From: an uncultured Roseovarius sp.
GTDB lineage: Bacteria; Pseudomonadota; Alphaproteobacteria; Rhodobacterales; Rhodobacteraceae
Assembly (NCBI GenBank): GCA_951812895.1
Contig: OX638333.1
Span: 3,514,001 to 3,578,000 of the forward strand
DNA: 64,000 nucleotides
Direction of reading: 5' to 3'
In this document: piece by piece, positions 1 to 64,000 of the stretch
Layout: the number at the start of each line of letters is the position of its first letter
Position numbering within the stretch: position 1 is the stretch's first letter
Position numbers and translations under genes: made by a program
The notes under the pieces: generated by a model
The model's database searches: none
What the model was told of the DNA's origin: nothing
The model's input: the letters and a program-made list of their open reading frames with translations, nothing else

Positions 1-1446
1 ACGACCACGACGGGCATTGGCTTTAATGCGACAGGTGGCGGGACGATCCACACGGATGATCCGGCGGGACCACTTGAGGCGGATGTCACGGCGACGGCGG
101 GTCAGGCGATCAATCTGGATGGCATTACGGCCGCAGCTGCGGGCTTGGAGTTCTCTACGGTGTCTTCGACGGGTTCGGCCACGACCGGTATCTCGATCAA
201 CAATGTTGGTGGTGGTACGGTGACGTTGGGCAACCTGGATGAGCCGGTCACGATCACCAACCCGACCGGCGACGGCATCTCGCTCTCCAACAATACGGCT
301 AATATACTCTTTGACGGCAGCACCAACCCAACTGCTGTGACGGGTGCGGGCGGCGATGGAGTGGACCTCAACGGCAACACCGGAACTGTGACCTTCGACA
401 ATCTGACGGTAGACGGCTCCACCGGTGCCGGTCTGCGTCTTGAGGGCAGCACTGGCTCGACCACGGTAACAGCCGGCGCAATTGGAGCGACCACGACCAA
501 TGGTGGTGGTGTGCTGATAGACGGCACGGGCGGGTCGGGCGATGTGACCATCGGGGCGACGATCAGGCAGACCAGCGCTTTCAATGCCCTGAACATTCAG
601 GATCGCACGGGCGGCACGGTTGATCTCACCGGACTGATCACGGCCAACACCAGCACGGCCAATGGCATCCAGCTGACGAACAACACGAATGCTGCGATCA
701 ACATTGACGGCGGCTTTGACATCACGACCACGACGGGCATTGGCTTTAATGCGACAGGTGGCGGGACGATCCACACGGATGATCCGGCGGGACCACTTGA
801 GGCGGATGTCACGGCGACGGCGGGTCAGGCGATCAATCTGGATGGCATTACGGCCGCAGCTGCGGGCTTGGAGTTCTCTACGGTGTCTTCGACGGGTTCG
901 GCCACGACCGGTATCTCGATCAACAATGTTGGTGGTGGTACGGTGACGTTGGGCAACCTGGATGAGCCGGTCACGATCACCAACCCGACCGGCGACGGCA
1001 TCTCGCTCTCCAACAATACGGCTAATATACTCTTTGACGGCAGCACCAACCCAACTGCTGTGACGGGTGCGGGCGGCGATGGAGTGGACCTCAACGGCAA
1101 CACCGGAACTGTGACCTTCGACAATCTGACGGTAGACGGCTCCACCGGTGCCGGTCTGCGTCTTGAGGGCAGCACTGGCTCGACCACGGTAACAGCCGGC
1201 GCAATTGGAGCGACCACGACCAATGGCGGTGGTGTGCTGATAGACGGCACGGGCGGGTCGGGCAATGTGACCATCGGGGCTACGATCACCCAGACCAGCG
1301 CGTTCAATGCCCTGAACATTCAGGATCGCACGGGCGGCACGGTTGACCTCACCGGACTGATCACGGCCAACACCAGCACGGCCAACGGCATCCAGCTGAC
1401 GAACAATACGAATGCTGCCATCAACATTGACGGCGGCTTTGAGATC
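1..1446 (+). repeat. Two 723-bp tandem repeat units, with a third partial diverging unit after
   Basis: The unit beginning at base 1 (acgaccacgacgggcattgg) starts again at 724 and, with changes, at 1447, a period of 723 bp or 241 codons. Read by eye, about the first 500 bp of units 1 and 2 are identical, synonymous sites included; changes cluster in the last 200 bp (for example around 509/1232 and 541/1264). The third unit keeps similarity to about 1700 and then departs. Such identity points to recent duplication or gene conversion. The array may extend upstream of the window. Confidence 0.95.
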
Positions 1447-4400
1447 ACGACCACGACGGGCATTGGCTTCAACGCGACGGGTGGCGGTGTCATTCACACG
1501 GATGATCCGGCGGGCGTTGTAGAGGCGAATGTCACGGCGACGGCGGGTCAGGCGATCAATCTGGATGGCATCACGATTGCCCTCGCGGGCATGGAGTTCT
1601 CGGATGTGTCTTCGACGGGTTCGGCCACAACCGGTATCTCGATCAACAATGTCGATGGCGGAACCTTCTCGATTACCGCGAACGACATAGTCACCATCAC
1701 CAACCCCACCGGCGATGGCATATTCCTGTCCGGCAATACTGGTGACGTGACCTTTAGTACCGTGTCGATTACCAACCCAGGTTCAGCAGGCGTCGACATC
1801 GAAGGAACCACCACGGGCGACATTACCTTCACCGATCTCGACATCGCACTTGGTTCGGTCAATACCACCGGGCTTGATTTGAACGGCGCGGTGCTGAACA
1901 CCACGTTGACCGCCACGGATTTCGATGTCACCGCCGCAGCGGCGCTGGCGGGTACACGCGGCATCGACCTGCGCGGTGCGACCACGGCGACGATGGGTCA
2001 GATTCTCCTTGGTGAAGCAACGGTCGGCACAGCAAATGGTGCCAGCATCGGCGCAGGCATCACAACCGGTATTGATCTGTCCGCCACCACCGCTATCAAT
2101 CTGACCTTCGGTGATGGTGAGAGTGCAACGGATACCAGTTCTTCGATCCTGGCCGATCTGGCGGTGACACTCGGTGTTGTTCCGGCCGGCGGCAGCTACG
2201 ATCTTGAGGATGTGGCGGTTGGGCTGAACTTCCTGCCTGCGAATGTGTTCTTTGTCGATGCTGATGGCGCGACGGGTGGTGGTGATGGATCCGGCAGCGG
2301 TGCGGCAAACCCCGCTACACTGGCCGCCGTCGAGGCCGCAGCCGGGGTTGATGATATCATCGTGCTGGTCAACAACGGCACGCCGATCACCTCGGCCGGG
2401 ACAAATGCAGATAACACACTGACGCTGATGAATGGCCAGCAACTGCTCGGCTTTGGTGATGGCGCCGGCGGCAGCCAGGATCTGGCCCTCGCGATCCCCG
2501 GCCTCGCGCCTGCAATCCTGCTGTCCTCACCGACAGTGGCGATCGCTGATCCAACCGGCAACGGTGCCGCGGTACTGACTACCAGCGCTGGTAATACGGC
2601 CATCACACTGGGCGCCATGGATAACCGTATTTCTGGCTTCACTCTGGACGGCCAGAATCTGGCAACCGGCGGAATTGTGGACAATGGCGGTGCAACCAAC
2701 ACAACCATCGAAACCATGGATGTGCAGAACTTCGTTTCGACGGCGATAGAGATCACTCCGTCGACCAACACCACCATCAATAGTGTCGATTTCTTGAATA
2801 ACGGTACGGATGTGTTCCTCAACGCCGCGAATACAACGCTGACCGGCATCACCTCGACCGGCGCCACCGGAACCGCGATCCGGATCACCAATGCCACCGG
2901 GACAACCACTCTGACCAACGTCTCAATCGACGGAGCAGGTGCACGGGGTCTGCACATCGACAATGCGGCGGGCACGGTGAATGCTGACAACGTGGATATT
3001 TTGAATACCGGCAATGACGGTATTCTTATCCAGGGGGGCACAGCGACCTTTGACTTTGATGCGGCGAGCTCGCTGACCAATGTGGGTGGCGCCGGATTTG
3101 TCCTTAACGACGGTACAGCCACTGTCACCTTTAACGGCACCATCACCGATAATGCCGGAACTGCGGTGAATGTTCAGGATGTCGATGCGGGTGCGACGAC
3201 AACCTTTACCGGACTGATCATTGCAAGCTCTGGTACTTCCACTGCGATCCAGCTGACCAACAACAGTACCGCAGTCATAAGTTTCAATGGTGGTCTGGAT
3301 ATCACCACCACCACCGGTACCGGGTTCAGCGCCGACAGCGGTGCTATCAATGTGGCCAATGGGGTTGTTACCAATACGATCACCACTGGCAATGCGACCG
3401 CGCTGGACCTGTCCAATGTGACGGTTAACGTGACCTTCTCGACTATCACAACAAGCAATACCGGCCGGAATTCTATCAACCTGGAAAATCTGAACGGTAC
3501 GGTGACGGTCAATGGCGGCACGCTGGCCACGGTTATCGACGGCACATCGTTCCGGTCGGTCCGCATCCGTCAGAATGATGCCGGCGCCACCCGCGCGCTG
3601 ACCGCATCGTTCAACGGGCTGACCATCACCCATGACGCAACGGCGACCAGTGGGGTCAGCGAAGAGGACGGTATCAGCGGTGCGGCCTTTGGCGATGACA
3701 CGCTGACCATAGCGATCAACAATACGACATTCAGAACCGAAGACAGTGCTGTCCGTCTCTACGCTGATGAGCCAGATGGGGTGATTGTCACATCCTTCCT
3801 GAACAATGTTCTGCAGGGTGACCCAACGGCGAACAATCCGGCATTCTTCAATAATGGCGTGAGTTTTGTTGGCGTGACTTTCGACGCCGATATCGCAACC
3901 GCGGGCAACCAACAGGTCAACGCGGGCAGCTTCACCGCCGGGGCCGCGATGAATCCGGTTGTAAACGGGTTGTTCCTGATGACGCAGGTCAACGTAGATG
4001 GGCCATTCCTGACCACCGATAGCAATTTGGGCACATTGGTGATCAATGACTATCAGGTGGTTGCCGCTAATATCGGCCTGAACGTTACCCAGCAGACCGG
4101 CTTGCAGCTGACAATCAACGGTGGCTCGATTGATGCGAGATCCGCCACTCTGACCAATTCGACAGGGGACATCACGCTGTCGTCGCTCGATCTGACCAAC
4201 TTGACTTCTGCGACCCCGCCGCTCTCTATCGATACTTTCAGCGGATCATTCACTGTCACTGGCAACACGGCTCTGCAGGGTCAGGCCGAAGGGTTCTTCT
4301 TAGGATTTGCCAATACGACAGCCGGGCTATCGATTCAAAATTCCTCGGCCAATTTCCAGTTCGCAGCGCTTGATATTTCGTCCGGTCCAGCGGCTGCCCT

Positions 4401-7400
4401 AGGCTTGTTTACACAGACCAATGGCGGGGTTTCGAACGGTATCCTGCTCAACAACAACACCGGCACCTTCACAGCGACGGGCGTCACGACCATCGGGCTG
4501 ACCGCACGCGATGCGATCTCGATCACAGATCAGACCGGCAATGTCAGCTTTGCCGCGGTAACGCTGACCGATCCCGGCACGCCGGTGAACCTTGCCGCCC
4601 CCGGCGTGGCGGGCAGCGGTATCGGGCTTTCGGGCAACGGGGCCACGTTCACGTTTGGCGATGTGAACATCACCAACGCGGCGGTTTCAGGTGTCCGGTT
4701 CAACGGGCTGACAGGTGGCAGCGTGGCGTTCAACGGCACCACCACGATCACCAATCCGGGTGCCACAGGCATCGATATCTCCGGAACGAACACCGCGACG
4801 TTTACCTTTGCGGATGTCGATATCTCGCTTGGCACCGACAGCACCACCGGTTTTGACATGAACGGCGCGACCCAGAACGCCAATGTCACCGTCACCGATT
4901 TCGACCTGACCTCGACCAGCGCCACCGGCACTGTCGGCATTGATCTGCGCGGTGCCACCGGCACCGGCACCGTGACCCTGGGCGATACGGTTGCGGCGGC
5001 TGCGGCCAGTGCCAATGCCTCGATCGCCGGTGTGGCCACCGGTGTCATCCTTGACGACGCCGCAAGCCTGACCTTCATCTTCGGCGACAGTGAAGGCGCC
5101 ACCGATACCGGTTCGTCCATTGCGGCGACCACGGCGATTGACTTTACCAATGATACCGGTGCCACCGGCACCTATAACCTCCTCGATGTCACTTTCCCGA
5201 CCGCGGGCAGCACGGCCAATCTTCAAGGTCCGTCGATCTTTGTCTTCGACGATCTGGGCACTGCCGGTGCCGGTACATTCGCTGATCCGGGCACTGCGCT
5301 TGAGGCTGAAAATGCCGTGGCAGACGTGCTGGTCGCTGTTGATTCGACCGTGGATGGTGCCAGCAGCCTCATCGACTTGACCGCGCAGGGCAACCCGACC
5401 CTGAATCTGGACGACGGTCAGGTGCTGATCTCATTGGCCGCAAACCAGTCGATAGATGTCACCACACTGGGCATCGCGGCAGGTGGGGCGCCGGCCAACA
5501 TCATGGTCACCGGCATTGCCTCCAGCACCACGATTACAGAGCCCGGAGGCCCCGTTGACGCGGCCTTCCTGCCGACACTGACGACCGCCGGTGCCAACAA
5601 TGCCATCGCCTTTACCGGATCTGCCGGCATCGGCAATGTTCAGGTTCAGACCACAGGCACCGGCAATGCAATCAATGGTGTGACCGGGGCCACGAATGAA
5701 ACTGTGCATATCAACAATGTGACTGTCATACAGTCCGGTGGCAGGGGCATCGCGATAGACGGCTCTGCCGCCGGAACCCTGACGATTGCCTCGTTCAGTG
5801 GCAATACCGTGACCGATGCCGATACCGGCGGCATCGACATCACCGATGTGACTTTCGACTCAGATACCGGCACCGCGGGGAATCAGCAGGTCGCTGCCGG
5901 TGACACTTCTGTCGGCCTGCTGGGCAACCGGGTTGAGGGCGATGGTATCCGTCTGAACAATGTGCTGGGCAACGTGGCCTTTGGCGCTCTCGATATATTT
6001 AACAACAACGGTACGGGCCTCTTCGTCCGCGATGCGGGCGGCAAGGCGGGAACCTTCTCGATCTCAACCACCAGCGGCACCATCAACACCACCAACGGCA
6101 CGGCTATAGATATCGATCCGGTGCTGGCCAACCTTGTCTTTGGCGCGGTGTCGTCAACCAATGCCAATGGTCAGGGATCCTCTGCGGCGAACGCGGGTGG
6201 GGTATTCCTTGACAGTGTCGATGCCCAGGGTGGAGCCGCGTCAAATGCGGTTACCATCACCACGCTTGACGTGACCGGGTCCACCGGCGCTGGCCTGCAG
6301 ATTACGAGATCGACAGGGACGTTCTCATTCGGCACCACAACCATCAACAACGCAGGCACCACCGGCGGCGGGGTCAGCATTACGGCGCAGGCTGCGCCTG
6401 GTGACACCCTGAACCTCAACTTCACCAATGGTCTGGATATCGACACGAATTCAGGCACCGGCTTTAGCAGTCAGGCCTTTGTCTCTTCGACCGTTAGGCT
6501 GAATGTCGTAAATGCCGGAACGGAAACCATTCACACCGTGACCGGGCCAATTCTGGATATGTTGAACATTGACGCCTCGGGGACAGGCATCAACTTTGAC
6601 ACGCTGTCCTCATCCGGTGTGGTGAACGCCAAAGCCCTAGACCTGGATCTGGATTCCGGAACCTTTAACGGCGGGAATGTGACAGTGGCGGGAACAAGTG
6701 GTGGATCCAGTTTTGGTGTGGGATTGACTGGTGCAGGTGGTGCGATCAGTTTCGACAGTATTACGATAGACAACACGAGCAACTTTGGTCTTTCCTCGCA
6801 ACGTACAGGTGGTTCGGTCACAATTACAACCGTCGATATTGATGGCACCGGTGGCGATGGGATTTTTGTGAGTTCCTTTGCGCCAAGCTCCTTTACCATC
6901 AATGGCGGCTCTGTTGGCGCCAGCGCCTCTCCGACCGGAAATGGCGTTCAAGTCGCTTTCGGGTCGGGCGACGTCACGATTGCCGCTGATATTACAACGA
7001 CGACCGCAGGAGCGATTGCTTTGGTCAGGAACCGCACCGGCGGCACAGTTACCCTTAGCGGCGATCTCAGCGCCACGGGCGGTGTTGCTAATGGGATTGT
7101 GGTTCAAAACAACACCGGCGGTACGATTGTGTTCTCGGGCACAACCAAAACAATCAGCACCGGGACAAATACCGGCGTCACGCTCTCCAATAACACAGGT
7201 GCCACCATCAACTTTACCGGCGGCGGCCTTGACATCGACACCACCACCGGTACGGGCTTTAGCGCGACGGGTGGTGGAACATTCACGGTCCAAGGCGCCG
7301 GAAACACGATTACGACAGCTGCTGCTGCCGGTGTTGCCGGTGTTGGTTTCAGATCTGTCGACACTGCCTTTGGCGCGTTGGGCGTTACGTTTGCATCCAT

Positions 7401-8775
7401 CAATGTCAACGCAGCAAACACCGGCACGGCCACAAACGGTATTTACATAGACAATGCGGGTGCTGCCGGGTTCTTTACTGTCAACGGCGGAACCATCCGA
7501 AACGTTCAGGGCGCTGATTTCAGCGGCGGTGTGGTGGACGGCCGGGCGAATCTGGGCAACGAAGTGCAGGATGCCGATGGCGCGGGCGCGGCGGTCTATG
7601 TCCAGGATACGTCTAATATTACGCTGTCTGGTGTAACCCTCACGGATAGCCAGAACTTTGGTATTCGCGGCCTTAATGTTGGCGCGGTCACGCTCAGCAA
7701 CATTACGATCAACGGGGCACACGGCAGCAATTTTGGCATCGAGGAAGGCGCCGTAGCCTTCTTTAATCTCACTGGTACCAACGCCATCACTGGTGGTGCT
7801 ATCGGTGGTGGATTGGTCAACAATGTGAAAATCATTCAAGCCACCAACACGGACATGACCCTGAATGTCACGGGCGGCACCACGTTCAATTTGAGCAGCA
7901 CCGCCAACGGCAATGATGACCTGCAGATCATTCAGCGCCATGATGCGGGCAACGTAACCGTGACTGTAACCGGGGCGACCTTTAGCGGCTCTGTCGGCGA
8001 TTATGTTCAAGTGAGCCGCGACTTCATAGGTGCAATAGGTGCACAGGATGTCACCATCACTAACAATTTCTTCAACAACAATCATCCGGGCGTTGGCGCT
8101 GCCGGGGGCGGCGTTATCAAAGTCTCGACTGCGTCCGCCGGAATTGCGACCGAAGCCTCGACCTTCAATATCTCTGACAACAACTTCAATAACGGGTCCC
8201 AGACGCACCATGGTGGCATCGCCATTGGTGCGAATGGCGATAGTGTCTACACGGGTACGATCAACGGAAACACGATATTCCACACCAATGTAACTGCTAT
8301 CAATCTGGTGGTGCAGCAAACAGGTTCGCTTAGCGTGACGGCCAACAACAATCGTTTCGACAACGATGTTGGCGAATTCTCGGAGCGATTTAATGTCGTG
8401 GTCAACGGCATAAATACGACATTCAATCTGAATGCCGCTAACAACACACAATTGGATGGTACGAATGGGGTTGCCTTCTTTGCTGCGAATACGTTGCTCC
8501 TTGGGGATGGCGCTGGAAACAGTTCGAATGTCTGCCTCAACCTGACAAACAATAATATTACTCCGGGGGGACTTGATCAGGGTTGGGATATTAGACTGCA
8601 GAACAACGCGTTTTCGACATTGAGATTGCCTGGATTAGTAACTCTGACTGAGGCGGGGGCCGAAGCCTTCCTTGCGGCGCAAAACCCAGCTCAGGGAGGT
8701 TTTTCACCATTCGTGATTCAGGGCTCTGCGGCCGGTAATTTCACCTATCAGGGTTTAGGGTTTAGCTGCCCGTAG
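1..8775 (+). CDS. Giant beta-helix repeat protein (adhesin-like), 5' end outside window
   Basis: The frame is open from base 1 to the TAG at 8773-8775, giving 2924 visible residues; the start and any signal peptide lie upstream. The protein is extremely rich in Gly, Thr, Asn, Asp, Ala and Ser and is built of short beta-strand repeats with motifs such as ITNPTGDGISLS and TTTGIGF, as in right-handed parallel beta-helix surface or exported proteins. Two internal boundaries (about residues 750-760 and 1745-1755) carry FVDADG- or FVFDDLG-like segments followed by long Gly/Ala stretches, as if separate helix modules were joined. The only cysteines I found are two close to the C-terminus (in SNVCLN and FSCP), which could form a capping disulfide. 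I see no autotransporter barrel and no clear type I secretion signal at the end. Function is inferred: adhesion, matrix or surface layer. Confidence 0.8.
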   Translation, partial: TTTTGIGFNATGGGTIHTDDPAGPLEADVTATAGQAINLDGITAAAAGLEFSTVSSTGSATTGISINNVGGGTVTLGNLDEPVTITNPTGDGISLSNNTANILFDGSTNPTAVTGAGGDGVDLNGNTGTVTFDNLTVDGSTGAGLRLEGSTGSTTVTAGAIGATTTNGGGVLIDGTGGSGDVTIGATIRQTSAFNALNIQDRTGGTVDLTGLITANTSTANGIQLTNNTNAAINIDGGFDITTTTGIGFNATGGGTIHTDDPAGPLEADVTATAGQAINLDGITAAAAGLEFSTVSSTGSATTGISINNVGGGTVTLGNLDEPVTITNPTGDGISLSNNTANILFDGSTNPTAVTGAGGDGVDLNGNTGTVTFDNLTVDGSTGAGLRLEGSTGSTTVTAGAIGATTTNGGGVLIDGTGGSGNVTIGATITQTSAFNALNIQDRTGGTVDLTGLITANTSTANGIQLTNNTNAAINIDGGFEITTTTGIGFNATGGGVIHTDDPAGVVEANVTATAGQAINLDGITIALAGMEFSDVSSTGSATTGISINNVDGGTFSITANDIVTITNPTGDGIFLSGNTGDVTFSTVSITNPGSAGVDIEGTTTGDITFTDLDIALGSVNTTGLDLNGAVLNTTLTATDFDVTAAAALAGTRGIDLRGATTATMGQILLGEATVGTANGASIGAGITTGIDLSATTAINLTFGDGESATDTSSSILADLAVTLGVVPAGGSYDLEDVAVGLNFLPANVFFVDADGATGGGDGSGSGAANPATLAAVEAAAGVDDIIVLVNNGTPITSAGTNADNTLTLMNGQQLLGFGDGAGGSQDLALAIPGLAPAILLSSPTVAIADPTGNGAAVLTTSAGNTAITLGAMDNRISGFTLDGQNLATGGIVDNGGATNTTIETMDVQNFVSTAIEITPSTNTTINSVDFLNNGTDVFLNAANTTLTGITSTGATGTAIRITNATGTTTLTNVSIDGAGARGLHIDNAAGTVNADNVDILNTGNDGILIQGGTATFDFDAASSLTNVGGAGFVLNDGTATVTFNGTITDNAGTAVNVQDVDAGATTTFTGLIIASSGTSTAIQLTNNSTAVISFNGGLDITTTTGTGFSADSGAINVANGVVTNTITTGNATALDLSNVTVNVTFSTITTSNTGRNSINLENLNGTVTVNGGTLATVIDGTSFRSVRIRQNDAGATRALTASFNGLTITHDATATSGVSEEDGISGAAFGDDTLTIAINNTTFRTEDSAVRLYADEPDGVIVTSFLNNVLQGDPTANNPAFFNNGVSFVGVTFDADIATAGNQQVNAGSFTAGAAMNPVVNGLFLMTQVNVDGPFLTTDSNLGTLVINDYQVVAANIGLNVTQQTGLQLTINGGSIDARSATLTNSTGDITLSSLDLTNLTSATPPLSIDTFSGSFTVTGNTALQGQAEGFFLGFANTTAGLSIQNSSANFQFAALDISSGPAAALGLFTQTNGGVSNGILLNNNTGTFTATGVTTIGLTARDAISITDQTGNVSFAAVTLTDPGTPVNLAAPGVAGSGIGLSGNGATFTFGDVNITNAAVSGVRFNGLTGGSVAFNGTTTITNPGATGIDISGTNTATFTFADVDISLGTDSTTGFDMNGATQNANVTVTDFDLTSTSATGTVGIDLRGATGTGTVTLGDTVAAAAASANASIAGVATGVILDDAASLTFIFGDSEGATDTGSSIAATTAIDFTNDTGATGTYNLLDVTFPTAGSTANLQGPSIFVFDDLGTAGAGTFADPGTALEAENAVADVLVAVDSTVDGASSLIDLTAQGNPTLNLDDGQVLISLAANQSIDVTTLGIAAGGAPANIMVTGIASSTTITEPGGPVDAAFLPTLTTAGANNAIAFTGSAGIGNVQVQTTGTGNAINGVTGATNETVHINNVTVIQSGGRGIAIDGSAAGTLTIASFSGNTVTDADTGGIDITDVTFDSDTGTAGNQQVAAGDTSVGLLGNRVEGDGIRLNNVLGNVAFGALDIFNNNGTGLFVRDAGGKAGTFSISTTSGTINTTNGTAIDIDPVLANLVFGAVSSTNANGQGSSAANAGGVFLDSVDAQGGAASNAVTITTLDVTGSTGAGLQITRSTGTFSFGTTTINNAGTTGGGVSITAQAAPGDTLNLNFTNGLDIDTNSGTGFSSQAFVSSTVRLNVVNAGTETIHTVTGPILDMLNIDASGTGINFDTLSSSGVVNAKALDLDLDSGTFNGGNVTVAGTSGGSSFGVGLTGAGGAISFDSITIDNTSNFGLSSQRTGGSVTITTVDIDGTGGDGIFVSSFAPSSFTINGGSVGASASPTGNGVQVAFGSGDVTIAADITTTTAGAIALVRNRTGGTVTLSGDLSATGGVANGIVVQNNTGGTIVFSGTTKTISTGTNTGVTLSNNTGATINFTGGGLDIDTTTGTGFSATGGGTFTVQGAGNTITTAAAAGVAGVGFRSVDTAFGALGVTFASINVNAANTGTATNGIYIDNAGAAGFFTVNGGTIRNVQGADFSGGVVDGRANLGNEVQDADGAGAAVYVQDTSNITLSGVTLTDSQNFGIRGLNVGAVTLSNITINGAHGSNFGIEEGAVAFFNLTGTNAITGGAIGGGLVNNVKIIQATNTDMTLNVTGGTTFNLSSTANGNDDLQIIQRHDAGNVTVTVTGATFSGSVGDYVQVSRDFIGAIGAQDVTITNNFFNNNHPGVGAAGGGVIKVSTASAGIATEASTFNISDNNFNNGSQTHHGGIAIGANGDSVYTGTINGNTIFHTNVTAINLVVQQTGSLSVTANNNRFDNDVGEFSERFNVVVNGINTTFNLNAANNTQLDGTNGVAFFAANTLLLGDGAGNSSNVCLNLTNNNITPGGLDQGWDIRLQNNAFSTLRLPGLVTLTEAGAEAFLAAQNPAQGGFSPFVIQGSAAGNFTYQGLGFSCP

Positions 8776-9022
8776 TCGAACGGGTGCTTGGGGTGGGTGG
8801 GTCTGTCACCGGGATCGTAAAATCAGGTGCTTGCAGAGTGCCGAATTAAATTCTGGCAGCAAACATAAAGTGGTGATGTGCAGGCGCTTGACCAGAGAGA
8901 CGAAGATGCTTCGGTCATTTGCCGGAATGACCTGCCGCAAACAGTCATTGGAACAGGTGTAGCACATCACGCGTTGTCCCGCATTTCCTGCGCCCGGCTT
9001 CTGAGTGGCGGGCCTGTCGGCC

Positions 9023-9691
9023 TTAACTCTCTTCTGAGGTCTTCAGGAGCCAGCCAAACAGGGCCACGGCAATTGCCGCCCCAACCAGTTCAGCTGTGAT
9101 AAACCCGGGCAGGTCCGTGGGGCGGATGCCTGCGAATGTATCCGAGAACGCACGGCCGATGGCGACCGCCGGATTGGCGAATGAGGTGGAGGCGGTGAAC
9201 CAGTAGGCCGCTGTGATATAAAGCCCAACGAGCCACGGAATGGCATCTGCCTTGAACCGCAATCCGGCAAGGATGGTGCCGACAAGGCCAAAGGTCGCGA
9301 CAATTTCGGCGAACCACTGGGCAGAGCCGGTGCGCACGGTTTGGGAGATCTGCACCAGGTCGAGCGCGAACATCCCGTGCGCCATGACCGAGCCGAGGAT
9401 ACCGCCGGCAATCTGTGCGATGACAAAGTAACCAGCGACTTTCAGCGTAATTTCACCGCGAAGCAGAAAGGCAAAAGTCACCGCCGGGTTGAAATGCGCG
9501 CCCGAGATTGGCCCGAACAGAGTGATCAGCACCACCAGGATCGCCCCTGTGGGCAGCGTATTGCCGAGCAGGGAGATGGCGACATCGTCGCTGAGCATGT
9601 CGGCCATGATGCCCGAGCCTACGACAGTGCAGACAAGAAGGGCCGTGCCGAGCGCTTCGGCGGTCAGGCGGCGGGGCAGGGTGAACGTCAT
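9023..9691 (-). CDS. aqpS: MIP-family channel, AqpS-like arsenite/solute facilitator
   Basis: This is a 222-residue membrane protein of the aquaporin/glyceroporin (MIP) family. Both half-helix signatures are present: HFNPAVTF (NPA at residues 68-70) and SFANPAVAIGRAF (NPA at 173-175), with six hydrophobic spans. It lies 5 bp downstream of an arsenate reductase gene on the same strand, the arrangement known from Sinorhizobium meliloti, where AqpS lets arsenite made by ArsC leave the cell down its gradient in place of an ArsB pump. The arginine that usually follows the second NPA directly is displaced, as in AqpS-like members. An aquaporin without an arsenic role cannot be excluded from sequence, but the neighbour favours arsenic. 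Confidence 0.85.
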   Translation of the reverse strand: MTFTLPRRLTAEALGTALLVCTVVGSGIMADMLSDDVAISLLGNTLPTGAILVVLITLFGPISGAHFNPAVTFAFLLRGEITLKVAGYFVIAQIAGGILGSVMAHGMFALDLVQISQTVRTGSAQWFAEIVATFGLVGTILAGLRFKADAIPWLVGLYITAAYWFTASTSFANPAVAIGRAFSDTFAGIRPTDLPGFITAELVGAAIAVALFGWLLKTSEES

Positions 9692-9696
9692 GGGAT

Positions 9697-10215
9697 TTAG
9701 CTGTCCTCTGTGTCTTGGGTCTGACCGATGTCATCGAGATGCTTCTGCAGGCTCAGGCTGTCAAGTTGGTCAAAGGGCAGGTTGACAAAGGTTGAGATCC
9801 GGTTGCGCAGCATCCGGTAGGTCTCGGCGAAGGCAAGGCCGATTTCGGCGTCTGTGCCTGTCGCGGCGGCGGGATCGGGCAGACCCCAATGTGCGGTTGC
9901 CGGCTGGCCCGGCCAGTAAGGGCAAGTCTCACCAGCGGCCTGATCGCAGACGGTGAACACGAAATCCATTTGGGGCGCGTCCGGCTGGGCAAATTCATCC
10001 CAGCTTTTGGAGCGCAGATCGTCGGTTTTGTGGTTCAGGTTTTGCAGAAGGGCGATGGCCTGTGGATGTGGCACGCCCTTGGGTTGGGAGCCTGCGGAAA
10101 ACCCGCGGAACCGCCCCATGCCTTCGCGATCAACAATGGCTTCGCCAAGGATGGAACGGGCGGAATTTCCGGTGCAGAGAAAGAGGATGTTTTTGACGTT
10201 ATAGGACATGGGCAT
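9697..10215 (-). CDS. arsC: Arsenate reductase, low-molecular-weight phosphatase type (ArsC)
   Basis: A 172-residue protein with the CX5R P-loop CTGNSARS starting at Cys14 and two further cysteines (Cys90 in FTVCDQ and Cys98 in ETCPYW), the three-cysteine layout of thioredoxin- or mycothiol-coupled arsenate reductases related to LMW tyrosine phosphatases. It reduces arsenate to arsenite in the cytoplasm. The downstream MIP channel is probably co-transcribed and supplies the exit route. No arsR repressor gene is adjacent; the 385 bp upstream hold no gene. An alternative ATG lies two codons in, at 10209. Confidence 0.9.
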   Translation of the reverse strand: MPMSYNVKNILFLCTGNSARSILGEAIVDREGMGRFRGFSAGSQPKGVPHPQAIALLQNLNHKTDDLRSKSWDEFAQPDAPQMDFVFTVCDQAAGETCPYWPGQPATAHWGLPDPAAATGTDAEIGLAFAETYRMLRNRISTFVNLPFDQLDSLSLQKHLDDIGQTQDTEDS

Positions 10216-10600
10216 AACTTTTTTCGATTTTTCGTGACCTATGAAATTATTAAGGAAAACTCAACGAGGTTGATGTGAAAGTTTGATGACAAGGTTTATC
10301 GGCGGGCGTAGTGATTGAGACGCTGTTGAGCTGTAGCTGACATTGAGCATCCTGCCTCCAAGCCGCGCGATTGCCAGGCCGCGGAATGGCGACCACCCTA
10401 AAGAGCGAAGCACTTTATCCTAGCCACATCCGAGTTACGCCCATGCGTTGCACAGGCTTCAGCCAATCGCCAGTCCGGGGGGCGGCCTGGCGATCGCGCG
10501 GCGCCCTGCGGGCTTGATTCCGCGCGAGGGGGCTTTGAAGGCCTGCTTCAGGCCATAAGCAACTGTGATAAAAGCGGGACGTGTCAGTTGGCGGGTGATC
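10216..10600. other. Intergenic region between arsC and tyrS
   Basis: These 385 bp hold no convincing coding region. The arsC end is AT-rich and presumably carries the arsC promoter. The tyrS end contains a REP-like palindrome (10494-10527), a small hairpin with arms 10540-10545 and 10549-10554, and a ggcggg/cccgcc pair (10590-10595 and 10605-10610) that overlaps the tyrS stop and may help end tyrS transcription. Confidence 0.6.
10494..10527. repeat. REP-like palindromic element, copy 1
   Basis: Outer 8-bp arms tcgcgcgg (10494-10501) and ccgcgcga (10520-10527) enclose an inner hairpin gccc-tgc-gggc (10503-10513). The flank and core (aatcgcc, gcgat, gattccgcgc) resemble a second element near 15078, so this is a dispersed repeat rather than a lone hairpin. 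Confidence 0.6.
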
Positions 10601-11854
10601 TCAGCCCGCCAGTTTCACCAATGCATGCCGTTTTTTCCCAGCCGAAAGCTTGACCGGCGAGGCCAGCTTTGCGGCGTCGATCATCAATCCGGCATTGGTC
10701 AAGGGCTCGTCATCCATCCGCGCGCCATTCTCGGCGATCAATCTTTTCGCTTCTTTACCGGATTTAGCCAATCCAGCCTTAACGATCAGTTGCACGACCG
10801 AGATACCATCGCCCAGATCCTCGGGCGACAGTTCGATTGTGGGCAGGTCATCCCCGATGCCGCCCTTTTCAAACACTTCGCGCGCGGTGGCCTCTGCCGC
10901 CTGTGCGGCCTCTGACCCGTGCAGGAGCGCCGTCACCTCGTTGGCGAGTATTATTTTGGCGATGTTGATCTCGGACCCGGCGAGAGCGCCGAGACGGTCG
11001 CATTCATCCACGGGCATTTCGGTGTAAAGCTTCAGGAACCGTCCGGTATCGGCATCGGTGGTGTTGCGCCAGAACTGCCAGAATTCGTAAGGCGAACACA
11101 TATCGGCGTTGAGCCAGATCGCGCCAGCAGCGGATTTGCCCATTTTGCGACCGTCTGAGGTGGTCAACAGAGGCGAGGTCAGGCCAAAGATTTCCTGATC
11201 TAGTACACGGCGGGTCAGGTCGATCCCGTTGACAATGTTGCCCCACTGATCCGAGCCGCCCATCTGGAGCAGGCAGCCATAGCGGCGGTTCAGTTCCATA
11301 AAGTCATAGGCCTGAAGAATCATGTAGTTGAATTCCAGGAATGACAGGGATTGCTCGCGGTCCAGCCGCGATTTCACCGATTCAAAGGCGAGCATCCGAT
11401 TGATCGAAAAATGCCGCCCGATGTCGCGCAGAAATTCGATGTAGTTGAGATGGTCGAGCCATTCGGCATTGTTGACCATCAAGGCGTCCGTCGGCCCTTC
11501 GCCAAAGGTGATATAATGGGCAAAGACCTGTCCGATGCCATCGATGTTGGCGGCAATCTTATCCTGGGTCAGAAGCGAGCGCTCGCTATCGCGCCCCGAC
11601 GGATCGCCCACCTTGGTTGTGCCGCCGCCCATCAGGGTGATCGGTTTATGCCCTGTTTTTTGCAGCCAACGCAGCATCATGATCTGGATAAGCGATCCGA
11701 CATGCAGGGAATTCGCCGTGGCGTCAAAGCCGATATAGGCCGGGACGACCGAACCGGTGAACGCTTCATCAAGGCCCCGATAATCGGTACAATCGGCCAG
11801 AAAGCCGCGTTCGATCATGGTTGCCATGAAATCCGATTTGGGGTGGTAGGTCAT
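10601..11854 (-). CDS. tyrS: Tyrosyl-tRNA synthetase
   Basis: A 417-residue class I aminoacyl-tRNA synthetase that charges tRNA-Tyr in the cytoplasm. Features visible are the HIGH-type motif HVGS with [10 protein letters not shown] (about residues 45-55), the tyrosine-site segment QAYDFMEL and GGSDQWGN (about 180-205), the KMSKS-type loop GRKMGKS (about 235) and an S4-like RNA-binding tail (from about 350). The length is normal for bacterial TyrS. It is divergent from anmK with 63 bp between the starts, so the two share a promoter region. Confidence 0.97.
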
Positions 11855-11917
11855 ATCGCTTGTCCCGGGTCAGTTTGCGCGGCATGTATAGGGACGGAAT
11901 TGGTGAAGGAAAAGGCC

Positions 11918-13021
11918 ATGTTGAAGTCTGGGCCCATTCAGGCGCTTGGCGCGATGTCGGGAACCTCGCTTGACGGGGTTGATGCGGCTGTAATCGAGAC
12001 AGATGGCCAGCGTATTCTTGGCTTTGGTTCTACTGGATATCGGCCCTATTCCGATACAGAACAGGCGGTGTTGCGGGCGGCACTTGGCAAATGGCCGGGT
12101 GAGGATGTCAGGGATGCGCTTGATGTTGTGCAGGCGGCGCATTCGGATCATCTGACGGGGTTCGAAAGCGCAGCACTCATCGGGTTTCACGGTCAGACCC
12201 TGGCGCATGAGCCACGTGGGCGCGGGACGCATCAATTGGGAGATGGCACTGCCCTTGCCGGTGCACTGGGCAAACCTGTGGTGTGGGACTTCCGCACCGC
12301 GGATATGGAGCTGGGCGGGGAAGGGGCGCCATTTGCGCCATTTTATCATTTTGCCTGTGCCAAGTGGATGGGGGCGACCGAGCCTTTGGCGTTTCTCAAC
12401 CTCGGCGGCGTGGGCAACATCACCTGGGTGGATCCGCGCAAGGTCACGCCGGAAGAACCGGGGGCGTTGCTGGCCTTTGACACCGGCCCCGCGAATGCGC
12501 CGGTTAACGATCTGATGTTAGAGCGGCGCGGGGAAGCCTTTGACAAAGATGGTGCATTGGCGCGGCAGGGAGAGGTCGCACAGGGCGCGTTGGAGCTTTT
12601 CCTGGCAGAGCCCTATTTTGCCAGAATGCCCCCCAAATCATTGGACCGGGATGCTTTTGCCGACATGATCGGTCTGGTGCGCGAGCTGAGCGATGCGGAT
12701 GCGGCGGCGACATTGACAGGAATGAGTGCAGCGGCGGTGATGAAGGCGCTGGAACATTGCCCTGAACCGCCCGCGCGATTACTGGTTACCGGAGGCGGGC
12801 GCAAGAACCCTGTTTTGATGGAAATGCTGCGCGTTTCCATTGATTGCCCGGTGGAGCCGGTAGAGGCGGCCGGGCTGGATGGTGACATGCTGGAGGCACA
12901 GGCCTTTGCCTATCTGGCGGTACGTGTTGCGCGCGGCTTGCCGACATCCTGCCCCGGAACAACCGGGGTAAAGGCGGCGGTATGCGGCGGAATATTAAGT
13001 CGTCCGGAGGAGGGCAACTAG
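11918..13021 (+). CDS. anmK: Anhydro-N-acetylmuramic acid kinase
   Basis: A 367-residue ATP-dependent sugar kinase that opens and phosphorylates 1,6-anhydro-MurNAc to MurNAc-6-phosphate in cell-wall recycling. The N-terminal phosphate motif [12 protein letters not shown], the FHGQT segment, [17 protein letters not shown] and the C-terminal TGGG motif are all present and in order. I place the start at ATG 11918 with an upstream gaaggaaaa ribosome site; the frame is open further upstream, but that part is antisense to tyrS and has no family similarity. Its stop overlaps the GTG start of the next gene by one base, so translation is probably coupled. Confidence 0.95.
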
Positions 13022-13770
13022 TGGAATACCAACTCGACAACGGGGCAAGCGACGGTATGCGGCTGGGCATGGTGGTGCTGAGCACGGATGAAACGCTCGA
13101 ACATGAGGCGCGGCAGGTGCTGTCGGGACGGCCCGCCAATCTGCTGCATACACGAATTAAATCGCATCCGCGGGTGACGCCGGACTCGCTAAAAGCGATG
13201 CAGGCGCTGATGCCCGCATCGGCCCGTCTGTTGCCGGATGGGTTGGAAGCGATCGCCTATGGCTGTACCTCGGCCTCTGTCCTGATTGGGCCTGATGTGG
13301 TGGCAGAGCGCATTGGCGAGGTGCAGCCGGGTGTTCCGGTCACCAACCCGATCAGCGCGGTGATTTCGGCATTGGGCGCGCTAAACGCAAAACGGATTGC
13401 ATTGATCACGCCCTACACAGCCGCGGTCGCCTCGCCCATGCGGGAGTTTCTGGCGCGTTCAGGGATAGAAACCCTGAGCGAGATCAGTTTCGGCGAAGCG
13501 GATGATCGCAAAGTGGCGCGTATCAGCGAAGCCTCGACCCTGGCCGCGATGATCGAGGCGGGGCAGACAGACGGGGTAGAGGCTGTGTTTGCCAGCTGCA
13601 CCAATCTGCGCGCCTTTGGCATTATTGAGCAGGCCGAGGCAGAGCTGGGCGTGCCGGTGATCAGCTCCAATCTGGCGTTGGTCTGGGATTTACTGCGCCA
13701 AGCCGGTGTGGACGCGACAGGGTGGGGGCCGGGGCGGTTGTTTCGGCAAACGCTGTCAGGTGCCAGTTGA
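13021..13770 (+). CDS. Asp/Glu racemase superfamily protein (maleate isomerase / EutA-like)
   Basis: A 249-residue protein of the maleate cis-trans isomerase / arylmalonate decarboxylase branch of the Asp/Glu racemase superfamily. The two catalytic-type cysteines sit in AYGCTSAS and FASCTNLR, about 120 residues apart as expected for this fold. The GTG at 13021 is chosen because a ggaggaggg ribosome site lies just upstream and it abuts the anmK stop; a longer ATG version at 12982 would overlap anmK more. It lies between anmK and a trans-sulfuration-type PLP enzyme with TGATG overlaps. The substrate is unknown; ectoine-utilisation EutA is a relative, but no other ectoine genes are nearby. Confidence 0.85.
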   Translation: MEYQLDNGASDGMRLGMVVLSTDETLEHEARQVLSGRPANLLHTRIKSHPRVTPDSLKAMQALMPASARLLPDGLEAIAYGCTSASVLIGPDVVAERIGEVQPGVPVTNPISAVISALGALNAKRIALITPYTAAVASPMREFLARSGIETLSEISFGEADDRKVARISEASTLAAMIEAGQTDGVEAVFASCTNLRAFGIIEQAEAELGVPVISSNLALVWDLLRQAGVDATGWGPGRLFRQTLSGAS

Positions 13771-14912
13771 TGGCAGACAAACCCCTCAGATCCGCAACGA
13801 TTGCCGCACAGGCGGCGGGCGCGGTTGATCACGACAGTGCCGGTGTTGTGCCGGGTATTCATCCGGCGACCACATTCCGCCGGGGGTCAGACAATGCTTT
13901 GCTGGCGCCGGAAAATCAATATGGCCGCGATCATAACAACACTGTACGTCAGGCAGAAGAAGTGCTGCGACAATTGGAAGGGGCGGCGGCGAGCCTGTTG
14001 TTTCCGTCTGGCATGGCGGCGGTGGCGACCCTGTTCCGAACCGCTCCAAATGGTGGCCGGATTGTTGCCCAGTCGGGTATTTACTGGGGCGTCAGCAAGT
14101 GGGCGCGCGATTTTTGTGCCCGGCGGGATATTCAGCTGGATGAGGTGGATGCGTCTGATCCAGAGGTATTGCGTGCTGCCTGTGCGGCCCCGGCTGATCT
14201 GGTGTGGATCGAGGTGCCGTCGAACCCATGGATGAAGGTCACTGATGTAGCCCAAGCGGCGGAACTGGCCCATGAGGCAGGGGCATTGCTGGCGGTCGAT
14301 GGAACTGCTGCCACACCGGTGTTGAGCCGAGCGCTGGACATGGGGGCGGATATTTCGATGCATTCTGCAACCAAGGCCATCAATGGGCATACGGATGTGG
14401 TGGCTGGTGTTCTGTCCTGTCGTGATGCCGAAAGCGCGGTTTGGGCTGCAATTTCCGATGACCGCCACGATGCCGGTGCTATCCTTGGCCCGTTTGAGGC
14501 ATGGTTGCTGATGCGGGGGGCGCGGACGCTTCCCCTGAGGGTTGAGCGTATGAGCGAAAATGCGCTTACACTGGCGCGGCATTTGCAGGAACATCCGGCT
14601 GTTGAAGCGGTTTGGTATCCCGGGCTGGAGATTCATCCCGGGCACGATACGGCCTCGCGGCAGATGTGTGGCGGCTATGGGTATCTGATGTCGGTGGTGT
14701 TGCATGGCGGGGCAGAGGCCGCGCTGGCCGCATTGGGGCGGTTGCAGCTGTTTCACCGGGCGACATCATTGGGCGGGGTTGAGAGCCTTGTTGAGCACAG
14801 GCCGTCTGTTGAGCCGCAATCGGGGTTGCCGGGTGGTTTGCTGCGATTGTCGGTGGGGATTGAGGATATCAGCGATTTGATTGCGGATGTGGATCAGGCG
14901 CTTGCCTGCTGA
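13770..14912 (+). CDS. Cys/Met metabolism PLP-dependent enzyme (trans-sulfuration family)
   Basis: A 380-residue fold-type I PLP enzyme of the cystathionine gamma-synthase/beta-lyase/gamma-lyase family. The substrate-facing segment YGRDHNNT, the cofactor segment FPSGMAAV, the aspartate in VDGTAATP and the PLP lysine in HSATKAINGHTD are visible, as is the C-terminal SLGGVESL motif. The ATG at 13770 overlaps the preceding stop (TGATG), giving a tightly coupled three-gene operon with anmK and the racemase-like gene. The exact reaction (beta- or gamma-elimination, or synthesis) cannot be read from the sequence. The variant GTAATP replaces the more common NTFATP. Confidence 0.85.
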   Translation: MADKPLRSATIAAQAAGAVDHDSAGVVPGIHPATTFRRGSDNALLAPENQYGRDHNNTVRQAEEVLRQLEGAAASLLFPSGMAAVATLFRTAPNGGRIVAQSGIYWGVSKWARDFCARRDIQLDEVDASDPEVLRAACAAPADLVWIEVPSNPWMKVTDVAQAAELAHEAGALLAVDGTAATPVLSRALDMGADISMHSATKAINGHTDVVAGVLSCRDAESAVWAAISDDRHDAGAILGPFEAWLLMRGARTLPLRVERMSENALTLARHLQEHPAVEAVWYPGLEIHPGHDTASRQMCGGYGYLMSVVLHGGAEAALAALGRLQLFHRATSLGGVESLVEHRPSVEPQSGLPGGLLRLSVGIEDISDLIADVDQALAC

Positions 14913-15077
14913 ATTGTTGCGGATGTTGGAAGCCTAGGTATTGAGCCGTGCATTGCAGACGCGCGCGGTGGCGACGTGACCGTTGAACAGCACCCTTTAT
15001 TTAAGCAAAATTCGAAAAAGATCCGAGCGTAGTACCAAGCTTAACCAAATCGCCGCCGCGTTGGGGCGCGTCTGCGA

Positions 15078-15109
15078 TGCGCGGCGGGCTTCGCCCTCGA
15101 TTCCGCGCA
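15078..15109. repeat. REP-like palindromic element, copy 2
   Basis: Outer arms tgcgcgg (15078-15084) and ccgcgca (15103-15109) enclose an inner hairpin gggc-ttc-gccc (15086-15096). The element resembles the one at 10494-10527, including a shared aatcgcc flank and the gattccgcgc end, but the inner stem has its two arms exchanged. Confidence 0.65.
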
Positions 15110-15202
15110 GTGAATGCTCGGATTTTTACAACATCCTACTCATCAATTGAGTTCAGGTATTCGAAGCAATGTAGCAGTGGTTAATTCATTGATAAGACAC
15201 AG

Positions 15203-15234
15203 AAAAAGCGCCACTGCGTGAGCAGGCGCTTTTT
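15203..15234. terminator. Bidirectional rho-independent terminator
   Basis: Perfect 10-bp inverted repeat aaaaagcgcc (15203-15212) and ggcgcttttt (15225-15234) with a 12-nt loop and T/A runs on both sides. It lies between the convergent PLP-enzyme operon and bactofilin gene and can serve both. Confidence 0.85.
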
Positions 15235-15244
15235 GTTGTTAAAG

Positions 15245-15350
15245 CGGTTTTCGCTGAACCTGAATCAGGTTTGGCGAAAACCGTCCCGACAACGCATTGA
15301 TGTTGCGGCGTTTCCCAAAAACCTGATACCTCAGGTTTATTGCGAAACGC
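15245..15350. repeat. Pair of nested hairpins with AACCTGA/TCAGGTT cores
   Basis: Hairpin 1 has arms cggttttcgc (15245-15254) and gcgaaaaccg (15274-15283) with inner arms aacctga (15257-15263) and tcaggtt (15265-15271). Hairpin 2 has arms gcgtttc (15308-15314) and gaaacgc (15344-15350) with inner arms aaacctga (15319-15326) and tcaggttt (15331-15338), and is followed by six T. Both share the same inner core and gcgaaa-type outer arms, so they look like two copies of one structured element downstream of the bactofilin stop. Confidence 0.75.
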
Positions 15351-15364
15351 TTTTTTCAGTCGCT

Positions 15365-15886
15365 TCACCCTTTGGCAGCAGCGGCCGCCGGTTGTGCAGC
15401 GGCAGCGGCAACTTTGGGCTTGGGATTCAGCGGATCATCCTGACGTTGAACCGAGCCTTCGAAATGGGCGCCTGATTCGATCGCGATGGTTTTGTGGATG
15501 ATATCGCCTTCGACCCGAGCGGATGAGCTGAGCCGGACCTTGAGACCGCGAACACGGCCAACGATGCGGCCGTTGATCACCACGTCATCGGCGATCACTT
15601 CGCCTTTGATTGTGGCGCCTTCGCCGATTGTCAGCAGGTGAGCGCGGATATCGCCCTCTACCGTACCTTCGACCTGGATATCGCCGGTGGTTTTCAGATT
15701 TCCGGTGACATGCAGATCAGAGGACAGGACCGACGCAGGCGGTTTGGCCTTTGGTGCGGTTGCCTTGAACTCGGTCGCGGTTTTTTCGGCGGCCCGGGAA
15801 AATTCAGGCTTTTTCTCGGCTACAGCCGGTTTGGCCGCAGCTTCGGGTTTTGGGGCGGGATCGTTGATTTTGCTTTTAGAAAACAT
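15365..15886 (-). CDS. Bactofilin (DUF583) cytoskeletal protein
   Basis: A 173-residue polymer-forming protein. A Pro/Ala/Lys-rich N-terminal tail (residues 1-50) precedes a right-handed beta-helix core with the repeated pattern seen in DLHVTGNLKTTGDIQVEGTVEGDI, GEGATIKGEV and ARVEGDI (about 55-145), ending in an Ala-rich tail; this is the usual bactofilin layout. Bactofilins form nucleotide-independent filaments that position wall enzymes. The start overlaps the 3' end of the M23 peptidase gene by 11 bp, a pairing seen in other bacteria where bactofilin recruits or controls the peptidase. Confidence 0.93.
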   Translation of the reverse strand: MFSKSKINDPAPKPEAAAKPAVAEKKPEFSRAAEKTATEFKATAPKAKPPASVLSSDLHVTGNLKTTGDIQVEGTVEGDIRAHLLTIGEGATIKGEVIADDVVINGRIVGRVRGLKVRLSSSARVEGDIIHKTIAIESGAHFEGSVQRQDDPLNPKPKVAAAAAQPAAAAAKG

Positions 15887-17198
15887 CTCTTGCAGCCTTG
15901 ATATAGATCATGGGGTTGACGGCCTTGCCGCCCACTCGGACCTCGTAGTGTAAATGGGTACCGGTGGAACGTCCAGTGCTCCCCATATCACCGATCCGTT
16001 CTCCGCGCGAGACCCTTTGGCCTTTCTTGACGCGGATGCGCGATAAATGGGCATAACGGGTCTCGATCCCGAACTCATGCTGAATTTTGATCAGACGTCC
16101 GTAGCCGGAAAGCCATTCAGCGTGGGTTACGACGCCATCAGCGGTGGAATAGATTGGTGTGCCGTGAGCGCCGGCAAAATCTGTACCACTGTGCATCCGA
16201 CCCCAACGAATACCAAAGCCTGATGTATAGCGAAACGCGCTTTTGACGGGCAGCGCAAATGGGGCCTGTTGTGCCGCAATGCGGTAAAGGTTCAGGCGGT
16301 CCATCTGGTTAAGCAGACGATTGGCTCGGAGCGTATCAGGGGAGGGGTCTTCGCCACGGGTGGTAAAGGACAGAGGCATCAACGGGCCGCCCTGGCCCGA
16401 ATAGCCCCGACGCACTGTGCTGATCAGACTATCGGTGCTCATACCTGCGGCGCGGAACATCTTGTCCAAAGGTTCGACCGAGATGGTCATCGCATCTTCG
16501 AGCTGGCGGAAGATCTGGTCATTCTGGTCCCGCATCAGCTGGATTTGGGCCGCCATCTCATCGGCCTGATGCAGGGCTTCCTGGGCATTTTCGATGATGT
16601 TGTCGCGTTCAATCGCGGTTTCGCTAAGGGCCGTGGTCAGGAAGCCGAGCAGAGGATCAGCCGCATCTGATGTGCCACCATCCAAGCTGCTGCCGCTTTC
16701 GCTGTTTTCCAGTGCCAGTGCCAGCTGCTCTGTTTCGGAGCGGGCGGAATCGCGTTCTTTCATAGTGCGGCGCAGGGTGGTCTGGATCACGTCGATGCCG
16801 GTTTCGAGCTCCCGGCGGCGTGTCTCTGATTCCAGGATCTCTGACTGCATTGCGGAAATCTGTTCCAGCGCAGAGTTAAAACGCTGTTGCGCAGCAATTG
16901 CCTCTGCTGCGCGTTGATTGCGTTCGCTTTCGAGCGCGTTGAGGCGCAGCTCATAAGTGCGTTGATCACGTTTGGCCTGTTCGCGGAAATTACCCGAACC
17001 GATCGAGTCCATAACCAGAACTGCCGTTGCGATAATTGCCCAGGCGACGATGGCAGAGGCCCCGAGAAAGGCGATCAGCTGTGATTCTGATTTGAGCCGC
17101 ATGTAGCGGGTGTCGGTATCAGAGCGCAGGAATACCCGACGTTCGGGAAAGTGGCGCTCTAGCAATGCATGAAATTTTATAGCGAGTCGTGTCCGCAC
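15876..17198 (-). CDS. Membrane-anchored M23 family metallopeptidase
   Basis: A 440-residue protein with one membrane span (about residues 43-65), a long coiled coil (about 70-175, Glu/Arg/Gln-rich) and a C-terminal LytM/M23 domain. The zinc-binding motifs are visible as HSGTDF (first His and Asp) and THLHYEV (HxH), with GYGRLIKIQH between. It should cut peptidoglycan cross-links in the periplasm. The overlapping downstream bactofilin gene suggests the two act together in local wall remodelling or cell shape. The plus-strand DNA upstream (17199-17382) holds the promoter and no gene. Confidence 0.93.
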   Translation of the reverse strand: MRTRLAIKFHALLERHFPERRVFLRSDTDTRYMRLKSESQLIAFLGASAIVAWAIIATAVLVMDSIGSGNFREQAKRDQRTYELRLNALESERNQRAAEAIAAQQRFNSALEQISAMQSEILESETRRRELETGIDVIQTTLRRTMKERDSARSETEQLALALENSESGSSLDGGTSDAADPLLGFLTTALSETAIERDNIIENAQEALHQADEMAAQIQLMRDQNDQIFRQLEDAMTISVEPLDKMFRAAGMSTDSLISTVRRGYSGQGGPLMPLSFTTRGEDPSPDTLRANRLLNQMDRLNLYRIAAQQAPFALPVKSAFRYTSGFGIRWGRMHSGTDFAGAHGTPIYSTADGVVTHAEWLSGYGRLIKIQHEFGIETRYAHLSRIRVKKGQRVSRGERIGDMGSTGRSTGTHLHYEVRVGGKAVNPMIYIKAARDVF

Positions 17199-17382
17199 GA
17201 AGTCCCGTCCCTAAGTTATCCATCCCTTATGTGGACGCTCGTTTTTCTGTTCTTAGGTGGCGCCCCCTCGGTGGTGATTACAAACTGGTTAAGGTTTGGG
17301 CAAGAATTTTGGTGCCAAGCCCGGAAATTTCAGGCCAATTACAGCTCAAACGGCAAAAAATCGCCTATCTGCAAGGGTATGG

Positions 17383-18222
17383 CTATCCTTTAGGTGTGGT
17401 TTGTTTTGGGTTTTCGCCTGCAAGTGGCCAGTAAAAATCAGGTGGTAAACCGGCCTCGGCACGTTTTTCGTCGTTGAAGGGGTGTTTCAGCGCGCCATGG
17501 AAGTAGCGCCGCACAAGGGTGTGAAAGGCGTCTTTTGGGTCCATTTCGTGGCGCCCGCACAGGAAGTGGAACCATTTGGAACCATAGGCCACGTGGCCAA
17601 CTTCCTCGGCGTAGATCACCTTCATCGCGTCAACCGCCATGTCATCACCGGCCTTTTCAAAGATTGAGATCATGCCGGGGGTAACGTCGAGGCCACGGGC
17701 CTCAAGCACCATGGGAACCACGGCGAGCCGCCCCATGAAATCCGTCACAGTATCTTCGGCAGCACGCCACATACCTGCATGGGCAGGAAGCGCGCCGTAA
17801 AAACTGTCATGCGCTTCAAGGCAGTCACATATCAGATTGAAATGTTTTGATTCTTCATCGGCAGCACGCACCCAGTCATCGTAAAATCCCGGCGGCATCG
17901 GGATATCGGTGAAACGCGCGATCAAATCCCAGTGCAGATCAACGGCATTCAGTTCGATATGCGCAACGGCGTGCAAGATTGCCAGACGCCCCGCAGGTGT
18001 GCCTGGACGGCGTTTGGGGACATTGCGGGGGTCAAGCAGCTCTGGCCGTTCCGGTCGCGCGGGACGCAGTGGTGGGCTGGCTGACCCGATTGGGATATCT
18101 GTTTTTGCCTCGCGTGCGTCGAACCAGCGCTTGGCATGCGCCCGCGACAAAGCGGTTTTGGCGCGGCCATCTGCTGTGCCCAGCACTTCAACCGCCATCT
18201 GGGCAAGGTTATTACCGGTCAT
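17383..18222 (-). CDS. DUF455 family ferritin-like protein
   Basis: A 279-residue protein of the DUF455 family (ferritin-like helical fold). The putative metal ligands lie in helices with AVAHIELNAVDL, AADEESKHF and IYAEEVGHVAYG, giving the Glu...ExxH pattern of di-iron carboxylate proteins. Its biochemical role is not established. The ATG at 18222 overlaps the bcp stop (ATGA), so it is translated together with the peroxiredoxin; a longer frame exists upstream but runs antisense-like through bcp and has no family similarity. The context hints at a redox or iron role. Confidence 0.88.
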   Translation of the reverse strand: MTGNNLAQMAVEVLGTADGRAKTALSRAHAKRWFDAREAKTDIPIGSASPPLRPARPERPELLDPRNVPKRRPGTPAGRLAILHAVAHIELNAVDLHWDLIARFTDIPMPPGFYDDWVRAADEESKHFNLICDCLEAHDSFYGALPAHAGMWRAAEDTVTDFMGRLAVVPMVLEARGLDVTPGMISIFEKAGDDMAVDAMKVIYAEEVGHVAYGSKWFHFLCGRHEMDPKDAFHTLVRRYFHGALKHPFNDEKRAEAGLPPDFYWPLAGENPKQTTPKG

Positions 18223-18680
18223 AATGCGGCTGCAGCGGCAAGCACGTCTTCGGCATGGCCAGCGACTTTCACTTTTGGCCAGACGCGGGCGATCTGTCCT
18301 GAGCCGTCGATCAGAAAGGTGGTTCGTTCGATCCCAAGAAATGTTTTTCCGTACATTCTCTTTTCTTTCCAGACGCCATAGCGTTCGCACACATCCCCGT
18401 CGGCGTCTGACAGAAGCGGGATGCCAAGACCGTGTTTGTCGCGAAAAATTTCATGTTTGGCGACGTTGTCCTTGGAAATGCCAAAGACCCTGACCCCAAG
18501 AGATTCGAATTTTGCGGCAAGTTCAGTAAAGGCGATCGCCTCTTTGGTGCAGCCGGATGTGTCATCGCGGGGATAAAAGAACAATACCACAGGTGCAGGA
18601 CGTTGTTCGGCAAGGGATACTTCGCCCCCTCCGTCGCGTGGCAAAGTGAATTCGGGGGCCGCATCGGCGGGGTTTGGCAT
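18219..18680 (-). CDS. bcp: Thioredoxin-dependent peroxiredoxin (BCP/PrxQ)
   Basis: A 153-residue AhpC/TSA-family peroxidase. The peroxidatic cysteine lies in YPRDDTSGCTKEA (about residue 44) and the fold is followed through GISKDNVAKHEIF and LLSDADG. The usual PrxQ resolving cysteine five residues later is absent (CTKEAIAF), so it may act as a 1-Cys type or use a cysteine elsewhere. It removes hydroperoxides with electrons from thioredoxin. It heads a two-gene operon with the DUF455 gene and is divergent from the AsmA-like gene. Confidence 0.93.
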   Translation of the reverse strand: MPNPADAAPEFTLPRDGGGEVSLAEQRPAPVVLFFYPRDDTSGCTKEAIAFTELAAKFESLGVRVFGISKDNVAKHEIFRDKHGLGIPLLSDADGDVCERYGVWKEKRMYGKTFLGIERTTFLIDGSGQIARVWPKVKVAGHAEDVLAAAAAL

Positions 18681-18762
18681 GCTAAATCTCCGGTTTTGAA
18701 AAAGTGAGTTTCATATTAGATCGCAACAGGCGAGAATAAAGAGGCGAGGCAGCAGAACCGTT

Positions 18763-21700
18763 TTGACGGACCCGATGGAAAAGACCAGCGAAAAGAAACC
18801 CCGCGGCAAGCGGTTGAAACGGGTGGGGCTGTGGAGCCTTGTCTGTGTTTTGCTGTTGGTTGGGTTTGGGTCACTTGCGGTGCTGTCGGCCATCGGGACA
18901 CGGGTTTCGGCGCCCGAATGGATGCGGGCACGTATTACCGAAAAGATAAACAGTGACATAGATGGCATTTCCATCGGTTTCGGCGACATGGCGGTTGTGC
19001 TGGAACAGGATTGGGTTCCGCGGCTGTCATTGCGTGATGTGTTCATCACTGATTCTGCAGGTACACCATTGGCAAACTTGTCCGACCTGCAAAGCGCGGT
19101 GGCACTGCGGCCTTTGCTGCGTGGCAAGTTGCAACCGGGATCGATCCGGCTGTCAGGAGCGCAGGTGACGTTGCGTCGGAGTGCCGATGGCGGGGTCGGA
19201 ATGTCGGTGGGGGCAACGGATGCACCATTGGAAGAGGCAGGAAGTTTTGCAGAGCTGGTTGAGCAACTGGATGACTTTTTACAAAAGCCGCAATTAGCTG
19301 ACCTGGTGGTTCTGGAGGCGGACAACCTGACGCTCCGGTATGAAGACGCGCGTTCTGGCAGGGCCTGGACCGTGGATGGCGGGCGCGTTGAGGTGACACG
19401 TGACGGAGATGATTTGCGCATTCGCGGTGATGTCGCCGTGTTGGGTGCGCGGGATTATGCGACCACGCTGGAGATGAATTATACCGGTCGGATCGGTGAT
19501 ATTGCTGCCGAGTTTGGCCTGAGATTCGAGGATATGCCGGCCCGTGATATTGCCGGGCAGTCGCCGGCTTTGTCGTGGCTTGATGCTTTGGATGCGCCAA
19601 TATCGGGCTCAATGAGAGCGGCTGTGGATGAAAAGGGCGCATTGGGGCCTTTGAGTGCGACTTTGCAGATTGGGGCAGGCGTTCTGCAACCGACCGAAGC
19701 CACAAGAGCCATCGCATTTGACAGTGCGCGCAGCTATTTCACCTATGATCCTGGTCAGCAGATCATCCGTTTTAATGAACTGTCCGTTGAAAGCAAATGG
19801 GTCAGTGCCAGTGCTGAGGGCGAAACCTATCTTGTGGGCATGGAAAGCGGCTGGCCACGGGAGCTGTTGTCGCAGCTGCGGGTCAGTCAAATAAGCGTAA
19901 ATCCACTTAATTTGTACAAAGAGCCTGTTTTGTTCGAGGCCGCGACTATGGATGTGCGGTTGGGGCTGGAGCCGTTTAGGGTCAGCCTTGGGCAGCTCAG
20001 CATCGCTGATCAAGGTCAAAGGCTGGTCTTTAGTGGTGAGGTCGAAGCCACGCCCGAAGGGTGGTTGCTGGGGATTGACGGGAAGATGGATGCGGTCGCG
20101 CCCGAGCGGGTGCTGGAAATCTGGCCGCAGGCGGTCAAAGACAAGACCCGCGATTGGATTGTCAAGAACGTGCGCAAGGCCGAGTTGAGCAATATTCAGG
20201 TTGCTGTTCGATCACAGCCCAAACACCGGCCTGATCTGTTTTTAGGGTTTGATTTTGCGGGATTGGAGACGCGGTTTGTAAAAGACGTACCGGTGATTGA
20301 AAACGCATCTGGTCACGCGTCGATTTATGACAACCGTTTCGTAATTGTTGCTGACAGCGGTTATGTCACCGCGGCACAGGGTGGGCGTATCGAGATCGCT
20401 GGTTCCAGTTTCGATATTGCGGATATCCGGCTAAAACGCGGTGTGGCCAAGGTACTGTTACGGACCAAGAGCACAATTACGGCGGGACTGTCTCTGCTGG
20501 ATTCCAAGCCGTTCCGGTTTATCGAAAAGATTGGTCAGCCTGTGACTATGGCCGATGGTCAGGCGGAATTACAGGGGCAGCTCGAGTTTCTGGTCAAGCC
20601 GGACCTTAAACCAGAAGAGGTGGTGTTCAGTGCAACCGGCACATTGAAAGATGTGCGCAGTGAGACTTTGCTGGAGGGCCGGGTACTGGCGTCTTCGGAA
20701 CTGGCGGTAAAGGCTGATAACACCTCGTTTGAGCTTACCGGAAAGGGGGCTGTTGGACAGGTGCCGTTTGTTGGCAATTGGGTGTCGTGGCTTGGGCCTT
20801 ACAGCAATGGTAAAAGTCAGGCATCCGGTTGGATCGAGCTGTCAGAGCGTTTTGTAGACGAATTTAACATCGGACTGCCACCGGGAACCGTATCGGGCGC
20901 GGGGCGGGGAGAGCTGGAGCTCAAATTCCAGCGGGGTACTCCGGGTGTGTTCACCATGGTTTCTGATCTGTCTGGCGTAGGCCTGCGGCTCAAGCCCTTG
21001 GGATGGGCATTGTCGAAGGGCGGAACCGGAACATTGGAGGTGAGCGGCACGTTGGGTGAGCCGCCGGAGATTGACCGCATCGCATTGGATGCTGCCGGGT
21101 TGCGGAGCGAAGGCACGGTAACATTGCGGGCCGATGGTCAGCTGGACAGGGCAGTGTTTGGGCGCGTGCGGATGGGAACATGGATTGACGCACCTGTGGA
21201 ACTGGTCGGCCGCGGTGCAGGGGCGACGCCGCTTGTTCGGGTCACCGGGGGCACAATAGATCTGCGCCAAACCTCGCTTGCCGGTGATGGCGAAGGCGGG
21301 CAATCCAGCACTGGCGGAAGCGGAGGTGGACCGGTTGTTATGACTTTGGACCGATTGCAGATATCTGAAGGCATCGCGCTGACAGATTTCCGTGCAGAGT
21401 TGGATATGGCCAATGGTGCTGATGGAAGTTTTATGGGGCGGGTCAATGGTTATTCGCAGATCAAAGGCCGGGTAGTGCCGCAGAACGGGCGCAGCGCATT
21501 TCGCATCCAATCAGATGATGCAGGTGGAGTATTTCGTTCTGCAGGCCTGTTGAAACAGGCACGAGATGGCGAGCTTGATCTGATCTTGCGCCCGGGCAAA
21601 GCGGTGGGCACCTATGAAGGGCGTTTGGATACGACCAACCTGCGGATCAAGGATGCTCCTGCGATGGCTGCATTGCTGAATGCGCTGAGCGTGGTGGGCA

Positions 21701-22131
21701 TTCTGGAACAGATGGCGGGCGAGGGGATACATTTCGGTCAGGTGGAAGCGCAGTTCCTGTTGGCCCCGGACCGGGTAACGCTGTATTCCGGCAGTGCGGT
21801 GGGGGCGTCGATGGGTATATCGATGGACGGGTACTATTTCCTCACCAATGGGCAGATGGATATGGAGGGCGTGATATCCCCACTGTATCTGGTCAACGCG
21901 ATCGGCGGAGTGTTCTCCCGAAAAGGGGAAGGTTTGATAGGGTTTAGTTATAAACTCAAGGGATCGGCATCTAACCCCAAGGTGCAGGTCAATCCCTTGT
22001 CCGTGCTGACGCCTGGTATGTTCCGTGAGATATTTCGCAGGCAGCCACCGCGACGTGACGGTGAACCTCAGCCCGGAGAAGAGGAGCAAACTCAGGGTGG
22101 GTCTACGGCTGGGACGGGTGCAGAAAGATGA
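18763..22131 (+). CDS. Large AsmA/YhdP-like protein (DUF3971 type)
   Basis: A protein of about 1120 residues with a single N-terminal membrane anchor (about residues 21-45) and a long beta-rich periplasmic body, ending in a Gln/Glu/Gly-rich tail. The C-terminal part ([25 protein letters not shown], then [10 protein letters not shown] and LKGSASNP) matches the AsmA/YhdP/TamB-like C-terminal region. Such proteins are thought to bridge the inner and outer membranes and move phospholipid. The first start is TTG at 18763 with gaggcgagg 13 bp upstream; ATG at 18775 is an equally possible start. The stop overlaps the queA start (ATGA). Confidence 0.85.
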
Positions 22132-23177
22132 AACTGGACGATTTTGACTTTGCGCTGCCCGAGACGCTGATCGCGACACGGCCCGCCCGTCCACGCACTG
22201 CTGCGCGTATGTTGGTTGCAGAAGGGGATGCGATCACCGATGCGCATGTGACGGATCTTGGTCAATGGTTGCGGCCCGGCGATCGGCTGGTGCTGAACAA
22301 CACCAAGGTTTTGCCTGCACGGCTGACGGGTTATCGGAGGCGTGATGGTGCGGCGGGGCCGAGCGAGGCAAAGATTGAGGTAACACTGCTTGATCCCGCA
22401 ACGGATGGTCGTTGGCGCACGATGATACGCCCATTGAAAAAGTTGCATGAAAGCGAGGTTGTTCATTTTGCCGCGGGACTCTCGGCGGAGCTGATTGCCA
22501 AAGAAGACGGGCAGGGCGTTTTGCAGTTTAACCTTGAAGGTGATGCATTCGATACCTCGCTGGCAGAGGCCGGCGCGATGCCCCTGCCGCCTTATATCGC
22601 CTCGCGACGGCCCGCAGACGCGCAGGATAAGGAAGATTATCAAACGGTGTTTGCCCGCAAGCCAGGGGCGGTTGCTGCGCCCACAGCCTCGCTGCATTTT
22701 GACGAGACATTGCTGGCGGAGTTAACTGCGCTGGGCGTGGACATGACGCAAGTGACATTGCATGTCGGGGCGGGCACGTTTTTACCTGTAAAGGTTGAGG
22801 ATTTGACCCGGCACAAGATGCATGCAGAGTGGGGTGAAGTAAGCGAATGCGCTGCCCGGGAAATTTTACAGACCAAAGCAAACGGGGGACGGATCATCCC
22901 GGTTGGTACCACTGCATTGCGTTTGATCGAAAGTGCCGCCCTTGGGGGCGAAATGGGCCCCTGGAGCGGTGAGACAGATATTTTTATTTACCCCGGATTT
23001 CAGTTTCGGGTGGCAGATGCTTTGATGACCAATTTCCACTTGCCGAAATCGACATTGATGATGCTGGTCTCTGCATTGATGGGTCAGGCGCAGATCAGGC
23101 GGATTTATGCGCATGCAGTACAAGAAAACTACCGTTTCTTTTCCTATGGTGACGCTTCTTTGTTGATCCCGTCCTAA
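22128..23177 (+). CDS. queA: S-adenosylmethionine:tRNA ribosyltransferase-isomerase
   Basis: A 349-residue QueA that transfers and isomerises the ribosyl group of SAM onto 7-aminomethyl-7-deazaguanine in tRNA, the penultimate queuosine step. Typical segments seen are [11 protein letters not shown] at the N-terminus, [35 protein letters not shown] and [15 protein letters not shown]. The length is normal. The start overlaps the end of the AsmA-like gene by 4 bp. No other queuosine gene is adjacent. Confidence 0.97.
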
Positions 23178-23280
23178 AACGCTGTAACGGGGGCAATACC
23201 GACGCGGTGTGAGTCGCGTTTGGCAAAGACACATATGGCGCCCGGCTGAGAGGCTGGGGCAAAGCCGAAGGACGCTAGAT

Positions 23281-24534
23281 ATGTTTTCTGTTTTGTCCAG
23301 TGCGTGGGCACTGCTTTTGGGGATCATGTTCCTGCAGGTCGGGAATGGTATGCAAAGTACGCTGCTGGGTATCCGTGGCGATCTGGAAGGGTTTACGACG
23401 CTCCAGATGTCGATGGTCATGGCTGGTTACTTTGCCGGATTCCTGTTCGGATCGCGTATCGCGCCCGAGCTTATCCGGAGGGTCGGGCATGTTCGGGTCT
23501 TTGCTGCGCTGGCGTCGTTCCTGTCCGCCGTGGTGATTTTGTTTCCGGCGCTGACCGATCCGTTCTTGTGGTGCGCGGGACGCGTTATCGTTGGTTTCTG
23601 TTTCTCAGGTATCTACGTGACAGCGGAAAGTTGGCTGAATGAAGCGGCGGACAATGAAAACCGGGGAAAAGCACTGTCGCTTTACGTTGTTGTTCAGATG
23701 GTCGGATTGTTTGCTGCGCAATACCTGTTGGTTCTGGCCGATCCCGGTGGGTTTATCCTGTTTATCATCCCATCGGTTCTGATTTCGCTGTCCTTTGCAC
23801 CAATTCTGTTGTCGATCAGCCCGACCCCGGCGTTTTCCACGGCAAAACCGCTAAGCCTCCGGCAGATCATGAAAATTTCCCCGCTTGGCTGTATCGGAAT
23901 GTTCCTTTTGGGGGGCATATTTTCGGCGCAGTTCGGGATGGCACCGGTTTATGGCGCTAAAGTGGGGCTGAGCGTGGCGCAGATTTCGACACTGGTTTCG
24001 ATGTTTTTCATCAGCCCGCTGGTTCTGCAATATCCCATAGGTTGGCTTTCTGATCGGATGGATCGCCGGGTGCTGATCTTTATCGGTGCGGCGTTGAGCG
24101 GGCTGGGTGCCTTTATCGGCATGATTTACGGCGAGACGTTTATCATGCTGTTGATTGCGGCGTTGTTGATCGGTGGGATGTCGAACCCGCTTTATTCGCT
24201 GCTGATCGCATATACCAATGACTTTCTGGATCACGACGATATGGCGGCAGCCGCGGGGGGCATGGTCTTTATCAATGGCCTCGGTGCCGTCGCCGGACCG
24301 TTTATTACCGGCTGGATGATGGGTGCCGTAGGGCCGTGGGGGTTCTTTTTGTACCTGTTGGTGCTGTCACTGGCGATGGCTGGTTATGCGCTATACCGGA
24401 TGACACAGCGGGCGGCGCCTGCGGTCGAAGACACAGACAGCTTTGCGATGATGGCACCGTCCGCCTCGCCACTGGTTGTGGAGTATGCGCAGGAATATGC
24501 GATTGAAACGGCCCAGCAGGAACAGGAATCATGA
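23281..24534 (+). CDS. Major facilitator superfamily transporter
   Basis: A 417-residue membrane protein with about 12 hydrophobic spans and an MFS loop signature GWLSDRMDRR after the sixth-seventh span, plus AESWLNEAADNENRGKAL, characteristic of the YcaD-like branch. The ATG at 23281 follows a gaaggac ribosome site; upstream in-frame codons belong to the leader region. The C-terminus (about 40 residues) is hydrophilic and Glu/Gln-rich. The substrate is unknown. Confidence 0.88.
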   Translation: MFSVLSSAWALLLGIMFLQVGNGMQSTLLGIRGDLEGFTTLQMSMVMAGYFAGFLFGSRIAPELIRRVGHVRVFAALASFLSAVVILFPALTDPFLWCAGRVIVGFCFSGIYVTAESWLNEAADNENRGKALSLYVVVQMVGLFAAQYLLVLADPGGFILFIIPSVLISLSFAPILLSISPTPAFSTAKPLSLRQIMKISPLGCIGMFLLGGIFSAQFGMAPVYGAKVGLSVAQISTLVSMFFISPLVLQYPIGWLSDRMDRRVLIFIGAALSGLGAFIGMIYGETFIMLLIAALLIGGMSNPLYSLLIAYTNDFLDHDDMAAAAGGMVFINGLGAVAGPFITGWMMGAVGPWGFFLYLLVLSLAMAGYALYRMTQRAAPAVEDTDSFAMMAPSASPLVVEYAQEYAIETAQQEQES

Positions 24535-24655
24535 TTGCGCTAACGAGTTATCCACAGTCACGTTCTGTTGCTGATGATTACAAAACTTTACTGTTCATTG
24601 GGTCGAATTTGCGTTTAACCTTTTGAAATGGCTTAGGGGAATCGAGGAGAATGCG

Positions 24656-25240
24656 ATGACCGCCCCCGAAGATGTGTTGAGTTACTGGTTGGACGAAGTG
24701 GGTCCCAAGGGATGGTACGATGTCTCGGACGACCGGGACGCGGAAATCCGAAGTAGATTTCAAAAGATCTGGGAAGAGGCGCGAGAAGGGACCTGTGGTC
24801 TTTGGCTGACATATCCCAGCGGGACATTAGCCTATATCATTCTTATGGATCAGTTCCCGTGCAATATGTTCCGGGGTAGCGGATTGTCCTTTGCCACTGA
24901 CAAGCATGCGGTTGCTGCTGCAAAGGCGGCTATACATCGCAAATGGGATTTGCGGATAGATGAACCCGCGCGGCAGTTTTTTTACCTGCCTCTGATGCAT
25001 TCGGAAAACCTATGTGATCAGGAACGCTGTATCAGGATGATCCTGGAGCGGATGCCGAAGAACCGAGAAGAGCACCTTTTGCACGCCCGTGCGCATCGCG
25101 AAGTTATTCGCCAGTTTGGCCGTTTCCCTTATCGGAATGAATCTCTCGATCGCGCCTCGACGGTACCAGAGCGCAGCTATGTTGCTCAAGGGGGCTATGG
25201 GGCGACCCTACGGGATCTGCAAAAGGCGGATGCGGCATAA
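24656..25240 (+). CDS. DUF924 family protein
   Basis: A 194-residue protein matching the DUF924 family (VLSYWLDEVGPKGWYDVSDDRDAEI, then LILMDQFPCNMFRG-like and FFYLPLMHSE segments). Members have a TPR-like helical fold and no established activity. ATG 24656 is chosen because gaggaga lies 5 bp upstream. The gene stands alone between the MFS transporter and lpd. Confidence 0.88.
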   Translation: MTAPEDVLSYWLDEVGPKGWYDVSDDRDAEIRSRFQKIWEEAREGTCGLWLTYPSGTLAYIILMDQFPCNMFRGSGLSFATDKHAVAAAKAAIHRKWDLRIDEPARQFFYLPLMHSENLCDQERCIRMILERMPKNREEHLLHARAHREVIRQFGRFPYRNESLDRASTVPERSYVAQGGYGATLRDLQKADAA

Positions 25241-25342
25241 GTGTTTACCTGAGTATTTCCCGATTGAATTCAGCGTTTTATGCGTTTCACCTGTGGCAAT
25301 GAGTTGCGGGTGTATTTTGCTGCGTTGAGATTGGCCAAAAGA

Positions 25343-25360
25343 TAGTTTAATATCAAACTA
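25343..25360. promoter_or_regulatory. 18-bp palindrome upstream of lpd, candidate operator
   Basis: tagttt (25343-25348) and aaacta (25355-25360) form a symmetric site 21 bp upstream of the lpd ATG, within the likely promoter or leader. The shape (TAGTTT-N6-AAACTA) is like that of MarR-type operators; the regulator is not identified. Confidence 0.5.
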
Positions 25361-25381
25361 AATTTGAAAACGGAGAGTCTT

Positions 25382-26776
25382 ATGGCGGCGAAATCCTTTG
25401 ATATGATCGTGATTGGGGCAGGTCCTGGCGGCTATGTATCGGCAATCCGCGGGGCGCAGCTTGGGCTGAATGTGGCCATTGTAGAACGCGAACATATGGG
25501 CGGTATCTGCCTTAACTGGGGCTGCATTCCGACCAAGGCGCTGCTGCGATCAGCCGAGGTGTTTCACCTGATGCATCGCGCCAAGGAATTTGGTCTGAGT
25601 GCTGATGGGATTGGTTATGATCTGGATGCGGTGATCAAACGGTCGCGCGGTGTATCCAAGCAGCTCAATTCCGGTGTTGGGCATTTGCTGAAGAAGAACA
25701 AAGTCACAGCGATCATGGGCGAGGCAACGTTGCCAGCCAAGGGTGAGGTCAGTGTTAAGACCGATAAAGGGACTGAAGAGCTGACAGCAAAGCATATTGT
25801 GCTTGCCACTGGTGCCCGCGCGCGTGAGCTGCCCGGGTTGGAAGCGGATGGCGATTTGGTGTGGACCTACAAGCATGCTTTGATGCCACCACGTATGCCG
25901 AAAAAGCTATTGGTCATCGGATCTGGTGCGATTGGCATTGAATTTGCAAGTTTTTACAACACTTTGGGTGCTGATACGACTGTAGTCGAGGTCATGGATC
26001 GGGTTCTACCGGTCGAAGATGCCGAGATTAGTGCCTTCGCCAAGAAAGCTTTTGTCAAACAGGGCATGAAGATCATGGAAAAAGCCATGGTCAAACAGCT
26101 TGACCGGGGCAAAGGTAAAATCACCGCACATATCGAAAGCGGCGGCAAAATCGAAAAGCAAGAATTTGATACAGTCATTTCCGCCGTGGGCATTGTCGGC
26201 AATGTTGAGGGGCTGGGCCTCGAAGCACTGGGGGCCAAGGTGGACCGGACACATGTAGTGGTCGATGAATATTGCCGGACAGGTGTTGATGGTCTTTACG
26301 CCATTGGCGATATTGCCGGTGCGCCATGGCTGGCCCACAAAGCGAGCCATGAGGGTGTGATGGTGGCCGAGATGGTGGCCGGTAGACATCCACATCCGGT
26401 ACGTCCGGAATCGATTGCCGGTTGCACCTATTGCCACCCGCAGGTTGCCAGTGTCGGGTTTACCGAGGCCAAGGCGAAAGAGGCGGGCTATAAGATCAAA
26501 GTCGGCCGTTTCCCCTTTATCGGCAACGGCAAAGCAATCGCATTGGGCGAAGCCGAAGGCATGATCAAAACGATCTTTGATGAAAAGACCGGAGAGCTTT
26601 TGGGCGCGCATATGGTGGGTGCGGAAGTGACCGAGCTGATCCAGGGCTATGTGTTGGGCCGGCAGCTGGAGACCACCGAAGAAGACCTGATGCATACCGT
26701 GTTCCCACATCCGACATTAAGCGAGATGATGCACGAGTCCGTTTTGGAAGCCTACGGACAGGCAGTACATATCTGA
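25382..26776 (+). CDS. lpdA: Dihydrolipoyl dehydrogenase (E3)
   Basis: A 464-residue flavoprotein disulfide reductase. It shows the FAD motif VIGAGPGGYV, the redox-active cysteines in GGICLNWGCIPTK, the NAD-binding motif VIGSGAIGIEF, YAIGDIAGAPWLAH and the C-terminal HPHPTLSEMMHE-like His-Glu pair (HPTLSE). It reoxidises lipoyl groups in 2-oxoacid dehydrogenase complexes or the glycine cleavage system. No E1 or E2 gene is adjacent here. ATG 25382 is preceded by ggagag; an 18-bp palindrome upstream may be an operator. Confidence 0.96.
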   Translation: MAAKSFDMIVIGAGPGGYVSAIRGAQLGLNVAIVEREHMGGICLNWGCIPTKALLRSAEVFHLMHRAKEFGLSADGIGYDLDAVIKRSRGVSKQLNSGVGHLLKKNKVTAIMGEATLPAKGEVSVKTDKGTEELTAKHIVLATGARARELPGLEADGDLVWTYKHALMPPRMPKKLLVIGSGAIGIEFASFYNTLGADTTVVEVMDRVLPVEDAEISAFAKKAFVKQGMKIMEKAMVKQLDRGKGKITAHIESGGKIEKQEFDTVISAVGIVGNVEGLGLEALGAKVDRTHVVVDEYCRTGVDGLYAIGDIAGAPWLAHKASHEGVMVAEMVAGRHPHPVRPESIAGCTYCHPQVASVGFTEAKAKEAGYKIKVGRFPFIGNGKAIALGEAEGMIKTIFDEKTGELLGAHMVGAEVTELIQGYVLGRQLETTEEDLMHTVFPHPTLSEMMHESVLEAYGQAVHI

Positions 26777-26840
26777 AAATTTGCGAAAGGCTGGGTTGCT
26801 GACAGAAGGTGTCAGGTGTTCCTGTAATGTTCGCAAATTT
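26777..26840. terminator. Nested hairpin after lpd, overlapping the LexA site
   Basis: Arms aaatttgcgaa (26777-26787) and ttcgcaaattt (26830-26840) form a perfect 11-bp inverted repeat starting right after the lpd stop; an inner pair ctgaca/tgtcag (26799-26804 and 26810-26815) sits inside. It could end lpd transcription. Its 3' arm shares bases with the LexA box at 26818-26832. Confidence 0.6.
26818..26832 (+). promoter_or_regulatory. LexA (SOS) box of uvrA
   Basis: GTTC (26818-26821), seven bases, GTTC (26829-26832): an exact match to the alphaproteobacterial LexA direct-repeat consensus GTTC-N7-GTTC, 65 bp upstream of the uvrA start. uvrA is a known SOS gene in this class. Confidence 0.88.
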
Positions 26841-26897
26841 ATCTTGGAACTCTGTCAGCGCTCGACTATGTGTTAATCACTGTCGGTTGGGGGCCCA

Positions 26898-29756
26898 ATG
26901 GTCGAGTTGAAGCATATCGAAGTTCGGGGTGCGCGAGAGCATAACCTCAAGAACATTGACGTGGATATTCCACGCAATGAATTGGTGGTGATCACGGGTC
27001 TGTCGGGCTCTGGAAAATCGAGTCTGGCATTTGACACGATCTATGCCGAAGGTCAGCGCCGGTATGTTGAATCGTTAAGCGCCTATGCCCGTCAGTTTCT
27101 GGACATGATGGAAAAACCGGACGTGGATCACATCAGTGGCCTGTCACCGGCCATTTCGATTGAACAGAAAACAACCTCTAAGAACCCGCGCTCTACGGTT
27201 GGCACTGTCACAGAGATTTACGACTATTTGCGCCTGCTGTTTGCGCGGGTCGGAACGCCCTATTCGCCCGCAACCGGCAAGCCAATAGAAGCACAGCAGG
27301 TTCAGGACATGGTTGACCGCGTGATGACGATGGAAGAGGGGACACGCGCCTATCTTCTGGCGCCGATTGTGCGCGACCGAAAAGGGGAATACCGCAAGGA
27401 TTTCCTTGAACTACGCAAGCAGGGGTTCCAACGGGTCAAGGTGGATGGCGCGTTTTATGATCTGGATGAGCCACCCACGCTGGACAAGAAGTTTCGCCAC
27501 GACATCGATGTGGTTGTGGATCGGATTGTTGTCAAAGACGGGGTTGCCACGCGGCTTGCCGATAGCTTTCGCACAGCGCTTGACCTGGCAGACGGTATTG
27601 CGGTTCTGGAGACCGCGCCAAAGGAAGGAGAGCCAGAGCGCATCACGTTCTCAGAAAACTTCGCCTGTCCGGTCAGTGGGTTTACCATTCCCGAGATTGA
27701 GCCGCGCCTGTTTTCGTTCAACGCGCCCTTTGGTGCCTGTCCTGAATGCGATGGGTTGGGGATGGAGTTGTTTTTCGATGAACGACTGGTGGTGCCGGAC
27801 GAAACTCTAAAAATTTATGATGGTGCTCTGGCGCCCTGGCGTAAGGGAAAGTCGCCCTATTTCCTGCAAACCATTGAAGCCATTGCAAAGCATTATGAAT
27901 TTGACCAATTGACGCGGTGGAAAGATCTGCCAGCCCATGTGAAGCAGGTATTCCTGTACGGTTCGGGTGAGGAAGAAATTCAGTTCCGCTATGACGAAGG
28001 CGGGCGGGTATATCAGGTTACACGAGTGTTCGAGGGTGTGATCCCCAATATGGAACGCCGCTATCGCGAAACCGACAGCAATTGGATTCGCGAAGAATTT
28101 GAGCGCTATCAGAACAACCGTCCCTGTGGCAGCTGTGACGGCTATCGCCTGCGGGAAGAGGCGCTTGCAGTAAAGATTGCAGGACTGCATGTCGGGCAGC
28201 TGGTGCAGATGTCGATCCGCGAAGCATTTGATTGGTGCGGAACGATACCCGATACGCTGACCGTGCAAAAGAATGAGATTGCCCGTGCCATTTTAAAGGA
28301 AATTCGCGAACGGCTTGGGTTTCTTAACAATGTTGGGCTGGAATATCTGACACTGAGCCGCAATGCAGGAACGCTTTCAGGCGGGGAAAGCCAGCGGATC
28401 AGGCTGGCCAGTCAGATTGGATCTGGCCTGACGGGGGTTCTTTATGTCCTTGATGAGCCGAGCATCGGGCTGCACCAACGCGACAACGGGCGGCTTTTGC
28501 AGACTTTGAAGAACCTGCGCGATCAGGGGAATACCGTAATCGTCGTAGAGCATGATGAAGAGGCGATCCGCACGGCAGACTATGTTTATGACATTGGACC
28601 CGGGGCCGGTGTGCATGGTGGGCAGGTGGTCAGCCATGGAGTGCCAGAGCGGGTCGCCGGCGATCCGGCCTCTGTTACCGGCCAGTATTTGTCTGGTGTT
28701 CGTGAGATTTCTATCCCATTGGAGCGCCGGGCAGGAAACGGTAAAGCCGTTAGTGTTATCAAGGCAGAAGGAAACAACCTTAAAGCAGTGAGTGCAGATT
28801 TTCCGCTTGGAAAATTTGTCTGCGTCACCGGTGTGTCGGGCGGCGGAAAATCGACGCTGACCATTGAGACCCTGTTCAAGACCGCGTCGATGCGTCTGAA
28901 CGGTGCCCGGCAGACGCCCGCGCCTTGTGAAACGATCAAGGGGCTGGAGCATCTGGACAAGGTGATCGACATCGACCAGCGACCCATAGGGCGCACACCA
29001 CGTTCAAACCCGGCTACTTACACCGGTGCATTTACTCCGATCCGTGACTGGTTTGCCGGCCTGCCCGAAGCCAAGACACGGGGGTACAAGCCGGGGCGGT
29101 TTTCGTTCAACGTCAAGGGTGGCCGATGTGAGGCGTGCCATGGTGACGGTGTTATCAAGATTGAGATGCATTTCCTGCCCGATGTCTACGTCACCTGCGA
29201 AACCTGTCAGGGGAAGCGGTATAATCGCGAAACGCTGGAAGTTCTGTTTAAGGGCAAGAGCATTGCCGATGTTCTGGACATGACGGTCGAGGACGCGCAG
29301 GAGTTTTTCAAAGCCGTGCCGTCGATCCGCGAGAAAATGGATGCGCTGGCTCGGGTTGGTCTTGGCTATATCAAGGTAGGACAACAGGCGACGACGCTTT
29401 CGGGGGGCGAGGCGCAGCGCGTAAAACTGTCAAAAGAGTTGTCAAAACGCTCCACTGGCCGGACGTTGTACATTCTGGATGAACCAACAACGGGTTTGCA
29501 TTTTGAGGACGTGAAGAAACTGATGGAAGTACTTCATGAACTTGTAGAAAATGGTAATACGGTGATCGTGATTGAGCATAATCTGGATGTTGTGAAAACC
29601 GCAGATCACATCATTGATATTGGCCCCGAGGGTGGCGATGGTGGTGGTGAGATTGTGGCTACGGGCACACCGGAAGAGGTGGCCGATGTGGCGCGCAGCC
29701 ATACGGGCCGCTACCTCAAGGACATACTGACAGAACGTAAGGTTGCAGCTGAGTAA
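26898..29756 (+). CDS. uvrA: Excinuclease ABC subunit A
   Basis: A 952-residue UvrA, damage sensor of nucleotide excision repair that works with UvrB and UvrC. Both ATPase halves are complete: Walker [10 protein letters not shown] (about residue 32) and GVSGGGKST (about 650), ABC signatures LSGGESQR and LSGGEAQR, and Walker B regions ending VLDEPS and ILDEPT. Zinc-binding CxxC pairs are seen ([18 protein letters not shown] with TCETCQGK). The length is normal. A LexA box upstream indicates SOS induction. Confidence 0.98.
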
Positions 29757-29814
29757 GCGGTATTCAGGCGTTCTGTCGGGGTATTTTCAGGCAAGAAAGA
29801 AGCGATAGTTGGTG

Positions 29815-30687
29815 TCAGGTCCGACCGCGTTTTTCGAAACGTGGCAGCATGGCACTGAAATCCTGTCCGGTGCCACCTTCCTGTTCTACGAATTGCTCGT
29901 AGAGCGCTGTCGCAGCCTGCCCAATGGGAGTGTCCGCATCGGCGGCTGCCGCGGCTTGTTGTGCAAGGCGCAGGTCTTTGAGCATAAGATCAGCCGCGAA
30001 GCCCGGTTGATATCCGTTGTCAGCCGGTGATTGGGGGCCCACACCGGGGGCCGGGCAATAGGCGTTCATGGTCCAGCTGTAACCGGACGATGTTGACACG
30101 ACATCAAACATGGCCTGCCGGTCGAGGCCTAGCTTGTCGGCAAGTGCAAAGGCTTCGCAGGTGACAATCATTGTAGCGCCCAGGATCATGTTGTTACAGA
30201 TTTTTGCCGCCTGACCATTGCCGGATGGGCCACAGTGTACGGCCTTTTGTCCCATAATATCAAACAGCTCTTTAGCAATATTAAAGCCGTTTTGATCACC
30301 TCCGACCATAAAAGTCAGTGTGCCGGAAGTGGCCCCTCCAACACCACCCGAAACCGGAGCGTCCAGCGCCATTAGGACAGCTGCTTTTGCATCGTCTGCC
30401 ACAGCTCTGGCGGATTCCACATCGACGGTCGAGCAATCGAGAAAGACAGAACCTTCTGACATCGCCGGGATGATTTCCTTGGCGACCGCGCGCAGTATCT
30501 GACCGTTGGGCAGCATGGTGATCACCACATCGGCGCCTTTTGCCGCGTCTGCACCAGAATTGGCCAAGGTGACACCTTCGATCGTAACATCAGCCATGTC
30601 AAAGCCGGTGACGTCATGCCCTGCTTCGGCGAGGTTGGCCGCCATGGGCCCGCCCATGTTGCCCAATCCGATAAATCCGATTTTCAT
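29815..30687 (-). CDS. mmsB: 3-hydroxyisobutyrate dehydrogenase
   Basis: A 290-residue beta-hydroxyacid dehydrogenase that oxidises 3-hydroxyisobutyrate to methylmalonate semialdehyde with NAD. It shows the N-terminal GFIGLGNMGGPMA motif, DAPVSGGVGGA at the substrate site, and GNGQAAKICNNM with the catalytic lysine. The ATG at 30687 fits the family start; the frame extends upstream without similarity. It is the last gene of a valine-degradation cluster, 4 bp after the hydrolase stop, and converges on uvrA. Confidence 0.95.
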   Translation of the reverse strand: MKIGFIGLGNMGGPMAANLAEAGHDVTGFDMADVTIEGVTLANSGADAAKGADVVITMLPNGQILRAVAKEIIPAMSEGSVFLDCSTVDVESARAVADDAKAAVLMALDAPVSGGVGGATSGTLTFMVGGDQNGFNIAKELFDIMGQKAVHCGPSGNGQAAKICNNMILGATMIVTCEAFALADKLGLDRQAMFDVVSTSSGYSWTMNAYCPAPGVGPQSPADNGYQPGFAADLMLKDLRLAQQAAAAADADTPIGQAATALYEQFVEQEGGTGQDFSAMLPRFEKRGRT

Positions 30688-30691
30688 GGCG

Positions 30692-31735
30692 TCATCCTTT
30701 GTTGTCGAATGTGAGGGTCTCGGGGCCAAGTGGCATAAGCATTTGTGTCGCTGCCAACGCCGGGGGCTTGTCCAGATTGTGTAACCATAGCGGGTTACGA
30801 TCTTTGTCAATCACCGCGGCACGGATGCCTTCGAGAAAGTCGCCATGTTCCATGGCACGGTGGGTAAACCGGTATTCCAGCTCCAGTGCCTTGCGGATAT
30901 CCGCAGAAGGGCCGCGCATTCGGTGGATCACTTCAACGGCGCAGGCCATGGCAAGGGGAGAGTTGCGGGACAGTTTCTTTAGCGCGTCTGCGGCAAAGTC
31001 GCTGTCGGTTGTCCGCAGGGCGTTAATGATATCCTGTAAGCCTTCGCCGCCAAAGTTCGCGTTTATTTCCGGTAGCAGGGCCCTCAACTGGCCGGGTGAA
31101 GGTGCCTCTGACAAGCTGTTGATTTCAGATGGGTCGCCGGTTTCACAGAGGGAATTAATTAAATTTTCCCACTTTAATTGCGGAATATAGTGATTTGCAA
31201 AGCCAGTATAAATTGCGTCTTCAGACCCCAGACGGGCGGTCGTTGTGCCGAGATATTCTCCGATCCTGCCCGGTGCCTGCGCAAGGAGCATAGAGCCCCC
31301 GACATCCGGAACCAGTCCGATGCCGCATTCAGGCATAGCTATCTGAGAGCTTTCACAGACAATTCTGTGCGATCCATGACATGAAATGCCGACACCGCCA
31401 CCCATGGTAAAGCCTTGCATGAAGGCAATATAGGGTTTGGGGTACTCGGAAATTTTGGCGTTTAGCCGATATTCATCTCGCCAAAACCGCTGGCCATAGG
31501 CGTAATCCTTGGCCATGCCGGTCTGATAGATTTGCTGAATATCGCCACCAGCGCAGAATGCCTTGTCCCCTTCGGCGTCGATGATGACAAGAGCGACGTC
31601 GTCGTTATCACGCCAGTCATCAATGGCGTTCTCGATGGCCAGACACATTTCATATGTCATCGCGTTAAGCGCTTTGGGACGGGTCAGGGTAATGCGACCA
31701 GCGCAGCCTTGGGTGCGGATATGAATGTCAATCAT
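30692..31735 (-). CDS. 3-hydroxyisobutyryl-CoA hydrolase (enoyl-CoA hydratase family)
   Basis: A 347-residue crotonase-fold enzyme. The oxyanion-hole segments are visible as KAFCAGGDIQQIY and GFTMGGGVGISCHGSHRI, followed by PECGIGLVPDVGGS, the longer C-terminal half and pattern of 3-hydroxyisobutyryl-CoA hydrolases (ECH_2) rather than of ordinary hydratases. Position between the acyl-CoA dehydrogenase and mmsB fits valine degradation exactly. ATG 31735 overlaps the upstream stop (TGATG); a GTG one codon earlier is also possible. Confidence 0.9.
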   Translation of the reverse strand: MIDIHIRTQGCAGRITLTRPKALNAMTYEMCLAIENAIDDWRDNDDVALVIIDAEGDKAFCAGGDIQQIYQTGMAKDYAYGQRFWRDEYRLNAKISEYPKPYIAFMQGFTMGGGVGISCHGSHRIVCESSQIAMPECGIGLVPDVGGSMLLAQAPGRIGEYLGTTTARLGSEDAIYTGFANHYIPQLKWENLINSLCETGDPSEINSLSEAPSPGQLRALLPEINANFGGEGLQDIINALRTTDSDFAADALKKLSRNSPLAMACAVEVIHRMRGPSADIRKALELEYRFTHRAMEHGDFLEGIRAAVIDKDRNPLWLHNLDKPPALAATQMLMPLGPETLTFDNKG

Positions 31736-32874
31736 CACTCTGCCAAAAGATGCCGCGCCACGATCATGCGCATGATTTCATTGGTGCCTTCAAGGATTTC
31801 GTGCACGCGCAGATCGCGCACCAGCTTTTCAATTCCGTAATCCGCCAGATACCCATAGCCGCCGTGCAGTTGCAGGCATTGATTGACAATGCGGCTGCCG
31901 GCCTCGGTCACGAACTTCTTGGCCATCGCACAATGTTTGTTGGCGTCGGGCATGCCATTGTCCAGTTTCCAGGCGGCCTGATGCAGGAAAACCCTTGCGG
32001 CCTGAATCTCTATTTCCATGTCGGCCAACCGAAACTGCAAGGCCTGAAACTGGTCGATCGTTTTGCCAAAGGCTTTTCGCTCTGCCATATAGGTTCGGGT
32101 CAGGTTCATCGCTTGTTGTGCCGCGCCAAGAGAGCAAGCGGAAATGTTCAAACGACCACCATCCAGCCCGGCCATCGCATAGGTAAAACCTTTGCCTTCT
32201 TCACCGACAAGGTTTTCGGCAGGAATGTTGCAGGTGTCGAATTGAACCTGCCGCGTGGGTTGGGAACGCCAGCCCATTTTGTTCTCTAACCCCCCGAAAC
32301 TAAGGCCCGGAGTGCCGTCTTCGACAAATACGGTTGATACGCCTTTGGGCCCGTCTTCGCCCGTGCGAACCATGACAAGATAGGAATCCGAGTAGCCGCC
32401 CCCGGAGATGAAAGCTTTTGTCCCGGACAGGGTATAGCCTTCGTTTGTCCGTTCGGCACCGGTGCGCAAGGCGGCAGCATCTGACCCTGATCCCGGTTCT
32501 GTTAGGCAATAAGAAACGACGTTCTGCATTGACAGGATGTCAGGCAATAGCCGTGCCTTCATTGTATCAGAGCCGTAGGTTTCAATCATCTTGGCGCACA
32601 TGTTGTGAATCGACAAGAAGGCCGCAACAGAGGGGCAGGCCATCGAAAGTGCCTCGAATACCAGAGTGGCATCAAGGCGCGTCAATCCGGACCCTCCGGC
32701 ATCTTCGCTGACATAAAGCCCGCCAAAGCCCAACTCGGCAATTTGGGGCCATAGGTCTTTGGGGATAGTCCCTGCACGTTCCCATTCCTGAGCGTGCGGC
32801 GCGATATTGTCCTGGCCAAAGGCATGGGCCATATCGAAAATCGCTGTTTGTTCTTCGCTAAGGGCGAAATCCAT
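31735..32874 (-). CDS. Acyl-CoA dehydrogenase, probable isobutyryl-CoA dehydrogenase
   Basis: A 379-residue FAD enzyme with the family signatures CLTEPGSGSDAA, the AGSRIVNQCLQLHGGYGYL flavin region and the catalytic-glutamate segment HEILEGTNEIM near the C-terminus. The substrate is inferred from context: downstream genes convert 3-hydroxyisobutyryl-CoA onwards, so this enzyme most likely makes methacrylyl-CoA from isobutyryl-CoA. The hydratase and methylmalonate-semialdehyde dehydrogenase steps are not in the cluster. It is the first gene of the three. Confidence 0.92.
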   Translation of the reverse strand: MDFALSEEQTAIFDMAHAFGQDNIAPHAQEWERAGTIPKDLWPQIAELGFGGLYVSEDAGGSGLTRLDATLVFEALSMACPSVAAFLSIHNMCAKMIETYGSDTMKARLLPDILSMQNVVSYCLTEPGSGSDAAALRTGAERTNEGYTLSGTKAFISGGGYSDSYLVMVRTGEDGPKGVSTVFVEDGTPGLSFGGLENKMGWRSQPTRQVQFDTCNIPAENLVGEEGKGFTYAMAGLDGGRLNISACSLGAAQQAMNLTRTYMAERKAFGKTIDQFQALQFRLADMEIEIQAARVFLHQAAWKLDNGMPDANKHCAMAKKFVTEAGSRIVNQCLQLHGGYGYLADYGIEKLVRDLRVHEILEGTNEIMRMIVARHLLAE

Positions 32875-32967
32875 ACGCGCACTCCTGACTCCGGCGAATT
32901 GAACGCGTGTTTAATTTCCAATTCTTGCAGAAGTTTTGCAAGCAGGTTTCAGGTTGGCAATTTTGTT

Positions 32968-33183
32968 TTAGCTTTCCCGCCCATGTGCGACGAGGCGGGC
33001 ATGAAGTGATTCAGCCTCTGCGGCACCAGTCTCCAGTGCAAAAATATAGGCATAGGTGAGGAAGAAACAGGTGGCGTCCAGATCGTTGGCGATGTCTGCC
33101 GCCTCGGTATACAACGTGATCAACGCCAGCCTGTCATTCCTGTCATGCGCGGATAATATCCGTGCATCGAGGTCATCGCTCAT
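32968..33183 (-). CDS. Small conserved-looking protein coupled to the Rieske gene
   Basis: A 71-residue soluble protein starting MSDDLDARILSAHDRND, mostly helical, acidic, with no recognised motif and one cysteine. The ATG overlaps the stop of the Rieske oxygenase gene (ATGA), which supports real, coupled translation. Function unknown; an accessory role for the oxygenase is only a guess. Confidence 0.7.
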   Translation of the reverse strand: MSDDLDARILSAHDRNDRLALITLYTEAADIANDLDATCFFLTYAYIFALETGAAEAESLHARLVAHGRES

Positions 33184-34334
33184 TCTGCCGCTCGGGCCTG
33201 TTCCCGGTGGCTGATAATTTTGCCGGCAACCCAGTCGTGAAAACAATGGGTAGGGCTGTCCATAACAGGTGAGAAGCGCCCGCCATCAAAGTTCACAGCA
33301 TGGCGGCCCTTTTGCATGCCTTCGACAACGAAAACATCCTCTTCGAACACTTCTTTCCAAGTCTCTGAATTGAGTTTGCGAAGGCCATCCGGGGTTTCCG
33401 GGGTAGAATAGTACAGATGGATGTGTTCCAGCGTTTGTTGCGTGCTTTTTGCTTCAAGGATGATGGCAAAGGCATGGTCGCGCTGCGCCCCAAGCAGAAC
33501 GTTGGGGTAGACGGCGATATACTCTGCCTGTTCGTCCCATTTTTTACCGACGCCTTCGAAATCAGGGAATTTTGCACCCGTGTCATCGGTCAGTTGGCGA
33601 TAAACCAGTGTGCCCTGGCCGGAAAACCGGCCGGGTTCTTCGATATGATAGTGGTCTTCGAGCCGCGAATAGCTGTTCAGACCGGGATGAATCCAGGGCA
33701 GGTGATAGCTTTCACAATAGTTTTCGACCGCAAGTTTCCAGTTGGTTTCGACATCAAGCTGGAATTTGCTGTCTTCTCCGCCATGGTAAAGCGGCTTTTC
33801 AAAATCTTGCCAGCGTTGGAGCAGGTCGGCATGCACTACCTCAAAATCAGGCGCGTCGCCAGAGACGTTAATGAAAACAACGTCGCGCCAGATATGACTA
33901 CGTACTTCCAACAGGCCCAGATCATCGCGTTTGATCGCATCATGGGTGTTATGACCGGGACCACCTACATGGGGTGTGCTGACCAGTTTGCCTTTGGTTG
34001 AATAGCACCACGAATGATAGGGGCATCGAATTGCGCCTTCTATTTTGCGTGGCTCTTCGACCAAGATCATACCGCGGTGGCGGCAAATGTTTTGAAAGAC
34101 ACGAACGTCGCCGTCTTTGTCGCGGATAAGAACAAGCGGCATGCCCAGGAAATCCATTGGCACAGCATCGCCCGGTTCAGGAACATCGGCGGCCACTGCC
34201 AATCCGGCCCATTGCGAAAACAGCAATGCATGCTTTTCTTCGGCAAAAACATCGGGATCAATGTAATGAGCGTTTGGCAGGCCGTTCGCCTTGTCAACCG
34301 TGGCGCGGACGTTGCTGAGATCGGTCAAGGTCAT
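33180..34334 (-). CDS. Rieske non-heme iron oxygenase, alpha subunit
   Basis: A 384-residue ring-hydroxylating-oxygenase-type protein. The Rieske 2Fe-2S ligands are Cys84/His86 (CRHRG) and Cys104/His107 (CPYHSW); the mononuclear iron ligands are His211 and His216 in ENYCESYHLPWIHPG. No reductase or ferredoxin gene is adjacent. The family includes carnitine, glycine-betaine and choline-type monooxygenases as well as aromatic dioxygenases; the substrate is not readable here. The 206 bp upstream separate it from ilvN on the same strand. Confidence 0.9.
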   Translation of the reverse strand: MTLTDLSNVRATVDKANGLPNAHYIDPDVFAEEKHALLFSQWAGLAVAADVPEPGDAVPMDFLGMPLVLIRDKDGDVRVFQNICRHRGMILVEEPRKIEGAIRCPYHSWCYSTKGKLVSTPHVGGPGHNTHDAIKRDDLGLLEVRSHIWRDVVFINVSGDAPDFEVVHADLLQRWQDFEKPLYHGGEDSKFQLDVETNWKLAVENYCESYHLPWIHPGLNSYSRLEDHYHIEEPGRFSGQGTLVYRQLTDDTGAKFPDFEGVGKKWDEQAEYIAVYPNVLLGAQRDHAFAIILEAKSTQQTLEHIHLYYSTPETPDGLRKLNSETWKEVFEEDVFVVEGMQKGRHAVNFDGGRFSPVMDSPTHCFHDWVAGKIISHREQARAAE

Positions 34335-34540
34335 GATATTCTCCTAATCGGGCGTGGGGCAGAGAAACCATTTTTGAGGATTGGCTTGCCGTCAGTCAGC
34401 GACATCGTTTTTCCAATGGCGACGGAAAACGCGACTGTTAACTCTAACCTGAACTGGGCAGTTGAGAACAACGAACAGCATAGAGTCGGCCGGGCAGGAT
34501 ACGGCGATGGGGACCCGCTCAGCCGAAACTGTTGCCTGTG

Positions 34541-35101
34541 TCAGACCCCACGCAAAAGGGCCGCGACTCCGGTGCGGGCGATCTCTGTCAAACCCAAGGG
34601 GCGCATCAGATCAGCGAATGCATCAATCTTGTCCGGGGGGCCGGTCAGTTCAAAAACGAAACTGTTTAGAGTGCTGTCAACGGCGTTCGCGCGGAAAATA
34701 TCGGCAAGGCGCAGCGCCTCGACACGTTTTTCGCCTTCTCCCTCGACTTTAAACAGAGCTAGCTCTCGTTCAACGGCAGGGCCTTCGACCGTCAGATCAT
34801 GAACGTCGTGAACGATAACTATCCGCCCCAGCTGTGCTTTGATTTGTTCGATCACCTGTGGCGTGCCTTTGGTAACAATGGTGATCCGGCTGGTGTGGCC
34901 CGTGTGGTCCACCTCTGCAACGGTCAGGCTGTCGATGTTGTAACCGCGTCCTGAGAACAGGCCGATCACCCGGGCCAGGGCACCGGGCTCGTTGTCCACA
35001 ACAACAGCGAGTGTGTGCGACTCGACCACATCCGAAAATGTAGGGCGAAGGTTATAGGCGGAATGTTTGTTGGAGCCTTTTTTAATCTTAAGCGCGGACA
35101 T
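34541..35101 (-). CDS. ilvN: Acetolactate synthase regulatory (small) subunit
   Basis: A 186-residue protein with an N-terminal ACT domain (HTLAVVVDNEPGALARVIGLFSGRGYNIDSL) that binds valine, and the C-terminal ALS_ss domain ending in LLRG. It binds IlvB and gives feedback inhibition in valine/leucine/isoleucine synthesis. ATG 35101 is preferred because aaagga lies just upstream; ATG 35116 is an alternative. A membrane-protein gene on the opposite strand sits between it and ilvB, so the two subunits are not simply co-transcribed. Confidence 0.95.
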   Translation of the reverse strand: MSALKIKKGSNKHSAYNLRPTFSDVVESHTLAVVVDNEPGALARVIGLFSGRGYNIDSLTVAEVDHTGHTSRITIVTKGTPQVIEQIKAQLGRIVIVHDVHDLTVEGPAVERELALFKVEGEGEKRVEALRLADIFRANAVDSTLNSFVFELTGPPDKIDAFADLMRPLGLTEIARTGVAALLRGV

Positions 35102-35318
35102 CCGTTTTCCTTTCATCGAGCCGGGTGAAGTCGCTGTAACATTTGTTCGGTATCCGGGCCAGCAATGCGACGAAGATTGTTACAGTATTAGAGTTTTCCT
35201 TGCAAATTTCCCCACTCAATGATCGCGAACGATCACGGGTGCGTTTGCCGGATTGTAGCGGGGCAATGGATACACGATCTGATAGTTGATCAAGTTTTTC
35301 AAAACCGGAGTGAATCTC

Positions 35319-35831
35319 ATGGCTGATATTGCTAATTTTGGTGGGCAAGCTGTTTACGGGCAGGCGGATAAGATGAAATCTGCCCTTTTGGCGTTTTTTA
35401 CCGCAGGGGCGGCTGCGTTCCTTGCCTTCGACTTTTTCGGGCAGGTTCTTTCGCCGATGCTTGGCTATGCAAAACTGGCTCCTGTTGGGCTGGCCAACAG
35501 CACAATCAAGGCCGTTTTTGGTGCGGGGTACCGCCCGGGTGCTGAAGCGTTGCATTTTATGGCCGGATTGCTGGCCTATCCGTTGGGATGGCTGTTGATT
35601 GCCGAGCCGCTGCGCCGTCGGGTACTGCCCGCGTTCCCATGGTTGGTGTCCGCAATCATCTACGGGGTCATCCTGTGGGTATTTGCCCTGTATGTGATGG
35701 CCCATCTGGTCGCAGGAATGAAGCCATTCCTGGGTTGGGGCGGGATCACTTGGGTGGCGCTGTGGGGTCATGTTATCTATGCGGTTGTGTTTGCGGCGGT
35801 TTGGCGACTGCGTAGTGAAAAGAACACCTGA
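35319..35831 (+). CDS. Integral membrane protein of unknown function
   Basis: A 170-residue protein with about four hydrophobic spans (around residues 20-42, 75-98, 105-130 and 140-160), starting at ATG 35319 behind an accggag ribosome site. It lies on the plus strand between ilvN and ilvB, both on the minus strand, and ends in a strong terminator. No family is recognised with confidence. Confidence 0.75.
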   Translation: MADIANFGGQAVYGQADKMKSALLAFFTAGAAAFLAFDFFGQVLSPMLGYAKLAPVGLANSTIKAVFGAGYRPGAEALHFMAGLLAYPLGWLLIAEPLRRRVLPAFPWLVSAIIYGVILWVFALYVMAHLVAGMKPFLGWGGITWVALWGHVIYAVVFAAVWRLRSEKNT

Positions 35832-35854
35832 CAATAAGGTCTGTTTGCTGCTTT

Positions 35855-35888
35855 GACGCGCCCCAATGCCGGGCGCGTCATTTTTTTT
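35855..35888 (+). terminator. Rho-independent terminator
   Basis: Perfect 9-bp stem gacgcgccc (35855-35863) and gggcgcgtc (35871-35879), then eight T (35881-35888). It ends the plus-strand membrane-protein gene and lies 12 bp beyond the ilvB stop on the other strand. Confidence 0.92.
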
Positions 35889-35900
35889 GAGCGTTGAAAG

Positions 35901-37655
35901 TCAGACCAATACAGCGCCTTTTGAGCCAATCGCATCCGAAGTGGACGCTTCACCCAACAGCATCTTGTTATGGGGCTCGCCTGACGGGATCATCGGGAAA
36001 CAGTTTTCATGCTTCTCGACAAGACAATCGAACAGGACGGGACCGTCGTGATTGATCATATCCATAATCGCATCATCCAGATCCGCGGGGTCCGAACAAA
36101 GGATACCCTTTGCGCCGAAGGCTTCGGCCAGCTTTACAAAATCCGGTAGCGCCTCTGACCAGCTATGAGAATAACGCTCTCCATGCAAAAGCTCTTGCCA
36201 CTGGCGAACCATGCCGAGGCGCTCGTTGTTCAAGATGAACTGCTTCACTGGCAGGCGATACTGAGCGGCGGTGCCCAGCTCCTGCATATTCATCAGCCAC
36301 GAGGCTTCACCTGCGACGTTCACAACCAGTGCTTCTGGATGGGCAATCTGGACCCCGATGGAAGCAGGAAAGCCATACCCCATTGTACCCAGTCCACCCG
36401 ACGTCATCCAGCGGTGTGGGTCATTAAAGCCCAGATACTGCGCCGCCCACATCTGGTGTTGGCCCACTTCGGTACAAATATAGCGATCGTGCTCTTTGGT
36501 CAGCGCTTCAAGACGAGCCAATGCGTGTTGCGGGCGGATGGTTTTGCCGCTTTGTTCGAACGACAGACAATCAATTGTCTTCCAGCCTTCAATCTTCGCC
36601 CACCACTTTTGCAAGCCTTCACGATTGATCTTGCGCCCGCGTGATTTCCATACTTTGAGGATATCTTCCAGGACGTGAGCAACATCACCTACGATCGGGA
36701 TATCGGTTTTGATCACTTTGTTGATCGAAGAAGGATCGATATCGACATGTGCTTTGGTTGAATGTGGACTGAACGCATCAACACGGCCGGTAATACGGTC
36801 ATCAAACCGCGCACCGATGTTGATCATCAAGTCACAATCATGCATCGCCATATTGGCCTCGTAAAGGCCGTGCATGCCCAGCATGCCAATCCATCTGTCA
36901 CCATTGGCCGGATAGGCGCCCAAACCCATTAGTGTGGAGGTGATTGGCGCGCCGGTGGCCTCTACCAGCTCTCGCAAAAGCTGGCTTGCCGCGGCGCCTG
37001 AATTGATTACGCCACCACCTGTGTAAAACAATGGTCGTTCAGCTTTTTCCAGAGCTTCGACCAGTTCTGTGATCGCCTCCATATCGCCTTTGACCTGTGG
37101 CTGATAATGCGAAACACGTGCTTTGGCCGGTGGTGTGTAATGTGCACTGGCGAACTGAACATCCTTGGGAATGTCAACAAGAACGGGGCCGGGACGGCCA
37201 GTAGTGGCCACATGAAAGGCTTGGTGAATAACATCCGACAGATCGCCGGTGTCGCTCACCAGCCAGTTATGTTTGGTGCAGGGGCGGGTGATACCTACGG
37301 TGTCGGCTTCCTGAAAGGCGTCATTTCCGATCATGAATGTCGGGACCTGACCTGTCAGGACAACAATTGGGATCGAATCCATCAACGCATCTGTGATGCC
37401 GGTAACCGCGTTGGTGGCGCCCGGGCCGGATGTTACCAGAACAACGCCGGGTTTGCCTGTGGAGCGTGCGTAGCCTTCGGCTGCATGAACCGCACCCTGT
37501 TCATGGCGTACGAGGATGTGGCGGATATCATTTTGCTGAAAGATTTCATCGTAAATCGGTAGCACAGCACCGCCAGGGTATCCGAATACGACGTCCACGC
37601 CCTGATCCTTGAGGGCCTGAACTACCATTTTCGCTCCTGTCATCTGACGTGTCAT
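35901..37655 (-). CDS. ilvB: Acetolactate synthase catalytic (large) subunit
   Basis: A 584-residue thiamine-diphosphate enzyme that makes acetolactate or acetohydroxybutyrate, the first common step of branched-chain amino acid synthesis. Seen are the N-terminal FGYPGGAVLPIYD, the catalytic glutamate in RHEQGAVHAAEGYA, the FAD region around GLGAYPANG, and LNNERLGMVRQW. The usual GDG/GDAS metal motif reads AGEASWLMN, a Glu in place of the Mg-binding Asp. Expression is very likely set by the attenuator at 37694-37792. Confidence 0.96.
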   Translation of the reverse strand: MTRQMTGAKMVVQALKDQGVDVVFGYPGGAVLPIYDEIFQQNDIRHILVRHEQGAVHAAEGYARSTGKPGVVLVTSGPGATNAVTGITDALMDSIPIVVLTGQVPTFMIGNDAFQEADTVGITRPCTKHNWLVSDTGDLSDVIHQAFHVATTGRPGPVLVDIPKDVQFASAHYTPPAKARVSHYQPQVKGDMEAITELVEALEKAERPLFYTGGGVINSGAAASQLLRELVEATGAPITSTLMGLGAYPANGDRWIGMLGMHGLYEANMAMHDCDLMINIGARFDDRITGRVDAFSPHSTKAHVDIDPSSINKVIKTDIPIVGDVAHVLEDILKVWKSRGRKINREGLQKWWAKIEGWKTIDCLSFEQSGKTIRPQHALARLEALTKEHDRYICTEVGQHQMWAAQYLGFNDPHRWMTSGGLGTMGYGFPASIGVQIAHPEALVVNVAGEASWLMNMQELGTAAQYRLPVKQFILNNERLGMVRQWQELLHGERYSHSWSEALPDFVKLAEAFGAKGILCSDPADLDDAIMDMINHDGPVLFDCLVEKHENCFPMIPSGEPHNKMLLGEASTSDAIGSKGAVLV

Positions 37656-37693
37656 ATCTTTGCTCCGTTTTCGACGTCGTTTACATTACACAT

Positions 37694-37719
37694 AAAAAAG
37701 CCCCCGAAGTTTCGGGGGC
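37694..37719 (-). terminator. ilvB attenuator terminator
   Basis: On the minus strand gcccccgaa (37719-37711), a 2-nt centre, and ttcgggggc (37708-37700) form a near-perfect stem followed by six T (complement of 37699-37694). It lies between the leader peptide gene and ilvB. Confidence 0.9.
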
Positions 37720-37761
37720 GCATGGGGTACCATCAGGGTGTCCGTTACCGGCCCATGCGCC
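37717..37761 (-). promoter_or_regulatory. ilvB antiterminator pairing
   Basis: The minus-strand segment ggcgcatggg at 37761-37752, inside the last leader codons, is exactly complementary to cccatgcgcc at 37726-37717. The second arm covers the first bases of the terminator's 5' arm, so the two structures exclude each other: a ribosome stalled early leaves the antiterminator free to form, one reaching the leader stop hides its first arm. Confidence 0.82.
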
Positions 37762-37792
37762 ATTTACCTACGATGACCACTAGCGTTTCCAC
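37745..37792 (-). CDS. ilvB leader peptide
   Basis: A 15-residue reading frame METLVVIVGKWRMGR starting at GTG 37792 and ending TAA. Five consecutive codons are Leu-Val-Val-Ile-Val, the amino acids made by the pathway. A strong aaaggag ribosome site (37807-37801) lies 8 nt upstream. Together with the promoter, antiterminator and terminator this is a classical translation-coupled attenuator that senses charged branched-chain tRNAs. Confidence 0.88.
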   Translation of the reverse strand: METLVVIVGKWRMGR

Positions 37793-37821
37793 GCGGGTGA
37801 CTCCTTTGCTGCGTTCGCGAA

Positions 37822-37850
37822 TTCTTATGGAGACAGACAAGGGGCGTCAA
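37822..37850 (-). promoter_or_regulatory. Sigma-70-type promoter of the ilvB leader
   Basis: On the minus strand TTGACG (37850-37845) and TAAGAA (37827-37822) are separated by 17 bp. Transcription would start a few bases before the leader ribosome site at 37807. Confidence 0.75.
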
Positions 37851-38020
37851 CAGCGTTTGCAGGAAAAAATGTCGCTGTGGCGCGGATTTTTTTGCATTTG
37901 TTGCGCGAAACTCGCGAAACCCACCTGTTAGTATCGATTTTAAGCGGTTTTTTCTGCGGATAGGCTAGTGTGTCGCATGATCCAGGCGAAGCATGCTGAG
38001 CCGTCATACCACCGGACCAA

Positions 38021-38668
38021 CTACAAGTGTCGCCCAGTTCCCTGCAGAACGCCATGTTCCATTGCATAACGGGTTAACCCGGCTGTGGAGCTGATACCCA
38101 GCTTTCGCTTAATGTTCTTGCGATGCGTTTCTACGGTGCGGATCGAGATATCCAGCTCTTCGGCGACATCACGGTTCGATTTGCCCTGAGCCAACTGTAA
38201 CAGGATGGTCTGTTCGCGATTGGTTAGCTGTTCGCGCTCGTTATCATCACGTGGCTTCAGAGAGCCTTGCGCGCCTGTGCACAGATACTTTTCGCCGGCC
38301 ATAACTACATCAACAGCGCGCTTAATTTCTTCGGTGGGCACGTCTTTGAGCACGTAGCCCATCGCACCATGGCTAAGGGCAGAGGAAATGTATTCAGGGC
38401 TGTCATGCATGCTCAAAATCAAAATCCGCGTGTTTGGCCTGCGTTCCAGAACGATTTCAGCGGTTGATAGGCCGCCGATCCCCGGCATGTTCAGATCAAG
38501 CAGGATTACGTCAGGGGCAAGATTTTCAACCTGATCAATAATGTCCTGACCATTGGACATCGTGGCGATAACCTGTACATCGTCGTAACTTTCCAGAATG
38601 GATTGAATGCCTTCTGCGACCATCGGGTGATCATCGACGATCACTATGCGGGTAGTGCGTTTGGTCAT
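38021..38668 (-). CDS. NarL/FixJ-type response regulator
   Basis: A 215-residue regulator with an N-terminal receiver domain (VDDHPMVAEG; phosphoacceptor Asp58 in VILLDLNMPG; Lys in YVLKD) and a C-terminal LuxR-type HTH (LTNREQTILLQLAQGKSNRDVAEEL...TVETHRKNIKRKL). Its start overlaps the sensor kinase stop (ATGA). With that kinase it forms a two-component system next to a TRAP transporter operon, which it probably controls. Confidence 0.93.
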   Translation of the reverse strand: MTKRTTRIVIVDDHPMVAEGIQSILESYDDVQVIATMSNGQDIIDQVENLAPDVILLDLNMPGIGGLSTAEIVLERRPNTRILILSMHDSPEYISSALSHGAMGYVLKDVPTEEIKRAVDVVMAGEKYLCTGAQGSLKPRDDNEREQLTNREQTILLQLAQGKSNRDVAEELDISIRTVETHRKNIKRKLGISSTAGLTRYAMEHGVLQGTGRHL

Positions 38669-40089
38669 GCGCTTGCTTTCTTGTCTGGCTGCGACTGATC
38701 CTGTGGCGGAAGTAGGTGTGTCAGTGGAACAGTGGCCTCAATCACAGTGCCGGACCGGGTTGAGAGAATGCGCAGCACCCCGTCGAGCTGTTCAATGCGT
38801 TCCTGCATATTTCGTAGACCCAGCCCACTCGCCGGAGTATTGGATTGCGTCTGATCCAAACCTTTACCGTTGTCGGTGATACGCAGTGTTGCGCCACGGC
38901 TATGGCCTCGCACATCGATTGAAACATGAGTTGCACCAGAGTGTCGCTCGACATTGGTCAATGCCTCTTGGGCGACGCGGAAAAGCGCCGTTTTTGCGTT
39001 ATCGTCCAGCCGATTGCGAAAGACGACGGTTTCAAATTCAGTCTCTATTCCGGTTCGGCCGCCAAATTCCTCTATAAGTGTTTTCAAAGCGGGCCCCAGA
39101 CCAAGATCATCCAGAACACCAGGACGAAGATCGCGGCTGATCCGGCGGACCTCTTGTATGGCCCCTGACAGATGTTCAATTCCGATGTCGAGATTTTCTG
39201 ATGCGCGGGTGTCCCCCGAAGACAATCGCCGTCGGGCAGTGTCTAACGCATAACGAACGCCAACCAGGATCTGGCTGATCCCATCATGCAGTTCACGGGC
39301 TACTCGCCCGCGTTCTTCTTCCTGCGCATCGAAAACCCGTTGGGTCAGCTTCTTCAGCTTGGCATCGGCCAATCTTCGTTCGCGGATGTTGATAAAAAGG
39401 CCGGAGGTGAAGACCAACAACAATGCTGCGAGGGTGATGCCGCCGATCCATAGAAATGTTCGCCTGTTTCGGGCCTCGACCCCGGCCCGGGCTGCATTGA
39501 CGGTACTGGCCACATCATCAATGAAAACTCCGGTGCCAACTGCCCAACGCCAATCCTGCAGGCCGATCACGTAGGTGACCATATGCGCCTTTTGCCCGGT
39601 GCTTGGCTTTGTCCATTCATAGCTGTGATATCCACCGCCGGTGCGCGCCAGTCGGATCAGTTCATCCGTGACATCAACGCCAGCAGCATCTGTCATGCCG
39701 ACCCAATTGCGCCCAATCAGGTCGGTCTGGCGCGGGCTGACAATGTTGTTGCCCTCATAATCATAGACAAAGAAATACCCATCTTGACCATAAAGCATCG
39801 CGGAAAGAATCTGTGTAACCGAAAGCATCGCGCTCTCATCATCCGGCGCGGCACGGCCGTAAATGTTCACGAAAGCGGTTCTTGCGATTGAAAGATAGTT
39901 TTTCAGCTCTGCCTGCTTGGCTGCAATCAACTGCTCTTCCAGATATCGTATTTCCCGTTCGGCCGATTGTCTGGACTGGAGTGCGACCAGAACAGAAATC
40001 GCGACTGCCGCAAATATCAGCGGTAGCGTTGCTGTCAAAAACAGCTTTTGACCATAGTTCAGTCGCGGTCTGTACCTCAATAGCGGCAT
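38665..40089 (-). CDS. Cache-domain sensor histidine kinase
   Basis: A 474-residue kinase with an N-terminal membrane span (about residues 13-35), a periplasmic Cache-like sensing domain (about 40-225, with GQDGYFFVYDYEGNNIVSPRQ), a second span (about 235-255), a HisKA_3 dimerisation helix with the phosphoacceptor in VARELHDGISQ and a HATPase domain (RVAQEALTNVERHSGA, DNGKGLD, GLGLRNMQER). ATG 40089 is preferred; the open frame upstream runs into the regulatory region. It is divergent from dctP, 227 bp away, which suggests it senses the TRAP substrate. Confidence 0.9.
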   Translation of the reverse strand: MPLLRYRPRLNYGQKLFLTATLPLIFAAVAISVLVALQSRQSAEREIRYLEEQLIAAKQAELKNYLSIARTAFVNIYGRAAPDDESAMLSVTQILSAMLYGQDGYFFVYDYEGNNIVSPRQTDLIGRNWVGMTDAAGVDVTDELIRLARTGGGYHSYEWTKPSTGQKAHMVTYVIGLQDWRWAVGTGVFIDDVASTVNAARAGVEARNRRTFLWIGGITLAALLLVFTSGLFINIRERRLADAKLKKLTQRVFDAQEEERGRVARELHDGISQILVGVRYALDTARRRLSSGDTRASENLDIGIEHLSGAIQEVRRISRDLRPGVLDDLGLGPALKTLIEEFGGRTGIETEFETVVFRNRLDDNAKTALFRVAQEALTNVERHSGATHVSIDVRGHSRGATLRITDNGKGLDQTQSNTPASGLGLRNMQERIEQLDGVLRILSTRSGTVIEATVPLTHLLPPQDQSQPDKKASA

Positions 40090-40316
40090 GTCGAATCGAT
40101 AGTTCGAATCGCATGGAATTCCCAGCAAATTACGTTCTTTTCGAACTTTGGACGTGTGTCTGTTGTCAAAAACTGCCTCGTGAGCGGGCTTTCTACGCAG
40201 TACTCGGTATTCCCAAAGACCGGTGGTGGCGCTAGGGTTTTCGCACTTGAAACGATCCGCACAAGGGCGGCCACGGCTGTTTTTGCGCATTCAATGACTT
40301 TGGGAGGAGAATCCAT

Positions 40317-41399
40317 ATGGATCGTCGTTCATTTCTAAAAAATACAGCACTGGGCGGTACGGCAGCTGCGGCGACAACGCTGGCGGCGCCGGCTTATGCA
40401 CAGGGCAAGCGCACGCTGACCATGGTGACCAGTTGGGGCCGTGGTTTGGCAGGTGTTTTCGACGCCGCGCAGCGCGTTGCTGATAACATCAATGCCATGT
40501 CAGACGGTAGCCTGACGATCGAAGTCAAAGCCGCTGGCGAGCTTGTCGGAGCTTTCGAGGTCTTTGACGCTGTTACGGCTGGGCAGGCGGATATGTATCA
40601 CGCGGCCGACTATTACTTTGTCAGTCAACATCCCGGTTATGCCTTCTTTACGGGCGTTCCCTTCGGCATGACCGCGACAGAGCTGAACAACTGGTACTAC
40701 CACGGCAATGGTCGGGCGATGCATGACCAACTGGGCGAGATTTTTGGTCTTAAATCCTTCCTCGCCGGGAATACCGGCACGCAGGCTGGTGGCTGGTTTG
40801 CCAAGGAAATTAAGGGTCCAGAAGATTTCAACGGTCTGAAATTCCGGATGCCCGGTCTGGGCGGCAAAGCGCTTGGCAACATGGGCGCGTCGGTTCAAAA
40901 TCTGCCGGGCGCGGAAGTGTATCAAGCGCTTGCGTCAGGTGCGATTGACGGCACTGAATGGATCGGGCCTTGGGCAGATGAAAAGGCTGGTTTCCAGGAA
41001 ATCACCAAGTTCTACTATACAGCCGGTTTCCATGAGCCATCTGCAGGTCTGTCGGTTGCAACCAACCTTGATACGTTCAATGAACTGACGCCTTCACAGC
41101 AAGCGACTATTGAGATTGCTGCCGGACATGCAAACGTCTGGAACCTCAGCCAGTTCCTCATGAACAACGGTGCAGCGCTTGAGCGTCTGAAAGCCGGTGG
41201 TGTTCAGGTTCTCGAATTCCCGGACAGTGTTTGGGATGCGATGGGCGCGGCCAGCCAGCAAGTCTATGACGAGTTCTCGGACGACGAACTGTTCTCGGAG
41301 ATCCTCGCTGACTATCGCGGGTCGATGAAAGCGTCTTCGGGTTGGCTGAGCCAGTCAATCGGTGCGTATCGTACGCAACGTGACCGCGTGCTTGGGTAA
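40317..41399 (+). CDS. dctP: TRAP transporter substrate-binding protein (TakP-like)
   Basis: A 360-residue periplasmic protein with a Tat-type signal (DRRSFLKNTALGG, then an Ala-rich stretch ending APAYA before QGKR). The mature part shows LKFRMPGLGGKAL, with the carboxylate-binding arginine, and GAIDGTEWIGPWADEK, like TakP of Rhodobacter sphaeroides, which binds 2-oxoacids. A strong gggaggag ribosome site precedes ATG 40317. It heads a dctPQM operon; the ligand is probably an organic acid. Confidence 0.93.
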   Translation: MDRRSFLKNTALGGTAAAATTLAAPAYAQGKRTLTMVTSWGRGLAGVFDAAQRVADNINAMSDGSLTIEVKAAGELVGAFEVFDAVTAGQADMYHAADYYFVSQHPGYAFFTGVPFGMTATELNNWYYHGNGRAMHDQLGEIFGLKSFLAGNTGTQAGGWFAKEIKGPEDFNGLKFRMPGLGGKALGNMGASVQNLPGAEVYQALASGAIDGTEWIGPWADEKAGFQEITKFYYTAGFHEPSAGLSVATNLDTFNELTPSQQATIEIAAGHANVWNLSQFLMNNGAALERLKAGGVQVLEFPDSVWDAMGAASQQVYDEFSDDELFSEILADYRGSMKASSGWLSQSIGAYRTQRDRVLG

Positions 41400-41501
41400 G
41401 CTTAACGTTTGAAGAAACTGGGTGGGCTCAGATATCTGGGCCCACTCTAAAATGAACGAGCCGTGAAGGTTCGCAACACCCGAAAAGGGCGTGGGGGGAC
41501 G

Positions 41502-42392
41502 ATGCTGGACGCAATTGTCTGGTTTTTCCAGAATATCGGCCTGGCTTTCTATAATCTGGCTTATGCGCTGACCCATCCGGGACTTTGGTTGGACTGGTCG
41601 GACAAAGAGGCAATTATGCGCTTTGTCTACTACGGTGGCTCGGTCGAACTGTTTTTCGTGATTTTTACCATATTTTTGGTTTTTACAGCCGTAGGCATGT
41701 GGAAAAACGCCTTTATGTGGGGCTGTGTCCGCGTGCTGGAAGGCTTTGCCAACACGGTAGGGCGACTGTTCGCATGGGCCGGTTTGCTGATGGTTCTGCA
41801 GCAGATTGTGATTGTGTTTATCCAAAGAATATTTACGCGGCCTGACATAGCAATGGGGTTCGGAATCCCGCTTCAGATGGATATCAGCTGGTGGGCGGAG
41901 ATGCTGAAATTTCACAACGCGATTGTTGTGACGCTTTGCTGTACCTACACCTTTGTACAAGGCGGGCATGTGCGGGTTGACCTGTTTTATGCCCCGGCAA
42001 AATTCCGCACCAAGAAGATCATCGATATGCTGGGCAGCCTGTTGTTCATGATGCCGGTCGCGGTGCTGACTTGGATGTATGGCTGGTACTTCATGTGGCG
42101 CCATCTGATCACGCCGAAACCATCCGCTTCGGATACTCTGGAGCGTTTGTTGTTAAAGGCGCGCGCGGTGCGGTGGAATGTTGAAACGATCGGGTTTAGT
42201 CCGAACGGATTTAACGGATACTTCCTGTTCAAAATCCTGTTGGTGGCATTCTGCGCCATGGTGTTTTTACACGGCATTGCATTTTTCTATCGCTCTTTTC
42301 TGGAATGGAAAGAGGGCGAAGCGAGCGAGGGTAAATACCTTGACAAAGATACGCTCGGCGAAGGCGAAGAAGCCTTTGAAGGCACACATTAA
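41502..42392 (+). CDS. dctQ: TRAP transporter small membrane subunit
   Basis: A 296-residue DctQ-type protein with about five hydrophobic spans and an EMLKFHNAIVVTLCCTYTFVQGGHVRVDLF core, the usual DctQ signature region. It is longer than common DctQ proteins (about 160-200 residues), with an extra N-terminal segment and a charged Glu-rich tail. ATG 41502 follows a G-rich stretch; a GTG 13 codons earlier is possible. Lies between dctP and dctM. Confidence 0.88.
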   Translation: MLDAIVWFFQNIGLAFYNLAYALTHPGLWLDWSDKEAIMRFVYYGGSVELFFVIFTIFLVFTAVGMWKNAFMWGCVRVLEGFANTVGRLFAWAGLLMVLQQIVIVFIQRIFTRPDIAMGFGIPLQMDISWWAEMLKFHNAIVVTLCCTYTFVQGGHVRVDLFYAPAKFRTKKIIDMLGSLLFMMPVAVLTWMYGWYFMWRHLITPKPSASDTLERLLLKARAVRWNVETIGFSPNGFNGYFLFKILLVAFCAMVFLHGIAFFYRSFLEWKEGEASEGKYLDKDTLGEGEEAFEGTH

Positions 42393-42407
42393 AGGGACGG
42401 TGACGGC

Positions 42408-44762
42408 ATGCTTTTCGGATTAGATGGCGTTGAAGTCGGACTGATCATCGTCTTTATGTGCCTCTTTGGTGGTATTCTTTCAGGCTTTCCGGTGGCGTTT
42501 GCCATTGGTGGCGCGGGTATAATTTCCTTTGCGATTATAGCAGCGCTGGACAGTTCCGGGCTGTTAATCCACCAGGCGATTGACACCTCAAGTGATGCCT
42601 ACCGCGCTTTAATTGGCACCGGCGTGAAGCCCGAGACCGTTTCTGTGTTTCGATACCCTGATTTGCCACGATATGCCCAACCGGTTTTTGAACGAGGTTG
42701 GGAACTGGCCCTTGATCGCAACGTGTCGTTTATCGTCAACCGTATGAATGAACGTGTTCTGGCAGGGCAGTCCATTGAAACCCTGCTGGCGGTTTTGATG
42801 TTCGTTTTGATGGGGATCACGCTTGAACGTTCCAAAATCGCTAACGATCTGCTGACCACCATGGCGCGGGTTTTTGGACCATTGCCGGGGGGGCTGGCTG
42901 TTTCGGTTGTGGTTGTCGGGGCCTTCTTGGCGGCTTCTACCGGGATTGTTGGGGCAACGGTTGTGACTATGGGCTTGCTGAGCCTGCCAACAATGCTACG
43001 GCACAATTACAGCCCTGAAATTGCCACCGGTGTGATTGCGGCCTCAGGAACGCTAGGCCAGATTATTCCACCTTCTATCGTTATTGTTCTTTTGGGAACA
43101 CTCGCTGGCGATCTATACTCAGTGGCGCAGGAAACCCGGGCGCAAGAGGCAGGATGCTCCGACGCTTTAACTTATCTGGGAGAGCCAGCTGTTGTTTCTG
43201 TTGGAACGCTCTTTCAGGCGGCACTATTGCCGGGCATCTTGTTGGCGCTGCTCTACGCGATCTATGCCTTTGGCTATGCGCTGTTAAATCCGTCGAAGGC
43301 GCCCGCCGTGCAAATGGGCAGTACAAATAGCGAAGTCATCACGCGCGGGGAAAGCTTTACCTGGTTCCTCGGCGTTCCAACCGCGCTCATTGTTGGTGCT
43401 ATTTTGTTGGGGCAGGCGGGCGTAATCGGTTCTCAAAACCTAGTTGTGGACAGCTATTCGGAACGCGGTGCTGTGGCTTCTTTGCGCACCAGTGTCAGTG
43501 ATGAGTGCCGCGCGTCGATGATTGAACTGCACGGGCAGGAGGTATGGGATGCCGCCGTTGCAGAGCAGGATGCGATCACGGCGTCTGGCGGGGTTCAGGA
43601 AAGTGTCCAGCTGACGGAAGAAGAAATTGCAGAGGCGCGCGCCGCAAAAATAGAAGCTGCGGCACCGATTGGCAGTGGTGTCGCAATCATTTTTGTCGTG
43701 CTGGCGCTGATCCTTGCCGTTGCACGCGGTATCAAACCCTCTGCCAGCCCGGCGCCCCTGTTGATCGGAGCGTTAGGGGTTACGCTTGGACTGTTGGTGG
43801 ATATCCTTTTGATTGGCCCGGAAATGGGGCCGGGGCTGTCTATCGTGCTGTTGCTGATCCCATTTGGATTAACACTTTATGGCTGTGCACATGGTGCGGG
43901 AAGGTTGGCTCAGAACGAGCTGATCCGAGTGGTCTTTCCTCCGCTGGTTCTGATCGTTGCTGTGCTTGGTTCTATCTTAGGCGGGATAACCAACCCAACG
44001 CCTGCCGCTGCATTGGGTGCTGGTGGTGCGATCATGCTCGCCGCATATCGTAAGCTGCGAGATGATGAACGCTCTGGAATGATCATAATCTGGGCGACCT
44101 TTGCGATCATTCTAGCGATCCTGATGGGGGTGAATTTTGATCTAAGGATCAATGTCGAGAAGGTCTCGGCCGAGACATGGATTGCCTTTGGCGTGGCCAA
44201 AGCGGCTTATCTGTTTGCACTGTTTGGACTGATGTTTTCCTGTTGGGTGCTGTTTGCGGGAGGAATTCTGACACCTGTGGTGCGAGAAACCGCAAAAGTC
44301 ACGTCGATGGTCTTTACCATTCTGATCGGCTCTCAACTTCTGAACCTTGTCGTCATCAGCTTTGGCGGAGAGCATTACATCCAGCAATTCCTCAAGAGTT
44401 TTGACAATGAGTTCACAGTCTTTCTTATTGTGATGCTCGTGCTCTTTATTCTGGGCTTCGTGCTGGATTTTCTTGAGATCATTTACATTGTGATCCCGAT
44501 CGTCGGCCCGGTTATCTATGGCGGTACCTTTGATCCGAAATGGGTGACGATCATGATTGCAGTAAACCTGCAAACGTCGTTCCTGACGCCGCCCTTTGGC
44601 TTTGCACTGTTCTATTTGCGTGGTGTTGCACCGAAAGAAGTTACAACGGGCCACATTTACCGTGGGGTTGCACCGTTTGTGATCATCCAAGTGGTCGGAC
44701 TGGCGATACTGTGGTTCTTCCCGTCGATCGTGACGATTGTTCCGGCTCTCATTCCGAACTAA
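42408..44762 (+). CDS. dctM: TRAP transporter large membrane subunit, extended form
   Basis: A 784-residue DctM permease, against about 430 for typical members. The N-terminal half has the DctM helices (GGILSGFPVAFAIGG; GATVVTMGLLSLPTML; GTLGQIIPPSIVIVLLG) and the C-terminal end has the conserved NLQTSFLTPPFGFALFYLRGVAP. The extra length lies in two inserts, a hydrophilic one near residues 58-115 and a larger region with added helices and an Ala/Glu-rich loop near 330-480. Such long forms accompany TakP-like binding proteins. It imports the substrate with an ion gradient. Confidence 0.9.
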   Translation: MLFGLDGVEVGLIIVFMCLFGGILSGFPVAFAIGGAGIISFAIIAALDSSGLLIHQAIDTSSDAYRALIGTGVKPETVSVFRYPDLPRYAQPVFERGWELALDRNVSFIVNRMNERVLAGQSIETLLAVLMFVLMGITLERSKIANDLLTTMARVFGPLPGGLAVSVVVVGAFLAASTGIVGATVVTMGLLSLPTMLRHNYSPEIATGVIAASGTLGQIIPPSIVIVLLGTLAGDLYSVAQETRAQEAGCSDALTYLGEPAVVSVGTLFQAALLPGILLALLYAIYAFGYALLNPSKAPAVQMGSTNSEVITRGESFTWFLGVPTALIVGAILLGQAGVIGSQNLVVDSYSERGAVASLRTSVSDECRASMIELHGQEVWDAAVAEQDAITASGGVQESVQLTEEEIAEARAAKIEAAAPIGSGVAIIFVVLALILAVARGIKPSASPAPLLIGALGVTLGLLVDILLIGPEMGPGLSIVLLLIPFGLTLYGCAHGAGRLAQNELIRVVFPPLVLIVAVLGSILGGITNPTPAAALGAGGAIMLAAYRKLRDDERSGMIIIWATFAIILAILMGVNFDLRINVEKVSAETWIAFGVAKAAYLFALFGLMFSCWVLFAGGILTPVVRETAKVTSMVFTILIGSQLLNLVVISFGGEHYIQQFLKSFDNEFTVFLIVMLVLFILGFVLDFLEIIYIVIPIVGPVIYGGTFDPKWVTIMIAVNLQTSFLTPPFGFALFYLRGVAPKEVTTGHIYRGVAPFVIIQVVGLAILWFFPSIVTIVPALIPN

Positions 44763-44786
44763 CCAATGCAAGGTTTGGCAGGCCGC

Positions 44787-45617
44787 TCAGCCCTTTTCTG
44801 GTCTAAGCGGTCGGCCATCGGGCAGAGAAATATTCGCGACTTGTTCGGCGATAGGGTCGTTGCTTAGCGGATGGCACTGCGCTTCATAGTCAGCGGGATC
44901 TTTTAGTTTTTGCCAGGCACCTTGCACATAAACCTCCAAGCCCGAGAATGCGGCCTTGTAGCCCATCTTCTCGCTGCCCGGCACCCAATACCCCAGATAA
45001 ACATTTTTCAATCCGGCTTCGCGTGCAATTTCAATGTGGTCAAGAATGACGTAAGTGCCAAGGCTTTATCGCGCAAGATCGGGGTCATAGAAGGAATAGA
45101 CCATGCTGACCCCATCATCGAGCACATCCGTCAGGCACACGGCGATCAGTTCCCCGCTGTCGCGATCTGCATATTCCACGACACGGGTTCGGATCGGTGT
45201 TTCCTCGACCATTGCGGCAAATTCGAACGCGTCCATGTCGGCCATACCGCCATCGGCATGTCGATCCTCAAGATATAGGCGGAACAATTCGAATTGTTCT
45301 TCAGTGGCCCAAGGCGATGTTGCCCGACGGTCCAAATGTGCGTTGCGCCGAAGAATCTTTTTCTGACTACGGGAAAGTGAAAATTCCGCGATATTGATCC
45401 GTGCAGACAGGCAGGCGGCACAATCGGCGCATGACGGACGGTACAACACGTTCTGTGAACGGCGAAATCCCTGTTTTGACAGGCTATCGTTCAGCTTTTG
45501 CGCATTGTCGCCCTGAAGCGCTGTGAACAACTTCCTCTCCATCCTGCCTTCGAGATATGGGCAGGGTTGCGGGGCCGTCACATAGAACTGGGGCGCAATG
45601 GGTAGAGTATGGCGCAT
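44787..45617 (-). pseudogene. ate: Arginyl/leucyl-tRNA-protein transferase interrupted by an in-frame TAA
   Basis: Codons from ATG 45617 encode the Ate/Bpt N-terminal half ([45 protein letters not shown]). A TAA at 45068-45066 then stops the frame, yet the same frame continues directly with [34 protein letters not shown], the conserved C-terminal half, to a stop at 44787. The whole, about 275 residues, is full family length, so this is a single nonsense change and not a frameshift. The enzyme adds Leu or Arg to protein N-termini for ClpS/ClpAP degradation. Without readthrough the enzyme should be inactive; a sequencing error is possible. Confidence 0.88.
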
Positions 45618-45889
45618 TTTCGCATTCAGATGGTTTCAGCTGAAACGATAGCAATGATCCCCCAATGCGCCAAGACCTAAACCCGCCAAGGGTTTACACG
45701 TTTGCGCGCCGGTTCAGAGCATCCGTCCCCAACAGGTGATTATTCAGATTGGACCTGTCCCGGTCTAGTTCCGGTCTCTTTCGATCAATGTTTGCTATAA
45801 AGGAGACGAGATATGGTAACTGCAGCCATTCATTGAATTCACCGTCACAAGATGGGTAACGGCCCGGGATATCCGGGCCGAATTTCTTG

Positions 45890-46324
45890 TTAGCTTTTTG
45901 TGGCGCTTTCGTTCTGATCCTCTTCTCGGGAAGATGCACGCTCATCCATGAATTGATCGAACTCTGCTTTGTCGCGGGCATCTCGCAGACGTTGTAAGAA
46001 AGCTTCGAAGTTTTGCTGCTCTTCTTCCAACCGGTTCAGGGTGTCGTTCCGATAGCTGTCAAATGCAGCGTTACCTGAGCTGCGTTTTGTGGACATATTC
46101 TTTGATCCGCGACGACAGGACCGGCGAGACGTGTGTTGGCAAATCTTTTTTTTGCTCCAGATCATATAGGCAAGTAGGGCGAGGCCAAGAGGCCAAAACA
46201 CTATGAAGGAAAGGACCATCGCTGCGATCCAGGCTCCTTTTCCTTTGTCGTCCAGCCACGCCTCTGCGCGTGATAGCCATCCCGAAAAACCGGAAGAGTG
46301 TGAGGGGGCGGCGATGGTGCTCAT
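45890..46324 (-). CDS. DUF2852 family membrane protein
   Basis: A 144-residue protein with one strong hydrophobic segment (about residues 32-57), followed by a basic stretch and a C-terminal charged helix (RNDTLNRLEEEQQNFEAFLQRLRDARDKAEFDQFM) that fits the DUF2852 family. It probably sits in the inner membrane with the helix in the cytoplasm; function unknown. It is divergent from glnE, and the region between carries two similar palindromic sites. A ggcccgg/ccgggcc hairpin (45861-45879) follows its stop. Confidence 0.85.
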   Translation of the reverse strand: MSTIAAPSHSSGFSGWLSRAEAWLDDKGKGAWIAAMVLSFIVFWPLGLALLAYMIWSKKKICQHTSRRSCRRGSKNMSTKRSSGNAAFDSYRNDTLNRLEEEQQNFEAFLQRLRDARDKAEFDQFMDERASSREEDQNESATKS

Positions 46325-46354
46325 GATGGTGTCCTTTGAATGCTAGGTTATTTG

Positions 46355-46375
46355 AATGTGAATGCGTTTCACATT
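46355..46375. promoter_or_regulatory. Palindromic candidate operator 1, DUF2852-glnE region
   Basis: aatgtgaa (46355-46362) and ttcacatt (46368-46375) form an 8-bp perfect inverted repeat with a 5-bp centre, close to the DUF2852 start. The spacing (TGTGA-N7-TCACA) differs by one from the CRP consensus, so the regulator is not assigned. Confidence 0.5.
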
Positions 46376-46413
46376 ATCTAAATTGGCATCCGCCGCGCCT
46401 GTTACAAGAGGTG

Positions 46414-46432
46414 ATGTGAATATTATTTACAT
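46414..46432. promoter_or_regulatory. Palindromic candidate operator 2, DUF2852-glnE region
   Basis: atgtgaat (46414-46421), att, atttacat (46425-46432): an inverted repeat with one mismatch, resembling the site at 46355-46375 (shared ATGTGAA and ACAT ends). Confidence 0.4.
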
Positions 46433-46587
46433 TGTTGCAAATTACCCAATTTTATCAACCAGATACTCACGCTTGTTTGTGGTTGGATTTATTGAAGCCG
46501 GGGTGAGTTTTACGATTTCACTGAATTTCGCGGACTCCAACGCAGGGGTCATTGACGGCGCGCCAGGATCACCGCATTTTGCCCATT

Positions 46588-49374
46588 ATGAGTTTTTCCT
46601 CCCGGATCACCCGTTGTCCACGCGCATTTGAGCCCGCACAGGGTGCGGAAGCGCGTGCAATGTTTTCAGAGTTGCCCCCGGAACTTGCTGAGCTGGTCGA
46701 AGGTACTGCCGGTTGCAGCCCATTTCTTAAATACCTCATGGAAATAGAGTGTGATTGGCTGCCACAGGCGCTTTCAGACCCGGAGACTGCATTTGAAAAC
46801 GTGCTGCTAGGCCTACCGGAAGTGGCCCCCGAAGCGATCGCCGTTGTACTAAGACAGGCAAAGCGTCGTGTGGCATTGCTGGTGGGGCTTGCCGATCTGG
46901 CAGGGATTTGGCCGCTAGAGACGGTTACCGACACGCTTACCCGGTTTGCAGATTTAGCGGTTGATGTTGCTATTCGGGCGACTGTGGGCGCAGAAATCAG
47001 ACGTGGTAAGTTGCCGGGTATGACCGAGGCCGATATTGGTCAATCGGCCGGGATGGTTGTGCTTGCTATGGGCAAAATGGGGGCAGGGGAGCTTAACTAC
47101 AGCTCAGACATCGACCTAATATGCCTGTTTGATGAAACCCGTTTTGATGTGGATGACTTTCATGAAGCGCGAACTGCATTTGTCAGAGCGACGAGGCGCA
47201 TGTCTGCAATGCTCAACGACAAAACAGCAGATGGTTATGTCTTTCGAACCGATTTGCGTTTGCGGCCAGACCCAGCTGTTACGCCGGTTTGCCTGGCCAT
47301 GGCCGCGGCAGAGACATACTACGAAAGTCTGGGCCGCACTTGGGAGCGTGCAGCGTATATCAAGGCGCGTGCATGTGCGGGTGACCTGGTGGCTGGACGG
47401 CATTTTTTAGAAACACTTCGTCCATTTGTTTGGCGCAGACACCTGGATTTCGCAGCTATTGAAGACGCGCACAACATGCGTTTGCGTATACGCGAACATA
47501 AGGGATTGGGTCGCAAGCTTTCACTACCGGGGCATAATATGAAGCTGGGACGCGGCGGCATTAGAGAGATCGAATTCTTCACGCAGACCCGTCAAATAAT
47601 CTCAGGTGGTCGAGATGCAGACCTTCGCGTGCGTGGAACAGTAGAGGGCCTTGTCAAATTAGCGGACAAAGGTTGGGTGCCTCAGGAAACCGCCGGCATC
47701 TTAACCCGTCATTACTGTTTCCATCGCGAAGTTGAGCATCGGTTACAGATGCTGCGGGATGCCCAGACCCATCTATTGCCCAATACGGACGAAGAATTCG
47801 ACCGCCTCGCTGCCTTCATGGGCAGGGATCGCAGAGCGCTCGAAAAAGAGCTGACCGAACGGTTGGAAGAAGTAGACGCTCAGATCGAAAGCTTTTTTAC
47901 CCCCGAAGAACCGGCTGAGCCCCGGATTGATGAAGTTGAATTTGACCGCAACATTATCGCCCGCTGGCCCAGCTATCCCGCTATGCGTTCCTCTAGAGCA
48001 GTGGAGATTTTTCGACGGCTGCGGCCGGATATCCTTTCCCGCCTCGCCAAAACGGCCCATCCACAAGAAGCTTTGTTAGCCTTTGATGGATTTCTGGCCG
48101 GCCTGCCTGCAGGGGTGCAGGTCTTTTCACTTTTTGAAGCTAATCCGCAGTTAATTGATCTGCTGGTCGATATCGCGGGCACGTCCCCCGCACTTGCAAC
48201 ATATCTGTCGCGCCATGCCTCTGTGTTTGATGCAGTGATAGCGGGTGCTTTCTTTGCTCCCTGGCCCGGGCAAGCAAAATTGCAATCGGATTTGCAATCT
48301 TTGTTGGCAGAGGAAAGCGACTATGAAACATGGCTCGATGTCGCACGGCGCTGGAGCAAAGAGTGGCATTTTCGGGTCGGTGTGCATCACTTAAGAGGGT
48401 TGATTGATGCAGACAGGGCAGGCGAGCAATATGCTGACATTGCCGAGGCCGTTGTCGGAGCAATTTGGCCGCTGGTGATCAGCACATTTGCAGAGAAACA
48501 TGGGGCACCACCCGGTCGCGGCGCAGTGGTTCTGGGTATGGGATCTCTTGGTGCCGCCAAATTAAATGCCGGATCTGATCTCGATTTGATCGTAATCTAT
48601 GATGCCGATGGGTCAGAAGCCTCAGATGGCAGACGCCCTCTTGCTGCGCGACATTACTATGCGAAGCTAACGCAGGCACTGATCACAGCACTCACAGCCC
48701 CAACTGCAGAGGGTCGATTGTATGAGGTCGACATGCGCTTGCGGCCTTCTGGCAATCAAGGCCCCGTCGCGACGGCCTGGAATGCTTTCCAAGAGTACCA
48801 GAAGCAAGAGGCGTGGGTTTGGGAACATCTCGCCCTCTCCCGGGCAAGAGTCATCGCCGGGCCAGAAGCTCTCGCTACAGATGTCGAGGCTTTCAGGGGC
48901 GGACTATTGGGTTCTACGATAAACATATCAAAGGTGCTCTCAGAAGTTTCAGAGATGCGAGAGCGTATTGCCAGTGCGAAACCTACTGATAGCGCGCTTG
49001 ACCCCAAACTTGGCTATGGGCGTATGCAGGAAGTTGAACTGACGGCTCAGACTGCTTGCCTGCTGGCAGGTGAGACAGCACGTGACGTTCACTCCGGTCT
49101 GAATGCGGGTCTTGAAATAGGTTGGCTGGACGAGGCAGACCGGGCAGCTCTGGATCATGCTTACACGTTATGTTGGAAACTGTTTCACGCAGCGCGGCTT
49201 TTGAGTGATCAACCGCTTGATTTGGCGCAGATCGGCGAAGGAGCGTCGGGATTTCTATTGCGGGAAACGGGGTTTGAGACAACATCAGCTTTGACAGATA
49301 CGATGATGAAAGTGACGAACCGAGCTGGTGAAGTCATCGATGCTGCGCTGAGACGTTTGCCAGAAAGGGCGTGA
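46588..49374 (+). CDS. glnE: Bifunctional glutamine synthetase adenylyltransferase/adenylyl-removing enzyme
   Basis: A 928-residue GlnE that adds and removes AMP on glutamine synthetase in response to PII and glutamine. Both nucleotidyltransferase domains show their metal motifs: the N-terminal one GAGELNYSSDIDLICLFD (about residues 165-182) and the C-terminal one GAAKLNAGSDLDLIVIYD (about 650-668), each followed by the helical GlnE domain (for example RLGRGGIREIEFF and LGYGRMQEVELTAQ). ATG 46588 is chosen as the first family-like start; 12 codons upstream are open without support. A small gene follows 1 bp after the stop. Confidence 0.96.
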   Translation: MSFSSRITRCPRAFEPAQGAEARAMFSELPPELAELVEGTAGCSPFLKYLMEIECDWLPQALSDPETAFENVLLGLPEVAPEAIAVVLRQAKRRVALLVGLADLAGIWPLETVTDTLTRFADLAVDVAIRATVGAEIRRGKLPGMTEADIGQSAGMVVLAMGKMGAGELNYSSDIDLICLFDETRFDVDDFHEARTAFVRATRRMSAMLNDKTADGYVFRTDLRLRPDPAVTPVCLAMAAAETYYESLGRTWERAAYIKARACAGDLVAGRHFLETLRPFVWRRHLDFAAIEDAHNMRLRIREHKGLGRKLSLPGHNMKLGRGGIREIEFFTQTRQIISGGRDADLRVRGTVEGLVKLADKGWVPQETAGILTRHYCFHREVEHRLQMLRDAQTHLLPNTDEEFDRLAAFMGRDRRALEKELTERLEEVDAQIESFFTPEEPAEPRIDEVEFDRNIIARWPSYPAMRSSRAVEIFRRLRPDILSRLAKTAHPQEALLAFDGFLAGLPAGVQVFSLFEANPQLIDLLVDIAGTSPALATYLSRHASVFDAVIAGAFFAPWPGQAKLQSDLQSLLAEESDYETWLDVARRWSKEWHFRVGVHHLRGLIDADRAGEQYADIAEAVVGAIWPLVISTFAEKHGAPPGRGAVVLGMGSLGAAKLNAGSDLDLIVIYDADGSEASDGRRPLAARHYYAKLTQALITALTAPTAEGRLYEVDMRLRPSGNQGPVATAWNAFQEYQKQEAWVWEHLALSRARVIAGPEALATDVEAFRGGLLGSTINISKVLSEVSEMRERIASAKPTDSALDPKLGYGRMQEVELTAQTACLLAGETARDVHSGLNAGLEIGWLDEADRAALDHAYTLCWKLFHAARLLSDQPLDLAQIGEGASGFLLRETGFETTSALTDTMMKVTNRAGEVIDAALRRLPERA

Positions 49375-49375
49375 C

Positions 49376-49645
49376 ATGAAGGGCGATGGTAATGATCCGA
49401 AGGGTTTGATCTTTGAGGCTTATCGTATCGAGGGGATAACCGAAGGGGAGTGCAGATCAATCTTTCTGGACTGGGCGTTGTCTTTGCCGGATGGTCAGGA
49501 TGCGCGAGAATTGATTAACGCGCTGATTCAGCAATATTCGGACGAGAACGTTGATCATCCGATGACAAAAGTACTGCTTGCGGGGCAAGAGGCTTCATCA
49601 AAACCCCGCCGCCGTGGCGGATGGCGCTCGCGCGAAAGAGATTAA
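49376..49645 (+). CDS. Small hypothetical protein downstream of glnE
   Basis: An 89-residue soluble protein, acidic in the middle with a basic Arg-rich tail (KPRRRGGWRSRERD). It starts one base after the glnE stop and ends before a strong terminator, so it is probably the second gene of the glnE operon. No family recognised. Confidence 0.75.
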   Translation: MKGDGNDPKGLIFEAYRIEGITEGECRSIFLDWALSLPDGQDARELINALIQQYSDENVDHPMTKVLLAGQEASSKPRRRGGWRSRERD

Positions 49646-49654
49646 GCTTCAAAG

Positions 49655-49696
49655 GAAAGCATAAAGCCAAAATCCGGAATTCGGCTTTATGCTTTC
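49655..49696. terminator. Bidirectional terminator between convergent genes
   Basis: Perfect 14-bp inverted repeat gaaagcataaagcc (49655-49668) and ggctttatgctttc (49683-49696) with a 14-nt loop, placed between the small glnE-linked gene and the convergent decarboxylase gene. Confidence 0.85.
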
Positions 49697-49711
49697 AAAT
49701 CAGAGTGTTCC

Positions 49712-52474
49712 TCAACTTGTTTTGTTGCGAGCTGCATTCAACTTCAATCGAGCAGAATTTGTTTTGGCCTGCATTTTCAACGCGTTTTGAGTGAAAACAC
49801 GAAGCCCAAGATCTGCGCGGTACCCGTGGATTTCATTTACGTCCAGAGCACGCATGAATTCCAGGATCTCCTTGCTGACAACCTGTCCCGGCACCAATAT
49901 TGGAAAACCCGGCGGATAAGGGATGATAAAAGAGGCCGAAACCACCTCTTGCCCACTTTCCATAGCTTGCTTGACCGAGCCATCAAGCTCCAGATAGTCA
50001 CAGTTCTTTTCATCGTAGCTTAGGAAAAACGCAGACCTGATGTCGCCTTCGCTTGTCTCTTGGTCAGTACGGAAAGCGTCATGGAATCGACTAAAGTCGG
50101 GAAGCGGAGGGAGTTCGTGCATCAGATTAGAAACACGTTTCTCAAACCCGCGTTTTTCCATGATTGATGCATCATCAAGCAGGTCATCAAGCTCTTTTGC
50201 AATCTCGACCAACACTTCGATCAGATAAGCAACGGAAGATCGCGTCGTTCCGATATTGGTCATGAACAGAACCGTGTTCCGCGATGTTTTGTTGATCTGG
50301 ATTCCGTATTTGTCCATCAGGATCTGGGTTTTGAATGTATCACCATCCCATCCGGTACCGCCCACTGCCAGAGTGACGCGCGTGGCATCCAGAACAAATT
50401 CATCCTTGTCCCAGCAATCCCAGATATCAGTCCAACCCTGATCCGGGTCATAATAGCTTTGAACCCCACTTTCGCGATGTTCTTCCGGTATCATGTCACC
50501 CGCGGTTAACACCTTGAAATATTTTCGCAAAAGAGGATGGGTCGCAATTGCCCGCCGCATAGACATTGCTGCCTCTACCTGACGCTGAACAAATTCAAAC
50601 CCTTCCAGTTCAACTTGTCGTCGGCCAACATCCAACGATGCGATGATCTGATAGTTTGGTGAAGTCGAGGTATGCGTCATATACGCTTCGTGAAAACTGG
50701 CCTCAACTTCGCCTTTGAAATCCTGATCATTGACATGGATCATCGACCCTTGCCTCAGGGAGGTCAGCGTTTTGTGCGTTGATTGTGTTGCATAGACGCG
50801 CACACGCGCATCAGGAGAGGGCAACAAACGAGTGCTTAGCAGCGTTTCTTCGTCCGCACCTTTCAAATCGGCTTGCTGGGCTTCATATGCCGACACGTGT
50901 TCCTGAGACCGCAGCTTTTCACGCAAGTTGTTTGCAGCGTTCATGCCAGTGCGCGGGCGATAGGTTGGCCCGAAACGGGCAAAAGCAAACCATGCTTCAT
51001 CCCACAAGAAGACAAGGTCTGGCTTGATGGCGAGGCATTCCTCCATCACGCGCTCAACATTGTAAACCAAACCGTCAAACGTGCAGTTGGTCAGCAATAG
51101 CATGCGGACGCGGTCCAATTTACCTGCGGCCTTCAACTGCAACAACTGATGTTTTATTTCGCGTAACGGAACTGCGCCATACATTGAGTACTCATTCAAT
51201 GGATAGCTATCGAGGTAAACAACCTGAGCGCCGGCCAGAACCATGCCGTAATGGTGAGATTTGTGGCAGTCTCGATCAACGAGAACGATATCACTTGGTC
51301 GTACCAATGCCTGTACGACAATTTTGTTGCAGGTTGAGGTGCCATTGGTGGCGAAATAGGTTTGTTTGGACCCAAACGCACGGCTGGCGAGTTCTTGTGC
51401 TTCCTTTATTGGTCCGTGTGGTTCCAGCAGGCTATCCAGTCCGCCAGAGGTGGCACTGGTCTCTGCCATAAAGATATTTGGGCCGTAAAACGCACCCATG
51501 TCCTGAATCCAATGGCTGCGTGAGATCGACTTGCCCCGACTGATCGGCATTGCATGAAAAACGCCGGTGGGCTGTTTTGAATACTCGACGAGGGCAGTAA
51601 AGAAGGGTGTTTTATTGCGAGCCTGAACACCCCGAAGGATGTTCAGATGCAGTTCGTGAAAGTCTTCTTGATTGTAGAAAACTCTGCGGCAAATCCCCAA
51701 ATCAAGGCCTGCAATATCCTCAACTGAACGTTCGGTTACCAGATATGCATCAAGCTCTGGCCTGACTTTTGCGATCAGTCGGCAAAGTTCAGGTCCGTAA
51801 CTCTCGGGTGTGAGTGACTCAAAATCCCGGCGTTCACCTGCGCTGTTCAAGTATCGCGTCAAAATCGACAGCTCGACCTTGGATTCCAAGATTAATCCTG
51901 GACGAATGACAATGGCCTGAATGTTGTGATTGAACAATATTCCAATCAACGCATCCTGCAGGCTGGGCACCACAACTGTTTCATAATGGAATGGATCTTC
52001 AAGCCGTTGCATCCGCGCAAAATTGCTTCTTAGCCACTGCTCCTGATGATCATTCACATCATCTACAATCATCACTTCAAAATACGGCTTACTTAATGCT
52101 CGCGCTTCTGGGGATTGCAGTGCTTCATCTTCATGTTCTTCGGCGTCTGCGATAGAGCGTTCCAATGGAATATGGCGACGGCGATAAGCTCCGGTTGTCA
52201 ACGCGCGCGTTACCCGCTGGACCGCAAATGCGACATCATCAAAATTTTTATGCTCGAATTGGCGCCGGATTTGGTCAAAGGCCTGGACACCGGGAAACGC
52301 CCAGTATGCTTCTATCAATGAAAGCGATTCAAAAAGGTCGGATATCTTAGCAGATTGTTCAGCCGCGTTTTTGCCGTCTGGTGATCTAGCAAGCGCATTG
52401 GTTACTTCTCGTAACGTGCTCCATCTGTCTGACCTGAGCTGAATTGCAGAGTAGTAATCGCTCATAGACTGCAT
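49712..52474 (-). CDS. Orn/Lys/Arg decarboxylase-type PLP enzyme, long form
   Basis: A 920-residue fold-type I PLP decarboxylase of the Orn/Lys/Arg family. The central domain shows FATNGTSTCNKIVVQA, VDRDCHKSHHYG, LVFLWDEAWFAFARFGP and the PLP lysine in YATQSTHKTLTSLRQGSMIHV. The N-terminal region (about residues 90-280) resembles the wing/receiver-like domain of inducible decarboxylases, and the whole is some 170 residues longer than E. coli AdiA or CadA. ATG 52474 follows a gcgagg ribosome site; a TTG 11 codons earlier is possible. The substrate cannot be told. No antiporter gene is adjacent. Confidence 0.88.
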   Translation of the reverse strand: MQSMSDYYSAIQLRSDRWSTLREVTNALARSPDGKNAAEQSAKISDLFESLSLIEAYWAFPGVQAFDQIRRQFEHKNFDDVAFAVQRVTRALTTGAYRRRHIPLERSIADAEEHEDEALQSPEARALSKPYFEVMIVDDVNDHQEQWLRSNFARMQRLEDPFHYETVVVPSLQDALIGILFNHNIQAIVIRPGLILESKVELSILTRYLNSAGERRDFESLTPESYGPELCRLIAKVRPELDAYLVTERSVEDIAGLDLGICRRVFYNQEDFHELHLNILRGVQARNKTPFFTALVEYSKQPTGVFHAMPISRGKSISRSHWIQDMGAFYGPNIFMAETSATSGGLDSLLEPHGPIKEAQELASRAFGSKQTYFATNGTSTCNKIVVQALVRPSDIVLVDRDCHKSHHYGMVLAGAQVVYLDSYPLNEYSMYGAVPLREIKHQLLQLKAAGKLDRVRMLLLTNCTFDGLVYNVERVMEECLAIKPDLVFLWDEAWFAFARFGPTYRPRTGMNAANNLREKLRSQEHVSAYEAQQADLKGADEETLLSTRLLPSPDARVRVYATQSTHKTLTSLRQGSMIHVNDQDFKGEVEASFHEAYMTHTSTSPNYQIIASLDVGRRQVELEGFEFVQRQVEAAMSMRRAIATHPLLRKYFKVLTAGDMIPEEHRESGVQSYYDPDQGWTDIWDCWDKDEFVLDATRVTLAVGGTGWDGDTFKTQILMDKYGIQINKTSRNTVLFMTNIGTTRSSVAYLIEVLVEIAKELDDLLDDASIMEKRGFEKRVSNLMHELPPLPDFSRFHDAFRTDQETSEGDIRSAFFLSYDEKNCDYLELDGSVKQAMESGQEVVSASFIIPYPPGFPILVPGQVVSKEILEFMRALDVNEIHGYRADLGLRVFTQNALKMQAKTNSARLKLNAARNKTS

Positions 52475-53049
52475 GTTGAACGCCTCGCTGTTGTTGCGGT
52501 TATCCAATTCGCAGATTTGTTGAAAAAGTAGTTTCGGCCGGCCGTTGAGATTAACAGTAGGATCGGGCTTCTCCTAGAATTTACATGAAAGGGGATTCGA
52601 TAGGCTTGAACAGCCGGGTCGGTTAACTCGATGGTCTGGAATTAGAAATTCAATTGAGCAGTCTTTGAAACGTCTCAAACTTTTCCAATCCTTTCATTCT
52701 CGTCAACATTGGCAGTTCACTTTGCCTATTTCTAATTCAATAATGAACGGGAGCTGCTGTCCAGTCGTTAGATTCTACAATTTTGGGGCGGTATCTCATT
52801 GGATAGACCCTGAGAAGGTTAATCGTGCTGGCTTAACATCGTTTCTTGAAGATTGCGGGGCGTGTTCGCATAGGCTTAACATTCAGGTTTCTGGTTTAAA
52901 GTCACATTTTCCCTCAGCTTATCATTTCCATTAGACACCGATTTTTTCAACGCTTTCCTCTTGCGCATACTCTGGGCCAGCAATAGAAGAACCTCTGATT
53001 TTGACCGCCGTGGGCGCCCCCACGGCCCGATGCAATGGATGAGGACGAC
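52475..53049. other. Long intergenic region between decarboxylase and tig
   Basis: About 575 bp without a convincing gene, AT-richer than the neighbours. It holds an inverted repeat aattagaaat (52640-52649) / atttctaatt (52728-52737) and a hairpin ccgtggg (53008-53014) / cccacgg (53019-53025) 24 bp upstream of the tig start, probably in the tig 5' leader. Promoters for the two divergent genes must lie here. Confidence 0.65.
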
Positions 53050-54381
53050 ATGCAGGTCACAGAGACCCTGAACGAAGGGCTGAAGCGCGGCTATACAATG
53101 CTGCTTTCTGCCAAAGAACTTGAAGAAAAAGTTATCGAAAAGCTGAAAGAGGCTCAGCCTGAAGTGGAGATGAAAGGTTTCCGCAAGGGTAAGGTGCCAC
53201 TGCCGCTTTTGAAGAAGCAATTTGGCAGCCGTGTTATGGGCGAAGCTATGCAGGAAGCCGTTGACGGCGCAATGTCGCAGCATTTTGAAGATAGCGGTGA
53301 ACGTCCGGCTGGTGAACCTGCGGTCAAAATGACCAACGAAGCCTGGAAAGAGGGCGACGACGTCGAAGTCGAAATGTCCTACGAAGCTCTGCCCGAGATT
53401 CCCGAGGTTGATCTGAAATCCATTAAGCTGGAGCGTTTGGTCGCCAAGGCAGATGACAAAGCTGTCGATGAAGCACTAAATAACCTGGCCGAATCTTCGC
53501 AGGATTTCAAAGATCGCAAGAAGGGCACAAAAGCCAAAGATGGCGATCAGGTCGTTATGGATTTTGTCGATCGTGTTGACGGCGAACCCTTTGAAGGTGG
53601 CAGCGCAGAAGACTATCCATTGGTTCTCGGCTCAAACAGCTTTATTCCCGGATTTGAAGAGCAACTGGTCGGCGTGAAAGTCGACGAGGAGAAAATCGCA
53701 TCAGTAACGTTCCCCGAGGAATATCAGGCCGAACACCTTGCAGGGAAGGACGCAGAGTTCACCTGCACGATCAAAGCGGTCAAGGCACCTGCTGCAGCTG
53801 AAATCAATGACGAGCTGGCCCAGAAATTCGGGGCCGATGATCTGGACGCCCTTCGTGCCCAAATCAAGGACCGGCTTGAGCAAGAGTATGCCGGGGCAGC
53901 ACGTGCAGTGCTAAAACGCAAGTTGCTGGATGCGCTTGATGAAATGGTTAGTTTTGAATTGCCACCCAGTATGGTGGAAGCTGAAGCGAAACAAATCGCG
54001 CATCAGCTGTGGCACGACGAGAACCCTGATGTGCAGGGCCATGACCATCCGGAAATCGAATCCACTGAAGAACATGAAAAATTGGCCGGGCGCCGCGTCC
54101 GACTGGGATTGCTGCTGGCAGAACTGGGTCGCAAGGCTGAGGTGGAAGTTTCTGACGCTGAGATGACGCAGGCCGTGATGGAACAAGCACGTCAGTATCC
54201 TGGGCAAGAGCGCGAGTTCTTTGAATTTGTTCAAAGCAATGCGAATATGCGCCAGCAGATTCAAGCGCCGATTTTTGAAGAAAAAGTCGTGGATTATGTC
54301 GTGGAACTTGCAAAAGTCACTGAAAAAGACGTTTCCAAAGCTGATTTGGAAAAAGCTGTCGAGGCTCTTGAAGAAGAGTAA
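53050..54381 (+). CDS. tig: Trigger factor chaperone
   Basis: A 443-residue ribosome-associated chaperone and prolyl isomerase. It has the N-terminal ribosome-binding domain with the signature GFRKGKVP (about residue 43), the FKBP-type isomerase domain (about 150-235, [14 protein letters not shown] and [14 protein letters not shown]) and the helical C-terminal chaperone domain ending in an acidic tail. ATG 53050 with gagga 5 bp upstream gives the usual MQVTET start. A strong terminator follows. Confidence 0.97.
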
Positions 54382-54402
54382 ATTCGTAAGCTGTTTTGCG
54401 AA

Positions 54403-54438
54403 AAGAAGAGTCGCCCATCTGGGCGGCTCTTCTTTTTT
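54403..54438 (+). terminator. Rho-independent terminator of tig
   Basis: aagaagagtcgccc (54403-54416) and gggcggctcttctt (54421-54434) pair over 14 positions with one wobble and a 4-nt loop, ending in a T run. Confidence 0.93.
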
Positions 54439-54485
54439 AATGGTCTAAATTCGGCGAGTTTATAGGCGATCCATCTCAACAATGT

Positions 54486-55280
54486 TCAGGCATTAATACC
54501 TCGACGCGATTGCGCCATGCCAGCAATCGCTTGTTGCAGGGCCCGTGCTGCCGCTCTTTCACGTTCAGAGTTAGCGCTTTCCAGCTGTTCAAAACAGTAC
54601 TCGCGAAGACTGTCGGACATATCCAAATGAATAGGGGGCTGTATATTCGCTTCCACCTCGTCCTCAGATACAAACACATCGCCTTGAATTTCCGCAAAAG
54701 CACGCACCCGTGAAATGCGTTCTTCGGTGCTGTCGATCAATGCAGCAAGCGCCTTCACTTTACCCATATCCGCAGTTTTTCCAACATAGCCATAAGGCGT
54801 ATTGTCAGAACGTTTGAGAACGCGATCCATTATTGGATCAATGACCGTGATGATATCGGAAATCCCGGATTCGCGCGCATATTCAAGAATTCCAACCATC
54901 AGTTCGGACGTTGTATACGAGACTGAGTTTTTGTCTTTGCCCCGGCCAAGTCTATTGTGATCGACGCAGAAGCGGGTGGATTCCCACATCGTCACACTGC
55001 GCAATGGTGGCTCGCCATCAAGAATGTCATAGAACACGTCTGAAAGCATGTGAGGGCCAACCGTTTGTAGCAGACGGGCACAGCCAATTACATTGTAGCT
55101 GTCGTCAAGGCTAACAACATATGCTGGATCAAGCTCGTCGAACTCATCGATTTCTCTGCCGTTTTGGATATTCACGTCCCAGCCCATGCGTTCGCCGAAC
55201 ACTCGGGCCCGCAATTTGAAAACGTCATCGAGTACCGTACCAAACCTATCTTTGTTCAGTGCATCAATCACAAGTATCAT
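54486..55280 (-). CDS. luxI: LuxI-family acyl-homoserine lactone synthase
   Basis: A 264-residue autoinducer synthase that makes N-acyl-homoserine lactone from SAM and acyl-ACP. All ten conserved family positions checked are present with nearly canonical numbering: Arg24, Phe28, Trp34, Asp45, Asp48, Arg69, Phe83, Glu100 and Arg103, with Thr/Ser at the acyl-chain region. It is longer than most LuxI proteins (about 200-220) owing to a C-terminal extension of about 50 residues. The luxR gene lies upstream on the same strand. aagga precedes the ATG. Confidence 0.93.
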   Translation of the reverse strand: MILVIDALNKDRFGTVLDDVFKLRARVFGERMGWDVNIQNGREIDEFDELDPAYVVSLDDSYNVIGCARLLQTVGPHMLSDVFYDILDGEPPLRSVTMWESTRFCVDHNRLGRGKDKNSVSYTTSELMVGILEYARESGISDIITVIDPIMDRVLKRSDNTPYGYVGKTADMGKVKALAALIDSTEERISRVRAFAEIQGDVFVSEDEVEANIQPPIHLDMSDSLREYCFEQLESANSERERAAARALQQAIAGMAQSRRGINA

Positions 55281-55289
55281 CTTTTTTCC

Positions 55290-55350
55290 TTCCCCAATGA
55301 AAATTGTAGAAGAAACGTTAGCATGATCCCAAATTCAGGATATTGGGGAA
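55290..55350. promoter_or_regulatory. Inverted repeat in the luxI upstream region
   Basis: ttccccaat (55290-55298) and attggggaa (55342-55350) are perfect 9-bp inverted copies separated by 43 bp in the luxR-luxI gap, one overlapping the luxI ribosome site region. They could bring together two regulator dimers or form an RNA stem that hides the ribosome site. No standard lux box was recognised. Confidence 0.4.
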
Positions 55351-55500
55351 ATCCCGTAGGTTTTAACAGCTGAAATAGGCATTAAATTTGGTGAGAAAGG
55401 TGAATTGGGGCTGGAAACGCCGACCCCATACTATGCTCTTCACGACGATACCGGCTCAAAAAAGAAAGATATTCAGCAGCTTAGTTATGAGCAATACGTT

Positions 55501-56202
55501 TTAGCCTGGGTCGATCATGCCTAAGCTAACAGCGCGTCCGACGGCTTGGGCCGTCGTAACAGCGCAAAGTTTTTCGCGGCTGGATCTTAGATGAACTTCG
55601 ACGGTGCGTGGAGAGATACTCAGGATATCACCGATATCTTGCTGAGATTTACCTAAAGCCACCCACTGCAATATCTCAATTTCACGCGAAGATAACGTAG
55701 GATATCGCAACGTTTGCATTATTGTTTCTGAGTTCATCACCCGATCATGCATATACACCGCTGCGGCCTGCAGATTGCCAATCACTTTGGACTTTAGCTT
55801 TTTCCAATTTGGCAGTGAAAGGGTTGATGAAACACTAAACAGACCTGTTTCACCAAAGGGACCACGGATCGGAATGGTTAGACCGACATCCGGAAGGTTA
55901 AAATCATGGGCCTGGTGAAAAACCTTGGAAAAATTCGTATCTTTTTCAAGACGCTTCCAATCTACCGGGGCTATGCTGCGCGATGCAGCCTTTAGCGTTG
56001 GATCCTTCATATGCAATTCGTGTTCCATATAATGGGACTTCCAGGCATCGGGATAGTTGGTGAATGCGTGAACTGTTCCAGTTACTGGATTGGCCGAAGC
56101 GTAAGAGGCGTAATCAAGTTCGAGTTTTTCGCACACGTCGTGCAGCTGACCAACAAAGTCGCGCCTTCCCTCTGGTGTACTGGCAAGATCTATTAGATCC
56201 AT
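55501..56202 (-). CDS. luxR: LuxR-family autoinducer-binding regulator
   Basis: A 233-residue quorum-sensing regulator with an N-terminal autoinducer-binding domain showing the conserved Trp54, Tyr58, Asp67, Pro68 and Trp82 (all three residues before their TraR numbers), and a C-terminal GerE-type HTH (LSSREIEILQWVALGKS...PRTVEVHLRSSREKL). It should bind the AHL made by the downstream luxI product and control that gene and others. An XRE-type gene lies 36 bp upstream on the same strand. Confidence 0.93.
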   Translation of the reverse strand: MDLIDLASTPEGRRDFVGQLHDVCEKLELDYASYASANPVTGTVHAFTNYPDAWKSHYMEHELHMKDPTLKAASRSIAPVDWKRLEKDTNFSKVFHQAHDFNLPDVGLTIPIRGPFGETGLFSVSSTLSLPNWKKLKSKVIGNLQAAAVYMHDRVMNSETIMQTLRYPTLSSREIEILQWVALGKSQQDIGDILSISPRTVEVHLRSSREKLCAVTTAQAVGRAVSLGMIDPG

Positions 56203-56238
56203 TTTTTGCTCATACCCTCATTAGACTCCGGTGCATGC

Positions 56239-56595
56239 TCAAGTCCCGACACGCGCGTCTGAATGCTGCTGCACATTTGCCAGGTTGCGCAGCAAATCCA
56301 TAACTTCTGGTCGTTGCTCTGCGGGCAGACGGTGAAAAAGTTCCAGAAATTTGGTGTCTTCGGACGTGTCGGCAGGAACCGTCAGAAAATCTTCGAATAA
56401 AGCAACAATCGGAATGGCCAGAACTTCGGAAATTGCCCAGAGACGAGAGGCCGCGACCCGGTTGCTTCCGTTTTCGTATTTCTGCACTTGTTGAAATTTC
56501 ACGCCGATGCCGTCTGCAAGCGCGGTCTGACTCATTCCAATAGCCTTGCGGTACATCCTGATGCGGTTGCCCACGGCTATGTCTACGTCGTTCAT
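56239..56595 (-). CDS. XRE-family HTH transcriptional regulator
   Basis: A 118-residue protein with an N-terminal helix-turn-helix (VGNRIRMYRKAIGMSQTALADGIGVKFQQVQKYENGSNRV, about residues 7-46) of the Cro/C1 type common in alphaproteobacteria, and a short helical C-terminal part. ATG 56595 follows a ggtggg ribosome site. It lies directly upstream of luxR and luxI on the same strand and may be part of that regulatory unit. Confidence 0.88.
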   Translation of the reverse strand: MNDVDIAVGNRIRMYRKAIGMSQTALADGIGVKFQQVQKYENGSNRVAASRLWAISEVLAIPIVALFEDFLTVPADTSEDTKFLELFHRLPAEQRPEVMDLLRNLANVQQHSDARVGT

Positions 56596-56720
56596 GTTCC
56601 CACCCAAGTTGCAATACGCCGCTGATCCTAGAACTTTCGGCGAATTACTTTCCTTAAAGATGTGTAACATAATACTCAAAGCGTTGTCGAGCAGTGGTCA
56701 TACGTTGTTAAAACAGGAAA

Positions 56721-56747
56721 GGGCCACGCATAGAAAATGCGCGACCC
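56721..56747 (-). terminator. Terminator of the rpsF-rpsR-rplI operon
   Basis: An 11-bp stem with two wobble pairs between 56747-56737 and 56731-56721 on the minus strand, 5-nt loop, followed by TTTCC, 30 bp after the rplI stop. Confidence 0.7.
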
Positions 56748-56776
56748 GTTCAATTCTCAGCAAAAAACCCTATGAC

Positions 56777-57406
56777 TTAAGAGTCGTCACCAGCAGTTTC
56801 TTCCGGAAGAATGTCTTCAACGGCTTCTGCCAGATCATCGTCTTCCGATGCTGCTGATCCGATGTCTTCGAAAAGCTCAGCAATTTCGAAATCTGCAGCT
56901 TCTTCTTCTTCAGCAGCAGCTTCCTGAATTGTCTTACCAGAAGCCTGAAGCGCGGCTTCTTCTTCAGAGCGTGCAACGTTCAGCGTAATCGATACATCTA
57001 CTTCGGGGTGCAGAGTGACGATAAGCTGATGCAGGCCGAGCTCTTTGATGGGCCGGCTAAGCGCGATCTGTTTACGGTCGAGCGAAAATCCATCTTCGGT
57101 CGCCGCTTCCGCTGCATCACGAGTAGAAACCGAGCCGTAAAGGGCTCCGCTGTCGGAAGCCTGACGAATCACAATAAACTGTTGTCCGTCCAGTTTTTCC
57201 GCCAGTTTTTCGGCTTCTTGTTTGGTTTCGAGATTGCGTGCTTCAAGCTGTGCTTTACGGGTCTCGAAATCTGCGATGTTCTGCTGCGATGCCGACAAGG
57301 CTTTGCCCTGAGGCAGCAGGAAGTTGCGGGCATAACCCGGCTTTACATCTACAACTTCGCCCATTTGGCCAAGTTTGGCTACGCGTTCAAGCAGGATGAC
57401 TTGCAT
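56777..57406 (-). CDS. rplI: 50S ribosomal protein L9 with acidic C-terminal extension
   Basis: A 209-residue L9. The N-terminal RNA-binding domain is canonical ([34 protein letters not shown]), the connecting helix and C-terminal domain follow to about residue 150, and a Glu/Asp/Ala-rich tail of about 55 residues is added; such acidic tails are common in Rhodobacteraceae L9. Third gene of the rpsF-rpsR-rplI operon. Confidence 0.96.
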
Positions 57407-57417
57407 GGTCTTTCTCC

Positions 57418-57645
57418 TTACTTAACAGCGTATGGCAGCAGGGCAAGAAAGCGCGCGCGTTTGATAGCACGGGCAAGTTCACGCTGCTTTTTTGCCGAAA
57501 CGGCTGTGATACGTGAAGGCACGATCTTGCCACGCTCTGAAATATAGCGCTGCAGCAGTTTCGTGTCTTTGTAATCGATGTTTGGTGCATTGTCGCCCGA
57601 GAAGGGGCAGACCTTGCGGCGGCGGAAAAATGGTTTAGCAGCCAT
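57418..57645 (-). CDS. rpsR: 30S ribosomal protein S18
   Basis: A 75-residue S18 with the RRRKVCPF start and the RNA-binding core [18 protein letters not shown], then [22 protein letters not shown]. Standard length. Placed between rpsF and rplI, 11 bp before the rplI start. Confidence 0.98.
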
Positions 57646-57673
57646 AGGTTAGTATCCTTTCTTCAAGCGATTA

Positions 57674-58030
57674 TCAGGCGCGACGTTCGCGGCGGTCACC
57701 ACGTTCGTCACGTTTTTGCATCTGGATCGATGGGCCTTCGGCATGTTCATCAACTTTGATCGTAAGAATGCGCATCACGTCGTCATGCAGGCGCATCAGG
57801 CGTTCCATTTCCTGAACGGCCGCCGCAGGAGCGTCGGTTTTCAGGAATGCATAGTGACCCTTGCGGTTTTTGTTGATCTTGTAGGCCATCGTTTTGACGC
57901 CCCAATATTCGCTTTCAACGATCTTACCGCCGTTGTCTGCGAGTACGGTGCCAAAATGTTCAATAAGGCTTTCAGCTTGCGCGTTGGACAGGTCCTGGCG
58001 CGAGATAAAGACATGCTCGTAAAGGGGCAT
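57674..58030 (-). CDS. rpsF: 30S ribosomal protein S6
   Basis: A 118-residue S6 starting MPLYEHVFISRQDLS, with the core GKIVESEYWGVKTMAYKINKNRKGHY and an Arg/Asp-rich tail (KRDERGDRRERRA). It binds S18 on the 30S platform. First gene of the operon; ATG 58030 matches family starts. Confidence 0.97.
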   Translation of the reverse strand: MPLYEHVFISRQDLSNAQAESLIEHFGTVLADNGGKIVESEYWGVKTMAYKINKNRKGHYAFLKTDAPAAAVQEMERLMRLHDDVMRILTIKVDEHAEGPSIQMQKRDERGDRRERRA

Positions 58031-58250
58031 GCGAGTTTCCACTTCTTTCAAGGCGCATTTCAAAGGCGGGTCTCAATCCCTTCGCGACCCGTCCACGAGA
58101 GACTGCGCGGTTCAATTTCCAGCGAAAGGAGATGGGCCTATACGACGGTTGACGCTTGTTGGCAAGGCCCCGCAGCTGTCGCAATACCGCCTAATTCCCG
58201 ACGATTTTTCATGTGATGTTTAAGGAAGCAAACAGAATGAGAACTGAGTA

Positions 58251-58772
58251 ATGAAACAATTTCCGAAAGAGCTTGATAGTTTCCCCCGTGGCGAGTGTGC
58301 ACCGGATCAAGAATTCCTTCGAGAGCCGGTGATTGAAGACGAAACACTTTCTCGGAAAGAGCGTGCACAACGTGCTTTTATCTGCTTTTTGGGAATGGCG
58401 TTTCTTTCATCTTCTGTCTGCATCTGGATGTCGCCAACAGCAGATATTTTTGTTGCAATCGTCAAACTGGGCGCCTCGGCAGTGATGATGATTGCGGGGA
58501 TCCTGTTGATACGGTCTTTGAACGAAGACGCAATTGGCCACCGAACAAGATTCGAGTTGGATTTGGCCAAACGAGAGCTGCGCACCTTTGAGATAGATCC
58601 AGATGGCAGTGCCTTTTTGACCGGACGTCACAAGATCGACAACCTGAGCGAGCTTACCTTGCAAAATGCCTGTTTGTTGGCGCGGGACGTTTCGGGTCAG
58701 TTGGTTGTTTCGGTTCCGGTTCGCGACCAATTTGAAGAAGATACTTTACGTAGGGCGTTCTCATTTTCTTGA
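58251..58772 (+). CDS. Hypothetical membrane protein, divergent from rpsF
   Basis: A 173-residue protein with two adjacent hydrophobic segments (about residues 44-60 and 65-87) and a soluble C-terminal half, which looks like a small inner-membrane protein with a cytoplasmic domain. No family recognised with confidence. The gene is alone between the ribosomal operon and fabD. Confidence 0.75.
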   Translation: MKQFPKELDSFPRGECAPDQEFLREPVIEDETLSRKERAQRAFICFLGMAFLSSSVCIWMSPTADIFVAIVKLGASAVMMIAGILLIRSLNEDAIGHRTRFELDLAKRELRTFEIDPDGSAFLTGRHKIDNLSELTLQNACLLARDVSGQLVVSVPVRDQFEEDTLRRAFSFS

Positions 58773-58994
58773 GTTAAGTACTATAGCACGCAGCAAGCGG
58801 CGCGCGTAAACCCCGTTTTCAGCCTATGTGCCCCTTGGCTTCAATGCCTGCACGCTTTCAACAGGCATGGGCAGGTAGTATTGTCCTCGCTTTCGCAATT
58901 GCGGCGTGAGCGCTCATTGTCGGGCTTGGCCGTTGCTTCCGACCAACAGGCACGGTATCGGATGTAAAGCTTACAGGGAGGCACAGTCAGAAAC

Positions 58995-59936
58995 ATGAGC
59001 CGCGCATTTGTTTTTCCCGGTCAAGGGGCGCAGACAATCGGAATGGGCAAGGCATTGGCCGACACCTATCCAGAAGCTAAAGCTATATTTGATGAAATAG
59101 ACGACGCTTTGGACGAAAAACTTAGCGCGTTGATCTGGGACGGCGAACAGGCAGAGCTGACACTGACGCAGAATGCTCAACCCGCTTTGATGGCGACATC
59201 ATTGGCTGCAATGAGGGCACTTGAAGCCGAAGGCGTGGATATCAATGCCGCCTCTATGGTCGCCGGGCATTCATTGGGTGAATATTCTGCGTTGGCGGCT
59301 GCCGGCGCACTTAGCGTCGCAGATACAGCGAAGCTGTTAAGAACCAGAGGACAGGCCATGCAAAGCGCCGTGCCGGTCGGTGTTGGGGCGATGGCGGCCT
59401 TGTTGGGACTAGATTTTGATACCGCGCGCGAAATCGCCGCAGAAGCGGCTCAGGGTGAAGTTTGCCAGGCGGCCAATGACAATGATCCGAGCCAGGTTGT
59501 GGTTTCGGGGCACAAGGACGCCGTGGAACGGGCCGTGGAGCTGGCCAAAACAAAAGGCGCGAAACGCGCTGTGTTGTTGCCGGTAAGCGCTCCATTTCAT
59601 TGTGCGCTGATGGAGCCCGCAGCCGAAGTTATGGCAGAGGCATTGAACACCGTTGATATCTCGCAGCCAGCAGTGCCATTGATCGCCAATGTCATCGCGT
59701 CTGATGTGCGTGACCCGGCAACCATACGCTCGCTCTTGGTTGAGCAGGTGACCGGATCGGTTCGGTGGCGAGAGTCGGTGCAGCATATGGCACAGGCCGG
59801 GGTAACCGAACTTTGGGAGATTGGCGCAGGCAAAGCGCTTAGCGGCATGATCCGGCGAATTGACCGAGAGATTGCCACGCGCGCCGTTGGTACACCCGAA
59901 GATGTTAAGGCTGCTGCTGAAGCGCTGGCGAATTGA
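58995..59936 (+). CDS. fabD: Malonyl-CoA:ACP transacylase
   Basis: A 313-residue FabD that loads malonyl groups onto acyl carrier protein. The GQGAQ loop (about residue 9-13), the active-site GHSLGEY (about 92-98), the Arg in RTRGQAMQ and the His in VSAPFHC are all present. ATG 58995. It begins the fatty-acid cluster fabD-fabG-acpP-(hisA-like)-fabF. Confidence 0.97.
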   Translation: MSRAFVFPGQGAQTIGMGKALADTYPEAKAIFDEIDDALDEKLSALIWDGEQAELTLTQNAQPALMATSLAAMRALEAEGVDINAASMVAGHSLGEYSALAAAGALSVADTAKLLRTRGQAMQSAVPVGVGAMAALLGLDFDTAREIAAEAAQGEVCQAANDNDPSQVVVSGHKDAVERAVELAKTKGAKRAVLLPVSAPFHCALMEPAAEVMAEALNTVDISQPAVPLIANVIASDVRDPATIRSLLVEQVTGSVRWRESVQHMAQAGVTELWEIGAGKALSGMIRRIDREIATRAVGTPEDVKAAAEALAN

Positions 59937-59966
59937 ACGCAAGCACAACTGATTGAAAATAAGGCA

Positions 59967-59988
59967 AACAACCATTTCAATGGTTGTT
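59967..59988. repeat. 22-bp palindrome between fabD and fabG
   Basis: aacaaccatt (59967-59976) and aatggttgtt (59979-59988) are perfect 10-bp inverted copies with a 2-bp centre. There is no T run after it, so an operator or RNA-processing stem is more likely than a terminator. Confidence 0.6.
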
Positions 59989-60010
59989 GAGTGCATAAGA
60001 GGAAAGAGAC

Positions 60011-60748
60011 ATGTTTGATCTAACAGGTAAATCAGCGCTTGTAACTGGTGCCTCTGGTGGCATTGGTGGCGAAATTGCACGAGCATTACATGATGCGGGT
60101 GCCGTTGTGGGCCTTAGCGGCACGCGGGTCGAACCGCTCAACGTTTTGGCGGCAGAGTTGGGCGAGCGGACCCACGTCCTGCCCTGTAACCTGTCCGATC
60201 CCGATGCAGTTGATGCGCTCCCGAAACAGGCGCTCGAGGTAATGGGTGCGCTCGATATTCTGGTCAACAACGCGGGCATTACCCGAGACCAGATTTTCAT
60301 GCGCATGTCTGACGACGAATGGCAGAGTGTTATCGATGTCAACTTAACCGCCACGATGCGGCTTTGCCGTGGTGTTATGCGCCCGATGATGAAAGCTCGA
60401 TGGGGCCGTATCATAAATATCAGCTCGATTGTTGGCGCGACCGGCAATCCCGGCCAGGTGAATTATGCGGCGTCAAAGGCAGGCATGGTGGGTCTGACAA
60501 AATCGATTGCTTATGAGGTGGCCAGCAGGGGGATCACTTCCAATGCGGTTGCACCCGGATTTATCGCGACGGCTATGACCGACAAGCTAAACGATGAACA
60601 AAAAGATAAAATCAATTCTCAAATTCCAGCCGCGCGCATGGGGCAACCCAGCGAAATTGCAGCTGCTGTGTTGTATTTGGCCAGCCCGGAGGCGGGATAT
60701 GTTACAGGTACAACCCTGCACGTTAACGGCGGAATGGCGATGCTCTGA
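60011..60748 (+). CDS. fabG: 3-oxoacyl-ACP reductase
   Basis: A 245-residue short-chain dehydrogenase with the NADPH motif TGASGGIGGEIA (about residues 12-23), NNAG (about 86), the catalytic Ser in ISSIVG and the YxxxK motif YAASK. It reduces 3-oxoacyl-ACP in fatty acid elongation. Length and neighbours (fabD, acpP) are typical. Confidence 0.97.
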   Translation: MFDLTGKSALVTGASGGIGGEIARALHDAGAVVGLSGTRVEPLNVLAAELGERTHVLPCNLSDPDAVDALPKQALEVMGALDILVNNAGITRDQIFMRMSDDEWQSVIDVNLTATMRLCRGVMRPMMKARWGRIINISSIVGATGNPGQVNYAASKAGMVGLTKSIAYEVASRGITSNAVAPGFIATAMTDKLNDEQKDKINSQIPAARMGQPSEIAAAVLYLASPEAGYVTGTTLHVNGGMAML

Positions 60749-60982
60749 CACATGGGCCTTGCAATTTCACTGATTTCCCCCAGTTTGGGAAAACATTTGC
60801 CAATCACGCCGCGTATGCTATAGGCGGCGCAGATTGGAAGGGATGGACACCTGTTCAGCCCGACACGCCCACGTAGCTGGGCAGAATGAGCCGCCCGGAT
60901 GGGCACAAGTCAAGACCGTATCCTGAAGGAAGACAGGATCGGAAAATGGGCATAATAGCCCGAGAGATATGAGGACTATGAC

Positions 60983-61216
60983 ATGAGCGATATCGCAGAC
61001 CGCGTTAAGAAGATCGTTGTTGAGCACCTGGGTGTTGAGGAAGACAAGGTAGTTGAGAACGCCTCGTTTATCGACGATTTGGGCGCGGACAGTCTGGACA
61101 CTGTCGAGCTGGTCATGGCCTTCGAAGAAGAATTCGGCATTGAAATCCCTGACGACGCCGCAGAGACCATTCAGACGTTTGGTGACGCCGTTAAGTTCAT
61201 CACCGAAGCTTCTTAA
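60983..61216 (+). CDS. acpP: Acyl carrier protein
   Basis: A 77-residue acidic ACP with the phosphopantetheine site [11 protein letters not shown] (Ser about 37). Standard length, followed by a strong terminator. It carries acyl chains for the surrounding Fab enzymes and could also feed LuxI. Confidence 0.98.
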
Positions 61217-61240
61217 GCTAAAGCGCACCATTGGTGCCGG

Positions 61241-61270
61241 GGTCCCCGCAGAAATGCGGGGACCTTTTTT
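61241..61270 (+). terminator. Rho-independent terminator of acpP
   Basis: Perfect 10-bp stem ggtccccgca (61241-61250) and tgcggggacc (61255-61264) with loop gaaa, then six T. Confidence 0.95.
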
Positions 61271-61420
61271 GTTGCCTAAAATGGTTCAGGGGCCGCGAAC
61301 AGATCAAATCATGCCGATTTGAAGATATACGAAAATGGCGCTACACTGCATGGTGCCCGCGATCCATCTGACTGTCGGACCAGGATCGCTGCGTAGATCA
61401 CTATAAAGGGCATCGCTGTC

Positions 61421-62164
61421 ATGATCGTTTATCCTACTCTTGAATTGCACAACGGCAAATGTGTGTCACTGACACGTGGACGCCTAGAAGAGCCAGTAAT
61501 CTGGCACGTAGATCCGGTTGAAACTGCAAAGGGATTTGCTACTGCAGGTGCCGAATGGATGCATGCGACCGATATCAATGCTCTGGCCGGAGATGGTGAC
61601 AACAGCGATTTGATTGAAGAAATCATTCGCGCAGCTGGTATTCCGGTTCAACTCGGCGGAGGCTTTCGTGCACGCGAAGGCGTGGAGCGCTGGATTGACA
61701 AGGGCGTAGGCCGAATCGTTATCGGTACAATGGCAGCGCGTGATCCAGATTTGGTCAAAGAGCTCGCAAAATTTCATCCGGACCAGATCGTTCTGGCGGT
61801 TGATGTGTTCCAGGGATCGGTCATGACGGAAGGCTGGCGCACACGCAGCGCGTTTGCACCTGACACGTTTGTCAAAGCCTTTGACGATGCGCCTCTGGCG
61901 GGAATAATCGTTACTGATATTGATGCTGATATTGAAGACACTGATGGCAGTCTTGGTGTGATCACCAGCATCGCCGGAGCAACCCGGCATCAGGTTCTTG
62001 CCCGTGGCACGATTCGCGGCGCTGACGATATCTCGCGTCTGAAATATGTACCGAATATTGCCGGGGCTCTGGTGGGACGGGCCTTGTTTTCCAAAGATGT
62101 CGATCTTGGCGAAGCGCTCGGATTGGCGGCGGCAGAGATGGAGCCCATTGCAGGGTTCAAATAG
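61421..62164 (+). CDS. HisA/HisF-like TIM-barrel paralogue
   Basis: A 247-residue protein of the HisA family, aligned over the whole barrel (YPTLELHNGKCVSL; AGAEWMHATDINALAG; PVQLGGGFR; VLAVDVFQG; VLARGTIRGADDI; GALVGRALF). The catalytic base position, Asp8 in HisA, is Glu8 here; the second acidic position (about Asp128) is kept. It is located between acpP and fabF, not in a histidine operon, and no other his gene is in the window. The variation suggests a changed reaction rather than the standard ProFAR isomerase, though a conservative replacement is possible. Confidence 0.8.
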   Translation: MIVYPTLELHNGKCVSLTRGRLEEPVIWHVDPVETAKGFATAGAEWMHATDINALAGDGDNSDLIEEIIRAAGIPVQLGGGFRAREGVERWIDKGVGRIVIGTMAARDPDLVKELAKFHPDQIVLAVDVFQGSVMTEGWRTRSAFAPDTFVKAFDDAPLAGIIVTDIDADIEDTDGSLGVITSIAGATRHQVLARGTIRGADDISRLKYVPNIAGALVGRALFSKDVDLGEALGLAAAEMEPIAGFK

Positions 62165-62186
62165 TTGTAAAAGACGGGTTTAATGA

Positions 62187-62212
62187 AACAGGTGCCATTA
62201 CGGGCACCTGTT
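62187..62212 (+). terminator. Hairpin after the HisA-like gene
   Basis: Perfect 10-bp stem aacaggtgcc (62187-62196) and ggcacctgtt (62203-62212) with a 6-nt loop, followed by a partly T-rich stretch. Probable terminator 22 bp after the stop. Confidence 0.7.
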
Positions 62213-62282
62213 GTCGTTGGGCTTGCCCCCTTGGTGCAAGGCAGGGTATGAGCAGCAAAAGCATTTGAGAAAGGGCAGCAGC

Positions 62283-63542
62283 ATGCGTCGTGTCGTTGTT
62301 ACTGGTCTGGGATTGGTTACACCCTTGGCTGATGGGGTAGAAGAAAGCTGGCGGCGGATTCTTGATGGACAGTCAGGTGCGGGAACGATCACCCGCTTTG
62401 ATCCATCTAATGTTGCCACCAAATATGCCTGTCAGGTGCCTGATGGGGATGGTACCGACGGTACATTCAATGCAGACAATTACATGCTGCCGAAAGAGCG
62501 TCGTAAAGTGGATGATTTTATCCTTTACGGGGTGGCTGCGGCGGATCAGGCGGTGCGCGATTCTGGATGGCTGCCAGAGGAAGAAGAAGACCGGCTTCGC
62601 ACGGGTGTCATGATCGGCTCTGGCATCGGTGGGCTGCAATCCACTGAAGAAACAACACTTATTATCCGGGACCGCGGAGCACGCCGTGTTTCGCCATTCT
62701 TTATTCCAGGTGCACTGATCAACCTGATCAGTGGGCAAGTCAGCATTCGATATGGGTTCAAGGGCCCGAACCACGCGGTGGTGACCGCGTGTTCTACTGG
62801 GGCGCATGCCATTGGTGATGCGTCGCGTCTGATCCAGCATGGGGATGCTGAAGTGATGGTTGCAGGCGGCGCCGAGGCGGCGATTTGTGAGATTGGGATT
62901 GCCGGATTCAATGCCTGCAAAGCCTTATCTACAAAGCGTGCGGACGATCCCAAAGCGGCAAGCCGTCCTTATGACGCAGACCGGGATGGGTTTGTGATGG
63001 GTGAGGGTGCAGGGATGGTGGTGCTTGAAGAGTACGAGCACGCTGTTGCCCGGGGTGCAAAGATTTATGCCGAAGTTCTGGGTTATGGTCTGTCAGGTGA
63101 CGCATACCACATTACTGCCCCCAGCGAAGATGGAGATGGTGGATTCCGGGCGATGACGGCCGCGCTTAAAAATGCAGGCGTAAGCCCTGCGGATGTGGGC
63201 TACATCAATGCGCATGGTACGTCGACGATGGCAGATACCATTGAATTACAAGCGGTTGAGCGTCTTTTGGGAGATGCGGCGAGCGGGGCGACCATGAGTT
63301 CTACAAAGTCGTCGACCGGGCATTTGCTGGGTGCCGCGGGGGCGATTGAAGCGATATTTTCAATCCTTGCCATTCGGGATCAGGTGGCGCCGCCGACAAT
63401 TAACCTTGATAATCCGGCGGTGGAATCGCCGATTGATCTGGCTCCGAATGCGAAACGGGAGAGAGAGATCAAGGTTGCGTTGTCAAACAGCTTTGGATTT
63501 GGCGGCACCAATGCCAGTATTTGTCTGGGGGCGCTGCGGTAA
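62283..63542 (+). CDS. fabF: 3-oxoacyl-ACP synthase II
   Basis: A 419-residue beta-ketoacyl-ACP synthase with the Cys-His-His catalytic set: ACSTGAHAIGD, INAHGTSTMAD and STKSSTGHLLGAAGA. It extends acyl-ACP chains by condensation with malonyl-ACP. ATG 62283 (MRRVVVTGLG) matches family starts. The TAA stop overlaps the mltG ATG by one base (TAATG). Confidence 0.97.
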   Translation: MRRVVVTGLGLVTPLADGVEESWRRILDGQSGAGTITRFDPSNVATKYACQVPDGDGTDGTFNADNYMLPKERRKVDDFILYGVAAADQAVRDSGWLPEEEEDRLRTGVMIGSGIGGLQSTEETTLIIRDRGARRVSPFFIPGALINLISGQVSIRYGFKGPNHAVVTACSTGAHAIGDASRLIQHGDAEVMVAGGAEAAICEIGIAGFNACKALSTKRADDPKAASRPYDADRDGFVMGEGAGMVVLEEYEHAVARGAKIYAEVLGYGLSGDAYHITAPSEDGDGGFRAMTAALKNAGVSPADVGYINAHGTSTMADTIELQAVERLLGDAASGATMSSTKSSTGHLLGAAGAIEAIFSILAIRDQVAPPTINLDNPAVESPIDLAPNAKREREIKVALSNSFGFGGTNASICLGALR

Positions 63543-64000
63543 TGTGGCGGCATATTGCCTCTAACGCACTGACTTTTCTGGTTGTTTTGATTTTCCTCAT
63601 CGGGGGTGTGATCCTGTGGGGGCAAAGCAAATACAGCTCTGCCGGACCGTTGGAAGAATCGATTTGTCTGCGCGTGAAAAGCGGCAGCAATATGCGTATC
63701 GTTTCAAGTGAATTGGAAGAACGCGGGGCGCTTTCCAGCGGGGCAATCTTTCGGATTGGCGCGGATTACACCAATAAAAACAGCGCGTTAAAGGCTGGCA
63801 GCTGGCTGATTCCTGAGCGCGCGAGCATGGCTGTCATCACTGACCTGATCACCAAGGGCGGGGCGAGTACCTGTGGTACCGAGGTGATCTATCGAATCGG
63901 TATCACCACGGCGCAGGTGCAGGTGCGTGAACTGGACCCGGTTACGGAGCGGTTTTTTGAGGTGGCCAGTTTTGACGCGCTCGCCGAAGAAGCGCGTCCC
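63542..64000 (+). CDS. mltG: Endolytic murein transglycosylase (YceG/MltG), 3' end outside window
   Basis: The first 153 codons are present, starting at an ATG that overlaps the fabF stop. A membrane anchor (about residues 9-27) is followed by the LysM-like part with LRVKSGSNMRIVSSELEERGALSS and KAGSWLIPERASM. MltG cleaves nascent glycan strands at the inner membrane. The fabF-mltG order is common. The catalytic domain lies beyond the window. Confidence 0.9.
   Translation, partial: MWRHIASNALTFLVVLIFLIGGVILWGQSKYSSAGPLEESICLRVKSGSNMRIVSSELEERGALSSGAIFRIGADYTNKNSALKAGSWLIPERASMAVITDLITKGGASTCGTEVIYRIGITTAQVQVRELDPVTERFFEVASFDALAEEARP

Follow-up and report, generated by a model that had tools for sequence, protein, structure and literature searches.

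A conserved leader-peptide element upstream of ilvB in Roseovarius, very probably a transcription attenuator, and its relatives upstream of transporter genes in Alphaproteobacteria

The window analyzed here is a 64,000-nt stretch of the genome of an uncultured Roseovarius sp. On its minus strand lies an ORF (35901–37655, start at 37655, 584 aa) that we take, following an earlier reading, to be ilvB, encoding the large subunit of acetolactate synthase, an enzyme of the synthesis of branched-chain amino acids. Its protein gave a single full-length match in the window's own genome and in relatives. Upstream of ilvB, within 38021–41399, are genes presumably encoding a LuxR-type response regulator and a sensor-kinase-like protein on the same strand, and an ORF resembling a TRAP-type substrate-binding protein starts at 40317 on the opposite strand.

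The region immediately upstream of ilvB holds a compact series of elements on the minus strand. A −35 box, TTGACG (37850–37845), is separated by 17 nt from a −10 region, TAAGAA (37827–37822), and is followed by a ribosome binding site, AAAGGAG (37807–37801), and a leader ORF, METLVVIVGKWRMGR (37792–37745), with a GTG start and a TAA stop, all read directly in the sequence. Translation of the leader is predicted. It contains five consecutive putative sensor codons, CTA GTG GTC ATC GTA, encoding Leu Val Val Ile Val (37783–37769). The last leader codons include the antiterminator 5′ arm, GGCGCATGGG (37761–37752), and the 3′ arm, CCCATGCGCC (37726–37717), is its exact complement. Between leader and ilvB lies an intrinsic terminator, with a stem-loop, GCCCCCGAAACTTCGGGGGC, at 37719–37700 and a U-tract of six T at 37699–37694, which was also picked up independently by a terminator scan. 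A preliminary description of this DNA had listed the promoter, the ribosome site, the five-codon run and the six-T terminator, and each was recovered in its place. It had also described an exact 10-bp antiterminator pairing between the leader end and the terminator 5′ arm; the pairing is indeed exact, but the two structures have in common only the first 3 nt of the terminator (37719–37717), the remaining 7 of the 10 pairs being formed upstream of it. Two parts absent from that description are a mini-hairpin, CCG-GUAA-CGG (37742–37751), whose GNRA loop holds the stop codon, and a second small hairpin within the antiterminator, ACC-CUGAU-GGU (37729–37739), which is predicted for the window and whose sequence differs among relatives.

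Conservation was assessed at 110 ilvB loci, namely the best 80 named matches listed and 30 loci from 149 genomes of the family (window's genome included). A leader and a terminator were found by script in 97 of the 110 upstream regions. The script found no such combination in the other 13 (L037, L057, L069, L073, L074, L078, L079, L081, L082, L083, L086, L087, L088); the L037 region is a contig end, and in L057 the arms and terminator are visible and the sensor run is poor. The alignment used below, A1, has the 92 rows left of these 97 once L055, L060, L068 and L084 (divergent or doubtful) and L092 (a duplicate of L075) were omitted. L055 and L060 have a different arm sequence with pairing retained by eye, and stand outside the counts. 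An ilvB homologue lies downstream of the element in the window and at all 92 aligned loci, which were fetched by ilvB. A covariance model built from the aligned ilvB elements (R1, match cut-off E ≤ 0.01) matched 263 of 292 genomes of the order, representing 107 of 112 genera. In the window's own genome R1 gave one strong match, of 99.2 bits, and three weak ones (26.9 bits or less). The second of these matches (L125, 26.9 bits, E 0.019) was rejected as a further element: it is a terminator-like stretch only, beside genes that presumably encode ribosomal proteins.

Among 20 listed of the 29 non-matching genomes, 12 belong to one genus (g24), which is taken to be Paracoccus only because three named Paracoccus loci are without the element. 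At those three loci (L069, L073, L074) no leader or terminator was found before ilvB, and a TTGACC promoter-like box is kept. The element thus appears to be dispensable, judging by these three loci and the 12 listed g24 genomes. At three loci from other Alphaproteobacteria (L079, L082, L088), short Leu/Ile/Val-rich ORFs of different sequence, such as MRFILIVSGAPSTDV and MRKLILVEVRW (each followed by a stop), precede ilvB with terminators of their own.

Comparison among relatives also bears on the promoter. Within the region, promoter-like sites are as frequent as in shuffled sequence (3 versus 2.7), and TAAGAA is a weak −10 box. Nevertheless, 90 of 92 relatives have TTGAC at a distance of 20–90 nt before the leader start (shuffling predicts 5.7%), and the hexamer 17 nt past it is TAATGT in 31 of these 90, with T, A and T dominating positions 1, 2 and 6. 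It is this comparison that rescues the promoter call.

The 92 aligned leaders form a conserved family of the form M-x-x-[LVI]5-G-x-x-RMGR-stop. End-product codons cluster at a fixed place in it: Leu, Ile or Val is found at codons −12, −11, −10, −9 and −8 before the stop in 92, 99, 92, 92 and 93% of leaders, respectively, and at neighboring positions in at most 16%. All five positions carry one of the three residues in 71 of 92 leaders and at least four do so in 88, and both the choice among Leu, Ile and Val and the codon used vary. The start codon is at −15 in 85 of 92, and a loose SD-like motif precedes the start in all 92, such a motif having been one criterion for choosing the start. Stop codons are TAA (71), TGA (16) and TAG (5), and the RMGR-stop end is nearly fixed in DNA, mostly as CGC ATG GGC CGG TAA. 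Codon usage in the leaders is strongly skewed relative to the ilvB genes of the same loci and to 23 long ORFs of the window, in pooled tests that count related leaders as independent. GTA accounts for 128 of 257 leader Val codons, versus 4.3% and 10.1% in the two backgrounds, and CTA for 50 of 124 Leu codons, versus 1.7% and 4.0%. GGA, a non-sensor codon, is enriched to a similar degree (51 of 73 Gly codons, versus 5.7% and 12.7%), and part of the bias may therefore reflect avoidance of structure. CUA is described as the most suitable Leu control codon in E. coli, with support from experiments in Salmonella, in one report (PMC1183508).

Both stems are retained across the alignment. The antiterminator (A1 columns 32–41 with 73–82) and mini-hairpin (42–44 with 51–53) together have 92.8% of cells paired over the 92 rows, and slid versions reach at most 51.9%; for the terminator the values are 94.4% and at most 64.1%. 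Six pairs of the antiterminator and mini-hairpin show changes on both sides (10 cells, versus 0.9 in shuffles), an excess that relatedness can also yield. Arm letters have changed with pairing retained, as in L030, where CAC faces GTG, and by sequence comparison the stems carry compensatory changes. Three intact base pairs of the mini-hairpin are present in 82 of 92 sequences, with both-side changes at all three, and the loop reads GUAA in 66 sequences and GUGA in 11, so that the stop codon lies within a GNRA loop in 77 of 92. The outermost antiterminator pair (32–82) is formed in 49 of 92, and pairs 33–81 and 34–80 in all 92; the overlap with the terminator, 3 nt in the window, is 2 nt in 43 of 92. 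RNAalifold applied to A1 returned the terminator and two other pairs and did not return the antiterminator, which overlaps the terminator. A protector (1:2) stem was found in 51 of 92 sequences versus 240 of 460 shuffles, no excess, and this agrees with the two-structure switch of the preliminary description. That description had read the locus as branched-chain attenuation and had proposed aligning the region upstream of ilvB in relatives as a check; the retention of leader codons and stems, together with the compensatory changes, supports its reading.

Predicted folds were compared with the 5′ arm free and masked. When the arm is left free, 79 of 92 folds have it bound to the 3′ arm through at least 7 of its 11 bases (152 of 920 with shuffled arms), and the minimum-energy fold still pairs the terminator's closing base in 79 of 92. 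When the RNA is masked through the stop codon plus 10 nt, every base of the terminator 3′ arm is paired in 91 of 92. For the window, the full antiterminator with a 5-bp terminator stub is predicted at −31.9 kcal/mol, and a 7-bp antiterminator with the full terminator at −33.4 kcal/mol, better by 1.5 kcal/mol. Because the predicted equilibrium fold keeps the terminator with the arm free and so shows no full switch, switching would have to depend on both the order and the timing of folding and on the closing pairs. The energy closing the last 3 nt of the terminator is, for the window, −9.87 kcal/mol when the arm is masked and −1.65 when it is free; means over the 92 sequences are −9.13 masked, −3.46 free and −6.66 with shuffled arms, which alone cost a mean of 2.5 kcal/mol. 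The difference exceeds 1 kcal/mol in 91 of 92, L040 going in the opposite direction (−1.2). As computed closing energy drops when the arm is free, the antiterminator most likely weakens termination by stealing the terminator's closing pairs.

Considering the parts and their conservation, the position and bias of the sensor codons, the covariation and the computed loss of closing energy, the window element very probably controls ilvB by ribosome-mediated transcription attenuation, with charged Leu-, Val- and Ile-tRNA as the signal. We infer the following course of events in the cell, from where the ribosome stands and stalls to antitermination and regulation. When branched-chain amino acids are ample, the ribosome would read to the leader stop and cover the 5′ arm and the stop-codon hairpin; the full 8-bp terminator would close and transcription would stop before ilvB. 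A shortage of charged Leu-, Val- or Ile-tRNA would stall the ribosome at codons 4–8 and leave the arm free to pair with CCCATGCGCC as a branched antiterminator. This structure would not dissolve the terminator; it would take the 2–3 bases of the closing foot beside the U-tract, giving read-through into ilvB. By the standard footprint, a ribosome whose A site holds one of codons 4–7 reaches up to the arm without covering it, and one at the stop codon covers the arm and mini-hairpin; with codon 8 in the A site, about 3 nt of the arm would already be hidden, which counts against the model. Since no protector stem was seen beyond shuffles, an untranslated leader should read through. Such a design would be unusually economical, with the ribosome controlling transcription through 2–3 bp at the foot of the terminator.

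Other readings of the same parts were weighed. The nearly invariant RMGR-stop end would suit a leader peptide, or a short terminated RNA, that acts mainly elsewhere in the cell and not in cis, and a rhizobial relative of the element, Atu_C8, is catalogued as an sRNA. A precedent is the tryptophan leader of Sinorhizobium, trpL: PMC10117765 reports that its leader peptide is functional and that its attenuator RNA has a dual function. We nevertheless think this improbable. Where RMGR codons change, their pairing partners change too (L030; L046, L051, L071, L103; L044), so RNA pairing explains the conservation; several leaders of the transporter-type elements described below end in RCMVR, RRLDR or RRPGR; and Leu, Ile and Val replace one another at the five sensor positions, a pattern that fits tRNA sensing better than a fixed peptide motif.

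The antiterminator-like stem might instead abut and stack on the terminator and aid termination, making the element constitutive or an inverse switch, and the predicted minimum-energy folds do hold a 7-bp antiterminator remnant and the full terminator together. To this we give a slimmer chance still. It predicts lower ilvB expression on starvation, contrary to biosynthetic control; the foot pairs 33–81 and 34–80, which compete with the terminator, are the ones kept in all 92 sequences; and the closing energy drops rather than grows when the arm is freed. A plain terminator accompanied by a chance or untranslated short ORF, with conservation arising from, for example, protein-binding RNA, is barely credible, given that the amino-acid class at the sensor positions is retained as codons and Leu/Ile/Val identity vary. 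Chance was further gauged by scanning the 64-kb window for composites of a ribosome site, an ORF of 8–30 codons and a perfect-stem terminator. The real window holds one, the ilvB element, in which five Leu/Val/Ile codons stand in a row and the complementary arm is 10 nt long. Across 150 Markov-random windows the mean was 0.013 composites per window, and no composite there had as many as 4 consecutive Leu/Ile/Val codons or an arm of 8 nt, so the ilvB composite is not attributable to chance.

The attenuator reading places the window element in an already known kind, the alphaproteobacterial ilvB leader attenuators, of which it is a well-supported and order-wide example. Branched-chain-amino-acid attenuators of ilvB and ilvIH in Alphaproteobacteria were reportedly described by Vitreschak et al. 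in 2004. They resemble the window element in gene, bacterial class and possession of a leader peptide, a likeness drawn through citing papers. The attenuators of leu, ilvBN and ilvGMEDA in E. coli and Salmonella likewise combine leader peptide, regulatory codons, terminator and antiterminator. Enteric attenuators have a larger antiterminator/terminator overlap and a protector stem, unlike the window element, with its overlap of 2–3 nt and no protector seen beyond shuffles. Among the citing papers, PMC1273637 places an alphaproteobacterial ilvB leader peptide in print by 2005, citing Vitreschak 2004, and PMC2573895 lists a cis-regulatory element of ilvIH in S. meliloti with the same reference. 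CUA control codons are a feature of the enteric leu leader, according to PMC1183508. The Corynebacterium ilvBNC attenuator, or ilvB-II motif, also has a leader uORF before ilvB (PMC11857589, PMC10272879); the likeness is by leader uORF only, in a lineage unrelated to that of the window.

No match at gathering score was found in the window among 4227 Rfam families. The list below cut-off for the element is headed by NsiR1 (25.9 bits), followed by Atu_C8 (RF02502, "Rhizobiales sRNA"), whose model is covered from end to end by 37684–37793 (24.7 bits, E 0.0033, below the gathering cut-off of 50). RF02502 and the window element have GCGCAUGGGC...CCCAUGCGC in common, although the former is catalogued as an sRNA gene and the latter is an ilvB leader. 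A strong Atu_C8 match, of 98.8 bits, in genome G255 (L118) contains a Val-rich leader ending in ...VSVVVGRRMGKAA before its stop and lies before a gene for a major facilitator superfamily (MFS) transporter; ilvB of that genome is on another contig. A weak match (32 bits) lies upstream of ilvB in G336, and those at L120 and L121 score below 30 bits. On this sequence evidence the Atu_C8 "sRNA" is probably an attenuator leader, and if so an Rfam sRNA family would be reinterpreted as a leader-peptide attenuator.

MFS genes also follow most matches to the element away from ilvB. R1 matched 16 of 337 genomes of the class: five belong to the family and adjoin ilvB, and the 11 outside it all precede an MFS gene, none having ilvB in the 1.5-kb flanks. 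Of four MFS proteins compared with the TIGR00710 Bcr/CflA cut-off, including the Atu_C8 neighbor, three pass and L137 falls 1 bit short. Among the matches listed, 12 Rhodobacteraceae genomes have two R1 matches; the higher-scoring one lies at ilvB in all 12, and in 11 an MFS gene of this kind follows the second. A covariance model of the MFS-type elements (R2) matched 19 of 387 class genomes, six in the family at ilvB (G076 by coordinates) and 13 outside it, two of them new. When the weak matches in the window's own genome are excluded, 24 of 25 R1 or R2 matches away from ilvB precede an MFS gene. L166 (30 bits) was rejected as a transporter-type element, neither ilvB nor an MFS gene following it.

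The transporter-type loci (L132–L142, L155–L165, L171, L172 and L118) carry the element at approximately positions 1440–1620, on the same strand as the MFS gene. Val occupies codons −8 to −11 in 16, 19, 16 and 11 of these 25 loci (L118 included), in ORFs that the script chose as the richest in Leu/Ile/Val; the sensor run is poor in L141, L142, L165 and L172. In 21 MFS-type elements 90.0% of cells are paired, versus at most 53.2% in slid versions, and no covariation beyond shuffles was found, so that pairing in this set is argued from the percentage paired and from homology. R2 scores the window element at 82.8 bits, and the ilvB and MFS types therefore look like one family by sequence.

The distribution of the transporter version is scattered. 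MFS homologues were collected from 28 class genomes at E ≤ 1e-80, and 19 of these are non-family genomes whose homologue is at least 50% identical. An R2 element lies just upstream in 13 of the 19, and in G255 the Atu_C8 element does (17.3 bits by R2); no element was found upstream of the homologue in G230, G616, G244, G646 and G807, nor upstream of the one in the window's own genome. Fourteen genomes outside the family have the transporter version. With strict filters, none of R1, R2 and Atu_C8 matched at their ilvB genes, and no leader of the module type was seen on reading the ilvB upstream regions. Those regions do include terminator-like stretches (L173, L174, L175, L178) and, at L177, a short ORF with several Leu/Ile codons, and other attenuators may operate there. 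In a tree of the MFS proteins, rows from Rhodobacteraceae and elsewhere are clustered and do not form one group each (four changes, at least two of them forced); one row only was without the attenuator, so the grouping of attenuator-bearing proteins is not readable from it.

We lean toward the view that a single homologous module, with Val/Ile/Leu sensors, a GNRA-held stop codon and an antiterminator that steals closing pairs, serves two genes unrelated to each other. One is ilvB, in most Rhodobacteraceae; the other is a Bcr/CflA-type MFS gene, preceded by the module in scattered other Alphaproteobacteria and, in some Rhodobacteraceae, by a second copy of it. On this view, the transporter would be switched on when charged Val-tRNA is short (or translation slowed), its substrate would be tied to branched-chain amino acids, and Atu_C8 would be, at least in part, its terminated leader. 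The module may have been captured by ilvB from the transporter, since the ilvB genes of the examined non-Rhodobacteraceae genomes with the transporter version gave no module match; the direction of transfer is nonetheless a guess, because the groups in the MFS tree are mixed and other attenuators are possible at those ilvB genes. If the view is correct, the regulation would hint at what is carried by a group of transporters whose only annotation is "efflux." Narrow word searches, with most subscription journals outside their coverage, returned no paper that describes an attenuator before a Bcr/CflA gene or interprets Atu_C8 as one.

At the window locus itself, ilvB and the gene that we take to be ilvN are separated by 785 nt (35117–35900), and the attenuator may be without control over ilvN. 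Within this gap lie a membrane-protein-like ORF on the opposite strand (35286–35831) and a strong plus-strand terminator (35854–35880). The corresponding gap is shorter than 120 nt in 68 of the 92 loci, out of 110, in which ilvN was found.
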